49,154 nucleotides of DNA from a virus, in IMG/VR virus record IMGVR_UViG_3300035670_000325, positions 1 through 49,154 of that record. One strand, given 5' to 3'. The notes under the pieces are model-generated. The model was not told the DNA's origin. It saw only the letters and a program-made list of their open reading frames with translations, and ran no database searches. Shown one piece after another: positions 1 through 49,154 of this stretch. The position numbers and the translations under genes are program-made. Position 1 is the first letter of the stretch; the number at the start of each line of letters is the position of its first letter.

Positions 1-127
1 ACGCACGTGCCTATCAACACAAAATTGTACGCACCCCGGGGTAGCGAAAAGTGTGTAGAGGGGTTTTCAACACAGAGTTATGATATATAAAGACATGTTT
101 TACTAACTAGCATGTTTTACTAATTAG
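1..127. repeat. Terminal redundancy, left copy
   Basis: These 127 bases are identical to 49028-49154. An exact overlap of this size at the contig ends shows that the molecule was assembled as a circle. 127 is also a common assembler k-mer size, so it most likely marks a circularly permuted or concatemeric genome rather than true packaged direct terminal repeats. The unit contains the palindromes GCACGTGC and CCCCGGGG, unusual in such AT-rich DNA, and the first iterons of the adjacent array. Confidence 0.95.
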
Positions 128-164
128 ACACATTTTTACTAACTAGACACGTTTCACTAACTAA
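91..164. repeat. Iteron-like array of TACTAACTAG
   Basis: Four near-identical 10-mers occur at 101-110, 118-127, 137-146 and 155-164 (TACTAACTAG, TACTAATTAG, TACTAACTAG, CACTAACTAA), spaced 17-19 bases apart. Most are preceded by a T-run after ACATG/ACACG. Regular spacing of almost two helical turns would put bound proteins on one DNA face. The position in the divergent intergenic region fits an origin iteron array or a multi-site operator. No cognate protein can be assigned. Confidence 0.6.
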
Positions 165-173
165 CACTAACAT

Positions 174-203
174 ACACTGATAAACACTGATATACACTGA
201 TTT
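174..203. repeat. Three 10-bp direct repeats ACACTGATWW
   Basis: ACACTGA occurs at 174, 184 and 194, exactly 10 bases (one helical turn) apart, directly after the iteron-like array and before the promoter at 283. The short, helically phased, AT-rich repeats look like protein-binding sites or part of an unwinding element. I see no gene in 1-586. Confidence 0.5.
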
Positions 204-282
204 CAACACTATGAGATATATTATACAACACAAAAAAATATTATGCAAGTGTTTTTATAAAAATATTTCCAAAACAAAGTAC

Positions 283-311
283 TTGACAAGATATATAATA
301 CTTTGTATAAT
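283..311 (+). promoter_or_regulatory. Strong sigma-A/sigma-70 promoter for the rightward arm
   Basis: TTGACA (283-288) and TATAAT (306-311) are separated by exactly 17 bases, a perfect consensus. Transcription should begin near 318 and run into the leader at 318-586 and then the structural operon. The short ORF overlapping this site is therefore not credible as a gene. Confidence 0.85.
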
Positions 312-332
312 TATATTAAACACTATATACAC

Positions 333-347
333 TGTCTGTTCCAGACA
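333..347 (+). promoter_or_regulatory. Dyad TGTCTG-TTC-CAGACA, operator or RNA hairpin
   Basis: A perfect 6-bp dyad around a TTC centre lies about 15-29 bases downstream of the predicted start of the 283 promoter. Related copies lie at 548-562, 27019-27033 and 27172-27186. The 27019 copy has the same offset from its own promoter, and its stem differs by a compensatory pair change. It is either a dimeric-protein operator or a leader-RNA hairpin. Confidence 0.65.
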
Positions 348-437
348 AACACTAACAACACTTAGTATAATATATAATATATATATAATATATAATATAC
401 TTATAGCACTTATATGACACATATAAATATGTGTTTA

Positions 438-483
438 ACAACTACCTACGGTAGTTGTAATAAAACTCTAACGAGTTTTATTA
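438..483 (+). promoter_or_regulatory. Two tandem perfect hairpins in the rightward leader
   Basis: Stem 1 is 438-446/450-458 (9 bp, loop TAC). Stem 2 is 458-468/473-483 (11 bp, loop TAAC). They sit back to back in the 5' leader between the 283 promoter and the first gene. No T-tract follows, so simple termination is unlikely. Antitermination, mRNA stabilisation or protein binding are possible. The minus-strand leader at 26901-26992 has a similar row of hairpins. Confidence 0.6.
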
Positions 484-547
484 TGAATAAATAATTAAAT
501 ATATAAAATACTTAAAACACTAACAACACTTATAACACTATAGTATT

Positions 548-562
548 TGTCTGGAACAGACA
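548..562 (+). promoter_or_regulatory. Second leader dyad TGTCTG-GAA-CAGACA
   Basis: This is the reverse-complement orientation of the 333-347 dyad, placed just upstream of the ribosome site of the first gene. The stem can be extended outward by AGTA/TACT with bulges. A 24-base stretch around it is repeated at 27168-27191. Its closeness to the start codon at 587 would allow translational as well as transcriptional control. Confidence 0.6.
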
Positions 563-586
563 GTACTAACTACAAGGAGGATTAAA

Positions 587-883
587 ATGCAATATATATT
601 ACTTTCTATTGTTTCGGCTTGTAGTTTAATAAGCACTGTATTTGCTTACAAGATTGTTCAAAGTGTACTAGAGCAATTAAATAAATACAATGATTTGCCA
701 AGTGTTGAGTACTATGACACAGATGCTGTAAATAATCTTGTTTCGGAATTTAAAGACGTTACAGAGCAATCTAAACATTCTAAACAACATATAGACCACA
801 TCATAGATGGTTTTGAAGATTCTGTTGAAATCATTACTGATTTGGAAGAAAAAATAATTAGCGATAGCTTAAAAAAAGGATGA
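587..883 (+). CDS. Small membrane-anchored coiled-coil protein, first gene of the rightward operon
   Basis: The 98-residue product has an N-terminal hydrophobic segment (about residues 3-22, MQYILLSIVSACSLISTVFA) that could be a signal anchor. A charged, probably helical region with heptad-like spacing follows. AAGGAGG lies seven bases before the ATG, a very strong ribosome site. It follows the structured 270-nt leader and precedes another small gene by 6 bases, so it is the promoter-proximal gene of the packaging/structural operon. I do not recognise the family. A small membrane protein, for example in lysis or host interaction, is possible but unproven. Confidence 0.7.
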   Translation: MQYILLSIVSACSLISTVFAYKIVQSVLEQLNKYNDLPSVEYYDTDAVNNLVSEFKDVTEQSKHSKQHIDHIIDGFEDSVEIITDLEEKIISDSLKKG

Positions 884-889
884 TATAAT

Positions 890-1102
890 ATGCAAAAATA
901 TAAAGAACATGTAGCAATAACGCAGATGGATGAAGCAACACTTGATATGCTTTTTGCACTAGAAGAAATCAACAAAAGTTTAGATAGAATTTTAGAGTAT
1001 CTAGACAAAAGAGACAAGGCTAAAACAGAAGCACCTGTTGTAGAAAAAAATACAACAAAACAAAATGATAGGGTGGTTAAAAATAAAAAACACAAGGGGT
1101 GA
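890..1102 (+). CDS. Small acidic/basic hypothetical protein
   Basis: The 70-residue product has a helical acidic first half (MDEATLDMLFALEEINKSLD) and a Lys-rich tail ending in KNKKHKG. GGATGATAT precedes the ATG. It lies 6 bases after the preceding gene and its stop overlaps the ribosome site of terS, so the three are probably translationally linked. No family is recognised; the layout resembles the small hypothetical genes often found ahead of phage terminase genes. Confidence 0.6.
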   Translation: MQKYKEHVAITQMDEATLDMLFALEEINKSLDRILEYLDKRDKAKTEAPVVEKNTTKQNDRVVKNKKHKG

Positions 1103-1106
1103 TTTG

Positions 1107-1601
1107 ATGGATGAATTAAATAACACAAACATTGAATTGCCACAAGTACATGAGAAGTCTGAAGAAGAATTATTGGAGATGCCAATAACACGTTTAAAGC
1201 CACTACACCAAAGATTTGTACACCTGTATTTAACTGGTCAATACAAAGTAAAAGAACTTGCTGAGTTACTTAATGTTTCGACCTACACAGTAAGAGCATG
1301 GCTTAGAAAGCAAGAGATAAAAGATATAATTGAGCAAACACAACAAGATGAAGATGATATAGTTAAGCAAGGTTTAAAAGCATTACGCATGAAAGCTTTG
1401 TATAAAATGTCTGATTTGATGGATAGTGAAATGGATGCCATAGCATACCAAGCAGCAAGAGATATACTAGACAGAACAGGGCATAAAGGTGTTGAAAAGA
1501 AAGAAGTACAAGTTGAAGTTTATACGTTTGAACAACAACTTAAAGATATAATAAAATCTAACGCAATTGATATAGATTACGATGATAGTGTTGACAAATA
1601 A
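1107..1601 (+). CDS. terS: Terminase small subunit
   Basis: This 164-residue protein probably recognises viral DNA and positions the packaging motor. A helix-turn-helix spans about residues 44-73 (LYLTGQYKVKELAELLNVS, then TYTVRAWLRK). A helical oligomerisation region with AARDILDRTGHKG follows, typical of Gram-positive phage small terminases. ATG 1107 is chosen over an upstream ATG because AAGGGGTG lies five bases before it. The large subunit starts 140 bases downstream. The 3' end contains a strong promoter (1591-1619) whose TTGACA overlaps the last codons. Confidence 0.85.
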   Translation: MDELNNTNIELPQVHEKSEEELLEMPITRLKPLHQRFVHLYLTGQYKVKELAELLNVSTYTVRAWLRKQEIKDIIEQTQQDEDDIVKQGLKALRMKALYKMSDLMDSEMDAIAYQAARDILDRTGHKGVEKKEVQVEVYTFEQQLKDIIKSNAIDIDYDDSVDK

Positions 1602-1619
1602 AAATATATGTGATATGAT
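1591..1619 (+). promoter_or_regulatory. Sigma-A promoter with extended -10, inside the terS 3' end
   Basis: TTGACA (1591-1596), a 17-base spacer and TATGAT (1614-1619) preceded by TGA form a near-consensus promoter with an extended -10. Predicted start is near 1626. The resulting transcript meets an intrinsic terminator at 1683-1711 before terL. Confidence 0.75.
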
Positions 1620-1625
1620 TTATAT

Positions 1626-1711
1626 AGTGATTATCATGCTTTTTCTCCTGTGATTTGTTTGTTTTTCATAATCTCCCTTCTTCTACCACCGTCTGGTGGT
1701 AGTTTTTTTTT
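1626..1711 (+). ncRNA. Putative 86-nt small RNA between terS and terL
   Basis: The stretch is bracketed by a strong promoter and an intrinsic terminator and contains no credible plus-strand ORF. Its first 55 bases are pyrimidine-rich and look unpaired. They hold TTTTTCTCCTG and ATAATCTCCCTTC, whose reverse complements read as ribosome site plus ATG (AGGAG-7-ATG and GGGAG-3-ATG). This is the architecture of a trans-acting antisense RNA, but it could equally be an attenuator leader for terL, or on the minus strand two tiny ORFs. Expression is inferred only. Confidence 0.45.
1683..1711 (+). terminator. Intrinsic terminator upstream of terL
   Basis: CTACCACC-GTCT-GGTGGTAG forms an 8-bp GC-containing stem with a 4-base loop, followed by nine T residues. 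This is a classical rho-independent terminator between terS and terL. Read-through or the extended -10 site TGGTATAAT at 1713-1721 would be needed to express the downstream genes. Confidence 0.85.
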
Positions 1712-1740
1712 ATGGTATAATATATATAAGGAGGTGTGTT

Positions 1741-3489
1741 ATGGATATAAAAGATATCATAAAACGCATACATGAAAACGAAGAATTTTATATGTTAAAC
1801 TTTTTAAAGATTAGAACAAAAGAGGGTAAGTTAGTTAACTTTAAATTAAATCCAGCACAGAAGAAATGTTTAGATATTATTAGACAACAAAAGAAAGCCA
1901 ATAAACCAATACGTGTGATTTGGTTAAAAGCACGACAATTGGGTATATCTACTTTTTGTGAGGGATTGATTTTTCACGACACAGCAAACAATCCATTTAG
2001 AAACTCTATGATAATAGCACACGAAGATAAAGCAACACAAAACTTATTCTCTATGTCTAAGCTATTTCACGAGGAATTACCACCAGCAATTAGACCAATG
2101 AAGAAATATTCTAATGAGTCGGCATTAACATTTGAGAATCCAACAAATAATGATAATGAGAAATATATGAATCCTGGTTTGCGTTCTAAAATAACTGTTG
2201 CCACAGCAAAGAACGTACAAACAGCAAGGTCAAATACAATACATAATCTTCATGCGTCCGAGGTTGCGTTTTGGGACGATGCTACAACACTAATGACAGG
2301 TATGTTACAGTGTATTCCAGACACACCAAACTCTATGGTTTTTATTGAATCTACAGCTAATGGTGTTGGTGGTTGGTTTTATGATTTTTGGAAACGCTCT
2401 GAGCGTGGAGAAACTGATTATATTCCAATATTTTTAGCTTGGTTTGATAACCCAGATTACTCAAGAGACTTTGCAACACAACAAGAAAAAGCAGAGTTCA
2501 TTGCCGAAGCATCTAAAGTTGGTTACGATTCGGCAAATAACGTTATTAAAACAGAAGAATTAATGTTAAAAGAACAGTTTGATTTGTCTTGGGAACAATT
2601 GCATTGGAGGAAGTGGTGTATAAATAATAAATGCAATGGTGATTTAGAACAATTCCATCAAGAATATCCGTCAACACCAGACGAAGCTTTCATTGTTTCG
2701 GGTAGACCAGTATTCCCAGCATATATATTAAAAGAGTATGAAAAGAATATTAAGAAGCCAGAGCGTATAGGTGACATTGACACAAAGAATGGCTCTGTAT
2801 ATTTTGTTGATAACCCACATGGCAATATTATGATTTGGCAAGAACCAAGACCGGGACAATTTTATGTATCTGGTGCTGACGTTGCAGAAGGTTTGTCTCA
2901 TGGTGACTATTCTGTTAATGTTATTTTAGATGACAAGTATAATCTGTGTGCTGTATGGCATGGACATACTGATCCAGATTTGTTTGGAGAAGAAATAGTG
3001 AAGATGGCTAAATACTACAACGATGCATATGTTGGTGTAGAGGTTAACATGCATGGTGGTACAACACTAAGAAGAATAAATGAGTTAGAATATTACAACA
3101 TTTATTATCAAAAAAACTACTCTAAAATATCTGGTGATGTAAGTCAAAAGCCTGGTTGGTTAACAAATCAACGTACAAAGCCTTTGATGATAAATACTTT
3201 GATTCGGTTTGTTAGAGAGAAGTGGTTAGGTGCGTTTTGGGACACGTTTATATCAGAGTGTTTTACTTACACAAAAGATGATGATGGTAAAACAAATGCA
3301 CAGGTTGGTTGCCATGACGATACAATTATGGCTATGGCAATAGCATTGCAGTTATTATTAGAAAATTACGACGAAAATTATGTACCAGAAATACCAAAAG
3401 ACCAGAAGCGAAAACTAGGTTATGACGATGAAAATTACGGAGAAGAATTAGGGGTTGACAATAGTGAAATTGAGGAATATACTATATAA
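1741..3489 (+). CDS. terL: Terminase large subunit
   Basis: The 582-residue packaging ATPase-nuclease drives DNA into the procapsid and cuts the concatemer. The ATPase domain shows a Walker A-like KARQLGIST (63-71), Walker B HASEVAFWDD (171-180) and coupling motif ESTANG (203-208). The RNase-H-like nuclease domain shows D380 (SGADVAEG), E434 (VGVEVN) and the acidic pair in CHDDT (526-527). Length is typical. AAGGAGGTGTGTT precedes ATG 1741. An in-frame ATG at 1696 lies within the terminator T-run region and is unlikely. TGGTATAAT at 1713-1721 may be a weak dedicated promoter. The portal follows after 17 bases. Confidence 0.95.
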   Translation: MDIKDIIKRIHENEEFYMLNFLKIRTKEGKLVNFKLNPAQKKCLDIIRQQKKANKPIRVIWLKARQLGISTFCEGLIFHDTANNPFRNSMIIAHEDKATQNLFSMSKLFHEELPPAIRPMKKYSNESALTFENPTNNDNEKYMNPGLRSKITVATAKNVQTARSNTIHNLHASEVAFWDDATTLMTGMLQCIPDTPNSMVFIESTANGVGGWFYDFWKRSERGETDYIPIFLAWFDNPDYSRDFATQQEKAEFIAEASKVGYDSANNVIKTEELMLKEQFDLSWEQLHWRKWCINNKCNGDLEQFHQEYPSTPDEAFIVSGRPVFPAYILKEYEKNIKKPERIGDIDTKNGSVYFVDNPHGNIMIWQEPRPGQFYVSGADVAEGLSHGDYSVNVILDDKYNLCAVWHGHTDPDLFGEEIVKMAKYYNDAYVGVEVNMHGGTTLRRINELEYYNIYYQKNYSKISGDVSQKPGWLTNQRTKPLMINTLIRFVREKWLGAFWDTFISECFTYTKDDDGKTNAQVGCHDDTIMAMAIALQLLLENYDENYVPEIPKDQKRKLGYDDENYGEELGVDNSEIEEYTI

Positions 3490-3506
3490 TGTGGGGGTGA
3501 ATAATT

Positions 3507-5426
3507 TTGAAACGATCTTTTGTATTCGGTAAGAAAAACAAAGAAGTCAAAAACATAGAACAAGAAGATGCTGAAATGAAATTAGTTCAAGATATACAAA
3601 TGAAATTTGACGATGCTAGAAATTCTAAGAACTCATTTGTTTCGACTTGGGATGATTGTATTGATGCTTATAATTCTGATTACTTTGTAAATCTTGATAG
3701 ACCAGACTATAAGTCTGATGAAATATCTAATTTCATATTTGCAACAATAGAAACTATTAAACCAATAATGGTTGATAATAACCCCAAAATTGTTGTATTG
3801 CCAAAAACACCAGATGGTTTAGAGTTATCTGATGAAATACAAGACATATTTGATTACGAGTGGAAACGTGAAAAGATGAATAGGACATTGCAACAAGCTG
3901 TCTCTATATCTTTACAAATCGGTACTGCTGTATTTGGTGTATTTTGGAATCAGAAAGATGAAGGTGTTGGTAATGTTAATGTTAAACTTATAAACCCATA
4001 CAATATATTTCCAGACCCAATGGCTACATCAATAGATGATGCAGAATATATTATATATGCTACATATAAACACGTAAATCTTTTGAAAAAACAATTTCCT
4101 AAAGTTGCAGATAAAATCATAGCAAGTGAAGTTAACTATGATGAACTTATATCAAATGGTCAAGATTCATCAAATGTTAATAATCAAGTTCTTGTTTTAG
4201 AATGTTACATGCGTGACTACACAACTATAGAACACGAGGAAGTTGATGAAGAAAATAATAAAGTAAAAAAGAAAAAAATGAAATATCCAAAGGGAAGAAT
4301 ACTTACAGTAGCACCAGAACTAAACTTGATTTTAAGTGACAAAGCAAATCCATATAACGATGGTAAGTTCCCATTCTTGTTACTTAAATGCTATGACGTT
4401 CCGTTTCAGTTTTGGGGTAAAGGTGAGATTGAGCAATTGCTTTCTCCACAAACTTACATAAATGATTTGATGAATCAAATAATTGACAACGCAAAACTAA
4501 CAGCAAATATGCCTTGGATAATTGATAAAAATAGTGGTATTGGTAAAGGTCAATTAACTAACAGACCAGGCTTAATTGTTAGAAAGAATCCTGGTACTAC
4601 AGTTGAAAGAAAACAACCACCACAGATGCCTGTATATGTGCAGGAAACTATTGAAGTTTTAAAGAGAGATATAGAAATTATATCTGGTGTACATGATGTT
4701 ACGCAAGGTAGAAAACCCGGAAGCGTTAGTGCCGCTGCTGCTATAATAGCATTACAAGAAGCAGCACAGGCAAGAATAAGGCTTAAGGTTAAGGTAATGG
4801 AACAGTCCTTGTCAGATTTGGGATTAATGTGGTATAATAGAATTAAACAATACTGGATAACAACAAGATGGATTCGAGCATTTGGTGAGAACAACGAAAC
4901 AACGTTTATAGAGGTTAATCCAGATAAATTGCAGGAAGATTTTGATTTTGTTATTGAAGCTGGTAGTACAATGCCTACAAACAAAAATGCTATGCTTGAT
5001 TTGATGATACGTTTAGCACAAACACCAGCAGAAGATGGTTTACCAATGGTGGATAGAGAAACGGTATTATCTTACACTAACGTTCCAGACCGAAAGAAGC
5101 TTGTTACAAGATTTGCAGAATTAACCGGCATGCAACAACAACAAGCACAGGCACAACAAGAACAAGCCATGATGATGCAACAACAAGAAATGCAACAGCA
5201 AATGATGATGGAACAACAAAAGATGCAACAACAAGCAGAGATAGATATTCAAAAAGAGCAACAGAAAGCATTGATACAACAAACAGCTAATACAAATCAA
5301 CAAATAACAGACGAACAAATACAAGCAGTACTGGATATGTTAGCTAATGACCCACAACTAATGGCTCAATTACATACAGCAATGCCTGGTATGGAAGATG
5401 AAGATTTGGCTAGAGATTTATTCTAA
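3507..5426 (+). CDS. Portal protein
   Basis: The 639-residue portal forms the dodecameric ring through which DNA enters and leaves the head. Recognition rests on the N-terminal acidic helical region, the middle part with NPYNIFPDPMA and YINDLMNQIIDN, the helix-rich GKPGSVSAAAAI-type region near residues 405-420 and the position after terL. The C-terminal 100 residues are a Gln/Met-rich helical tail, which has produced long antisense shadow ORFs. Start is a TTG at 3507 with GGGGGTGA eight bases upstream; no better ATG exists nearby. Confidence 0.9.
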   Translation: MKRSFVFGKKNKEVKNIEQEDAEMKLVQDIQMKFDDARNSKNSFVSTWDDCIDAYNSDYFVNLDRPDYKSDEISNFIFATIETIKPIMVDNNPKIVVLPKTPDGLELSDEIQDIFDYEWKREKMNRTLQQAVSISLQIGTAVFGVFWNQKDEGVGNVNVKLINPYNIFPDPMATSIDDAEYIIYATYKHVNLLKKQFPKVADKIIASEVNYDELISNGQDSSNVNNQVLVLECYMRDYTTIEHEEVDEENNKVKKKKMKYPKGRILTVAPELNLILSDKANPYNDGKFPFLLLKCYDVPFQFWGKGEIEQLLSPQTYINDLMNQIIDNAKLTANMPWIIDKNSGIGKGQLTNRPGLIVRKNPGTTVERKQPPQMPVYVQETIEVLKRDIEIISGVHDVTQGRKPGSVSAAAAIIALQEAAQARIRLKVKVMEQSLSDLGLMWYNRIKQYWITTRWIRAFGENNETTFIEVNPDKLQEDFDFVIEAGSTMPTNKNAMLDLMIRLAQTPAEDGLPMVDRETVLSYTNVPDRKKLVTRFAELTGMQQQQAQAQQEQAMMMQQQEMQQQMMMEQQKMQQQAEIDIQKEQQKALIQQTANTNQQITDEQIQAVLDMLANDPQLMAQLHTAMPGMEDEDLARDLF

Positions 5427-5476
5427 ATATATATATCTGAACACCCCATAGAGGATTCAGAAGGAGGATTGAAAAT

Positions 5477-5750
5477 ATGTTATTAAATGGACACTTAACA
5501 GTACAACCATTTTACAACATGGAAGGTGATGTTGGCGGTGGAAGTGGAGCATCTGAACCAACAAGCAATTCTATGCAAAGTGGTGAAGGAAATGTTCAAC
5601 CGACACAGCAAACAGAAAATACTGGTGTAAACACAGGTGTACCAGACACCACAAAACAACCTGTTAATGAGATAGATATTGATGGTTTCGGTAGAGTTAA
5701 AATTGACGAACTTAAAGAGTGGAAAAATGGTTATATGCGTCAATCAGACT
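5477..5750 (+). CDS. Scaffold protein, exon 1
   Basis: Exon 1 encodes the first 91 codons plus one base of a 273-residue scaffold-like protein. The N-terminal 60 residues are low-complexity (Gly/Thr/Gln), followed by EIDIDGFGRVKIDELKEWKN and YMRQSD. Scaffolds at this position usually continue QSDYT.KTQEL, and joining T5750 to A6541 restores exactly QSDYTKKTQEL. Without splicing, the frame ends in a TAG nine bases into the intron (94 residues). AGGAGGATTGAAAAT precedes the ATG. Position between portal and major capsid protein supports the scaffold role. Confidence 0.85.
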
Positions 5751-6540
5751 TAAATGTGTAGGTCTTTTGTAGAGGAAACTTTACATCAAAACTTGGTGAA
5801 AACGGGGAAACTCCTAATAGGTTAAGCTAAGGACAATCCCGTAGGAAGCATCAATCATTTATATCCAATAATGGAGGAAATATAATATGAGAGAAACAAA
5901 AAAGTGGACACGAGAAGAAGAAACGTTTATTTTAGACAATTATACTGATATGGACGATAACGAAATTGCTACTAAATTAAATAGAACGTTTAGAGCAGTT
6001 AGAACAAAACGTCAAAGAATGGGATTGTTTTTATATTTTCAAGAATCTTCTGCACCAATTAAAAACGAACAGTGGCAACGTATTGATGAAAAACTAGAAG
6101 TAAGCAACAAAGGACGTGTTAGAAAAGATGGTGTAAAATATCTCAATCTACACGTTCACAAAACAGGATATGTTATTGTCAGCATTAATGGTAAAAATCA
6201 ATATTTACACTGTGTTGTTTGGAAAGCATTTAATGGTGATATATCAGAAGGTTATGAGTTAGACCATATTGATTGTAATAAACTTAATAATAGTTTATAC
6301 AACTTGGAACTTGTAACACATCAAGAAAATATGAAACGTGCATATCACAATGGTTGTTTTAAAAACTTTTTTGGAAGATGAACCTCTAACGACTATCCTG
6401 CGAAGGAGTACACTCAAGCGAGTGGAAGTGCCAAGCACCCTAACGTAAAGACGAGGGTGAAGATATAGTCTAAACTATATAGTAATATATAGCTGTCATA
6501 AAGACAGGGTGTGATGTAGCGAATCACATTGAATACAATG
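5751..6540 (+). ncRNA. Group I self-splicing intron with HNH endonuclease
   Basis: A 790-base intron splits the scaffold gene. P1 is visible: exon AGACT (5746-5750) pairs with guide GGTCT (5761-5765), giving the required U-G wobble at the 5' splice site. The intron ends with G (6540). The 3' core holds GACGAGGGTGAAGATATAGTC (within 6450-6472), a hallmark of the P7/P3 region, and the 5' core has GGACAATCCCGTAGG (5832-5846). The endonuclease ORF sits in a peripheral loop, so the intron is probably mobile. Splicing removes an in-frame stop and restores the conserved protein sequence. Confidence 0.9.
5887..6381 (+). CDS. Intron-encoded HNH homing endonuclease
   Basis: The 164-residue protein probably cuts intronless scaffold alleles to spread the intron. 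Residues 1-45 form a Myb/SANT-like or HTH DNA-binding region (KKWTREEETFILDNY, with KTKRQRMGL-like basic helix). Residues 60-90 resemble a NUMOD4 motif (EQWQRIDEKLEVSNKGRVR). Residues 105-155 are an HNH_3 nuclease with LHCVVWKAFNG, ELDHIDCNKLNNSLYNLELV and NMKRAY. GGAGG lies ten bases before the ATG. Its codon use matches the phage. It lies wholly inside the intron. Confidence 0.9.
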   Translation: MRETKKWTREEETFILDNYTDMDDNEIATKLNRTFRAVRTKRQRMGLFLYFQESSAPIKNEQWQRIDEKLEVSNKGRVRKDGVKYLNLHVHKTGYVIVSINGKNQYLHCVVWKAFNGDISEGYELDHIDCNKLNNSLYNLELVTHQENMKRAYHNGCFKNFFGR

Positions 6541-7088
6541 ACACAAAAAAGACGCAAGAACTATCAAAATCAAAGAAAGAAATGCAAGAAGCACTTGAAG
6601 TATATAATTACTTAAAGAATAACCCAACTATTGCTCAACAAGTATCTCAAGGTGATGTAACTGGTATTCAAAACAACCCAGCATTTAGTGGTTTAAATCC
6701 AATCAACAACCAAATACAAGACTTAAACTTAAAACTTGCATCTATAGAGTTGGATAACAATATCAATCAATTAAAATCAAAGTATACTGATTTTAACGAA
6801 GTAGAAGTTTTAACTGAAGCCGAAAGATTAGGTGTTACTGATTTGGAGTTTGTGTATAATGCACTACAAGGGAGGAAGATGCCAGATATGAAAGAACAAT
6901 TGAGAAAAGAAATTGAGCAAAGCATTGTAAACAAATTTAAACAAAACGCAATAGAAACAGAAACTATTATAAACCAAAATGATTCCAATACAGCACAGCA
7001 CTCTAAAGTTAATTTAACACCAATTGAGTTGCAGATTGCTGCTAATATGGGTCTAACCCCAGAGGAATACATTAAAGGTAAATCATAA
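6541..7088 (+). CDS. Scaffold protein, exon 2
   Basis: Exon 2 starts with AC, completing the split TAC codon, and gives YTKKTQELSKSKKEMQEALE and the remainder of the 273-residue spliced protein. The segment is mostly charged and helical (EALEVYNYLKNNP, KMPDMKEQLRKEIEQ) as expected for a scaffold, and ends LTPIELQIAANMGLTPEEYI. An internal ATG at 6582 could suggest an independent gene, but there is no ribosome site before it and the upstream codons are conserved-looking. The capsid gene follows 13 bases later. Confidence 0.85.
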
Positions 7089-7101
7089 CGAGGTGATTTG
7101 A

Positions 7102-8022
7102 ATGATTACTCCTACTCATAATAATACTCATATTTCGTCCGATTTTTCGTCTCTGTTAGAGCCAGGACTTAGGGCGATATTCTACAGAGAATATGGTAAT
7201 ATCCCAGAACAGTTTTCACAGATCTTTAAAGTGAAATCATCTAAGAAACAAACAGAAACTGAACTTGGTATGGGTGCTTTCCAAAGCTGGTCGCAAAGAG
7301 TAAATGATACTGATAACGTTACATATCAAAAGATTGGTGAAGGTCTAGAAAGAACATACACACATAGCGAATTTGCATCTGGATTTGCAGTTGGCAAAAG
7401 GTTATACGAAGATGAATTATATAACATCATAAATGAAATGCCTGCTGATTTGGCTCAAGCAGGAAAATATAAAGTTGAAACAGATGCAGCTTCTGTTCTT
7501 AACAATGGTTTTTCAACTAATGGATACGATAGTGTACCTCTATTCTCTGCTTCACATCCATACGAAGGTGATAGTAACAAACCTTCTGGAACACAATCTA
7601 ACTTAGTAACTGGTGCGTTGAATGATACAAATCTTAAATCTGCTATTACTAAACTTAGACAATTAAAGGATAATGGTGGCAAACTAATTGTATTTAAACC
7701 AACACTATTAATTGTTCCACCTCAACTAGAGTTCACAGCATTAGAATTAATTAGGTCTGCTGGTAAAGTTGGTACAGCAGATAATGATGTTAACACTCTA
7801 GCAGGAAGATTGAAAGTTGTTGTATATGACTACTTAACTTCTGAAACAGCATGGTTCGTAGCTGATGGTTCTAGACATAAACTATCATTCTTCTGGAGAA
7901 TTAAGCCAGAGTTTGCTAAGTCAAAAGATTCTGACAACTTTGTTGCTAAGTACAATGGTAGAATGAGATATTCGTACGGGTACTCAGATTGGAGAGGGCT
8001 GGTGGGATCAACAGGGCTTTAA
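7102..8022 (+). CDS. Major capsid protein (Mu gpT-like, HK97 fold)
   Basis: The 306-residue protein is the probable shell subunit. Sequence features fit the gpT-like branch of HK97-fold capsids: an N-arm (SLLEPGLRAIFYREY), a central GVDS-type stretch with PLFSASHP, a helix LKSAITKLRQLKDNGGKLI, the strand KPTLLIVPPQLEFTALELI and a late WFVADG segment. The order scaffold-capsid and the GAGGTG ribosome site support it. The N-terminus looks unprocessed, and no protease gene is visible nearby. A promoter and a free-standing HNH gene interrupt the expected link to the decoration genes. Confidence 0.88.
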   Translation: MITPTHNNTHISSDFSSLLEPGLRAIFYREYGNIPEQFSQIFKVKSSKKQTETELGMGAFQSWSQRVNDTDNVTYQKIGEGLERTYTHSEFASGFAVGKRLYEDELYNIINEMPADLAQAGKYKVETDAASVLNNGFSTNGYDSVPLFSASHPYEGDSNKPSGTQSNLVTGALNDTNLKSAITKLRQLKDNGGKLIVFKPTLLIVPPQLEFTALELIRSAGKVGTADNDVNTLAGRLKVVVYDYLTSETAWFVADGSRHKLSFFWRIKPEFAKSKDSDNFVAKYNGRMRYSYGYSDWRGLVGSTGL

Positions 8023-8029
8023 AAAACAC

Positions 8030-8058
8030 TTGACAACTAGTATGCTTCATAGTATAAT
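8030..8058 (+). promoter_or_regulatory. Consensus promoter for the free-standing HNH gene
   Basis: TTGACA (8030-8035) and TATAAT (8053-8058) are separated by 17 bases, a perfect sigma-A promoter only 8 bases after the capsid gene stop. Predicted start near 8065 gives a short 5' UTR with GGAGG before ATG 8092. It will also boost the decoration genes downstream. Confidence 0.85.
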
Positions 8059-8091
8059 ATTAATATATTAAACCAATGGAGGTATTATACT

Positions 8092-8613
8092 ATGAGCGTA
8101 TGTAAACATTGTAACAACGAATTTGTCAAAAAATCTTATCAACAAGAATATTGCTGTAATGATTGCAAAATTCTAGCTTCTAGAAAGAGAACTTTAGAAA
8201 AGAAACACAATGCACGATACGAAGAATTTGAACAACACAGAATATCAAAATGCCCAGTGTGCGAAAGGGAGTTTGAGAGAGTATTTTCCCCAACATGGAG
8301 ACAACAAAAATACTGTTCTGCTACCTGTAGGAAACGAGTTGAAGTTTTGAACGGTAGTAAAAAAATTACTGATAATTTTTACAAAGATAAGACTAGATTC
8401 AATGGCAACAAACACAACGTTTTAATACGAGATAATTTTGAATGTCAGTTCTGCAAAGCAAAAAAACATCTGGTTATTCATCATTTAGATGGTAGTGGTC
8501 AAAGTGATGACGTTAATAATGAAATGGATAATCTCGTAACACTTTGTAAATCGTGTCACGCAAAATTACATTCGTATATAAACAAGTTTAACAAATCCAA
8601 CAGCACGAGGTGA
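8092..8613 (+). CDS. Free-standing HNH endonuclease with zinc fingers
   Basis: The 173-residue protein contains three Cys clusters: residues 4-26 (CKHC...YCCNDC), residues 55-80 (CPVC...YCSATC) and the HNH nuclease at 110-165 (ECQFCKAKKHLVIHHLDG, NLVTLCKSCHAKLH). The first two resemble zinc ribbons that help DNA binding. It is not in an intron and has its own promoter, as free-standing homing endonucleases do. Its stop codon lies inside the ribosome site of the next gene, suggesting it was inserted between capsid and decoration genes. Confidence 0.88.
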   Translation: MSVCKHCNNEFVKKSYQQEYCCNDCKILASRKRTLEKKHNARYEEFEQHRISKCPVCEREFERVFSPTWRQQKYCSATCRKRVEVLNGSKKITDNFYKDKTRFNGNKHNVLIRDNFECQFCKAKKHLVIHHLDGSGQSDDVNNEMDNLVTLCKSCHAKLHSYINKFNKSNSTR

Positions 8614-8618
8614 TATTG

Positions 8619-8963
8619 ATGGCAAATGTAGCAACCTTATATACAGATAGAAATGCTGTAAATAGTGCATTATCTGTGTTGACATTAACTCTTGATGCGG
8701 ACTATCCAATGCCAGATAACTACGAAGCAGAAGCTGGTGTTATACTTGTAAATCCAGATGCTAAATCTGGAACAGCAACACTAACATATGGTACTGCTGC
8801 TAAAGGAAGGATTGTACACGTAAGAAACACAGGTGCAACATATAGCGTAACTGTTAAAGTATCTGGACAAACAGGGATAACAATTCCTGCTGGATATGAT
8901 GCAACATTACTTGACAATGGAACTGACTTTACTGTATTCGGTGTAGTTAGTTATCAAAACTAA
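8619..8963 (+). CDS. Decoration-like virion protein A
   Basis: The 114-residue product is rich in beta-prone Thr/Val/Gly. Its C-terminal half (VTVKVSGQTGITIPAG, then LLDNGTDFTVFGV) matches the next gene (VIVKVTGQTGVTIGE, TATDFVRV), so the two are tandem paralogues. A small beta-rich protein directly after the capsid gene is probably a head-decoration protein; this is inference from position and composition. ATG 8619 follows GAGGTG by six bases; the in-frame GTG at 8610 overlaps that ribosome site and is rejected. Confidence 0.7.
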   Translation: MANVATLYTDRNAVNSALSVLTLTLDADYPMPDNYEAEAGVILVNPDAKSGTATLTYGTAAKGRIVHVRNTGATYSVTVKVSGQTGITIPAGYDATLLDNGTDFTVFGVVSYQN

Positions 8964-8990
8964 ACAAATAATTTATAGAGGTGATATATT

Positions 8991-9308
8991 ATGGGAGTTT
9001 CACATTTTAGTGCAGTATCTAGTACGTGGAGTGTATTAACTAAAGATGCATCTGCTAATGTAACATTAACAGCACAAGAAGCTGCTGACGTTGGTATATT
9101 GGTTGTTTCGGCAACAGATGGAGATACTGATTATGTAGCATTTCCAGCTGCAATTGAGGGCAAGGTTCTTATAGTTTACAACGCAGATGCAGCAACAGAT
9201 GTTATTGTTAAAGTTACAGGGCAAACAGGTGTAACTATTGGAGAAACAAAACATGCAATTCTAAGATGTACTGCTACTGACTTTGTAAGAGTAACAGCAG
9301 ATGCTTAG
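8991..9308 (+). CDS. Decoration-like virion protein B
   Basis: The 105-residue product is a paralogue of the preceding protein, aligning best over its second half (VKVTGQTGVTI). Both have the same spacing from that motif to a final TDF strand. GAGGTGATATATT precedes the ATG. A GC-rich hairpin follows the stop at 9331, probably ending or attenuating the capsid/decoration transcript. Role inferred as head decoration or fibre. Confidence 0.68.
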   Translation: MGVSHFSAVSSTWSVLTKDASANVTLTAQEAADVGILVVSATDGDTDYVAFPAAIEGKVLIVYNADAATDVIVKVTGQTGVTIGETKHAILRCTATDFVRVTADA

Positions 9309-9330
9309 TAAACAATAAACTACTACTATG

Positions 9331-9355
9331 GGTGGGCAAATCGCCCACCTATTTT
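9331..9355 (+). terminator. Hairpin after the decoration genes
   Basis: GGTGGGC-AAATC-GCCCACC is a 7-bp GC-rich stem followed by TATTTTAAT. The T-tract is short, so it may be a partial terminator that raises the ratio of capsid/decoration to tail transcripts. Confidence 0.55.
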
Positions 9356-9372
9356 AATATAGAGGTGATAAT

Positions 9373-9984
9373 ATGGCAGACACTAATATTACCAAACAAG
9401 GACATTTACTTAAACTTGTAGATAATGGAGATGGTACGTTTAGTCACGCAGTTGAACTACTAAAAGGTGGTACTTATATTGGTGGCACAAATCCACTTCA
9501 AGTAAAAAGTAATGGTTCGCAAGTATATACAACAATAACTAGACCAAACAATACTACTGCATACACAGCAGGAGACGTTGTTGGTGCTGACCCAGCAAGT
9601 AACATGATATTCGCAGAGGTTGCACGTTCTAATGGTAGTGATGTCATAATAATGGGCTGTCATATACAGATGGAGACTAACGCAGTACCAAGTGGTATGG
9701 GTGCATTTAGATTGCATCTATACAGTGCCGCTCCTACTGCAATTGCTGATAATTCCGCTTACAATCTACCAAGCGGAGATAGGGCAAGTTATCTTGGTTT
9801 TATAAACCTAGATACTCCAAAAGATTTAGGTGATACATTGTGGAGTGAGAATAATAATGTTAACAAGAAAATTCAACTAGCAAGCAACTCAACATCTCTA
9901 TATGGAATAGTCGAAACTATCGGAGCATTTACTCCTGCCGCTAGTGTTGTTATGGAGGTCACGTTAGAGGTTGTGGAGGTGTAA
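9373..9984 (+). CDS. Virion-associated beta-rich protein
   Basis: The 203-residue protein opens with LLKLVDNGDGTFSHAVEL, a short motif also found in the 11609 gene (IRLVDNGDGTYAI) and common in phage surface proteins. The rest is beta-rich (FAEVARSNGSDVIIMGCHIQ, FRLHLYSAAPTAI). GAGGTGATAAT precedes the ATG and the next gene starts 3 bases after its stop. It is probably a fibre, decoration or neck-associated protein; exact role unknown. Confidence 0.65.
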   Translation: MADTNITKQGHLLKLVDNGDGTFSHAVELLKGGTYIGGTNPLQVKSNGSQVYTTITRPNNTTAYTAGDVVGADPASNMIFAEVARSNGSDVIIMGCHIQMETNAVPSGMGAFRLHLYSAAPTAIADNSAYNLPSGDRASYLGFINLDTPKDLGDTLWSENNNVNKKIQLASNSTSLYGIVETIGAFTPAASVVMEVTLEVVEV

Positions 9985-9987
9985 TCC

Positions 9988-11319
9988 ATGAATAAAGTTG
10001 TAGAAAAGATTATATTGGATGGAAACAACATTCCAATTGGCAATCAGATGTTTAGGGATTACGGCTTAAAGCCTGCCACAGCATACTCACTCAGACGTTT
10101 ATACAATGATGCGTATAGAGCAATCCGAGTGAGAGACGACACAGGCACAGAAACCGACATCGGCTTCAACGGACGTGACCTTGACACCGCAACGCTACAG
10201 AGTTGGTTGCAGAGGAATCAGGTGGCGAGCACACCGCTTGGGACAGATGCTGATGCTAATGGGGTTAGTGATGGGTGGAGTAAGCTGGGAATCAATGGTG
10301 GTACAGGGAACGCAACAATTGAAGATTTTACACAAAAGCTTGAGTTAACTGGTTCAACACAAGCATTTAGTTCGTACAACATATATAAAAGTGTTGATTT
10401 AACTCTAGTTAGCGGTAACGTACTAAATTTTAAAATAAAGTACAAAAAAACAACAACTTTACACACAACAAGATGTGGCATAGGGGTTGATTGGTATAAT
10501 GGTGCTTCATACATTAGTACAAGTTCTATATTAGAATCAACAGATTCAGACGAATTTATAAATATTGAGGGAAGTAGAACCGCTCCAGCAAATGCTACTA
10601 TCGCTAAAATATATATAAGAATTCAGGCAGATAATGCAATAGGAGCAACTGGCTCAGCATGGTTCAAAGACGCATCCGTCACAATCTCTAACCAATCCGC
10701 ATACGTCACGACATGGTACGACCAAAGTGGTAACGGCAGAAATGCAACGCAGGCAACGGCAGATAATCAGCCGAGAATTGTTAATGCAGGTGTTTTAGAA
10801 ACGATGAGTGGAAAACCTACAGTGAATTATAGTGGCAACCAAAAATTAGTAACGAGTGAGTCAATATCAAGTTTAGCGAGCATTAGCATAGTAGCTAATA
10901 GTACCGCTGAGGCTGGAACTAATTTACGCTTGATTTCGTTGGGTACTGGTAGTACTACTCAGTTGAGCCATTACTACAACATTGCAACTACATTGTTTGC
11001 AATTGGATATCGATACCCAGAATTTGAAAATATTAGAATTACATTGTCACTGATTGATTATCTAGCGACTAAAATTATTTCCTATACTAGAGCAACAACA
11101 ACCTATCAAGGTGCATGGATAAACGGGGTGTCAATCGGAACTAATGTTGATGCAACAACCACTTTTACAGACAAGCTAACAATTGGTAATTCCGATATTG
11201 CCAACACTGCATGGATAGGTAAACTAAGCGAATTAATAATAACCGAACCGCTTACCGACTTACAAAGACAAAAACTAGAACGTGATCAAAGTCGTTATTA
11301 CTCAGTTTCATTAGAATAG
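9988..11319 (+). CDS. Putative receptor-binding protein with split ConA-like lectin domain
   Basis: The 443-residue protein has two parts of one lectin-like module: AYSLRRLYNDAYRAIRVR to LDTATLQSW (32-73), and AYVTTWYDQSGNGRNATQ to the C-terminus (238-443). These normally lie close together in phage ConA/LamG-type proteins. Here a roughly 155-residue beta-sandwich resembling a carbohydrate-binding module (about 80-235) sits between them. The lectin parts use visibly GC-richer DNA than the insert and neighbours. GGAGGTG precedes the ATG. A glycan-binding tail or fibre role is likely; no enzyme activity is claimed. Confidence 0.7.
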   Translation: MNKVVEKIILDGNNIPIGNQMFRDYGLKPATAYSLRRLYNDAYRAIRVRDDTGTETDIGFNGRDLDTATLQSWLQRNQVASTPLGTDADANGVSDGWSKLGINGGTGNATIEDFTQKLELTGSTQAFSSYNIYKSVDLTLVSGNVLNFKIKYKKTTTLHTTRCGIGVDWYNGASYISTSSILESTDSDEFINIEGSRTAPANATIAKIYIRIQADNAIGATGSAWFKDASVTISNQSAYVTTWYDQSGNGRNATQATADNQPRIVNAGVLETMSGKPTVNYSGNQKLVTSESISSLASISIVANSTAEAGTNLRLISLGTGSTTQLSHYYNIATTLFAIGYRYPEFENIRITLSLIDYLATKIISYTRATTTYQGAWINGVSIGTNVDATTTFTDKLTIGNSDIANTAWIGKLSELIITEPLTDLQRQKLERDQSRYYSVSLE

Positions 11320-11328
11320 GAGGTATTT

Positions 11329-11598
11329 ATGAAAGTATTACACGGAGAAGGATACATAGAAGCAAGGCTATATGGAATTATAGCAGAAATGTTTTATTCC
11401 ATTTACGGCAGATTAGCAAAAGAAAATGATGTTACAACACAGTTGACAGGTACTGTAGTAACAAATGCAACGACAGAAGAAGTAGGGTATTTGATTGACC
11501 CGAATAGTCAATATTTTAATTTGTTGCCCGAAGTACACGCAAATAGGTTGGTTGATGTAGTTGAGGGTGATGGGTGGATGGACAACACCGAGGAATGA
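11329..11598 (+). CDS. Hypothetical virion-module protein
   Basis: This 89-residue product starts after TAGGAGGTATTT. It has a helical N-terminus (YIEARLYGIIAEMFYSIYGR) and an acidic end (DVVEGDGWMDNTEE). It is wedged between the lectin-like protein and the VDNGDGTY protein, so it may be a chaperone or small fibre component. I do not recognise a family. Confidence 0.6.
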   Translation: MKVLHGEGYIEARLYGIIAEMFYSIYGRLAKENDVTTQLTGTVVTNATTEEVGYLIDPNSQYFNLLPEVHANRLVDVVEGDGWMDNTEE

Positions 11599-11608
11599 GG
11601 TGATTAGT

Positions 11609-12412
11609 TTGGCAGATACTAAATTATTTATAAACAGATTACCAATACGTTTAGTAGATAATGGTGATGGTACTTATGCCATCACTACAACTACAAATGG
11701 TCAAATAACAATAGCTACATTGCCAGAACTACCAGAAGGAAATAATAACATAGGTAACGTAGATATAGTTACTATGCCAAGTATACCAGCTGGAACAAAT
11801 AATATAGGTGATGTTGATATACTAACACTACCAGAACTACCTTCTGGTGATAATAACATAGGTAACGTAGATATAGTTACATTACCATCTGCACAATTAG
11901 AAGGTGTTACAAATGGCATAAGGTCAATTATGACAGACCATGAACAAATACATCTTGGCAATGGTTATGTGTTATCTCATTTTGGTAGTGTTGCTAGTTC
12001 TGGTGAATTATTAATACAACTAGATGTGCCAGCAAATGATTATGTACATTTAAAGAAATGGTCATTGTGGACAGATTCACCAATAGCAAAACTAGAGATT
12101 GTTGAAGCACCAACACTAACAGATGGAACTACAGCAATCAATATTGTAAATAAACGTAGGGTAGGAACACCAGATGCAAGTTTATGTTCTGCATTTTCAG
12201 ACCCAACAGCAATTAGTGGTGGTACTATTTTAGAAACTACATATGTTGGTGGTGGTGGTACTGGTGGATTTAAATCTGGTGGTACGAACAGTGTGGAAGA
12301 TGAATATGTTTTAAACCCAAGCACAACTTATTTATTTAGAGTAACCAATTTAGATTCATCTGCTAGAACATGTGCTATACATATGTTATGGTATGAGGAA
12401 TCTGGCGGTTAG
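11609..12412 (+). CDS. Virion protein with NIGNVDI beta-repeats
   Basis: The 267-residue protein begins MADTKLFINRLPIRLVDNGD and then has three roughly 19-residue repeats of the pattern LPxLPxGxNNIGNVDIVT between about residues 35 and 95. Such repeats are typical of trimeric fibre stalks. A beta-rich C-terminal part (LLIQLDVPANDYVHLKKWSL, SSARTCAIHMLWYEE) may be a head-binding or surface domain. The start is TTG 11609 with GAGGTG eight bases upstream; an ATG/GTG further upstream lies within the previous gene. Likely fibre or decoration. Confidence 0.7.
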   Translation: MADTKLFINRLPIRLVDNGDGTYAITTTTNGQITIATLPELPEGNNNIGNVDIVTMPSIPAGTNNIGDVDILTLPELPSGDNNIGNVDIVTLPSAQLEGVTNGIRSIMTDHEQIHLGNGYVLSHFGSVASSGELLIQLDVPANDYVHLKKWSLWTDSPIAKLEIVEAPTLTDGTTAINIVNKRRVGTPDASLCSAFSDPTAISGGTILETTYVGGGGTGGFKSGGTNSVEDEYVLNPSTTYLFRVTNLDSSARTCAIHMLWYEESGG

Positions 12413-12423
12413 GAGGTGTTGAT

Positions 12424-12858
12424 ATGGCATACACACTTGCAAATGCTATAACTGCAACACGTAGACATTTGAAAGATACAACAGAAAATGTTTGGACAGA
12501 TGCCGACATTACAGCTTTTGTAAATGAAGCAATATTGGTTATTAAAGATTCTGTGCCAGAGTATTTTACTGATTTAGATGAAGTAACAAATACAACAGAT
12601 GAAATAGATATAGATAGTCGTTATACATATTTAATACCATTGTTTTCATCATCTAGATGTTTTGACCAAGATGAACAATTCTATAGAGCAACAAAACAAA
12701 TGAATGAGTTTGAAGCAAGATTAGAAACAGCAACAGAGAAGATATATATGAGCGATGCATATGCAACAGCAACAACAAACGTAGAATCAGAATCGGTAGA
12801 AGATGTGTACTCTGACACAGCAGATTCTGACGATAATGTACCAGAACTTTCTCCATAA
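12424..12858 (+). CDS. Head-tail connector/adaptor protein
   Basis: The 144-residue protein has AITATRRHLKDTTENVWTDA and DITAFVNEAILVIKDSVPEY, the helical signature seen in phage adaptor proteins that bind under the portal. The C-terminus is acidic and disordered. GGAGGTGTTGAT precedes the ATG and the large tail protein follows 13 bases later. Position between head and tail genes supports the call. Confidence 0.7.
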   Translation: MAYTLANAITATRRHLKDTTENVWTDADITAFVNEAILVIKDSVPEYFTDLDEVTNTTDEIDIDSRYTYLIPLFSSSRCFDQDEQFYRATKQMNEFEARLETATEKIYMSDAYATATTNVESESVEDVYSDTADSDDNVPELSP

Positions 12859-12871
12859 GGAGGTGAGATAA

Positions 12872-14908
12872 TTGGCATTTATACAAAAAAATACCCCTCC
12901 AAAACAAGATATAAGGTCGTTTAAAGTAAACAGATATGAGGGTGGATTGAATAACGTTGATTCGCCATTTTCTATTAAAGAAAATCAAAGTCCAGACTTA
13001 TTAAATGTAATTACATTTGAAATAGGTGCTGTCGAAACAAGACCAGGTTCTTTTAAATTTATAACAGATGTGTTGGGAGAAACAATAAAAAAGATATTTT
13101 TATATGAGAAAACTGGTTTATCTTTATTTCTACTATCTAGTGCAACTAAATTATATAAAATAAATACAACTGGTGGAACTATAACAGAGGTATGTTCTGT
13201 ATCAAATGTTATTAGTGGTGAACAACATGATGGATTGTTTTACTTTGTAGATGGCACTAAATATAGAGTTTATGATGGAACTAATTTATATGAAATTACA
13301 CAACCATCAACAATTACTGGAACATCACAAGCTGGTGGTGCAGATACAATCACACTAAATACATCTGCAAGTGGAACTAATGATATATATAATGGTTGGG
13401 AGGTTTATATAGTAAGTGGTACTGGTTCTGGTCAAACAAGAACTATATCTGATTATGTAGGAGCAACAAAAGTAGCAACAGTATCTTCTGCTTGGGACAC
13501 ACAACCAGACCACACATCTGTATATTACATTACAAGCACAGCACAGGGTGTAGTTACAACAGTTGGTGCACCTACATATACAAAGACATATTCGCCAACA
13601 TATTTAGAATTTGCAGATGTGTATAAAGGTGCTAACAACATAACAGATATATTGGGATGTAAAAGAGTTTTGTATCATAAATCAAGGTTCTTTTTCTCTA
13701 ATAATGCAACATATCCAAACACATTATTTTACACTAACGTATCAACAGAAACTGGTGATTTGGGGCAACCAAATATGTACTATGTACCATCAAATCAATA
13801 CAGTTTAGTTGCAACAGATGATGCAGATGATGTTAAAGGTTGTGTATCATTTAATGATGTGTTGTGTATATTTAAAGCCAAAACAATATTTGCACTATAT
13901 GGTTATGACGAATCAGACTTTGATTTGAAAGAAATATCAGTAGCAATTGGAACTGTAAATATAGAAACTGTATCTCAAGTTAATAACAAATTATTTTATC
14001 TTGGCAGTAATGGCATAGTTTATTCGTTATACGATGTACGGACAGATTACAAGAAACTTTTAACTGTATCTGTTAGTGATACAATAGATTTAAACAAAGC
14101 ACCTATAAGTGTTTATGATACAGATTGGAACGATTCAAGAGCAATATTTTTTGACAAGTACTATATATTATCAATTAGTGATAAAACATTAGTTTATATT
14201 CTTGATTTAGGATGGGTTGTTTGGGATAACTTGAACCCTACTTGTTTTTTAAAGTACAACAACAACTTACTGTTTACAAACTCTAATAAGTATATTTATA
14301 GGTTACCATTTAAACGTTTTTATTTGACAGAAACATTTACAGCAGACCCAGACCAAACAGATTTTGTTGTTGAAAAAGGTTATTTAAATGAACTAGGTAC
14401 TGATGCAGATGCTACTGTTAAAGTAAATAGTGTAGCAGTCTCAGCACAAAAGGTAAACAATACAACAGCACGAATAACTGCTTGCACTGGTGGCGAAACA
14501 GTAACAATTGAATATTTATCATTAATACCATATAATGATGATGGAACTTCATATGAAGCATACTGGGAAAGTAAAGATTATGATTTTGGCTTTCCTGGAT
14601 TTACTAAACAATTTAGAAGGTTATACATAACAGCCAACACATACAAATACTTTACATCTAAAATTAACTTTGATTTGCTTATAGATTATTACGAGTATTC
14701 TACTGGTTTTACTATGAAGAATCAAATAACATTGTGGGGGCAAGCACAGTTTGGAGATACATTTATAGATAGAAATATAGTGAACTCTGTACCAATTACA
14801 ATTAACAAACGTGGTAAGATAGTTAGGTTTAAAGTATATAATGACCAATTAGACCAGCCATTTAAAATGTATAATATATTTGGCGAAACAATTGTAAGAC
14901 ACAAATAG
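12872..14908 (+). CDS. Large beta-propeller-like tail (stabilisation/tube) protein
   Basis: The 678-residue protein begins with NRYEGGLNNVDSPFSIKENQ and ITFEIGAVETRPG, a start typical of podovirus tail proteins that contact the connector. Repeated blades follow (IFLYEKTGLSLFLLS, LFYFVDGTKYRVYDG, CIFKAKTIFALYGYDESDF, KLFYLGSNGIVYSLYD, DKTLVYILDLGWVVWDN). The C-terminal third is a beta domain with PYNDDGTSYEAYWESKDYDF. Start is TTG 12872 behind AAGGAGGTG. It probably forms or stabilises the tail hub; the assignment rests on architecture. Confidence 0.75.
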   Translation: MAFIQKNTPPKQDIRSFKVNRYEGGLNNVDSPFSIKENQSPDLLNVITFEIGAVETRPGSFKFITDVLGETIKKIFLYEKTGLSLFLLSSATKLYKINTTGGTITEVCSVSNVISGEQHDGLFYFVDGTKYRVYDGTNLYEITQPSTITGTSQAGGADTITLNTSASGTNDIYNGWEVYIVSGTGSGQTRTISDYVGATKVATVSSAWDTQPDHTSVYYITSTAQGVVTTVGAPTYTKTYSPTYLEFADVYKGANNITDILGCKRVLYHKSRFFFSNNATYPNTLFYTNVSTETGDLGQPNMYYVPSNQYSLVATDDADDVKGCVSFNDVLCIFKAKTIFALYGYDESDFDLKEISVAIGTVNIETVSQVNNKLFYLGSNGIVYSLYDVRTDYKKLLTVSVSDTIDLNKAPISVYDTDWNDSRAIFFDKYYILSISDKTLVYILDLGWVVWDNLNPTCFLKYNNNLLFTNSNKYIYRLPFKRFYLTETFTADPDQTDFVVEKGYLNELGTDADATVKVNSVAVSAQKVNNTTARITACTGGETVTIEYLSLIPYNDDGTSYEAYWESKDYDFGFPGFTKQFRRLYITANTYKYFTSKINFDLLIDYYEYSTGFTMKNQITLWGQAQFGDTFIDRNIVNSVPITINKRGKIVRFKVYNDQLDQPFKMYNIFGETIVRHK

Positions 14909-14919
14909 GAGGTGTGAAT

Positions 14920-17253
14920 ATGCCTGTAAATAAATTAAATGGTGTTACATATGATGATTTTCAGTTGCTACAAACTATTGATCCGGAACAGTTTGATACA
15001 AACTTTAGTGAGTTAGCAAACAAAACAGACGAATTAATTGATGTTGTTAACGGTTTATCAAATGATACGGTAATTGATTTTGGTGTTTATCCTGCAAAAC
15101 AATATTTACAATTAGATAGTGTAACAGACGATTATACCGCACTATATAACTTGATTAACACCACGATAAATGGTGCTGATGCGGAAATATGGTTTAAAGA
15201 TGGGACTTGCTTAATTGGGACGAGTATAACTATACCAAGTAATGTTAAGTTGAAATTCTTGAATGGTGGTATGTTGAAGCCTGCTAGTGGTGTTACTGTC
15301 ACAATAAATGGACAAGTTGAAGCTGGATTGTATAAAATATTTGATATTACTGATGGTGGTACTTTCGCAGGATCGCCTAGAACTTATAAACTTTATCCAG
15401 AGTGGTTTGGTGCTATTCGTGATGGTGTTACGGACGATTCTTTATCAATTAACGCAACGCTAAGTTTTGCATATGGTCAATCAAGCGTTGGCAATGCTTA
15501 TGACTTAACAACTACTTATACGGTTTATGAAGTAGCTTTTGGTAAGGGACGATATTTAATATCTACAGCTTTGGTTGGTTATGATTATATGCACTTAACA
15601 GGCACCGGAAGAGGCTCAACGCAAATAATTTGTTCTGGTTGCAATGGTATAGAGTTTGAAGAAAAATATCATTTCGTTATCGAAAATATTACATTTATGC
15701 AATCATCATTTGCCAAAACTACTTCCGGCATTAAGATGACTACGTGTGCAAGAATTGTACTTTCAAATGTATGTGTAAGAGGATTTAATATAGGTTATGA
15801 CTTCTATCAGGGGTTTTTAATAGATATGTTTGGTTGTTTTGCACAAACTTGTAACATATCCGTCAAGCTAGACGCATTAAATAACGGTACTGGGTGTCAT
15901 GCGGTACGTTTTTATGGCGGCGAATACACTGAGGGTGTTAAGGGTATAAGTGCTAAATTTGGTAATGGAATTTCACTGTTTGGTGTAACGTTAGAAAGTT
16001 TTACGACATCTGCAATATATTTTGAGGATGGTGCTCAATGTTCTCCGTTTGTAATAGACGGATGTTACTTCGAGGACAATCTAGGTGAAATAGTTACTGA
16101 TGATTCTGACAGCTTAAAAGATGTTAAAATAGAAAACTGCTTGTTTACTTATGGTGGGTCAAACGTTAATAAGAAATATATTTGGTCATTAGGTTTTTTA
16201 GGTTGCACAATCACTGGTAATGTATTTGCATACCCTAAAGTGACTTATGATCATATAGATGCGGCTGGTAGTCTAACTGGTGTATATATAAGAGATACAG
16301 TTATTGCTAACAATAGATGTGGCGATGGTTCGGCTGTAAGTATAGATACTGGTTATACTACATATGCCAGTGCCGACGGGATAGATGATAATTACATCCA
16401 AAACTCCACAACGTCATATGATAATAAATTAATGAGAGGTTTCAAAGTATTTGGAGATGCTCCATATTTCAGTCATACAGATGGGGCAAGTACAGCTAAC
16501 AGGACTCAACTTGTTTTTAATACTGATGGTACAATTCACTCCAAATATTATAGGAGTTTTTCTTTAGAAAACAGACTAAGGGGAATAGGGTTAACAGGGC
16601 AAACACAACTTGCTAGACAAACAGATTTAGCAGGTGGTGCAACGTTAGTAGATGTAATAACCGCATATAACAATCTATTAGCAGATATGAAATCTAAGGG
16701 GTTTATGTATTCACTGGACACCATATTTGATAGTTTTAACCGAGAAAATAACACAAGCACATTAGGTACAACTGAAACTGGTCAAACATGGACAGTATCA
16801 AATGGTGTCTTTGGTATATCAAACAACAGCGCATATCGAGTTTCTGGAACTGGTATAGGTTTTGCATATGTAGAAACTGGATTGGCTGATTTTACACTAA
16901 GTGTAAAGTTAACAAGCATAGGAACTGGTATTGGACATTTTCTAGTCTTTAGGCTATCTGATACATCTAATTATTTATTACTATATGTAAATGGTTCAGG
17001 ACAGTATACAGTCTATAAAACAGTGGCTGGTGTAAATACACTTTTAGACACAGACACATCAATAACTGCTACTGCAAATGATATTATAGTGCTAACGTGC
17101 AATGGTAACGACATATCAACAACGGTAAATGGCAGTGCTTCTCTTTCTTGCACAGATGCTTTCAATAACTCAGAAACAAAACATGGCATCGTGACAAGTG
17201 ATTCGTCTAAAGATGTTAAGTATGATTATTTTAGGGTTAAATCTCTATCATAG
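14920..17253 (+). CDS. Tail spike with pectate-lyase beta-helix and lectin-like C-terminus
   Basis: The 777-residue spike probably binds and may degrade surface polysaccharide. Residues about 130-170 hold LYPEWFGAIRDGVTDDSLSI, the classic entrance to a pectate_lyase_3 beta-helix. Beta-helix rungs follow (YDYMHLTGTGRGSTQIICSG, IENITFMQSSF, VVIDGCYFEDN-like). Residues about 610-777 form a ConA-like sandwich (DSFNRENNTSTLGTTETGQ, ADFTLSVKLTS). ATG 14920 follows AGGAGGTG. The catalytic status of the helix cannot be judged from sequence. Confidence 0.85.
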   Translation: MPVNKLNGVTYDDFQLLQTIDPEQFDTNFSELANKTDELIDVVNGLSNDTVIDFGVYPAKQYLQLDSVTDDYTALYNLINTTINGADAEIWFKDGTCLIGTSITIPSNVKLKFLNGGMLKPASGVTVTINGQVEAGLYKIFDITDGGTFAGSPRTYKLYPEWFGAIRDGVTDDSLSINATLSFAYGQSSVGNAYDLTTTYTVYEVAFGKGRYLISTALVGYDYMHLTGTGRGSTQIICSGCNGIEFEEKYHFVIENITFMQSSFAKTTSGIKMTTCARIVLSNVCVRGFNIGYDFYQGFLIDMFGCFAQTCNISVKLDALNNGTGCHAVRFYGGEYTEGVKGISAKFGNGISLFGVTLESFTTSAIYFEDGAQCSPFVIDGCYFEDNLGEIVTDDSDSLKDVKIENCLFTYGGSNVNKKYIWSLGFLGCTITGNVFAYPKVTYDHIDAAGSLTGVYIRDTVIANNRCGDGSAVSIDTGYTTYASADGIDDNYIQNSTTSYDNKLMRGFKVFGDAPYFSHTDGASTANRTQLVFNTDGTIHSKYYRSFSLENRLRGIGLTGQTQLARQTDLAGGATLVDVITAYNNLLADMKSKGFMYSLDTIFDSFNRENNTSTLGTTETGQTWTVSNGVFGISNNSAYRVSGTGIGFAYVETGLADFTLSVKLTSIGTGIGHFLVFRLSDTSNYLLLYVNGSGQYTVYKTVAGVNTLLDTDTSITATANDIIVLTCNGNDISTTVNGSASLSCTDAFNNSETKHGIVTSDSSKDVKYDYFRVKSLS

Positions 17254-17287
17254 AAAGAAGGTGAACGCATGACATCACCTCAACAGA

Positions 17288-17316
17288 TTACATTACAATC
17301 AAAATTATGTTATAAT
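17288..17316 (+). promoter_or_regulatory. Extended -10 promoter for the amidase gene
   Basis: TATAAT (17311-17316) preceded by TGT makes an extended -10, with a weak TTACAT 17 bases upstream. The predicted start near 17323 gives a short leader with GGAGGTG before ATG 17338. It would allow lysis/virion gene expression independent of the long upstream operon. Confidence 0.55.
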
Positions 17317-17337
17317 TAACACAATGGAGGTGTTTAT

Positions 17338-17928
17338 ATGAATATTATTGAGGTTAATTATAAGTGGCTTAAAGATTTTGAAACACGTGCCAGAACAGAT
17401 AATATAATTATACATCACGCTAATGCAAAACAATGCACAGTACAAGAAGTTCACAGATGGCATCAAGCAAATAATTGGTCTGGTATTGGTTATCATTTCT
17501 TTATAGCCAAAACAGGTCATATATATCGTGGTAGACCCATACACACTGTTGGTGCTCATGCTAAAGGTGCTAACAGCTATAGTGTTGGCATATGCTTAGA
17601 GGGTGATTATGAGGAAGAAACTGTAGTACCAGATATACAATATAAGGCATTACTTGATTTGGTATTGTATTTAAAAGGTTTTTATCCTAATGTTGAAGTG
17701 TCTGGACACAATAAGTTTAGTGATACAAGTTGCCCTGGTCAACACTTTCCAATGGCTAAATTCTTACAAGATATAGACTTCACTAACAAAGATAAACATT
17801 GGGCAGAAAAACACTACAACTCTTTGATTCGGAAAGGTATTAAGATAACAGACAAAAGGTTTGACGATACAATGACACGTGGTGAAGTATTTGCAATGTT
17901 AGATAGAATTACTGGAGGTGGTATTTAA
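17338..17928 (+). CDS. N-acetylmuramoyl-L-alanine amidase (endolysin or virion lysin)
   Basis: This 196-residue zinc amidase cleaves the bond between MurNAc and the stem peptide of peptidoglycan. Amidase_2/PGRP features: IIIHHANA (ligand His near 26), YHFFIAKTGHIYRGRP, HTVGAHAKGANSYSVGICLEG, SGHNKFSDTSCPG (ligands H124 and C132). Residues 151-193 resemble one SLH repeat (KHWAEKHYNSLIRKGI, MTRGEVFAMLDRI) that could anchor to the wall. No signal peptide, so a holin or the virion must deliver it. The stop TAA overlaps the next ATG (TAATG). Confidence 0.9.
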   Translation: MNIIEVNYKWLKDFETRARTDNIIIHHANAKQCTVQEVHRWHQANNWSGIGYHFFIAKTGHIYRGRPIHTVGAHAKGANSYSVGICLEGDYEEETVVPDIQYKALLDLVLYLKGFYPNVEVSGHNKFSDTSCPGQHFPMAKFLQDIDFTNKDKHWAEKHYNSLIRKGIKITDKRFDDTMTRGEVFAMLDRITGGGI

Positions 17929-19874
17929 TGGCTACAAATCCAAGACTACTTGCACAACAAGAACGTAAAGCGGCTGCTCAAGCCGCTTCTTCACAAGGAC
18001 AAACTATATACGCTGACCCAACAACAAGTGCTACTAGAAACATAGTATCTTCATCACTTGGTTCATCGCCATCTAGTACAACTAAATCTACAAGTACAAT
18101 ACCAGCACCAATTGGTGCTCCAATACCAACAAGTAATCCAGCAGTTACTGGTAATACATATGGAGACAAAACTAATGTTGCATTTAATCAAGCTAACAAC
18201 ATACAACCACCACAAAATTATACTGTTGCATCTGCACCAAACATACAACCAGGATATACTAGACCAGTAGAGCAACCACCAAACACTGTAGCAGACGATA
18301 ACCCACAAATGAAAGCTATGACTAATTTGCTAGAACAATTATTAAACGATAGACAACAACAAAGAGATTATGCTGCAAATTATAATAATTACATGAATAA
18401 TTATCAACCACTACAATCTAGAGAGCAATTTGTTAATCAAGCAAATAGTGTAGCACAAGCTAATGCTAAACTACAATACGATGCTATAGCAGATAATCTA
18501 CGTACTAGAGTTGCTAATGTAATATTTGACTTACAAAATAGACGTTCTGGCTTAGAGGGTCAATATAGACCAATGTATCAACAAAACGACCAAAACGCTT
18601 ATCAATCAAGAAAGAATATTGCATCGCAACTAATACGTTCTGGCATGGGTGATAGTGGTGTTGCTTTGGGTGCTGGACAACAAGCAGATTTAAACTATGC
18701 TATGCAAAGACAAAACATTGATTTACAAAGACAAGCAGAGGAACAAAACATAGCAAATGATTTGACCAAAACAAATCAAACACTAGAGAATGACCTAACT
18801 AGTATTGATAGAGAACGTGCCAATTATTTAGCGGCACAAGCTACACAAGCAGAACGTGACTACCAAAACTATCTAATGCAAGAGAGAGAGTTTGCATCTA
18901 ACAACTATTGGAAGGGTGCTGGTATGGATCAAAATGCTGATTTGGCTAATCAACAATTTGGTTTAAACCTATATAACACAATGAGCAACAGAGTAGATAG
19001 TGATAGAAATTATCAGTTATCAGAAGAAAGATTAAACCTTGAAAGACAAACTATTGAAAACAGTAAAAAACAGTTCTATGAAACACTAAAACGTTCTGAT
19101 GAAAGATTTGCTTTTGAAATGCAAGAAGCAGATAGAAAAAATATTGAGTGGTGGGCAAGTTTTAATGAGGACAAGGCTTATAAACAAAAATTATTTGACA
19201 GAGAAATACTTGAAACAAATAGACAATATGAGTTAGCTTATGCAGACCAAGAGTTTAGACACCAAGAAGCAGTAGCAAATAGAATTGCATCTATGAACGC
19301 AGCAAAACAAGCTAATGCTTTAGGTTGGGCACAGCAAAACTTAAACCAAGAAAAATGGAAACTTACTAAACAACAAATGGAAAAAGAATTAAGCGGTGAG
19401 TATCAATATTCAACACCAGAGTATCAACAATTTATTACAGAAGTAAATAAAGAAATGTTTGGTTACATGCAAGCAATTCAAGATGATGTTACAAATGGTA
19501 AAATAGATAAAGCAACAGGGTATAAACAAATAACTAGTTTTATCAACACATCACCAGTAGATAAGAAGTTTAAATTGGCTATGCAAAATGCGGCTGATGA
19601 TGCTTTTGACATTACAGGTTTAGAAACAGAACTAGCACAACCTAGTGTACAAGAAAAGATAATGAAATATTATGAGAGTGGTAAAAATGTTATTGGTAAT
19701 TTGTTTAACAGTATGAAAGGTTCAACATCACAAACACTTGATAGTGCTGGAAAAAACATAGAAAGTAAAATGAATACTAATGCATACAATAACCAGTTAT
19801 ACAATCAAAACGGAACAGTACCAAGTCCAACAGATTATTTGTTTGGTGCAATAAATCAAAGACTAGGTAGGTGA
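17928..19874 (+). CDS. Internal virion protein, Gln/Asn-rich coiled coil
   Basis: The 648-residue protein starts NPRLLAQQERKAAAQAASSQ, has a disordered Ser/Thr/Pro-rich stretch to about residue 125, then a long helical Gln/Asn/Glu-rich region (QQQRDYAANYNNYMNNYQPL, RANYLAAQATQAERDYQNY). This composition and its place directly before the giant virion protein match podovirus internal core/ejection proteins. It is translationally coupled to the amidase (TAATG). Exact role in genome ejection is inferred. Confidence 0.7.
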   Translation: MATNPRLLAQQERKAAAQAASSQGQTIYADPTTSATRNIVSSSLGSSPSSTTKSTSTIPAPIGAPIPTSNPAVTGNTYGDKTNVAFNQANNIQPPQNYTVASAPNIQPGYTRPVEQPPNTVADDNPQMKAMTNLLEQLLNDRQQQRDYAANYNNYMNNYQPLQSREQFVNQANSVAQANAKLQYDAIADNLRTRVANVIFDLQNRRSGLEGQYRPMYQQNDQNAYQSRKNIASQLIRSGMGDSGVALGAGQQADLNYAMQRQNIDLQRQAEEQNIANDLTKTNQTLENDLTSIDRERANYLAAQATQAERDYQNYLMQEREFASNNYWKGAGMDQNADLANQQFGLNLYNTMSNRVDSDRNYQLSEERLNLERQTIENSKKQFYETLKRSDERFAFEMQEADRKNIEWWASFNEDKAYKQKLFDREILETNRQYELAYADQEFRHQEAVANRIASMNAAKQANALGWAQQNLNQEKWKLTKQQMEKELSGEYQYSTPEYQQFITEVNKEMFGYMQAIQDDVTNGKIDKATGYKQITSFINTSPVDKKFKLAMQNAADDAFDITGLETELAQPSVQEKIMKYYESGKNVIGNLFNSMKGSTSQTLDSAGKNIESKMNTNAYNNQLYNQNGTVPSPTDYLFGAINQRLGR

Positions 19875-19878
19875 TATA

Positions 19879-22800
19879 ATGACTAGATATTTTCCTAACC
19901 CATTTGAAAAAGATGATGTTGGTAGAAAAATAAATCAATTAGAATCTGACTTACAATCACGTGGTGTTGATGTACCACCAGCACAAAGTCGTGGTTTTTG
20001 GGATAGAACTTTTGATACTCTTAGTGTTGGTCTATACCCTACAATGGGAGCATTAAAAAGTTTAATTGATAATGATCCAAAAACAACATACTTTGGTGCT
20101 ATACGTGATGGTTTACGTGCCGCTAACCCATTTGGTAAAGGTTATGAGAAAGGTGAGGTATTTTTCTCTGATGTATTAGATACTGTTGGTTGGAAGAAAA
20201 CACCTAACCCACAAGGTAAAATATACAATCCTTTATCTTGGAAACCTAATAATATTGCACATGGTTTAGTTGGTTTAGCTGGAGATATATTTTTAGACCC
20301 TACAACATATTTAACACTTGGTACTGGTGCTGTAGCAAGAGGTGTTGGTGCTGGTGTTAAAGGTGGTGCAAGAGCACTAGGTAGAGAGACTGCTGAAAAG
20401 GGTTTAGCGAAACTATCTAGTGGTGGTGCTAGAGAGATACTAGAACGTTTTGGCTTAGATGCATCTGATGATATGGCTAAAGCACTAACAAATAAAGTTA
20501 AACGTGATACTAAATACTTTCCATCACAAGGTAGAGGTTTGTCTTGGGGTATTGGTGATGCACGTATTACCTTTATGTCTGACGATGCTATACGTAACTC
20601 TAAACTAGCACAAACTGTATCTCCTTATGTTAATAGTGCTTTAGACGCACTAGGAAGCTCTAAGACTGGTCAAAAAATTTCAAAGGTATTTAAGTCATCA
20701 ACAGCAAGAGAGAGCCTTAAAATGGCACGTGAGAATCCTGAGGGGTATGCTGAACGTGTAGCAAAACTAATGAAGGATAATGAGAGGTTTAGAACGTTTG
20801 AGGAACTACAAAACCTAACAAAACAAACTAACCAAGAATTGTTTAAAGGTTTAGATGTTAAAACTAATAGATTAATGTCTGATATAATGGAGAATCCAGA
20901 CTTTTTTAAGATAGCTGAAAGACAAGTTGGTACTACAAAAACATTAGAACGTTCTAAAGAAGCACAACAATTATTTGATGATTTAACTAAAGCACAACAA
21001 GATATAGGTAATCTAATCAAATCATACGAAGATTTAAGAGTTTATAATAAAGACATAGATAATTTGCAACAAATACAAAACAAGTTAAAAGAACTAACAG
21101 ATATAGATGTAGTTAATTTTGAGAGTTATATGTACAAGGCAAATATTTATGATGATTTGTCTAAGTTTACAAATGAATATCGTGAACTACTAAATAGTGT
21201 TAGAGATATGGAAGTACCAGATATAATAAAAGTTTTAAAAGATCGTGGCTATGATGATTTTGTACAACAATCTGGCACTAAAATACCTACTGAAGAAATG
21301 GCATATATGATTAGACGTATGCATGATAACATACAATCTAAAATGTCACCACTAGCACGTAGATATTATACTGGTGAGGAAATGATGTATTTTCCAGATA
21401 AGTTTAGTGCTGGTAAACCAATGACTGATAAAAATATTAAACCATTTACAGATGTTGAGGTTAGAACGTTTGAAGCTATTAGAAAGTTTGCTAGAAATAA
21501 ATATAGTATGAAAACACCACCAAACGTAATTAGACAACTTATTGAAACTAATGTTAAAAATGCACAATTAGATGTAGCACGTTACTATGAGTATTTAGAT
21601 TCTGTTAAGCCTAAAACTGGAACTACAACACAGGTTAATTTAAATCCAAAGCCTAATATACAAAATGTTAATGTTGAAAATGATGTTTGGAAAAAACGTA
21701 ATCTTGATGCCAAAACAGATACACTAAAAGGAATATCGCTTAATGATGTTACAATACCGGAAAAATCACGATTTGGAATGATTGAAGAAATTGCTAGTTA
21801 TAGAGCAAGAAATTCAGAAGTTGTATTGTCAAACAAAGCTAAAGGTGTTGCTGGTAATTCATATATAATGTCTAGAAATCAAGAGGAATTTAGGTTAAAC
21901 AAACTAGACGATGTACAACTACGTAAAGTGTATGAATCAATGTATAAAGAAAAAATGATTACAAACACATACAGTGCTGATGATGTTGCAATGTCTCGTG
22001 CTGGAAAAATACAAGGACAAGATGTTGATAGGGCAAGTGAGTTTGTAGATTCTGGAACATCTAAAGGAATGGCTGACAAAATACAATCAGACAAACTTAA
22101 AGTAGAGCAACAACAATACCCAAATCAATTATCTGCAATGGAGAAAAGGGCATATACACAATCTGATTTGGATAACAAACCTAAGTTCTCTAAATTTTAT
22201 ACTAACCTATATGAGTATAAACAACAACTAACACAACAAGGCAAAAATGAACAAGCAGTTAAGGATTTGCTTAAAAATAGATTAAGAAGCAACGCTGAGT
22301 ACATAAAAAAGAATAGCGATTCAACCTTAGATGTTGACAAGTTTGTTAAAGATAACTATGATAGATTTTTAAATTACGAGAAACACTATTACACCAAAAC
22401 ATTCTACAATGATGTAGATGAAGTTATGAGTAAGTTGTTTGATGATGTCAACACAATGGTAGACAAAGATAAACCTATTTTTACAGGCAAAGAAACAGGA
22501 ATTGATGTAGGAAGAGCAAAATATTTTGGTAAAGGAAACAAAAGTGCAAAAATACCTACAGAAGTATCAGACAAATATGAAATGATAGAAGATGAAATTA
22601 AACGATTAGAAGCAACAAACCCAATGCATCCAAGTATCGAAATATATAAAAATACATTGGACACATTAAAACCATTAAAAATAGATGAATTGCGAAAGGT
22701 TGCTGAACAAAGTAAATGGAACAACCTAAACAACTTTGGCGATGAAAAAATACAGGTAAGTAAATATAATTACAATGGCAACCAAATATATGAGAAAACT

Positions 22801-25758
22801 GGTTCTAAGCAACCAGTAAAAGCTGACCATGTTATACGTAGCTTAAAATTAATATCTAAGTTTGACCCTGTGTTTGGTAAAAAATTAGGTAATTTTCAAA
22901 AACAATTAACTACATGGTTAACTGACATACACACATGGACAGAAGGTTTTAGCACTAAAAATAACATATTTATAACTAGAAACATTGATGCACCTATTAA
23001 TGAGATTGGTAAACGTGTTGCAGAACGTATTATACCACACGAAGTTGCACATGAATTTGCTAGAGTTATGTATAACCTAATACATAAAAAACCACTTAGT
23101 AAAGAAATAATGAAATTACCATTAGAACAAAAAAAATTAAAAATAGCAGAATTAAAGAAATTAAAACGTTTTGATGAAATTCACGAACCATCGTTTTGGG
23201 GAAAAATAATTGGAAAAGAGGGAACAATATTACAAGGTGCTGGACGTATAACATCTAAAATAGAGCAAGAGGATTTTGCCGAATCATTAGCGTGGATGAT
23301 ACGTGATCCTAAAACACTTATGCAAGAAAAACCTATACGCTACAAAGCACTATCTGAAAAACTTAATCAATTTATAGTTCCAGATCCAAAAACACCTATA
23401 GATAAAAATATAGCTTCTAGATATTTTGAAATGCCTAGAACATCTGACGAAACACTACAAGCTGTATTATCTGCAAAACAAAGGAATCGTGAAAATATAG
23501 TTAACACTATCAACACAGCTAAAATACCAGAAAATGAAGCCATTAAACAACTAGAGGATTTAAATAAAACACTTGGTAGTGATGAAGAACTACGTGCTAT
23601 ATTTCAATCTAAATATCCTAATCTAGCATATGCGGTAGAAGTAGAAAAGCCAATATATGATAAAGTTATTGAGTTAAGTAGCAAAGATATAGCAAGAGTA
23701 TATGGCAATGAAGTTGCATCTGTGCTGGAAAAGGTTAAGAATGATTTTTATCGTATGGGTATTAAAGAGGGTATACCAAACATAGACGAAACAATATTAT
23801 CTTATGTGCCACACATGATTACAAAAAAGCTTACAGATGGCATTAAAACTAACATAAGTAAAGATGTTAATAATAAAGGTATGTTTAAAAATGTACATAA
23901 AGATAAACGTATTTGGGTAAATGAAAGTACTGGTAAAGATTTAAAGATTATAGAGGTTAATGAAATTGTAGAACGTAATGGTGGTGGTGCAAATTACTTT
24001 GAGACGCAACTAAATCGTATACATCTAAATAGAGCATTAAGACATAATCAATACATATTTGACACTAAGTTCTTTAAAGATACCGCTGAGACGTTCGGTA
24101 CGCCAATTACAGACATTAAAAGCATACCAACAGATAAAAAGCTATATGCGTCATCCCAAGACGTTATAAGGGCACTACAGACGATAGATTCAAAAGATAT
24201 AGAAGCTACTGTAAAAACATTAAACCTACCAGAGGAACTAACCAAATCAGTAGGTGTTGGTAAAGACATTAATATGTTTGACTACAAACCTGTTGTTGAG
24301 ATACCAGCAGATACGTTTGTAAAGCTTAAAAACATAGATAATGGATTCAACACATATGTATTACCAGATTTAATTGTAGCTGATTTAAATTCATACGGTA
24401 AAATGATGCTAAACGAGCAAAGTTCTGTTATACTAAATATATACGATAAGTTTTTACAGAATTGGAAAACACAAGCTACAGCAATTAACCCTGGTTTCCA
24501 CATACGTAATGCTACATCAAATATATTTCAAAACTATCTAAATGTTGGTGCAGAAGCTATAAATCCAAAGAATCAATATTATGCTGCTAAGTTACTTGGC
24601 AATGATGTAGAGTATCTTAAAAACACATTTATTGATGTTAAAGGTAAAGGTAAAATATCATTATACGACATACAACAAAAAGCAATACAAACTGGTGCAT
24701 TAGATTTACGTGGTAGATTTGCTAGTGAGACATCTAATATTGTAGACAATACAAACCCAACAGGAACTGTAACACAAAACGTAGCCAACACAAACAAAGG
24801 ATTTAATATAAACAAACTAAATCCACTATCACAAATATTTGATGTCACTGATCCGGTTACAAATAAGTTTAACAAAAATAGAATATTGGAGACACTAACA
24901 CAAAAACCACAAGATTTTGTAACAAATAATAATCAATTTGTATTGTATCAACTTGGTAGAAATGCTGGTAGTACAGTTGAATCTCATGCTAAGGCACTAA
25001 ATTTTCTTGCCAACGTAAAGAATGGTGCTGATTTCTTAGAAGCAGCAGATAACACCAAAAAATTCCTATTCGACTATTCTGATTTATCAGATATAGAACA
25101 AAAAGTGTTTAAGAGAGTAGTACCATTCTATACTTGGATGCGTAAAAACATACCTTTACAATTAGAGATGTTATTTGATAAACCATTTATATATAAAGGT
25201 TACGGTATTGCTAAAGAAAATATAGAGAGAGCATCTGGCAATCAGCGTTTAGATGACACAGAGAAGAATGAGTTTGCACAGAACTGGATTCAACTACCAT
25301 TTACTAGTAAAGGTAAAAGTGGTAAACCAGAACCAATGTTTTTTAATCCATCACTACCACTAGCTGATTTGGAAAGAGCTGATGTTACATCTTTACCAAA
25401 GACATTATTTTCATCTTTTACACCATTTGCTAAAGTACCAATTGAGTTACTAGCAAATAAAAATGTTTATTTTAACTCACCAATATCTAGAGGTGTTGGC
25501 GATATGAGAGAAGCACCTTCGTACTTACCAGTTGATAAAGTTGATGCCAAAACAAGATATGTATTACAAAATATACCTATGCTGGAAAACATTAATAAGT
25601 TAACCAATACAAGTTCTGGTGCTGAGGAACAAGGTTTATCTGCACTTAAGATACTTGGTGGTGCTAATCTGTACTCATTTGATGTAGATAAATATAAGAA
25701 ATGGTCATTGCGTGATAGGTTAAAACAATTGCGTAGCTTAGCAAACAATAATGAGTAG
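19879..25758 (+). CDS. Giant internal virion protein with zincin motif and LPD38-like domain
   Basis: The 1959-residue protein is the largest product. The N-terminus holds a Gly/Ala-rich hydrophobic region (about 130-170: HGLVGLAGDIFLDPTTYLTL, GVGAGVKGGARALG) that could insert in membranes. Residues 1054-1060 are HEVAHEF, a zinc-metallopeptidase HExxH, with EDFAESLAW at about 1131 as a possible third-ligand region. Near 1730 FDYSDLSDIEQKVFKRVVPF then YTWMRKNIPLQ resembles LPD38 of large polyvalent virion proteins. It is probably ejected with the DNA to open the envelope or disarm the host. Confidence 0.75.
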   Translation: MTRYFPNPFEKDDVGRKINQLESDLQSRGVDVPPAQSRGFWDRTFDTLSVGLYPTMGALKSLIDNDPKTTYFGAIRDGLRAANPFGKGYEKGEVFFSDVLDTVGWKKTPNPQGKIYNPLSWKPNNIAHGLVGLAGDIFLDPTTYLTLGTGAVARGVGAGVKGGARALGRETAEKGLAKLSSGGAREILERFGLDASDDMAKALTNKVKRDTKYFPSQGRGLSWGIGDARITFMSDDAIRNSKLAQTVSPYVNSALDALGSSKTGQKISKVFKSSTARESLKMARENPEGYAERVAKLMKDNERFRTFEELQNLTKQTNQELFKGLDVKTNRLMSDIMENPDFFKIAERQVGTTKTLERSKEAQQLFDDLTKAQQDIGNLIKSYEDLRVYNKDIDNLQQIQNKLKELTDIDVVNFESYMYKANIYDDLSKFTNEYRELLNSVRDMEVPDIIKVLKDRGYDDFVQQSGTKIPTEEMAYMIRRMHDNIQSKMSPLARRYYTGEEMMYFPDKFSAGKPMTDKNIKPFTDVEVRTFEAIRKFARNKYSMKTPPNVIRQLIETNVKNAQLDVARYYEYLDSVKPKTGTTTQVNLNPKPNIQNVNVENDVWKKRNLDAKTDTLKGISLNDVTIPEKSRFGMIEEIASYRARNSEVVLSNKAKGVAGNSYIMSRNQEEFRLNKLDDVQLRKVYESMYKEKMITNTYSADDVAMSRAGKIQGQDVDRASEFVDSGTSKGMADKIQSDKLKVEQQQYPNQLSAMEKRAYTQSDLDNKPKFSKFYTNLYEYKQQLTQQGKNEQAVKDLLKNRLRSNAEYIKKNSDSTLDVDKFVKDNYDRFLNYEKHYYTKTFYNDVDEVMSKLFDDVNTMVDKDKPIFTGKETGIDVGRAKYFGKGNKSAKIPTEVSDKYEMIEDEIKRLEATNPMHPSIEIYKNTLDTLKPLKIDELRKVAEQSKWNNLNNFGDEKIQVSKYNYNGNQIYEKTGSKQPVKADHVIRSLKLISKFDPVFGKKLGNFQKQLTTWLTDIHTWTEGFSTKNNIFITRNIDAPINEIGKRVAERIIPHEVAHEFARVMYNLIHKKPLSKEIMKLPLEQKKLKIAELKKLKRFDEIHEPSFWGKIIGKEGTILQGAGRITSKIEQEDFAESLAWMIRDPKTLMQEKPIRYKALSEKLNQFIVPDPKTPIDKNIASRYFEMPRTSDETLQAVLSAKQRNRENIVNTINTAKIPENEAIKQLEDLNKTLGSDEELRAIFQSKYPNLAYAVEVEKPIYDKVIELSSKDIARVYGNEVASVLEKVKNDFYRMGIKEGIPNIDETILSYVPHMITKKLTDGIKTNISKDVNNKGMFKNVHKDKRIWVNESTGKDLKIIEVNEIVERNGGGANYFETQLNRIHLNRALRHNQYIFDTKFFKDTAETFGTPITDIKSIPTDKKLYASSQDVIRALQTIDSKDIEATVKTLNLPEELTKSVGVGKDINMFDYKPVVEIPADTFVKLKNIDNGFNTYVLPDLIVADLNSYGKMMLNEQSSVILNIYDKFLQNWKTQATAINPGFHIRNATSNIFQNYLNVGAEAINPKNQYYAAKLLGNDVEYLKNTFIDVKGKGKISLYDIQQKAIQTGALDLRGRFASETSNIVDNTNPTGTVTQNVANTNKGFNINKLNPLSQIFDVTDPVTNKFNKNRILETLTQKPQDFVTNNNQFVLYQLGRNAGSTVESHAKALNFLANVKNGADFLEAADNTKKFLFDYSDLSDIEQKVFKRVVPFYTWMRKNIPLQLEMLFDKPFIYKGYGIAKENIERASGNQRLDDTEKNEFAQNWIQLPFTSKGKSGKPEPMFFNPSLPLADLERADVTSLPKTLFSSFTPFAKVPIELLANKNVYFNSPISRGVGDMREAPSYLPVDKVDAKTRYVLQNIPMLENINKLTNTSSGAEEQGLSALKILGGANLYSFDVDKYKKWSLRDRLKQLRSLANNNE

Positions 25759-25770
25759 GAGGTGCTTACA

Positions 25771-26085
25771 ATGAGCGAACACAACCAAAGTGATTTTTGT
25801 ATTTTAAAGTTTGATGAATTGACAAATCGCCTTGTTCGTGTAGAGAAGTTCAATGAACAACGAACTGAAAAAGAAAATACCATAGAAAAAGCAATTTTAG
25901 AAATACAATTATCAAATAAATTAATTGCACAAACACTATCAAAACTAGAAGAAAGATTTGAAAATTTCACTAAAGATAATAGTGATAAAATGTTTAAAGT
26001 ATTACAAAAATCATTATACATATTGTTTGGCATTATATTAGCATTACTTGGGTATAAATTTAATATTTTAGACTTGTTGAGGTGA
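25771..26085 (+). CDS. XhlA-like coiled-coil membrane protein (lysis)
   Basis: The 104-residue product has a coiled coil (about 15-75, NRLVRVEKFNEQRTEKENTI, LSKLEERFENF) and one C-terminal membrane span (83-100, SLYILFGIILALLGYKF). This matches the hemolysin XhlA family that acts with a holin. GGAGGTGCTTACA precedes ATG 25771; an in-frame GTG at 25762 overlaps the ribosome site and is rejected. The holin-like gene begins 4 bases after its stop. Confidence 0.75.
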   Translation: MSEHNQSDFCILKFDELTNRLVRVEKFNEQRTEKENTIEKAILEIQLSNKLIAQTLSKLEERFENFTKDNSDKMFKVLQKSLYILFGIILALLGYKFNILDLLR

Positions 26086-26089
26086 TGAT

Positions 26090-26257
26090 ATGAAAAAATT
26101 ATTTGACTTAATCGAAACAAGAAAACTAATTGCACTGTCTATTGTGTTGACTGCTTGTTATATGGCACTAAATGGCACAATAGAATCTAAAGATTTTTAT
26201 ACACTTGCTGTTACAATTATAAGTTTTTACTTTGGATTTAAGCGTAAGGAGGTGTAA
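26090..26257 (+). CDS. Small holin-like membrane protein
   Basis: The 55-residue product MKKLFDLIETRKLIALSIVL... has two predicted membrane spans (about 13-26 and 36-50) and a charged tail ending FKRKEV, as in small class II holins and XhlB-like proteins. GAGGTGATGAT precedes the ATG. Together with the XhlA-like gene it forms a lysis cassette at the end of the late operon. Its last codons overlap the ribosome site of the next microgene. Confidence 0.7.
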   Translation: MKKLFDLIETRKLIALSIVLTACYMALNGTIESKDFYTLAVTIISFYFGFKRKEV

Positions 26258-26260
26258 AAC

Positions 26261-26320
26261 ATGAAAATGAAAAAGAAATGTAAGAAATGTGGTATGGCGA
26301 AATGTAAATGTGGAAAATAG
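26261..26320 (+). CDS. 19-residue Cys-rich microprotein
   Basis: The tiny ORF encodes MKMKKKCKKCGMAKCKCGK with four cysteines (C7, C10, C15, C17) in a CxxC...CxC pattern suited to one zinc ion or a knot. AAGGAGGTG lies eight bases before the ATG, one of the strongest ribosome sites in the window. The ORF ends three bases before the operon terminator. The ribosome site, position and Lys/Cys composition argue it is translated. Function unknown. Confidence 0.6.
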   Translation: MKMKKKCKKCGMAKCKCGK

Positions 26321-26322
26321 TT

Positions 26323-26354
26323 AAAATAAGAGCCAATTTAAGGCTCTTATTTTT
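26323..26354. terminator. Bidirectional terminator between convergent arms
   Basis: AAAATAAGAGCC (26323-26334) and GGCTCTTATTTT (26342-26353) form a 12-bp stem with a 7-base loop. Because of the A and T flanks it has a U-tract on either strand. It ends the rightward late operon and the leftward unit at 26401-26801. Confidence 0.9.
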
Positions 26355-26360
26355 ATGTGG

Positions 26361-26413
26361 TAATATAAAATCATTCAAAACGTATTAAAATGGCTTAGAA
26401 TCAATTCTGGTGC
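26361..26413 (-). repeat. 53-bp dispersed repeat, copy 1
   Basis: One of four related 53-bp segments (27461-27513, 43352-43404, 48214-48266). Read on the minus strand the consensus runs GCACCAGAATTGATTCTAAG, then CCATTTTAA, then a variable part ending TTTTATATTA. Here it contains the stop codon of the 57-residue gene. Function unknown. Confidence 0.7.
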
Positions 26414-26574
26414 GTCTGATGCTGTTTTGTGCAATAATACACACCATCTATGTACTTATTGAGCCTATACACTACATTGTCAACAACAATAACAAATATT
26501 TTGATGCCATTAACGTATCTATAACCAAATTCTGTTGCCAAAACATCTACTTCTTCTTCTGTAAATGTTTTCAT
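26401..26574 (-). CDS. 57-residue hypothetical protein
   Basis: The ATG of this gene overlaps the stop of the upstream gene (ATGA), so translation is coupled. The product MKTFTEEEVDVLATEFGYRY... is mixed alpha/beta with FVIVVDNVVYRLNKYIDG, and ends KQHQTHQN. It looks like a compact small protein. The stop lies inside the first 53-bp dispersed repeat. The two-gene unit has its own promoter and structured leader, suggesting tightly timed expression. No family recognised. Confidence 0.65.
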   Translation of the reverse strand: MKTFTEEEVDVLATEFGYRYVNGIKIFVIVVDNVVYRLNKYIDGVYYCTKQHQTHQN

Positions 26575-26801
26575 AATAAATCTCTCAATTTTTCAAGTAT
26601 TTTTTTATTGTGTTCTATTTTAAAATCTAAAATAGTTATGTTAGAATTTAATTCATCTTGTTTTTGTTTCATTGTTTCAATATCTTCTAAATGTTTTTCT
26701 ATGTTGTTTTGTAACAAACAATTTGCTTTTGCTATTTTTTTATACACCCTATTAAATACTTTTAGTGTAGAATTTATTAAATAATCTGGGTTGTTAAACA
26801 T
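26571..26801 (-). CDS. 76-residue coiled-coil protein
   Basis: The product begins MFNNPDYLINSTLKVFNRVY and continues as a charged coiled coil (EKHLEDIETMKQKQDELNSN). GGAGGAATATT sits directly before ATG 26801. In-frame starts 36-39 bases upstream add MAKTIFYIWRNI but lack a good ribosome distance. It is the first gene after the 27056-27085 promoter and its hairpin leader. No family recognised; a small regulator or host-interaction protein is possible. Confidence 0.65.
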   Translation of the reverse strand: MFNNPDYLINSTLKVFNRVYKKIAKANCLLQNNIEKHLEDIETMKQKQDELNSNITILDFKIEHNKKILEKLRDLL

Positions 26802-27049
26802 AATATTCCTCCAAATGTAAAATATTGTTTTTGCCATCACATAAGATTATAACTCCTTGTTAGTGCTTTAGTACTATAGTGTTGTTAGTACTCTTAACGC
26901 TCAGCCTAACGGCTGAAGTTTAACCAAATCTTTTCTTTGTTTTGTACCAACCTCTGAAAGAGGTTGGTAACCATCATCGAAGATGATGGTTAATGACTAT
27001 TAAAGAAGATTTTAGTTTTGTTTGGAACAAACAGTGTATTAAAACCCTT
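26802..27049 (-). promoter_or_regulatory. Structured leader of the two-gene leftward unit
   Basis: This gene-free stretch holds a row of perfect hairpins: 26968-26992 (11 bp, TAACCATCATC), 26945-26969 (10 bp, TACCAACCTC) and 26901-26916 (6 bp, TCAGCC). The dyad at 27019-27033 comes first. On the minus strand it contains GTACTAACAACACTATAGTA, close to 519-545 in the rightward leader. Near its end an AAGGAG is followed by ATGTGATG, a start-stop. It looks like a regulatory leader RNA related to 318-586. Confidence 0.65.
27019..27033 (-). promoter_or_regulatory. Variant dyad TGTTTG-TTC-CAAACA
   Basis: On the minus strand this reads ACACTGTTTGTTCCAAACAA against ACACTGTCTGTTCCAGACAA at 330. Both differences are on paired positions and keep the stem. 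It lies about 16-30 bases downstream of the predicted start of its promoter, the same place as the 333-347 copy. Confidence 0.65.
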
Positions 27050-27055
27050 AAGACA

Positions 27056-27085
27056 ATTATACAAAACCTTGTTTTGAAACGTCAA
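27056..27085 (-). promoter_or_regulatory. Leftward promoter for the 26401-26801 unit
   Basis: On the minus strand TTGACG (27085-27080) and TATAAT (27061-27056) are separated by 18 bases. Predicted start is near 27049, leading into the structured leader. Confidence 0.7.
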
Positions 27086-27171
27086 TGTTGATTTTAGACG
27101 ATTATAAGCGTTTATAGTAATATAACTTTTTAATGCTTTAAATATCTTTAAAAATTAGCCTTTTTCATATT

Positions 27172-27186
27172 TGTCTGGAACAGACA
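27172..27186 (-). promoter_or_regulatory. Dyad TGTCTG-TTC-CAGACA after the 75-residue gene
   Basis: An exact copy of the 333/548 dyad lies 4 bases after the stop codon of the 27190 gene and upstream of the 27085 promoter. On the plus strand a 24-base context is identical to that at 545-568. Confidence 0.6.
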
Positions 27187-27189
27187 GTA

Positions 27190-27417
27190 CTATTTACGCT
27201 TTAACTCTTTATTTATGCGTCTTATAGCATCTGTAAGTTTTAAAATAATTTCTTCGTGACTAGATTCATTTACGTTTTGGAAGTTTACTACAAGTCCTTT
27301 TGGTGGTTTTTTGCTATGGTCAATAATTTTACATAAAAAACCATTAATAGATGTACTTTTTTCAATATGTATCTCTTGTTGATCTTTAAGTTCTAACAAC
27401 ATATTAATAAACTCCAT
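27190..27417 (-). CDS. 75-residue hypothetical protein
   Basis: The product MEFINMLLELKDQQEIHIEK... has a beta-prone centre (GFLCKIIDHSKKPPKGLVVN) and a basic helical C-terminus (ILKLTDAIRRINKELKRK). AGGAGGTAGAG precedes the ATG. It is the last gene of the leftward replication arm, separated from RusA by a stretch containing the second 53-bp repeat. A small DNA-binding role is possible from the basic end; no family recognised. Confidence 0.6.
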   Translation of the reverse strand: MEFINMLLELKDQQEIHIEKSTSINGFLCKIIDHSKKPPKGLVVNFQNVNESSHEEIILKLTDAIRRINKELKRK

Positions 27418-27460
27418 CTCTACCTCCTAGAAGCCATTCTAAGGCTTTATTATATTGTTT

Positions 27461-27513
27461 TAATATAAAACTACTATAAACGCTATAAAATGTCTCTAAA
27501 TCAATTCTGGTGC
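27461..27513 (-). repeat. 53-bp dispersed repeat, copy 2
   Basis: Same length and orientation as the copy at 26361-26413. On the minus strand it starts within the final RusA codons (APELI then TAG) and runs 35 bases into the gap before the 27417 gene, ending TAGTAGTTTTATATTA. Confidence 0.7.
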
Positions 27514-27894
27514 TTCTGGTGGTGTTGTATCATAATATAACTCTAATATAACACCAGGATTGTCTCTGTCTACTGTGAAATTTACAATGTTTGGCAAAAC
27601 ATACCTATCATCTTCAAAAAGATTAGCATCTTCTAAAGCATCTAGTAATATTTTTAATGTGTTGTGTGTATCTCTACGTCTATTGTCTGGAAAGTAAAAC
27701 CACATATTGCATCTAACTTTTTGTGAGCCTTTAAATCGTTCAAAGTTTTGAGATATAATTTCTTCTCTAACTAATCGTTCAACAAATGCCCAATACTCTC
27801 TTGCTTGTGGTTTCTTAATCTTAATGTTGTTTTTGTAAAAATAGCAATGATTAATACTTGGTGGTAGTGGTACTTTAATTATGAATTTTTCCAT
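27496..27894 (-). CDS. rusA: RusA-type Holliday junction resolvase
   Basis: The 132-residue nuclease resolves four-way junctions left by recombination or replication. RusA features are VPLPPSINH near the start and the acidic motif DNRRRDTHNTLKILLDALED followed by FEDDRYV, which carries the catalytic Asp residues. Length is typical. GGAGGGTACACA precedes ATG 27894, and its first codons overlap the end of the exonuclease gene by 16 bases. The last codons lie in a 53-bp dispersed repeat. Confidence 0.9.
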   Translation of the reverse strand: MEKFIIKVPLPPSINHCYFYKNNIKIKKPQAREYWAFVERLVREEIISQNFERFKGSQKVRCNMWFYFPDNRRRDTHNTLKILLDALEDANLFEDDRYVLPNIVNFTVDRDNPGVILELYYDTTPPEAPELI

Positions 27895-28925
27895 TGTGTA
27901 CCCTCCTTAATTGACTTCCATTGTGTGTTGATTCCATTACATAAATTGTTTTTACCAAGAGAACAAAAATCAGTACAAAATTTAGAATTCTTTGTGTTGA
28001 ATGGAAATATACCATCACGTATTTTAGAGTATATTTCTTGCATTTGTTTTAACTTATCCGAAACAGAGAAAGTATATATTCCACCTCTCCATACATCACA
28101 TACATATACATCGTCATTTACTAAATTAAATTCCCTTGTTTGTACATTTTTAAGTCTATCTAAATGTTTTGGGAATATTAATTTTAATCGTTTTGGCAAT
28201 GCACCATATATTGTTTTAATTGCTAAAGCATATATAGGTAATTGCATGTTGTTGTGTAATTGGTGGCTTGAATATACTTTTCCTGTTTTATAATCCTCAA
28301 CAACCCATTTAGCAGGATTATCTTTATTACCATTGATTCGGTCAAATGTTGCTCGTATTGGTATATCTATTCCATCTACATTGAAAAAATGTTGTTGCTC
28401 TGTAAGCATTGGTACTTCTCTGTCTTTTTCAAACTCTATAAAATTATCTAACGTCATCATGCCATTATGTTTAAATTCTGTAAAATCTTCATCACTGTCA
28501 AAATATGATTTATCTAATTTATCATATAGTTTTGCACATTCATTTAACGCATCTTCCTTAACGTCAAGTAATGGTCTTTTATAACTATACTTATCAAATA
28601 AATCATGTAGTAGTGAGCCAGTAATAGAATATTTGTTTTGTCTTTGTTCTTGTGGTATAGTGTTTAAAATAAATTCATGTTTAAAAGACCAACCACATTT
28701 TAAATAAGATTCAAACATAGTAGAACTAATACAATCAAGTTTTACATTTTCTTTGACAAAACAATATTGGCATTTGTATTTGTTTCTAAGTGCGTGTTCA
28801 TCACACATAGATTTACCACAATCAATACATTTAAACTCACACTCTGTGTGCAATGTAGCATCACAATTAGCACATTTAGTATAAGTGTTTGATGTTATTG
28901 GCAATTGACAATTCTTACATATCAT
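27879..28925 (-). CDS. RecB/Cas4-family PD-(D/E)XK exonuclease with N-terminal zinc ribbons
   Basis: The 348-residue protein joins a Cys-rich N-terminus (about 1-57: CKNCQLP, CANCDATLHTECEFKCIDCG, CQYC) to a nuclease of the PDDEXK_1/Cas4 type. The nuclease shows GSLLHDLFDKYS, VVEDYKTGKVYSSHQLHNN, MQLPIYALAI and a C-terminal FCTDFCSLGKNNLC that may hold an iron-sulfur or zinc centre. It probably processes DNA ends in replication or recombination with RusA, which it overlaps. AAAGGAGAAGAAG precedes the ATG. The treble N-terminal zinc unit is unusual for the family. Confidence 0.85.
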   Translation of the reverse strand: MICKNCQLPITSNTYTKCANCDATLHTECEFKCIDCGKSMCDEHALRNKYKCQYCFVKENVKLDCISSTMFESYLKCGWSFKHEFILNTIPQEQRQNKYSITGSLLHDLFDKYSYKRPLLDVKEDALNECAKLYDKLDKSYFDSDEDFTEFKHNGMMTLDNFIEFEKDREVPMLTEQQHFFNVDGIDIPIRATFDRINGNKDNPAKWVVEDYKTGKVYSSHQLHNNMQLPIYALAIKTIYGALPKRLKLIFPKHLDRLKNVQTREFNLVNDDVYVCDVWRGGIYTFSVSDKLKQMQEIYSKIRDGIFPFNTKNSKFCTDFCSLGKNNLCNGINTQWKSIKEGTQWKNS

Positions 28926-29157
28926 CTTCTTCTCCTTTCTTTAATCTTAAGTATTTATCCATCACAATATCATCACGTATGTATTCTGGTTCTTTCTCTC
29001 CCATTCCTAACTCACAAATTGTTACATTTGTTTTGAAAAGGAATCTAACAGCATCATATACGTGAAAACAACATTCTCCAATCATCTTCTCACTACTTTC
29101 TCTCTTTGTTTTGAATAAACACTCAACATCATCACATAATACAGTTTTTTTACTCAT
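28915..29157 (-). CDS. 80-residue hypothetical protein
   Basis: The product MSKKTVLCDDVECLFKTKRE... has four scattered cysteines (8, 13, 29, 30) and an acidic end KKGEEDDM. It overlaps the exonuclease gene by 11 bases and starts 4 bases after the polymerase stop, behind GGAGTGATGTT, so it is co-translated with both. Possibly a polymerase or nuclease accessory; no family recognised. Confidence 0.6.
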   Translation of the reverse strand: MSKKTVLCDDVECLFKTKRESSEKMIGECCFHVYDAVRFLFKTNVTICELGMGEKEPEYIRDDIVMDKYLRLKKGEEDDM

Positions 29158-29161
29158 AACA

Positions 29162-32100
29162 TCACTCCAAGATTTGTATTTTGTTTAACAATACTTTACT
29201 ACCATCTTTTTTACCTACAACCATAACAAAATTACCAGATTGTAAAAATTGTTTTGCACTTGAATATTGTGATGAAAATATTACAACATCAACATTTTCA
29301 AACTCAGTTTCAAGTGTTACAAATGCCATTTGTTTCTTGTTTTTATCTGTCAATGTTTTGATATTTTTTATCTCACCTCCTATTATGACATTGTTTACTT
29401 GCATTTGCAATGGTTTAAAGTTATAATTTTTAAATGGTGAATGTTGTAAATAAAATCCTAGTGATTCTCTTTCCATTTTGGCTAAATCAGATTGTTTGTG
29501 TTCTTTAGTTGCTAATTCGTTAGCGTATTCCACATCACTTTTGCTACCTCTATGCATATAATATTGGTTAAGCAACCTATACCTATTGCTATCGAAATGG
29601 TCAAAGCAACCTGCGTATACCATGTTAGTGATAATCGTCTTGTTAATAAGTCTACTATCAATATTGGTAAGAAAATCGTTAAAAGTGTTGATATTGTTAT
29701 AATCAAGACTAATGAGATGTTGAATAGCATTATCCCCAACCCCCTTTATTGTGTTGAATGGTATTACAATTGCGTCATTCTCAATTATAAACTCGTTACT
29801 TGATTTTGATATATCTGGTGGTAATACTTTAATTCCCATCTGTACACATTGTTTGACACGTTTAGATATACTCTCTTGGTCTGTACTTTCATATGTCATT
29901 AATGCACACATAAACTCTAATGGATAATAATATTTAAGCCATGCTGTTTGGTATGATATTTCAGCGTAACAGGCGGCATGAGAAGCGTTAAATGAATACC
30001 CACCATCTAAAGCATCAACTATTTCACTCCAAGCTGTCTCAATGGCTTCTAGGCTTGTTAAAACACCTTTGTGTTGACAATCCCATATAAACTCATTGTG
30101 TAATTCGTGTTGTTCTCTAATCTTTTTAACTTTTCTTAAACTATCTCCTTTACCTAATGACCAACCAGCTAATGTGTGTACCCGCATCATAATTTGTTCT
30201 TGGTAGGTAATTGTGTTATATGTTGATTTCATATACGGTATTTCTAAATCAGACAAATAACTAAATTCCTTACCATTCATACGTGCAATATATTCATCTG
30301 GATTTCCAGTTCCTGGGCGAATTAGAGAGTTAAGTGCTGTTAGTGCTTCAAAATCTTTTGGTTGTATTTGTTTTGTCATATCCTGTTGTTCTTCTAGTTG
30401 AAATACACCAATTACATCACCTTGACATAATGAATCATATACATTTGGATCGTCTTTGTCACTCATACGATCTAAGTCAAGCATATCAATAGATTCACCA
30501 TGCCTTGCTCTAATTAACTCTAATGTTTTGTCAATCACACTAAGTGTAACAAGCTTTAATATGTCAAATTTATACAGACCAATTTCTTCCAACATATATT
30601 TATCAAAACAAGATACTAACATATTTGTTTTGGCATCATACATTGTTGGAACAAACTCTCTAACTGCTTTTGGTACTATTAAAACACCAGCAGCATGTTG
30701 TGATACATGGTCAATAGTACCTTCTAATCTATACATAGCTTTAAATAAATCTGGGTGTTGTTTTTTCATACTTCTAAACACATCAGATTCTTCACAATCT
30801 GCTAATGTTAGATTAAGTTTTTTAGGTAATGATTTGCTTAATTTATTAATTTCAAGTTGTGTAAAACCATGTATACCAAGTACCTTTCTTATTACCGCTT
30901 TAGCTGTTAATTTACCAAATGCTATGATTGATGAAACGCAATCCTCTCCCCATCTCTTTTTTAGGTATTCAATTACTGGTTCACGTGCTGAGAAATCAGT
31001 ATCGAAATCGGGAGACGTAATACGCTCTGGATTTAGGAAACGTTCAAATAGCAAATGGTTGTCGATTGGGTTAAGTGTTGTTATGTCGCATAAATATCCA
31101 ACCATGCTTCCAGCACCACTACCTCTACCTCCACCAACTATAACTCCATTATTCTTTGCCCATTGTATATAGTCTGCTACTATTAAATAATAACCACTAT
31201 AACCCTTTTGTTCTATAACATTTAACTCAAAATTAACACGTTGTTTTTCTACTATTGATTTATTGTGTTGTTTTGATAACCAACCTCTATTACACATTTG
31301 ACGTAAAGCTAATTGTTCATTTTCTGAATATTTTGGTAATGCTTCTTCTTTACTTGGAACTTCATATTCAAAACAACATTTATTTGCTACTAACATTGTG
31401 TTGGATAAGCACTTTTCTGCTTCTTCTTTTGTTAAACCAATAGCATCTTTTATCATTTCTTCTTCTGAACGTAACCAATAATCATTTGATGGGAATTTAA
31501 ATCGTTTTTCGTCTGACATTTTACCTTTTGTTTGCATACACAATAACATCTCATGTATTTTAGCATCATCTTTATATACGTAATGAATGTCAGCAGTAAG
31601 AATTGGTGTTATATCGTATAGTTGTGATAAGTTATACAAATCTCTATTAATAACTTTTTGTTCATATAGTGTGTTGGATTGTAACTCTAAATAATAATCA
31701 TCACCAAACATTGTTTTCATGTTTTCTAGTGTTGAATATATCTCATTCCACATGCCATGTGTTATCATGTAAGGTATATGACCTCCAACACATGCTGTTG
31801 ATACTACTATATCTTGCTTGTGTCTATACAAATCTTCATACGTTACAACTGGCTTTCCTTTGTATTTTTGCTTATAAGATAGTTCTTGTAGTGCATATAG
31901 ATTCTTAAGACCTTTCATTGATTTGGCAAAACATATGATATGAAATCTTTTTTCGTGTCCTTCAACATAATGATAAAACTCAACACCATAGATTGGTTGT
32001 ATATTGTGTTGTTTACACGTTTTATAGAAATCATAAATACCAGATAATGCACCATGGTCTGTAATAGCTATTGCGTGTTGGTTTAACTCTTTAGCACGTA

Positions 32101-32171
32101 AAACTAATTCATCTATCTTGCACATTCCATCAAAGTGCTGAATAATGCGTATGCGAGTGTAAATGTACCAT
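29162..32171 (-). CDS. dnaE: DNA polymerase III alpha (C family), apparent +1 programmed frameshift
   Basis: The protein is the phage replicative polymerase. The frame from ATG 32171, preceded by GGGAG at seven bases, reads MVHLHSHTHYSAL then TGA. The frame from 32131 continues DGMCKIDELVLRAKEL for 989 residues. Joined by skipping one T at CTT TGA, the sequence becomes the canonical PHP start HLHSHTHYSALDGMCKI, 1002 residues in all. PHP residues ITDHG, YGVEF and TADIHY and polymerase motifs GGGRGSGAGS and PDFDTDFS follow. CTT TGA is the +1 site of prfB, but no internal SD-like sequence is seen upstream. Reinitiation at ATG 32125 would give a PHP-defective form. Confidence 0.88.
32130..32135 (-). 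other. Putative +1 frameshift site CTT TGA
   Basis: On the minus strand CTTTGA is the last sense codon plus stop of the short upstream frame. Slippage of the Leu tRNA from CUU to UUU and reading of GAU next gives ...SALDGM, matching the polymerase family exactly without gaps. UGA is decoded only by RF2, so low RF2 activity would favour the full-length enzyme. Confidence 0.7.
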
Positions 32172-32208
32172 TATCCATCTCCCTCTCTTTCTTAGTAAGA
32201 TTTAGTAT

Positions 32209-32236
32209 TAAAAAAAATAGGGGCGAGTGCAACCCC
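32209..32236 (-). terminator. Hairpin plus T-tract upstream of the polymerase gene
   Basis: On the minus strand GGGG (32236-32233), a 9-base loop and CCCC (32223-32220) are followed by TATTTTTTTT. The stem is short but the U-tract is long. It may partly terminate transcripts from the DUF3310 gene before the polymerase gene. Confidence 0.45.
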
Positions 32237-32305
32237 GGTGTCAGTAATAAAATAAGTAGGAGTATCCTCCTTTTGTTTTTTTTATTTAGTAAGCACTCTT
32301 TACTA

Positions 32306-32518
32306 TTAGTTTTCCATTGTTTCTATGATTTTTGTTAAGTACCATTTTGCTTTTTTTAAATCCTCAATACCATTTTTCTTTTTATATCTGCTTACATATT
32401 TTAAAACATTTCCAACACAAAAGCCTTCAAATTGTTCTTGTGTTAATTTGTCTTTTAAATAATCTATTGTTTCTATTTGCCCAACATAGTGTGATGGTTG
32501 ATTAACATTATCAGACAT
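32306..32518 (-). CDS. DUF3310 (nucleotide-kinase-like) protein
   Basis: The 70-residue protein shows the DUF3310 signature: NQPSHYVGQIETIDYLKDKL, then FCVGNVLKYVSRYKKKNGIE and DLKKAKWYLTKII. Such proteins are widespread in phage replication modules, and their biochemical role is not settled. GGAGGGATGAT precedes the ATG. It starts 2 bases after the phosphoesterase stop. It is the last gene before the hairpin ahead of the polymerase. Confidence 0.85.
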   Translation of the reverse strand: MSDNVNQPSHYVGQIETIDYLKDKLTQEQFEGFCVGNVLKYVSRYKKKNGIEDLKKAKWYLTKIIETMEN

Positions 32519-32519
32519 A

Positions 32520-33275
32520 TCATCCCTCCATAGATACTTTAATGTACCTTGCTCGTTTGTTTCCGTTTAAAGTTATTAGTGGATATCCTAAAATTCTTTC
32601 ATGTAATCCTTTCATTTCTGCATATCCATCATCAGACTCTAAACAACTACCAGTCAAAACAAAATGTTGTTTTATTTTGCGTATAATATTGTTGCGTGTA
32701 TCTGGTATTTTAAATGTTCTAGATGATGTTCCAAGCTTGTGTACATGACCACAACAATATATATCTGCATACATTTTATTTGCCATATCCTCTAGTGTTT
32801 TAAATGCAGATTGTATTGATGCACCTCCACCACTACCATGCCACATATTAATTGTATAACATACCTCGTTCCAAGCATACTTTACAATACCTTGATAACC
32901 TAAATATGGTATGTTTAGTTCTTTACAGATTATATCCATAACATCTAGTGATGTTATATTAGATATTCTTGTTTCATGATTACCTATAACTGCACCATCT
33001 ATATAATCTTTATATGGTTCTAGTATTTCTATTGCTCTATTGATTTGTTGTTTAGGTGTTAAATTAGTTTCAAATACACCTTTTCCTATACTGTCTTTAG
33101 TAGCACATTCTAAAATATCTCCCATCAATATACATCTGGTTGTTTCGTTTAATTCTTTTAAATGAGAATCTAACAACTTGTAATTACAATTAACATGCCC
33201 AATATGTACATCACCAATTGGTTTAACGTTAATTTGTTTATCTCGACCAGAATATTTTGAAGATATTATTTTCAT
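32520..33275 (-). CDS. Calcineurin-like metallophosphoesterase
   Basis: The 251-residue enzyme has all metal-binding motifs of the family in order: GDVHIG (21-26), GDILE (52-56), GNHE (about 97), a WHG stretch (about 145) and GHVH (about 177). It probably cleaves a phosphodiester or phosphomonoester; in phage replication modules such enzymes are often DNA-end nucleases or phosphatases, but the substrate cannot be read from sequence. AGGAGGTAGTTAAT precedes the ATG, 2 bases after the dUTPase stop. Confidence 0.88.
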   Translation of the reverse strand: MKIISSKYSGRDKQINVKPIGDVHIGHVNCNYKLLDSHLKELNETTRCILMGDILECATKDSIGKGVFETNLTPKQQINRAIEILEPYKDYIDGAVIGNHETRISNITSLDVMDIICKELNIPYLGYQGIVKYAWNEVCYTINMWHGSGGGASIQSAFKTLEDMANKMYADIYCCGHVHKLGTSSRTFKIPDTRNNIIRKIKQHFVLTGSCLESDDGYAEMKGLHERILGYPLITLNGNKRARYIKVSMEG

Positions 33276-33276
33276 A

Positions 33277-33717
33277 TTAACTACCTCCTATGCCTGTGCT
33301 ACCAAAACCATTATCACCCCTTTCAGTTTGTTCTAATGTATCTACTATATTGATTGTTGGAATATACACTTTTTCTACTACCAGTTGTGCTATTCTATCA
33401 TATGGGTTAATGTGTAATGGTTGTACTGAATTATTAGTCAATATCACATTAATTTCACCACGATATGAGTTATCTATTGTGCCAATTTCAGCCACAACAC
33501 CTTGTACAGCTAAACCAGAACGTGGTCTAACTTGTAATGCATACCCATCTGGAACTTGAACTGCTATTCCTGTTGGTATTTTAAGTGTTTGAAATTGGCT
33601 TAATGATATTAGTTTTGGTATACGTGCTTTTAAATCCATTCCTGTATCTGTTTCGTATTTTTTATATGGCATGCAATTTTTATCTAACAAACAAATGTCT
33701 AGTTTTATTTTTGACAT
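33277..33717 (-). CDS. dut: Trimeric dUTPase
   Basis: The 146-residue enzyme hydrolyses dUTP to dUMP and keeps uracil out of phage DNA. All five motifs are present: DTGMDL (I), PRSGLA (II), GTIDNSYRGEI (III), DRIAQLV (IV) and RGDNGFGSTG (V). Start ATG 33717 follows GGAGGTATAAAT; an upstream ATG in frame would add 11 residues without a ribosome site. It sits between a small gene and the phosphoesterase. Confidence 0.95.
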   Translation of the reverse strand: MSKIKLDICLLDKNCMPYKKYETDTGMDLKARIPKLISLSQFQTLKIPTGIAVQVPDGYALQVRPRSGLAVQGVVAEIGTIDNSYRGEINVILTNNSVQPLHINPYDRIAQLVVEKVYIPTINIVDTLEQTERGDNGFGSTGIGGS

Positions 33718-33728
33718 ATTTATACCTC

Positions 33729-33980
33729 CTAATCGTTTATAAACTTGCAACTTCTTACATTAACAAAGTATTTTGGTGTGTTAATTTCTAATGTAACTGT
33801 GTCTGTTGCATCATCATATTTCATTCGTATATAACCATCAACATTCATTTTGCCATTACAATCAGCATTTAAAGCAATAGTTATGTCCTTGATTTTTCTT
33901 CTTGAACTAACAGAAACCTCTCTACCACAACCATCAATAAAATCTGCCCACATACTTGCATATACTTTGTGTCTAGCCAT
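33729..33980 (-). CDS. 83-residue hypothetical protein in the replication module
   Basis: The product MARHKVYASMWADFIDGCGR... continues with a beta-rich acidic domain (ITIALNADCNGKMNVDGYIR). GGAGGAATAAGT precedes the ATG. It overlaps the primase gene by 8 bases and precedes dut. Possibly an accessory to primase or nucleotide metabolism; no family recognised. Confidence 0.6.
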   Translation of the reverse strand: MARHKVYASMWADFIDGCGREVSVSSRRKIKDITIALNADCNGKMNVDGYIRMKYDDATDTVTLEINTPKYFVNVRSCKFIND

Positions 33981-34941
33981 ACTTATTCCTCCATTCTTGT
34001 ATCTTTAATTTGTTTGTAATGCTATCATGTATCTCTTGTGTTGATAGTTCACCAATATCTTTTGTGTCTGGTATATTTGCAATATGAACATTAGTTGTTT
34101 TTTTTAATTGGTTAATTAGCTTATGCGTTCCACTAATTCCAGCACTATCATTGTCATATGCAATAACTACATCATATGTTGTTTGAATTATTTTTTTAAT
34201 TTGTACATCAGTAGCTTTACATCCAAACGTACAAATTACATTTTCATATCCAAGTTGCCAATAATTCAAAACATCCCAAACACCTTCTACAATTATTATT
34301 GTCTCATTTTGTTTTACATTATCTAAATTATATAAAATATTGCCAACACATAGACCAGATGGTTGATGAATCCACTTAGCAGGATGATTATCTGTACGTC
34401 TCATAGTAACTCCTACTATTTTGTTTTGATTAAATATTGGAACAACTATTCTTTTATTGTTCTGGCAATATTTAATACCAAAAGTATTTAGTGTATCACT
34501 TGTAAATTGTCTATAGTGTTTTATATCATATAACTTACCTAATACAGACATATCAAATACTTGAAAAATATCTTTCTTATTTATTGAACGCATTGTTTCA
34601 ATCCATTGTTTTTGTTCTTTTAAATAAGATTCTGTACGCTGTTTTATTTCTAAGTTTGTCAAATCTATATTAAATGTGTTGGCAATATGAGTTATAGCAT
34701 CTGTAAAACTTTTATTTTCTAATAACATAACCAAATCAATAATATCTCCACCAGTCTTACATTGTGTGTGGCAATACCATAATCCATTAGCCATGTTAAA
34801 CACAAAAGCTGTGCTATTATTGCCTTTATGTATTGGGCAACAACACCTTATGTCTTTACCAGAAACAGATATATTGTTAGTATATTTTTCTAGCAAACTT
34901 ACTGGATTAACGTTGTGTTTGATATACTCTATAGCATCCAA
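33973..34941 (-). CDS. dnaG: DnaG-type primase
   Basis: The 322-residue enzyme makes RNA primers for DNA synthesis. A CHC2 zinc finger lies at residues 34-61 (RCCCPIHKG, WYCHTQCKTGGDII). The Toprim core holds VEGVWDVLNY (E219) and AYDNDSAG (D263/D265), followed by NIPDTKDIGE. The length is short for a bacterial primase, since the C-terminal helicase-interaction domain is missing, but usual for phage. Start is a TTG at 34941 behind GGGTGGTGA. Confidence 0.92.
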   Translation of the reverse strand: MDAIEYIKHNVNPVSLLEKYTNNISVSGKDIRCCCPIHKGNNSTAFVFNMANGLWYCHTQCKTGGDIIDLVMLLENKSFTDAITHIANTFNIDLTNLEIKQRTESYLKEQKQWIETMRSINKKDIFQVFDMSVLGKLYDIKHYRQFTSDTLNTFGIKYCQNNKRIVVPIFNQNKIVGVTMRRTDNHPAKWIHQPSGLCVGNILYNLDNVKQNETIIIVEGVWDVLNYWQLGYENVICTFGCKATDVQIKKIIQTTYDVVIAYDNDSAGISGTHKLINQLKKTTNVHIANIPDTKDIGELSTQEIHDSITNKLKIQEWRNKYG

Positions 34942-34987
34942 AAATCACCACCCACTTAATCTACATCATATCTGTCAAGCAAATAAT

Positions 34988-35227
34988 CTATGAATGTGTC
35001 TTTTTTTTTACCTTTTTCCAATCATATTTAAGACAATAAGGATTTAATTTCATTGATGTATCATCATTAAACCAAAACATATCTCTCGATATAAAGCTTT
35101 CTAAGTCATAATCCATACTTATTGTTAAATATGTTTTATCATTATGTTCGGGGTGTGTTCCTGCAAATCTATCGCCTGGAACATACTTACCTTCATCAAA
35201 CCCTTTCAGTATTTGCCATAGTTTCAT
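34988..35227 (-). CDS. 79-residue hypothetical phage protein
   Basis: The product starts MKLWQILKGFDEGKYVPGDR and ends in a Lys-rich stretch (KYDWKKVKKKTHS). The pattern KGFDEGKY.PGD recurs in small phage proteins of unknown role. ATG 35227 is chosen because GGGAGGGG lies before it; the longer in-frame start lies inside the RNA ligase gene, which it overlaps by 32 bases. Confidence 0.6.
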   Translation of the reverse strand: MKLWQILKGFDEGKYVPGDRFAGTHPEHNDKTYLTISMDYDLESFISRDMFWFNDDTSMKLNPYCLKYDWKKVKKKTHS

Positions 35228-35777
35228 AATACCCCTCCCTTTTGTTCCATGATTTTGGTACACCATCGTTATCAAGTGTTACTTTAAAATAACCGTTTGA
35301 TGCTGTGTGGTATATAACTATACCTTCTGGATTTGTAAATCCAGGACTAGCATAACTATCATTGTTCCTTAGTAAATCCAATGCTCTATTGATTGCTTCA
35401 CCATCAAATATACCTTTATACAATATTGGAACAACACTACAACACGCTGGTCTTACTAAATCATCTTCCCATTTTGATACATTAAATAGCGAAAATCTTT
35501 TCTCACCTATATTATATTTTCTTTGTATTCCTTGCCCCCACCATTCCCCAAAGTGATGTCCAACACCAAGCTTTAATAATTCCTCTTTGTTTTCATATGC
35601 CCATTTAGCAAATCCATAATTATCATTTTCTGGTGTTATCCATCTGTTTCGGCTACCTGCTAAAAATTCTCCATTCTCTGTAATACAAATTGATGCATTA
35701 GTACCATCAATTTTTTCTGTAATAACTATTTCTCTATTTAGTCTTGGCATTTTAGGAAATGCTTTAAATTCTATCAT
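35196..35777 (-). CDS. RNA ligase family protein
   Basis: The 193-residue protein carries nucleotidyltransferase motif I EKIDGTN (K22 is the adenylated Lys). It continues with GSRNRWI, FGEWWGQGIQRKY, PEGIVIY (motif IV-like) and FKVTL (motif V-like). It would seal or repair RNA, for example tRNA cut by host defence nucleases, as shown for T4 relatives. GGAGCAAATTAAC precedes the ATG, immediately after the helicase stop. Lack of a C-terminal domain is normal for this small group. Confidence 0.88.
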   Translation of the reverse strand: MIEFKAFPKMPRLNREIVITEKIDGTNASICITENGEFLAGSRNRWITPENDNYGFAKWAYENKEELLKLGVGHHFGEWWGQGIQRKYNIGEKRFSLFNVSKWEDDLVRPACCSVVPILYKGIFDGEAINRALDLLRNNDSYASPGFTNPEGIVIYHTASNGYFKVTLDNDGVPKSWNKREGYYETMANTERV

Positions 35778-35778
35778 G

Positions 35779-37149
35779 TTAATTTGCTCCTTTCGCTTCT
35801 ATTTGTGTTAATGTTGGGCGTTTATAAAGTATTGGTATTTTGACTTGATTCAACCCATGCCGTTGGTATGCTATATATAACTCTTGATTTGCTTGTATTT
35901 GACTACATGCAATTTCTTCATCAGATAAGTTTCTTAAAAAGCATAGTTTAGTTGCTAGTTGTAATATACCAAGTGATTCACCTATGTTACGTGCATCTTT
36001 AGTTTGATTACCATACCCTGTTCTATTTTCTTGTGCTGCTGTAAATACTGGTATTTTCAAATCACCACCAATATTCTTTAGACCAGTTGTAAGTGTTGTC
36101 AAAACTAAATCAGTACGCATAGATTTGTTTTGTGCTATTAAATTTGGATTTAACTTGATATAGTCAAAAAATAAAGCAACAATACCATATTTTAAATGAA
36201 ACTTACGTGCTATTGCAATTATTTTATCTAATGTAAAATCAGACATATAAATGTGATGAAAATTAGAGTTATTTAATAAGTACTTAGCATGGTTTAATGC
36301 AAGTATTTTATCTTGTGCTTTGCCATATGCTGTGTCTTGTGTGAATAAACCTGTTTTGATTTCATCTTCTGGCACTTGAGATATGTTACTAATTAGTCTT
36401 AATTCTTCTTCCTCATTGCTTTGTTCTGAATCAATCCATAATATTGGTAATTGTAAATCAATAGCAATGTGTTTTGCCCAGTTTAATAGTATAACTGATT
36501 TACCTGTTTTACTTTCAGCCACCACAATGATTAAATCACCTGGTATAGCACCTCTAGTTACTCTATCAAATTTAGGCATACCAACACTTAAACCAGGAAC
36601 ATCTGTTGGATTACTTTCGTATTTCTTCATGCGTTCATCAAAAGCACTACCCATTTTATAACCATCATCTATTTTGCTGTTTTTAAGTGTTAAATCCATT
36701 ACTTGTTGATTTACATATCCTAAAATATTATCTACTTCTAAGTCTTTTGTTGATACCATTTCTGTTTGTATATCTTTGCATTTGGAATGTATATCACGTT
36801 TCAAGCTATGAGCCATGATTTCTTTGCAAAACATGTGAATGTTATATGTTTTAGGTGATTGTTGTAAAAGCATTAAATACTCTAAACCACCCAAATCCTC
36901 TATTTCTTGTTTTGCTTTAGTGTCTTGTATAACATTCCAAATAGTAACAGGGTCTATTTTCATGTTTTTAGTTAATAAATAGACCATTGTGTTGTATATT
37001 ATCTGATTACCTTTAATAGCAAAATGTTTAGGTGTAAGTCCAATACTCTCACACTCTATTAAAACATTTTGGTCATTAAGGCAATTAGATAATACAATTC
37101 TTTCTGCTCCAACATTGCAAATAATTTCATTTATATTTAGATCGCTCAT
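35779..37149 (-). CDS. dnaB: Replicative DnaB-type helicase
   Basis: The 456-residue hexameric helicase unwinds the fork. The N-terminal domain has the DnaB-like helices (LSNCLNDQNVLIECESIGLT). The RecA core has Walker A AESKTGKSV (211-219), Walker B region LWIDSEQS (237-244), an ALFFDYIKLNP stretch and GNQTKDARNIGESLGILQLA. Its ribosome site AAGGAG is unusually far (about 15 bases) from ATG 37149, so expression may be coupled to the upstream gene, whose stop is 5 bases away. Confidence 0.93.
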   Translation of the reverse strand: MSDLNINEIICNVGAERIVLSNCLNDQNVLIECESIGLTPKHFAIKGNQIIYNTMVYLLTKNMKIDPVTIWNVIQDTKAKQEIEDLGGLEYLMLLQQSPKTYNIHMFCKEIMAHSLKRDIHSKCKDIQTEMVSTKDLEVDNILGYVNQQVMDLTLKNSKIDDGYKMGSAFDERMKKYESNPTDVPGLSVGMPKFDRVTRGAIPGDLIIVVAESKTGKSVILLNWAKHIAIDLQLPILWIDSEQSNEEEELRLISNISQVPEDEIKTGLFTQDTAYGKAQDKILALNHAKYLLNNSNFHHIYMSDFTLDKIIAIARKFHLKYGIVALFFDYIKLNPNLIAQNKSMRTDLVLTTLTTGLKNIGGDLKIPVFTAAQENRTGYGNQTKDARNIGESLGILQLATKLCFLRNLSDEEIACSQIQANQELYIAYQRHGLNQVKIPILYKRPTLTQIEAKGAN

Positions 37150-37154
37150 AGTAA

Positions 37155-37559
37155 TTATTTAATCTCCTTTGTGCTATTAAACAAATCAAAATTAAAATCA
37201 TTAGACACTCTTTCTTGCTCTTTTAATACTTCTATCTTATTTGTTGTTTGTAATTGTACACTGTTTTCTTGTATGAAATTATCATACATTGCTAATCTTT
37301 TCTTTTCAGCTTCTATTTTCTTTAGTGCTTCTGGTAAGCAATAATTTAGAAAACCTAGTGAGTAAAATCCTTTCTTTGGTGGATTTTTAACATAATAATC
37401 AATACCTTGTTTAATTTCTTCGTGCGTAAATCCATCTTCTAGTAATGCTTTTGCTTGTGATATTGCAATTAACATGAGTTGCTTTGTTGTCCTTTGTTTT
37501 GTTTCTTGAAAATAATACTTAGCCAAATCAACTGCTAGTTTATTATTTTCACTATTCAT
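37155..37559 (-). CDS. Possible helicase loader/replication accessory
   Basis: The 134-residue protein is helical (KLAVDLAKYYFQETKQRTTK, ISQAKALLEDGFTHEEIKQG). It is placed directly before dnaB like phage helicase loaders. The sequence GIDYYVKNPPKKGFYSLGFL resembles DnaA/DnaD-associated accessory proteins only weakly. ATG 37559 follows AAAGGAGTGCTAAT; an upstream ATG in frame lies in a hairpin (37588-37605) and is rejected. Function inferred from position. Confidence 0.55.
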   Translation of the reverse strand: MNSENNKLAVDLAKYYFQETKQRTTKQLMLIAISQAKALLEDGFTHEEIKQGIDYYVKNPPKKGFYSLGFLNYCLPEALKKIEAEKKRLAMYDNFIQENSVQLQTTNKIEVLKEQERVSNDFNFDLFNSTKEIK

Positions 37560-37587
37560 ATTAGCACTCCTTTCTTTTGTAAGTATA

Positions 37588-37605
37588 GGGGCGATTGCTC
37601 GCCCC
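37588..37605 (-). terminator. GC-rich intergenic hairpin GGGGCGA-loop-TCGCCCC
   Basis: A perfect 7-bp GC-rich stem with a 4-base loop lies between the 37612 gene and the helicase-linked gene. Similar GGGG/CCCC hairpins lie at 46653-46669, 47196-47214 (imperfect) and 32220-32236. There is no T-tract, so it may act in mRNA processing or attenuation. Confidence 0.45.
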
Positions 37606-37611
37606 ATATAA

Positions 37612-37926
37612 TTAATCTTCTAACAGTTCTTGTAGTTTTGCTAATTTATCAACTGGTACATCCATTTGAATTGTTATAGTTTTACGACATCCAAACGATA
37701 CTGGGTTGTTAGGTGCAATTGCACGTTCACTACTATCAACAACATTACCTTCATCTTCAACATCTTCAAATCTGTGTTGATAGTATTCATGCTCTTTGTC
37801 TTTGTCATTAATAACAATATAATTTTCATCATCTGGAATAGCAACTACATCATAAATTTCACCATTAGTTAGGTACTTTAAATCATCAACATCCACCGCA
37901 ATAACTTGTTTAATTACTTTTCTCAT
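37612..37926 (-). CDS. 104-residue hypothetical protein
   Basis: The product is acidic and beta-rich (IAVDVDDLKYLTNGEIYDVV, NYIVINDKDKEHEYYQHRFE), with a short KLAKLQELLED helix at the end. AAAAGGAG precedes ATG 37926. The first half, with a SH3-like run of GEIYDVVAIPDDENY, occurs in small phage proteins that bind nucleic acid or partners; this is a guess. It lies in the replication operon between the SSB-linked genes and the helicase genes. Confidence 0.6.
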   Translation of the reverse strand: MRKVIKQVIAVDVDDLKYLTNGEIYDVVAIPDDENYIVINDKDKEHEYYQHRFEDVEDEGNVVDSSERAIAPNNPVSFGCRKTITIQMDVPVDKLAKLQELLED

Positions 37927-37960
37927 AATCGACACTCTCCTTTTGTTTTGTTGTTTTTTT

Positions 37961-38185
37961 TTATAACATCATATCAATTGCAAAAAATACATGCAATTTC
38001 ATTACTATTTGTTTAGCATCATCATCACTAATATCTGGACAAGTTGATTTAACTAACTTAGTTCCAGTGCTTAATAATAAATCTGCTCTTTTCCATGCTC
38101 TTTCTAAATCAACTTGCTTTGTTTCTTCTTCGTAATTTTTGTTGTTTTCCTCACTCATTGCTTTTAACATTTTGAATAAATCCAT
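37961..38185 (-). CDS. 74-residue helical hypothetical protein
   Basis: The product MDLFKMLKAMSEENNKNYEE... is largely helical and charged, with a hydrophobic end (MKLHVFFAIDMML). GGAGAGGTCAAA precedes the ATG. It follows the SSB-like gene after 20 bases. Possibly a replication accessory; no family recognised. Confidence 0.6.
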   Translation of the reverse strand: MDLFKMLKAMSEENNKNYEEETKQVDLERAWKRADLLLSTGTKLVKSTCPDISDDDAKQIVMKLHVFFAIDMML

Positions 38186-38205
38186 TTTGACCTCTCCTTT
38201 ATAAT

Positions 38206-38814
38206 TTATTTTGTAAAATCAACTTCCAAATCATTAGATTCATCTGTACCAAGTAGTTCTTTATAACTAGCACCAGTCATTAATTTTAACACCTGTTCTG
38301 CTGTTAAATTAACATATAGTTTTGAGAAATCATATTTCTCTAGTGCTTGTTCTTCTGCTGTAAGTGGTGCTGGTGGCATTGGTATTGGAGTGTATGATGT
38401 GTCTGTTCCAGTACCAGTAACTCTAATCTTTACATCATAGTCTCTCAAATCACCTACTTCTGCCATAAGACCTGCTAGTGCTTCATATAGTCTATTTCCC
38501 TTATCAACTATAACAACGTCTCCTGTTGCTCTATCGATAAAATTACAAGCATGCATTTTTCTCGATGTGTACTTTGGTGTTTTCTTTTGTGCTTTGTCAG
38601 CTTTAATTTGCTGACATATTGGACAATCTCTACCAATACAATTGATTGTCATACCATTACCACTATTTGCAGCTTGTACCCAATGAGTGTATCTTGAATA
38701 TGGTTCTTCATCAAGACACCTAAGTTGATGTGTTCCTTGTGCTAAACTTGCATACTTTAACTCACTACTACCACTACCTTTACTGTCTTTGTTTAACAAA
38801 TCATTCCATCCCAT
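38206..38814 (-). CDS. Single-stranded DNA-binding protein (gp32-like, zinc)
   Basis: The 202-residue protein has the arrangement of phage gp32-like SSBs: an N-terminal tail, LAQGTHQLRCLDEEPYSRYTHW, a zinc site (HW...C..RDCPICQQ around residues 44-70), a conserved RKMHACNFIDRATGDVVIVD stretch and an acidic C-terminus (DESNDLEVDFTK) for partner contacts. GGAGGAAATTAGT precedes the ATG. It coats single-stranded DNA at the fork and lies in the same operon as helicase, primase and polymerase. Confidence 0.82.
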   Translation of the reverse strand: MGWNDLLNKDSKGSGSSELKYASLAQGTHQLRCLDEEPYSRYTHWVQAANSGNGMTINCIGRDCPICQQIKADKAQKKTPKYTSRKMHACNFIDRATGDVVIVDKGNRLYEALAGLMAEVGDLRDYDVKIRVTGTGTDTSYTPIPMPPAPLTAEEQALEKYDFSKLYVNLTAEQVLKLMTGASYKELLGTDESNDLEVDFTK

Positions 38815-38815
38815 A

Positions 38816-39235
38816 CTAATTTCCTCCTCTGTGTAATAAATTTATAGTATTTGTTCCCTTGCTTACACTAATGTCTAAATCATTTTTGATTAATTCCTCA
38901 ACTGTAACTTTGTATGGTTTTAGTATTTCATCGTAAACATCTGACATTTCTTTACGTAAGTGTTCATCAAATTGTAGAATTATTTCTGTTGAAAATACAA
39001 TACCAGATACTAATCTTTGATCACCTACAATTGCATCTCCTGCGGCTTTTTGTAGTGCTTCTAGCACTGTATCTACTGTTATTCTAGCTGTTGAATAATG
39101 TCTTAGTGGTTGCATGTGTTCATCTGTAACCTCTATTGTTGTGTCATACAATGTACCACCAAGTTCTTTATCATCTGTGCCAATTATAATTGATTCATCA
39201 CCAAAATACAATGCACCTTTTTCAATTTTTATCAT
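38816..39235 (-). CDS. 139-residue hypothetical protein
   Basis: The product MIKIEKGALYFGDESIIIGT... is alpha/beta with a helical middle (VLEALQKAAGDAIVGDQRLV) and end (LKPYKVTVEELIKNDLDISV). It overlaps the end of the gene upstream by 14 bases and is followed 1 base later by the SSB gene. It may partner SSB; no family recognised. Confidence 0.6.
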   Translation of the reverse strand: MIKIEKGALYFGDESIIIGTDDKELGGTLYDTTIEVTDEHMQPLRHYSTARITVDTVLEALQKAAGDAIVGDQRLVSGIVFSTEIILQFDEHLRKEMSDVYDEILKPYKVTVEELIKNDLDISVSKGTNTINLLHRGGN

Positions 39236-39740
39236 TTAAGTACCCCTTTCGAGTTAGTAGATTTGTCATTCCTGGCATATAAACACCATTAGTAATTTTT
39301 TTTCTTGTGTTGTATTCTTTTATTTCTGGATGTGCAATATTGCCTTTCCACACGATACATTTAACACCTTTTTTGTATTGGTATCTATAAGTTTCCAACT
39401 CATGTATATTATCAAATACTATTGGATATGCTATTATTGTTGATTGATATGTCATGGCACAAGGATGAACTATACCTATCTTTTCCTTTGTGCTGGCATG
39501 ATAAGTATCTAATGCAAACATTATCTTGTCAACAAATTTATTATTATAAGTAAATATAGCACCAAATACTTTTTTATTTTGTTTTGTGTGATATATATCG
39601 TGTGTGTTTAGCAATATAGGTGTACGTGCTAACATTATCAGCTTACCACGTACCTCTGCAATTTCTTCTCTATCTGGTGTTAAACCAGTTAACTTTTGTA
39701 TTTTGTCTTTCAATAGTGCATTGTAGACAAATACTTTCAT
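39222..39740 (-). CDS. Possible gamma-glutamylcyclotransferase-like protein
   Basis: The 172-residue protein opens MKVFVYNALLKDKIQKLTGL and has EIAEVRGKLIMLARTPILLN, a start that resembles AIG2/GGCT-like folds (where the motif is YGTL). A later HELETYRYQYKKGVKCIVWK fits the same fold. The canonical Gly of YGTL is replaced by NALL, so enzyme activity is doubtful. GAGGTGATGTT precedes the ATG. Tentative call. Confidence 0.5.
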   Translation of the reverse strand: MKVFVYNALLKDKIQKLTGLTPDREEIAEVRGKLIMLARTPILLNTHDIYHTKQNKKVFGAIFTYNNKFVDKIMFALDTYHASTKEKIGIVHPCAMTYQSTIIAYPIVFDNIHELETYRYQYKKGVKCIVWKGNIAHPEIKEYNTRKKITNGVYMPGMTNLLTRKGYLNDKN

Positions 39741-39770
39741 AACATCACCTCACAACTGTATTTATATAGC

Positions 39771-40079
39771 TTATGAGGTAGTACCATTTGCATCTAGCAA
39801 TCCATTAAGGGTTGCTATTGCTTTTTCGTATTTTTTAATTACCGCCTTTTTTTCTTTAATATCATTTAGCGATAACTCAATTGCTGAATTTAAATTTTCA
39901 TTTTCAGCAGTTAATTGCTCTGTGATGTTTGCAAAACAAGAATGTTCTTCTAGTGCTGAATAAGCTTTTTGTATCTTTTGTCTGAGTGCCTTATAGTGCT
40001 TAATGTTACTATCTAACTCCATGATTTCAATTTCTAAAGTTTCCATTGTTGTTCTTAATGCATTGATTTGATTTTCCAT
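39771..40079 (-). CDS. 102-residue coiled-coil protein
   Basis: The product is almost entirely heptad-like helix (METLEIEIMELDSNIKHYKA, KEKKAVIKKYEKAIATLNGL) with one Cys in the middle. GAAAGGATGTCGAGATT precedes the ATG. It lies after the HTH gene in the same transcript. Possibly a structural or regulatory dimer; no family recognised. Confidence 0.62.
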   Translation of the reverse strand: MENQINALRTTMETLEIEIMELDSNIKHYKALRQKIQKAYSALEEHSCFANITEQLTAENENLNSAIELSLNDIKEKKAVIKKYEKAIATLNGLLDANGTTS

Positions 40080-40101
40080 AATCTCGACATCCTTTCGTTG
40101 T

Positions 40102-40317
40102 TTAAATAAAAGTTAGTTTTCTTCGTGGTATATCATATAAGATTAACCACTTGTGAATAGTACAATTGCTTATGTCATACTTAGCCGCCATTTCATCTAT
40201 TGACATTTTATTGTCAAGATAATCTCTTTTCAATATTTCATCAATAGATAAATTATATTTTAATTCCAATAGTTTCATGCTTGCTGTTTTTCTTTTTGTT
40301 ACTAGTGTAGTAGACAT
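40102..40317 (-). CDS. Small HTH DNA-binding protein
   Basis: The 71-residue protein holds a helix-turn-helix at about residues 37-60 (KMSIDEMAAKYDISNCTIHK, then WLILYDIPRRK), resembling Trp-repressor/transposase-type HTH. It has its own promoter at 40339-40367 and GGAGGTGATAAA before the ATG. As a small dedicated DNA-binding protein it is a candidate regulator of the dyad sites or a nuclease fragment; neither is shown. Confidence 0.75.
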   Translation of the reverse strand: MSTTLVTKRKTASMKLLELKYNLSIDEILKRDYLDNKMSIDEMAAKYDISNCTIHKWLILYDIPRRKLTFI

Positions 40318-40338
40318 TTTATCACCTCCTATATATAT

Positions 40339-40367
40339 ATATTAGCATGAAAATATTAGAAAGTAAA
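40339..40367 (-). promoter_or_regulatory. Leftward promoter for the HTH gene and downstream replication genes
   Basis: On the minus strand TTTACT (40367-40362) and TAATAT (40344-40339) are 17 bases apart, with TGC before the -10. Predicted start is near 40332, just upstream of GGAGGTG and ATG 40317. Confidence 0.55.
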
Positions 40368-40376
40368 GTATACTAA

Positions 40377-40658
40377 TTATTCATTTGTCTTTCTTTTAAA
40401 ACCATTAAATGTATAAATTGTTTTGTTAGTACTAATATACCATGTTACTTCTGCATATCTGAGTTTTTTCCCATTAAAACAATTAATTGCATGATTTGTG
40501 TTTATTGTTTGATTTGGTATTAATTTTTGATTGTTTGCCCATTTTACACCTATTATTTCTAAATATTTAAGCAAATCATTTATTGCTTCATTTGTTGTAC
40601 ATTGTATTGCAAAATTACCAAGTAGAAAATCTACTGTGTGTTTCTTTTTAAAATACAT
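40377..40658 (-). CDS. 93-residue hypothetical protein
   Basis: The product MYFKKKHTVDFLLGNFAIQC... has alternating strands and a helix (NEAINDLLKYLEIIGVKWAN) and a late VTWYISTNKTIYTFNGF. Small proteins with this EAINDLLKYLE..GVKWANG pattern are common in phages; their role is unknown. GGAGGTATAATT precedes the ATG, 12 bases after the peptidase stop. Confidence 0.6.
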   Translation of the reverse strand: MYFKKKHTVDFLLGNFAIQCTTNEAINDLLKYLEIIGVKWANNQKLIPNQTINTNHAINCFNGKKLRYAEVTWYISTNKTIYTFNGFKRKTNE

Positions 40659-40669
40659 AATTATACCTC

Positions 40670-41665
40670 CTAAATATATTTAACAATACGTTTAACCCAA
40701 TCTTTGATTTGACACATTTCTTTAAAATTAACATATTCATCTACGGTGTGTGCATTATAGTACCCAGCACTAATGTTACAACAATCAGTTATAACTTCAC
40801 GCAAATAAGTTGTATCAGCAACACTACCTGTTGTGCATCTAACCCATATCTCGCTTAGTACACCTTGTTTTGCTACAAGCGATAAGAATTTTAATGTGCC
40901 ATTGTATTTACCAGAGTATGCTACTATTAAATCTTCTCCACCATTTCTATCAATTGTTACTCCGTATTTACAATCTTCAAAAAAGGATTTGTGTTGTGTA
41001 ATTGCATGCTTTACACCTATGCACCCTGATTCTTCACCAACAGAAAAGAATATTTTTATTGGCAAATCAATCATTTCTTTTGCTACTTGTAATGTTATTG
41101 CCATACCACATTTATCATCTCCACCTAATATTCTTAATTTATTAGATCTGATGAGTTGTTTTTCTTTGTCATATATAACTTTAAATGATTGATTTGTTTT
41201 TTCTATTTCTTCTTCTTCATCGTAATATGAATAATGTCGAGATGTTGTTTTATTCTCAAAATACTTACAAAATATTGCATCTCCATCACGTTCTAGTTTT
41301 AATTTTGCTGTAGTTTCGTTTGGTATTTCATTGTATAACACTAATTCTTCAGCACATACATCAAATGCCATACAGTTCTTACAAGTACGTTCAGTACTAA
41401 TGTTTTTCCCATAGTAAGAATATATATTGTTGTTCCAGTTTGAATATCCTGTATAGGTATAGTTTTCAACTATATCCATGTGTGCATTAAGCAATGGATA
41501 TTGCTTTGCTTTACCTCTAGTTGCGTATAAATTACCTATTTCATCAAATATAACTTCAAAATTAAGTGCTGTTAACTCTTTAATTAAAAACTCTGTCATT
41601 ACATTTTCATATCCATGTGGTGTATTAAATCTTAATAGTTTAAGTGTATTAGCTAAGAAACTCAT
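40670..41665 (-). CDS. M20/M42-type metallopeptidase with Cys-bearing insertion
   Basis: The 331-residue protein has the active-site residues of the M20/M42 clan: LLNAHMDIV (H62, D64), ILGGDDKCGMA (bridging D183), FFSVGEESGCIG (E211/E212), TIDRNG (D239) and NAHTVDEYV (H306). So it should bind two zinc ions and act as a peptidase or amidohydrolase. Between H62 and D183 there is an insertion of about 90 residues with CKNCMAFDVC and an acidic stretch YYDEEEEIEK. Such enzymes are rare in phages. GGGGGAAGAATAAT precedes the ATG. It is adjacent to a Cys-rich orphan. Confidence 0.85.
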   Translation of the reverse strand: MSFLANTLKLLRFNTPHGYENVMTEFLIKELTALNFEVIFDEIGNLYATRGKAKQYPLLNAHMDIVENYTYTGYSNWNNNIYSYYGKNISTERTCKNCMAFDVCAEELVLYNEIPNETTAKLKLERDGDAIFCKYFENKTTSRHYSYYDEEEEIEKTNQSFKVIYDKEKQLIRSNKLRILGGDDKCGMAITLQVAKEMIDLPIKIFFSVGEESGCIGVKHAITQHKSFFEDCKYGVTIDRNGGEDLIVAYSGKYNGTLKFLSLVAKQGVLSEIWVRCTTGSVADTTYLREVITDCCNISAGYYNAHTVDEYVNFKEMCQIKDWVKRIVKYI

Positions 41666-41666
41666 A

Positions 41667-43127
41667 TTATTCTTCCCCCTTAAAAAATTTAGTGCTTAGA
41701 TAATCTTCTGTATATACTCTGTAAGTATATTTATATTGCATTGTGTCAAGATTAATAATTGGTGGGTCAAGATATTTCTGGTTTTGGTCATCGTAGTGTG
41801 TTTGTATTTTAATTCCAACACAATTAGTTGGTCTTAAATGACACTCATGACATTCATATCTATTTCGACAAACTTCAAAATCAAAATCATTACATCTATA
41901 ACATGCTCTATATCTTCGATCACAGCCACCATGTCCACCACAATCTTTTGAACAACATTGATACTCATAATAATCACAACCATCACAATCTGGTTCACCA
42001 TCTATTTTTATTGCCGTTATTGGACATTTATTAAACATAACTATTGATTTTTTTTCTTTTGTAGTTAAAAATCTATTTTTGTTATCAAACGTTTGATTTG
42101 ATGTATAATTAGCATTTTTGTGCACACAAAATCCTATATCATTTGCTTTTGCCAAATCATATACTAATTTATAAATAGAATCTGCATAAGCATCATTTGG
42201 ATAAAGTCTATCTAGTGCAACATACATTTTAGACCTATCTGTTTGTGATAGTAATCTTATAGTTGTTCTACATATCATATTTTGATGCTCAAAATTGTCT
42301 AATCCTACAAACTTTTCTGTTTCTCCATTTGTAACATATGCTATTAGCGAACCAGCATCTGATAGTGCTGGAAACATACAATATGCATAATCATGTGCAT
42401 ATGCATCAAATTGTTGACATGACCTCCATTGATTACCTTCTGAATAACTTGACATGCCTAGTATTGATGCATAACTATTAGTAATTACTAAATATGTTTT
42501 CTTTTTAGTTCCTGTATAACTATTGTAATACTTTGTCGAATCTAACGATTCAAATTTCTCATTAAATTCTTTATATCTTTCTGGTGCAAAATGTTTTTTT
42601 ACTATTGATTTTATTGCTTTAAATACTTTTGTTTTTCTATTGTGTTCATCCATAACTGTGTGTGTTGTTTCGTCATATGTTTTAAATAACTCTAATACTT
42701 TTTTTTCAATTTTGTTGTGTACCATATCCATTATTGAGTTTCTAAATGCATATGATTGTGTTGCAATATATTCATCTGTCATATCTTCTTGTGATTGTAA
42801 GTGCTCTTTAATAAACTCTATTGTTTCACACTTATATGGTACTTTAAAATGAGTAAAATTTCTAAACAAATCATCACAAAACATATGTCTGTATTTATTT
42901 ATTTCATTACAATGTTTCTTTTGTACTTCATATACTCCAATAAGCTTTTTTAATTTAGGGTGTACTGATTTGTAATCATCAGATTGTAGCAGTAAACTAT
43001 TATTAAACTTTGGTATATAGTTTTCACCACCGTACCATTTGTCTGCAATTGCATCAAACAAATCTCTTGATGTTTGAGTTCTATCAATTAATCCCTTTGT
43101 GTGTATTCCATTTAATTCTTTGTACAT
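41667..43127 (-). CDS. 486-residue Cys-rich protein of unknown function
   Basis: The N-terminal two thirds are alpha/beta with LGMSSYSEGNQWRSCQQFDA and YCMFPALSDAGSLIAYVTNG, a W-x-SC arrangement found in several large phage and mobile-element proteins. The last third (about 375-455) has around 20 cysteines: CDGCDYYEYQCCSKDCGGHG, CDRRYRACYRCNDF, CRNRYECHECHL, probably several zinc sites. GGAGGAAAGACA precedes the ATG. It starts the four-gene run including the peptidase, 1 base apart. No enzyme call is possible. Confidence 0.75.
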   Translation of the reverse strand: MYKELNGIHTKGLIDRTQTSRDLFDAIADKWYGGENYIPKFNNSLLLQSDDYKSVHPKLKKLIGVYEVQKKHCNEINKYRHMFCDDLFRNFTHFKVPYKCETIEFIKEHLQSQEDMTDEYIATQSYAFRNSIMDMVHNKIEKKVLELFKTYDETTHTVMDEHNRKTKVFKAIKSIVKKHFAPERYKEFNEKFESLDSTKYYNSYTGTKKKTYLVITNSYASILGMSSYSEGNQWRSCQQFDAYAHDYAYCMFPALSDAGSLIAYVTNGETEKFVGLDNFEHQNMICRTTIRLLSQTDRSKMYVALDRLYPNDAYADSIYKLVYDLAKANDIGFCVHKNANYTSNQTFDNKNRFLTTKEKKSIVMFNKCPITAIKIDGEPDCDGCDYYEYQCCSKDCGGHGGCDRRYRACYRCNDFDFEVCRNRYECHECHLRPTNCVGIKIQTHYDDQNQKYLDPPIINLDTMQYKYTYRVYTEDYLSTKFFKGEE

Positions 43128-43147
43128 TGTCTTTCCTCCTTAGTTTA

Positions 43148-43291
43148 TTATTTTTTAAATTTAAATGATGCCATTATAATTATAAAACCAATTATTCCTC
43201 CAACAAAAAACAATTCTTTGTAGTTCATAGCATTAAAACTTAACCAAAACAATGATAATACAAAACATAATGCAAACACCTTGTTCATCAT
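43148..43291 (-). CDS. 47-residue membrane protein
   Basis: The ORF encodes MMNKVFALCFVLSLFWLSF..., with two predicted membrane spans (about 4-19 and 27-41: YKELFFVGGIIGFIIIM) and a basic end KFKK. AAAGGAGGTAAT lies directly before the tandem ATGATG; the second ATG (43288) has the better spacing. It sits 20 bases before the 486-residue gene. Unknown small membrane protein. Confidence 0.65.
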   Translation of the reverse strand: MMNKVFALCFVLSLFWLSFNAMNYKELFFVGGIIGFIIIMASFKFKK

Positions 43292-43347
43292 ATTACCTCC
43301 TTTGTAGTTTATACGTTCTAGAATCAATTCTAAGCGTTTATATTGTG

Positions 43348-43497
43348 TTAGTAATATAAAATTACATTTATGTTCTTAAAGTGGCTTAGAATTAATTGTG
43401 GTGCGTGTGGTGCTAAGGTATTAAATAACATATTAAGAATACAAGTAGTGCAGTTGAACAACATAACATAATTATTTGTTCTTCTATCACTTTTCAT
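43348..43497 (-). CDS. Possible 49-residue protein ending in the repeat
   Basis: An ATG at 43497 overlaps the 3' end of the upstream gene by 11 bases and opens a frame MKSDRRTNNYVMLFNCTTCI... that runs through the third 53-bp repeat as APHAPQLILSHF. There is only a weak GCGAGG as ribosome site. It may be an artefact of the repeat; I keep it as a low-confidence gene. Confidence 0.3.
   Translation of the reverse strand: MKSDRRTNNYVMLFNCTTCILNMLFNTLAPHAPQLILSHFKNINVILYY
43352..43404 (-). repeat. 53-bp dispersed repeat, copy 3
   Basis: Third copy of the family, same orientation, ending GTAATTTTATATTA on the minus strand. Directly to its left TTCTAGAATCAATTCTAA (43317-43334) is a near-perfect palindrome carrying the same AGAAT-ATTCT core. 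Confidence 0.7.
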
Positions 43498-44002
43498 CCT
43501 CGCTTTCTTTTGTAAAATATTCTATTAGTTCATCTTTGAATAGTTCCATTGCTTTATCTGCTATGTCTTTTGATGTAAAATAAACTTGTCCAAAGTGTTG
43601 TGTATAATGAAACACACATATTTCAATCTTGTTTGTTTCATAACAATAACACAAACAATATTTTTCTTTGTTTTGATTATTCCAATCAATTTTATTTGTA
43701 TTGTTTTGTTGTGCAAATCTTAACATTTTACGATATAAGTCTTGTTCAAATTTAATTCTTTCCATTTGTTTTTTATTCGTGTTGTAATTTGCTATTTCGT
43801 ATAGTTCACTTGCAAGTGTACTTCCAGTATCAATGTTATTAACTACTCTTTCTGATCCCACTGAGTAATAATTGCTTTTAAAGCCATTTCTGTCATATCT
43901 ATCCCAATTACTAGCTTGTTTTGATCTTTGCGGTTTCTTTAGTAATTCTAATTCATTTTTAATTTGTTGTAGTTTTATTTCTAGTTCTAATATTTTATCC
44001 AT
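43487..44002 (-). CDS. 171-residue protein, coiled coil plus conserved phage C-terminal domain
   Basis: The N-terminus is a coiled coil (MDKILELEIKLQQIKNELEL). After a linker, the C-terminal 90 residues (IKFEQDLYRKMLRFAQQNNT, KYCLCYCYETNKIEICVFHY, FTSKDIADKAMELFKDELIE) look like a compact alpha/beta domain common in Firmicutes phages. ATG 44002 follows CGGAGATATGATT, 3 bases after the lysozyme-like gene's stop; longer in-frame starts lie inside that gene. Function unknown. Confidence 0.65.
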   Translation of the reverse strand: MDKILELEIKLQQIKNELELLKKPQRSKQASNWDRYDRNGFKSNYYSVGSERVVNNIDTGSTLASELYEIANYNTNKKQMERIKFEQDLYRKMLRFAQQNNTNKIDWNNQNKEKYCLCYCYETNKIEICVFHYTQHFGQVYFTSKDIADKAMELFKDELIEYFTKESEDEK

Positions 44003-44004
44003 AA

Positions 44005-44658
44005 TCATATCTCCGTTTCTATAATTTGTTGGTAATTTCTTTTTACTGCTGGTTTCCAATTCTTATTTAGATGCGTCGGGTCATTTAATGCACCAATAGG
44101 GCAATATTTCTTTTGTATTTGTTCTATAGTGCTTATGCCATTGTCAATATAATAATACTTTAATAACCTAAACATCTCAAATATTGATTCTTCGACACCA
44201 TTTTTAAAGTGTCTCAATTTACCTGTTTTAGTGTCCATTATCCCTCCTACATTGTTTAGATTTCTTATTGCTTTAGATGTTCCATTACCTGTTTCGTGTT
44301 TAGCAATAGATGCACCAAGTATTGGGTCAACACCATATACTTGTCCTGCTAAACAAAATGTTTCTCCTTTGTTCTTCAAAACACCTCCTAAGTTTTTATT
44401 TATTTTTTCTGCATATGTAGCATTATGTACGTACAGCATCGATTGCACATCAAGTGGGTCTGTTGGTTTTGTTGTTGATGTTGGTTTTGGTTCAACTTTT
44501 TCAGCATATACTATTAAATCATTTGACTTTGTTTCTGTTTCTGTTCCATCTAGCACCACTCCATCCTTCATTATTTCTAGTTTGTTACCTTTAAACCCTT
44601 TACTTGCCATCATGCCAACACATAGAAAAGTAATTAAAACAATAACTAAATATTTCAT
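44005..44658 (-). CDS. Signal-anchored lysozyme/glucosaminidase-like protein
   Basis: The 217-residue protein has an N-terminal membrane or signal segment (YLVIVLITFLCVGMMASK), a Thr/Pro linker (about 55-70) and a GH73/lysozyme-like domain. That domain shows FCLAGQVYGVDPILGASIAK and HETGNGTSKA with the likely catalytic E122, then NNVGGIMD and ESIFEMFRLLKYYYI. It should cut glycan strands from outside the membrane. It lies in the leftward early arm, not with the late lysis genes. ATG overlaps the previous stop (ATGA). Confidence 0.75.
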   Translation of the reverse strand: MKYLVIVLITFLCVGMMASKGFKGNKLEIMKDGVVLDGTETETKSNDLIVYAEKVEPKPTSTTKPTDPLDVQSMLYVHNATYAEKINKNLGGVLKNKGETFCLAGQVYGVDPILGASIAKHETGNGTSKAIRNLNNVGGIMDTKTGKLRHFKNGVEESIFEMFRLLKYYYIDNGISTIEQIQKKYCPIGALNDPTHLNKNWKPAVKRNYQQIIETEI

Positions 44659-44987
44659 TGTATTTCCTCCTTTTCTTTTACATAGTTTCTAATTTGATTT
44701 GTTAACATATCAATTTCAGCACGAATAATTTTACCCTTTTGTGCATTATTTTGTAGTTCTTGAAATACATCCATGTTGTCATGTGTGTTGTCAAATATAT
44801 TCATTAATACATTGTGCTTATCTCTGTTGTCTTTAAGTTCTTGCGTTAACCTGTCATATTCATCACGCATACATTGCTCTGTATCGTCTAAGCTGTTGTT
44901 CTCTAGTGTCTCGTGGTTTGTACGATATTTATGTATTAGTAGTAACAAAGGAAAAACAATACCGAAAACTATTAATATTACAACCAT
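44655..44987 (-). CDS. Single-span membrane coiled-coil protein
   Basis: The 110-residue product has an N-terminal span (VVILIVFGIVFPLLLLI) and a charged coiled coil (CMRDEYDRLTQELKDNRDKH, KIIRAEIDMLTNQIRNYVKE), an Rz/spanin-like layout. ATG 44987 with GGAG nine bases upstream is preferred to an upstream ATG that overlaps the 43-residue gene. The stop overlaps the start of the lysozyme-like gene, so both are probably made together. Confidence 0.65.
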   Translation of the reverse strand: MVVILIVFGIVFPLLLLIHKYRTNHETLENNSLDDTEQCMRDEYDRLTQELKDNRDKHNVLMNIFDNTHDNMDVFQELQNNAQKGKIIRAEIDMLTNQIRNYVKEKEEIQ

Positions 44988-44992
44988 GATTA

Positions 44993-45124
44993 TCATCTCC
45001 TTTTTTTTAGTATGTGTGTTGGATTTGGTATGACTTGTGATACTACGTAACCTAAACATATTCCCGGAACTAAGAACATTATGATTTTTATTAGTGCTTT
45101 TATAATAATAGTTATTTCAAACAT
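44993..45124 (-). CDS. 43-residue membrane protein
   Basis: The ORF reads MFEITIIIKALIKIIMFLVP..., with one long hydrophobic helix (about 4-33) and a basic tail LKKRR. AGGAGGTGAGTAATT precedes the ATG. It ends in TGA inside the ribosome site region of the next membrane gene. The arrangement suggests a three-gene envelope cluster. Unknown function. Confidence 0.65.
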   Translation of the reverse strand: MFEITIIIKALIKIIMFLVPGICLGYVVSQVIPNPTHILKKRR

Positions 45125-45143
45125 AATTACTCACCTCCTGCCC

Positions 45144-45252
45144 TGTTCGTAGATTGTTGGTAACTCATGCTTAAGTGCCAAGCTTTGGTTTTGTAGCTTG
45201 TGCTAGTTTTGGCACAAACTTTTAACTGCTGGTTTAGAATTTTACTTAGAGC
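45144..45252 (-). pseudogene. Decayed duplicate of the lysozyme-like gene 3' end
   Basis: On the plus strand TTGTTGGTAATTT and TACTGCTGGTTTCCAATTCT (44026-44064, inside the lysozyme-like gene) are matched here by ATTGTTGGTAACT (45153-45165) and AACTGCTGGTTTAGAATTTT (45224-45243), in the same order. About 50 extra bases between them form an inverted repeat GTGCCAA/TTGGCAC (45175-45181/45209-45215). A second partial copy (GACTGCTGGTTG) lies at 45263. There is no start codon in frame. It looks like a gene fragment, but the similarity is short. Confidence 0.4.
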
Positions 45253-45275
45253 ATTTGTTTTTGACTGCTGGTTGT

Positions 45276-45294
45276 AACGTTGCTGTGCAACGTT
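45276..45294. repeat. Perfect hairpin AACGTTGC-TGT-GCAACGTT
   Basis: An 8-bp perfect stem with a 3-base loop, followed at 45307-45321 by GTTTGC-GTA-GCAAAC (6 bp). Both lie in the gene-free stretch 45125-45382 between the early 45383 gene and the membrane cluster. No T-tract is adjacent, so they may be leader hairpins. Confidence 0.5.
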
Positions 45295-45339
45295 TGGAAT
45301 CAGTTTGTTTGCGTAGCAAACTTATCAATTTCCAGAAAA

Positions 45340-45373
45340 TAAAGAAAGTGCCTAATTTTTATATTAGGCACTT
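45340..45373 (-). terminator. Intrinsic terminator after the 286-residue gene
   Basis: AAGTGCCTAAT (45346-45356) and ATTAGGCACTT (45363-45373) form a perfect 11-bp stem with a 6-base loop. On the minus strand it is followed by TCTTTATTTT. It ends the first leftward unit (47472 to 45383), so the membrane cluster probably has its own promoter, which I could not place. Confidence 0.8.
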
Positions 45374-45382
45374 GAATTGTAT

Positions 45383-46243
45383 CTATTTTTTTCTAGAATT
45401 ACTTTTTGTGTTTTGAAGGATTTTGTTATCTTCCTTCACTTCTTCATCCGTTCTAGTGCGTGTAGTGGAAATATGCTCTGAATCTTCAAATTCAGCCATT
45501 AATTCTTCACCCCAACCTTCTCGGATATTATTTATTTTTTCTAACATAGTTATATTTTCAACTTCAGTGTTGATTTCGTTAAAGTCTGGATAACCATCTA
45601 GACTAATGTTCCTGCCGAGTTTTTTAGTTAAGAATATATATAATCTTTCTTCCTTAGAACGTTTTTGTAGTTCTTCGGAATTATTAATTATTTCTCTATC
45701 ACGACTTCTATCGGTATAATCTTCTTGTGTATCGAAGATTTTCTTAGATAAAAATCTTGATTGACTTCTTTCGTATTGTTCAGCTAATAGTTTATCTATT
45801 AGTTCTTTTGCTTGTAACTTAGTGTAGTTAGCATCCAATGTGTCAACTACATCTTCACCAAGTTCCTTTTGCATTTTTTGTATGAATTTCACTTGTGAAA
45901 GTGAACAAAAATGCTTTTGGAACTCGAAATATTCTTGCCTATGTCTCTGACACAATTCTTTAGCGTCAAATTCGGTAGTGCAATCATCATCGCTTATAAT
46001 TTTTAAGCGATACATATCCAAAACAGTTTCTTCTGTTTTGGCTATTGGTTTGATTAGTTTTGATAAGCGAACAATATCATTGTTAGCTTGGTCAAAATTC
46101 TTTGGTATAGGGAAATCAACATTAATTTGCTCTTGATAGCAATATGCTTCCCAAATATCCCCTAAGTAGTTTAATTGTGCTTGAGTAGCACTTTTTTCAC
46201 TTGTTGCACTTGCATTTGATTTGTAATTTTTGATGATAGACAT
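45383..46243 (-). CDS. 286-residue highly charged early protein
   Basis: The product starts MSIIKNYKSNASATSEKSAT and QAQLNYLGDIWEAY, then is helical and very rich in Glu, Lys, Asp and Arg (LAEQYERSQSRFLSKKIFDT, YTDRSRDREIINNSEELQKR), ending in a basic KSNSRKK. AGGAGGATGATACT precedes the ATG. It lies in the first leftward unit with the DUF1273 and DUF4326 proteins. Possibly a host-takeover protein; no family recognised. Confidence 0.65.
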   Translation of the reverse strand: MSIIKNYKSNASATSEKSATQAQLNYLGDIWEAYCYQEQINVDFPIPKNFDQANNDIVRLSKLIKPIAKTEETVLDMYRLKIISDDDCTTEFDAKELCQRHRQEYFEFQKHFCSLSQVKFIQKMQKELGEDVVDTLDANYTKLQAKELIDKLLAEQYERSQSRFLSKKIFDTQEDYTDRSRDREIINNSEELQKRSKEERLYIFLTKKLGRNISLDGYPDFNEINTEVENITMLEKINNIREGWGEELMAEFEDSEHISTTRTRTDEEVKEDNKILQNTKSNSRKK

Positions 46244-46314
46244 AGTATCATCCTCCTATTAGTTTAGTTTTATATTTTTATTCTAAGCAGAATATTAACT
46301 GCGTGTTGATGCAC

Positions 46315-46602
46315 TTATAAAGTCTCATCAACAAGACTATCAAACTCTTGTAACTGATTCATATATTCAGTTACAATTCTTTGCAATACCATTGTGTGGC
46401 AATACTTACGATTACAATCACACAACAGTGTTTTCCCAACAAGTTCTTTAAGATTAAACTTGCTAGGATTTTTGCTAATTTCCTCTCGTATGTACTCACT
46501 ATATTTTGTGAGTGTTTCTATACGGTCTGGAAATTTCTTGTATGGGTTATTCCACTTAGTGTTTGAACCAACTGGAATGCCATGAACTACTGAACAACTC
46601 AT
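46315..46602 (-). CDS. DUF4326 protein
   Basis: The 95-residue protein fits DUF4326: GIPVGSNTKWNNPYKKFPDR near the start, a helix SEYIREEISKNP, and the C-terminal LLCDCNRKYCHTMVLQRIV, which carries the conserved Cys and His residues. The family is frequent in phages and its role is not known. GGAGTAAGGAG precedes the ATG. It is between the charged 45383 gene and the DUF1273 gene. Confidence 0.85.
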   Translation of the reverse strand: MSCSVVHGIPVGSNTKWNNPYKKFPDRIETLTKYSEYIREEISKNPSKFNLKELVGKTLLCDCNRKYCHTMVLQRIVTEYMNQLQEFDSLVDETL

Positions 46603-46652
46603 AAAACCACTACTCCTTACTCCCCTAGTGTCTCTAATTTAGTTTATATAAA

Positions 46653-46669
46653 GAGGGGACATGCCCCTC
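46653..46669 (-). terminator. GC-rich intergenic hairpin GAGGGG/CCCCTC
   Basis: A 6-bp stem with a 5-base loop sits directly after the stop of the DUF1273 gene. Related hairpins lie at 37588-37605 and, imperfectly, at 47196-47214, each just after a gene end in the leftward arm. No U-tract follows, so they may mark processing or attenuation. Confidence 0.4.
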
Positions 46670-47162
46670 ATATTATCTGTTTTGGGTCGATGTGCAAAAT
46701 GTATTTGCCTTTGCGTTTTGCGTAATCGACACAGTTTTTAGTTCCACCTGCTGTACCATCCCATATAGCCAACACAATGTCTGTGTTGTCAACCATGTAC
46801 TCATTTCTCTTTTGCATACATGAACTTGTGTATGGTTGGTCAGACACATATGTTATTTTATCTGCTTTCTCGCAAATGCGTTGCCAAATATTGTTTGCTT
46901 CTACTACCCACTTAGCAGATTGATTAAGACATGGAATGGCACACTCCAATGTTATATCATATTCCTCTCGAAGTTCTAAAACAACCTCCGCAAACAATGT
47001 GTCAACTCCCAACGCCATACCGCTAACAAAATGGTTAACATCTTTTTTTATACATCTAACCAACAAGTTCTTGATTTTGTCTTTCAAAACCTGGTATTGT
47101 GGAGCATTATAATCATAACCCCATAACTTGTTTGGTCTGTGACCAGTCACACATAATTTCAT
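46668..47162 (-). CDS. DUF1273/YpsA-like SLOG-family protein
   Basis: The 164-residue protein is a SLOG (Rossmann-like) family member, related to YpsA and DprA. It shows VTGHRPNKLWGYDYN, HFVSGMALGVDTLFAEV, QPYTSSCMQKRNEYMVDNTD and VLAIWDGTAGGTKNCVDYAK, the glycine-rich nucleotide-binding loops. It probably binds a nucleotide or NAD-like ligand; in phages this could be signalling or anti-defence, but that is inference. AAAGGAGAATGTGTT precedes the ATG. Confidence 0.88.
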   Translation of the reverse strand: MKLCVTGHRPNKLWGYDYNAPQYQVLKDKIKNLLVRCIKKDVNHFVSGMALGVDTLFAEVVLELREEYDITLECAIPCLNQSAKWVVEANNIWQRICEKADKITYVSDQPYTSSCMQKRNEYMVDNTDIVLAIWDGTAGGTKNCVDYAKRKGKYILHIDPKQII

Positions 47163-47220
47163 AACACATTCTCCTTTATAGTTTATTTTAAATTAGAGCG
47201 GTGAAATACCCCTCATATTG

Positions 47221-47472
47221 TTACCACAACAAATCATGTGCACATGATTCGCAATACGTATTATCTAGCAACTTATTACTTAGACAGCCACAATGAGCAC
47301 ATATTTTAACTACACCTTCGTATTCATCATCAGTCCAATCACGTGGTGGTTTTGAATTATTAACTGTTTCATTTTTAACTTGTTGTGCTGAATTGCACGT
47401 ACAAATATCATCACCAATCCAACTACATTTCTCACATTTAACTACACCACTAACCAATACTGATTTAACCAT
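47221..47472 (-). CDS. 83-residue double zinc-ribbon protein
   Basis: The product has two Cys clusters: residues 13-26 (CEKCSWIGDDICTC) and 58-77 (CAHCGCLSNKLLDNTYCESC), each able to bind zinc. A Pro-rich linker (SKPPRDWTDDEYEG) separates them. AGGAGGATGATGTTGTT precedes the ATG. It is the first gene of the leftward arm next to the structured region, so it may be among the first proteins made. A transcription or host-factor adaptor role is plausible but unproven. Confidence 0.7.
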   Translation of the reverse strand: MVKSVLVSGVVKCEKCSWIGDDICTCNSAQQVKNETVNNSKPPRDWTDDEYEGVVKICAHCGCLSNKLLDNTYCESCAHDLLW

Positions 47473-47550
47473 AACAACATCATCCTCCTAGTATATTATA
47501 TTTTTGAGTGATGGGTTTATTTAATGCCCCACAGCATGACAAGTGACTGG

Positions 47551-47976
47551 GCTTGCCTGCCCAGTACTTCCGCTGTGGGTATTTCCCAACCTCAAGGTTA
47601 GGTATGCACAAAAAAAAGAAATTACAAGTTCTTTTTTAAAAAATTTTTGCAGTACTACTAGTTAGTGCTGGGAGCACGATACAATTGGTAGTGCTGTCAG
47701 TGCAGGTGGTTTTCCTGTGCTGTCAGTGCTACCAATTGTATCCGCTTGTGCTGTCAGTGCTTACTAGTAGTTCTCCAAAAAATTTTTAAAAAAGTGCTTG
47801 TAATAGTGAGCCTACAAATTCACGTATTTCTAACGCACAAATTGGCACGTACTCGGCAAGGCACAAACAGCGTTGGAAATACGATGAAGTTGTTGGTGAA
47901 CGGTTCTTTTTTTTGTGGCAAAATAAATCATAAGGTTGGGAAATGCCTACAGCGGTTAGTGCTGGTGCAGGCAAGC
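47551..47976. ncRNA. Large multi-helix structured element (ncRNA or origin)
   Basis: About 430 bases fold into one long interrupted hairpin. Helices: 47551-47560/47967-47976 (10 bp, GCTTGCCTGC); 47572-47591/47934-47953 (TTTCCCAACC core); 47606-47618/47904-47917 (CACAAAAAAAAGAA); 47622-47648/47777-47803; 47654-47662/47763-47771 (ACTACTAGT); 47678-47690/47730-47742 (GATACAATTGGTA, 13 bp perfect). The right arm carries a side hairpin 47823-47836/47870-47883. GTGCTGTCAGTGC is repeated at 47691, 47717 and 47748. ORFs here are artefacts of the dyad. A giant phage ncRNA (GOLLD/ROOL type) or a replication origin fits best. Confidence 0.65.
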
Positions 47977-47985
47977 ACAGGCACT

Positions 47986-48036
47986 ACGCACTCTTAGCGT
48001 GTCAAGCATGGAGTGCTTGAGACGGTTAGAGTGCGT
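47986..48036. repeat. Nested stem-loop ACGCACTCT/AGAGTGCGT
   Basis: A 9-bp outer stem (47986-47994/48028-48036) encloses an inner stem CAAGCA/TGCTTG (48003-48008/48014-48019). It directly follows the large structured element and may be its terminal domain. Confidence 0.6.
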
Positions 48037-48213
48037 TCATGCGTATATATTTCTAGAATATCTATCCAAATCAAACAATTATTTAATACTTGTTTAAACA
48101 TTTGTATGGTTATAAAATTGGTAAATATTATTATGTTCTGATTAAGATTTTCAAAACAATCTAATAACAATCTTTTAAAATATAAGCCATTTTAAGACGT
48201 TTTATATATCTAG

Positions 48214-48266
48214 ATGTAAAAGTATATTAAAATGTATTTAAAGTGGCTTAGAATTAATTCTGATGC
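48214..48266 (-). repeat. 53-bp dispersed repeat, copy 4, with an inverted half-copy
   Basis: The most divergent copy (GCATCAGAATTAATTCTAAG and CCACTTTAAATACATTTTAA on the minus strand). An inverted partial copy, AAAACGTCTTAAAATGGCTTA on the minus strand, lies just to its left at 48183-48203, making a local inverted pair. It is not next to any gene. Confidence 0.55.
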
Positions 48267-48300
48267 GTTTTAGAGGTATTAGAATTTATTAGTTATGGTC

Positions 48301-48318
48301 GTTGATTTTTAAATCAAC
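48301..48318. repeat. AT-rich perfect palindrome GTTGATTT-TT-AAATCAAC
   Basis: An 8-bp perfect dyad with a 2-base centre in the gene-free stretch 48040-48490. Apart from this, the 53-bp repeat and its half-copy, I see nothing else certain in that stretch. Confidence 0.5.
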
Positions 48319-48491
48319 CGAAAGAAAAGTGTAAAGAGTGTTTATTGCCAGAACAAGGTATAGTCCTTTGTGATGGAATTAGTTGATGTGTATTACATCT
48401 GTGATTCGTAGAATGGTTTGATGAACGTATGATAGATGTACTATAGTGTTTGATATAATTATTGTTGTGTTGATAGCGTTGAATAGCACTT

Positions 48492-48790
48492 GATAGTGTT
48501 GATTGTGTTTAGAGTGTTTTGGTTTTAAAAAAACAGAAAAATAAAACTATGATAATGCAATTGATAGCGATAGTGCTATTGTGTTGGATAGCGTGTTTGG
48601 TTTTTAAAAAAAAGAAAAGAGAAATTTGTGATAGTGTAATTATTAGCGATAGTGTTGTTGTATTTGAATAGTGCATTTTGGTTTTAAAAAGAGAAAAGAA
48701 AGCTATGATAGTGTATTGAGTAGTGATAGTGTTGTTTTGTTTGAATAGCGTAGTTTGGTTTTAAAAAGAGAAAAGAAAAAAAATGTGGTT
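48492..48790. repeat. Four tandem degenerate 77-bp repeats
   Basis: Units begin with GATAGTG at 48492, 48569, 48648 and 48725, giving periods of 77, 79 and 77 bases. Each unit holds GATAGTG(T/C)T near its start, a TTGAATAGCG/TTGGATAGCG block, TTTGGTTTTTAAAA, a purine run like GAGAAAAGAAA and a second GATAGTG-like site. Units have diverged but kept period and order. No ORF spans them. They could be origin repeats with an unwinding element, multiple protein sites, or repeated RNA domains. Confidence 0.75.
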
Positions 48791-48796
48791 CTCATC

Positions 48797-48920
48797 CCAA
48801 CACACCTAGCACCTTTAGTACCCCTACACCTCTGTGTTGGACTACACATCTAAGTGTACTGATAGTGTATCTAGTACTGATAGATGTGGCTAGTGCATCA
48901 AACAAGCTTAGGTGTTAGGT
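48797..48920. other. Structured block with alternative pairings
   Basis: Three dyads overlap: CCAACACA/TGTGTTGG (48797-48804/48833-48840), CACATCTA/TAGATGTG (48845-48852/48881-48888) and ACCTAGCACCT/AGGTGTTAGGT (48804-48814/48910-48920, one wobble). The first and third share a base and could be alternative states. It lies between the tandem repeats and the genome junction. Confidence 0.45.
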
Positions 48921-48934
48921 TTAAAAACGATTGA

Positions 48935-48975
48935 GTGTGTCGTGCTTTTCCGACACACGAATGAGTTTTTATTTT
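48935..48975 (+). terminator. Hairpin GTGTGTCG/CGACACAC with T-rich tail
   Basis: An 8-bp GC-rich stem (48935-48942/48951-48958) with an 8-base loop is followed by GAATGAGTTTTTATTTT. On the plus strand it resembles a terminator that would stop transcripts from the repeat region before the 283 promoter. Confidence 0.5.
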
Positions 48976-49027
48976 GTGTTATGGCATGTGCGTGTGCTAT
49001 ACAACACTAAGTGGTACAATACTCAAT

Positions 49028-49154
49028 ACGCACGTGCCTATCAACACAAAATTGTACGCACCCCGGGGTAGCGAAAAGTGTGTAGAGGGGTTTTCAACAC
49101 AGAGTTATGATATATAAAGACATGTTTTACTAACTAGCATGTTTTACTAATTAG
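49028..49154. repeat. Terminal redundancy, right copy
   Basis: Exact copy of 1-127; see the left copy. The region immediately to its left (48976-49027) shows only a GTACAAT/ATTGTAC pairing (GTACAAT at 49015 with ATTGTAC inside the repeat). Confidence 0.95.

Follow-up and report, generated by a model that had tools for sequence, protein, structure and literature searches.

GOLLD and ROOL are phage-encoded RNAs, hundreds of nucleotides long and extensively paired, whose function is unknown; they are often located near tRNA islands (PMC12286853). The element examined here resembles them in all of the former characteristics, but GOLLD and ROOL adopt an ornate, multi-pseudoknot fold, whereas the element is essentially one long interrupted hairpin in a tRNA-free window ("the window" being the whole stretch of DNA analyzed, i.e. 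all 49,154 nt of IMG/VR record IMGVR_UViG_3300035670_000325). The cabRNA of staphylococcal phages is about 400 nt long, rich in hairpins, and derived from terminase genes; cabRNAs in different phages have unrelated sequences and all fold into hairpins, and as CBASS activators they are defined by activation of the CdnE cyclase (PMC10686824). The present element may be likened to these, by analogy only, in its abundance of hairpins and in having sequences unrelated between phages, but it is located in a non-coding gap. Iteron- or hairpin-bearing replication origins of plasmids and phages are non-coding, rich in repeats and hairpins, and situated next to a replication operon. All of this is also true of the locus in the window; however, its 444-nt arm is much longer than the usual single-strand initiation hairpins, and no initiator gene was recognized.

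The original prediction had entertained a relative of GOLLD or ROOL. No part of the window matched any Rfam family at the gathering score, and ARAGORN detected no tRNA genes in it; the proposed kinship was therefore not supported. The Rfam covariance models likewise ruled out OLE and HEARO. A permissive Rfam search of positions 47400-48900 returned only microRNA-type, Listeria sRNA, and snoRNA models, all far below their cut-offs.

Genome organization and the non-coding gap

The source of the window is an uncultivated tailed phage. Because its first 127 bases are identical to its last 127, the window closes into a complete circular genome of 49,027 bp; assemblers frequently use a word length of 127, and the terminal repeat may thus be non-biological. 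The rightward, structural gene arm encodes a Terminase_6C large subunit, a P22/SU10-type portal, and a Mu gpT-like capsid, and the leftward, replication arm encodes a DnaE-type polymerase, a primase, a DnaB helicase, and an SSB-like protein. No named phage turned out to be a close relative; terminases in phage records matched at 34% at best. The two arms are separated by a gap of 2141 nt (47473-49154, continuing at 1-586 over the circle closure) that is without a credible gene. The folded element is located in this gap, 62 nt from the start of the first leftward gene (47221-47472, minus strand), which encodes a Cys-rich protein of 83 aa.

GC skew had been named in the original prediction as a check for an origin. 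The cumulative skew does have its minimum in the gap, and its sign changes there, but gene direction also switches at the gap, such that the signal is confounded. Tandem repeats of 77 bp, containing GATAGTG and the iteron-like TGATAGTGT, adjoin the element. A strong local skew (+0.4 to +0.7) extends over these TGATAGTGT repeats at 48100-48780, and values of about -0.3 follow after 49200. At 34-41 (equivalent to 49061-49068), there is a CCCCGGGG-type palindrome followed by an AGC.AAAA-like sequence; the same combination occurs in the AT-rich gaps of the relatives described below (A6, columns about 1455-1470; L180, about 2760), and it may be a site of packaging or an origin. The leader of the rightward operon is flanked by two inverted operator-like dyads (TGTCTG-N3-CAGACA; 333-347 and 549-563), and chains of perfect hairpins with 3-4-nt loops are found in this leader both in the window (438-485, z -9) and in relatives (L170, about 4400-4690).

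A perfect sigma-70 consensus promoter (TTGACA-17-TATAAT, 12/12; 283-311, plus strand) faces the rightward structural arm. It is the sole perfect one in the window's gap and is positioned 1.3 kb downstream of the element; such a promoter was present in all five gaps studied (the others being at L170:4321, L173:4862, position 4833 of the G014 gap, and L180:3166). Neither a strong plus-strand promoter nor a terminator was found for the element itself, and the count of promoter-like sites in its region was not above chance. From a weak rightward site (ATAACA-17-TATTAT, 9/12; 47471-47499, plus strand), an RNA would start at about 47506, just before the element. The best leftward site, also weak, lies beyond the element (TTGAAA-16-AATAAT, 10/12; 48127-48154, minus strand); a transcript from it would include the element in the replication operon's leader.

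Elsewhere in the window, positions 5741-6580 are probably occupied by a group I intron that contains an HNH/NUMOD4 ORF (5887-6381); the Rfam model Intron_gpI scored 46.2 bits at 6287-6492, slightly below its cut-off of 50, and the interrupted gene is continuous in the related locus L150 (L150:4742-5485). A second HNH endonuclease gene (8092-8613) is located within the structural arm; an ORF of this kind with 90 aa or more is missing from L150 at the matching place.

Anatomy, fold strength, and strand bias

The giant interrupted hairpin that had been predicted at 47551-47976 is real: the co-linear helices, the perfect 13-bp stem, the side hairpin on the right arm only, and three copies of GTGCTGTCAGTGC are all present. 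Its limits had been drawn too narrowly, as the whole element comprises 509 nt of the plus strand (47534-48042) and consists of a closing stem, a giant arm, and a small arm. In the optimum plus-strand fold, the 6-bp closing stem is formed by GCATGA (47534-47539) and TCATGC (48037-48042). The giant arm (47542-47985, 444 nt) abuts the small hairpin (47986-48036, 51 nt, with 23-nt arms that are 87% complementary) with zero unpaired bases between the two. The giant arm is made up of outer arms (47542-47620/47904-47985) and inner arms (47621-47706/47714-47804), and a side arm (47806-47901) emanates from the right side only of a three-way junction. Below this junction, the helices are of 4, 3, 10, 8, 23, 4, 3, and 13 bp, the 13-bp stem (47608-47620/47904-47916) being perfect; above it, helices of 9, 12, 6, 2, 9, 8, 5, 19, and 9 bp lead to a 7-nt loop. 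The GTGCTGTCAGTGC copies had been placed in and beside the apical loop. Their number stood, but not their confinement to that place: with G.U and one central U.U permitted, GTGCTGTCAGTGC is complementary to itself, and copy 1 (47691-47703) pairs with copy 2 (47717-47729), while copy 3 (47748-47760) pairs with 47664-47677.

When the element was compared to its own reverse complement using BLAST, the inner arms matched with E of about 3e-30 and the outer arms with 3e-11. As an inverted repeat, the arms are 75-80% identical; given this divergence of 20-25%, the hairpin was judged not to be an assembly artefact. The GC content of the element is 44%, compared to 32% genome-wide. In keeping with the earlier view that no ORF here is credible, Pfam matched neither of the two frames of 60 aa or more within the element.

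Folding calculations also bore out the hairpin. The minimum free energy of the plus strand as RNA was -269 kcal/mol, compared to -149 +/- 7 kcal/mol for dinucleotide shuffles (z -16.3). For minus-strand RNA, z was -18.5, and the element folded as single-stranded DNA yielded z -23.3; the composition-normalized z-scores do not separate the strands, the minus strand folding as strongly. The kinds of imperfect pairs were also counted. In register, the plus-strand fold contained 17 G.U pairs versus 1 A.C, with the other mismatches being 6 U.U, 6 A.G, 4 A.A, 3 G.G, and 1 C.C; same-base mismatches, chiefly U.U, thus accounted for 14 of the 21, and A.C was nearly absent. When each strand was folded to its own optimum, there were 17 G.U pairs on the plus strand and 3 on the minus strand, a count to be read with the knowledge that an optimum fold prefers registers with G.U. 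Seven of the 17 derive from one repeated 13-mer. After removal of the repeat copies, 10 G.U versus 1 A.C were left in register (binomial p 0.006), and the comparison with the independent minus-strand fold was 10 to 3 (p about 0.05).

An inverted duplication undergoing neutral decay is expected to accumulate A.C and G.U in about equal numbers. Here, G.U was tolerated on one strand only (17 versus 1-3 A.C in the window, and 5 versus 1 in the relatives). The bias favors the plus strand as the folded one. This evidence is moderate, because of the register preference and because a strand-biased mutation (C to T and A to G on the plus strand) would mimic the bias without selection.

Folded elements in related phages

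Relatives were reached using protein baits. The capsid led to L150, and an alignment of DnaB led to four IMG/VR genomes (G012, G013, G014, and G020); the terminase, a YpsA-like protein, and DnaE returned distant loci only. L150 (capsid 68%) is 16 kb long and ends before the gap. The four genomes have terminases at about 53% and the two-arm layout of the window. Among themselves, G012-G014 share 92-95% identity across 3.2 kb of flanking sequence and about 80% across most of the gap.

The window's hairpin was absent from all four, and each of their gaps was non-coding with an excess of structure. Nested long-range complementarity, compared to shuffles, had z-scores of 4.7 (window, right half), 3.3 (G012), 3.0 (G013), 3.8 (G014), and 2.1 (G020); two coding control windows had no such excess. 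In G020, nested complementary arms were observed over about 1 kb of the gap (L180:2345-2362/3338-3353, 2384-2397/3304-3317, and 2487-2506/2998-3018). These are possibly a giant interrupted hairpin of its own, with a nested-arm score of just z 2.1.

A counterpart element was located in the other three genomes (G012, L170:3361-3655; G013, L173:3919-4186; G014, L177:6040-6326, minus strand), about 80-190 nt upstream of the first leftward gene. Because its arms are short, BLAST-type inverted-repeat scans of the relatives did not detect it. It is about 295 nt long and features an 80-nt three-way hairpin followed directly by a closed multibranch domain of ~210 nt, with a closing stem of 17-26 bp and several small hairpins (z -10.0 for the G014 domain). 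No Rfam family was found for the relatives' elements. In the alignment of the three sequences, 98.4% of cells pair, compared to 19-44% with the partners slid. Two compensatory pairs were present (GAGTC-GAA-GACTC to AAGCC-GAA-GGCTT); with just three sequences, two such double changes were matched by 51 of 500 column shuffles, and the signal is therefore suggestive and below significance. A third double change (ACGTGTT/AACACGT to ACGTGCT/AGCACGT) is in a helix that is absent from G013. All five one-sided changes in the closing stem result in G.U on the plus strand; one C.A occurs.

The counterpart is like the window's element in its genomic place, its two abutting hairpins with a three-way junction, and its plus-strand G.U bias, but it differs in length (about 295 versus 509 nt) and in branch order, and there is no recognizable sequence identity. 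A covariance model of the 80-nt hairpin had no match in the window or in G020; a homology of the two, which is plausible, accordingly rests on position, architecture, and strand bias. The presence of a shorter counterpart at the same place suggests that position and architecture persist, whereas sequence and length evolve rapidly.

Candidate explanations

The element is a real one: a large fold, specific to its lineage, within a control region that is itself structured. Because the folds found in this position in the relatives are smaller and dissimilar, the element is probably a structured RNA or a replication element that evolves rapidly, rather than one of the known giant RNAs. The account that we lean toward, tentatively, is that of a functional folded element of the divergent control region in which the plus-strand fold is selected, most likely as a rightward structured ncRNA of ~0.5 kb. 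The observations behind it are where the element lies and how it folds, the G.U bias, and the positional counterpart in the relatives with its two compensatory pairs. The RNA would begin just left of 47534 and run rightward, away from the replication operon, and the working form would be RNA rather than single-stranded DNA; transcription of the element is itself a step that we infer.

A part of a replication origin, acting at the DNA level, is a less likely alternative. A cruciform or single-stranded fold would assist duplex opening or the loading of helicase or primase, with GTGCTGTCAGTGC and the 77-bp GATAGTG repeats serving as initiator sites. The placement of the element at the cumulative skew minimum of the divergent gap, the adjoining tandem and iteron-like TGATAGTGT repeats, the occurrence of GTGCTGT in all five gaps (mostly on one strand), the stability of the single-stranded DNA fold, and the phage's own DnaE, DnaB, primase, and SSB-like protein are all consistent with this. 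However, gene direction confounds the skew, none of the genes was recognized as coding for an initiator protein, and the skew pattern inside the gap does not recur in the relatives (the strong skew at 48.1-48.8 kb is absent from G012-G014). For the last reason, an R-loop origin with a G-rich RNA downstream was rejected. A plus-strand bias would also be unexpected for a duplex cruciform, although it is expected for single-stranded DNA.

It is improbable that the element is a functionless, decaying inverted duplication or a MITE-like foldback insertion. The identity of the arms, the lack of the hairpin itself in the relatives, and a GC content unlike that of the genome would suit such an origin, but the excess of G.U over A.C departs from the near-equality of neutral decay, and the relatives have a folded element at the same place. 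The hairpin is single-copy in this genome, and inspection of its flanks by eye revealed no target-site duplication. Searching the hairpin DNA against phages with blastn yielded chance matches only (best E 0.6), and a 23-mer of the arm had no match in 84,980 prokaryote genomes. A repeat-pattern search of viral contigs returned a single match, taken as chance, in a contig that is GC-rich and reads STDSTDSTD there in a reverse-strand frame. A decayed duplication of a known gene, which the original prediction had raised against itself, was supported neither by the phage blastn search nor by Pfam analysis of the inner ORFs.

Similarly doubtful is a structured 5' leader of the leftward replication operon, in which a minus-strand transcript from about 48120 would fold and regulate the first leftward genes at the level of translation or stability: the 10/12 leftward promoter-like site beyond the element, the strong minus-strand fold, and the 62-nt distance to the first gene agree with it, but G.U is scarce on the minus strand (3 versus 17), the relatives' five stem changes are A.C on that strand, and no leftward promoter is conserved in the relatives.

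The original suggestion of a large structured element, maybe of a new class, was upheld in part by the fold, the G.U bias, the lack of an Rfam match, and the counterpart with its two compensatory pairs. A new group of plus-strand structured RNAs of ~300-510 nt, produced from the divergent control region of a group of tailed phages, in which place, abutting-hairpin architecture, and pairing are kept and sequence is almost wholly turned over, is a possibility that we hold more loosely. Should the element instead prove to be an origin, its hairpin would be of unusual length for a replication start site, in a phage group for which no cultured representative was found. Large phage RNAs are usually discovered through conserved sequence, which leads to an Rfam family; an element that keeps its place and pairing without its sequence would escape such discovery, and would provide a clear means of testing whether selection acts on structure alone.
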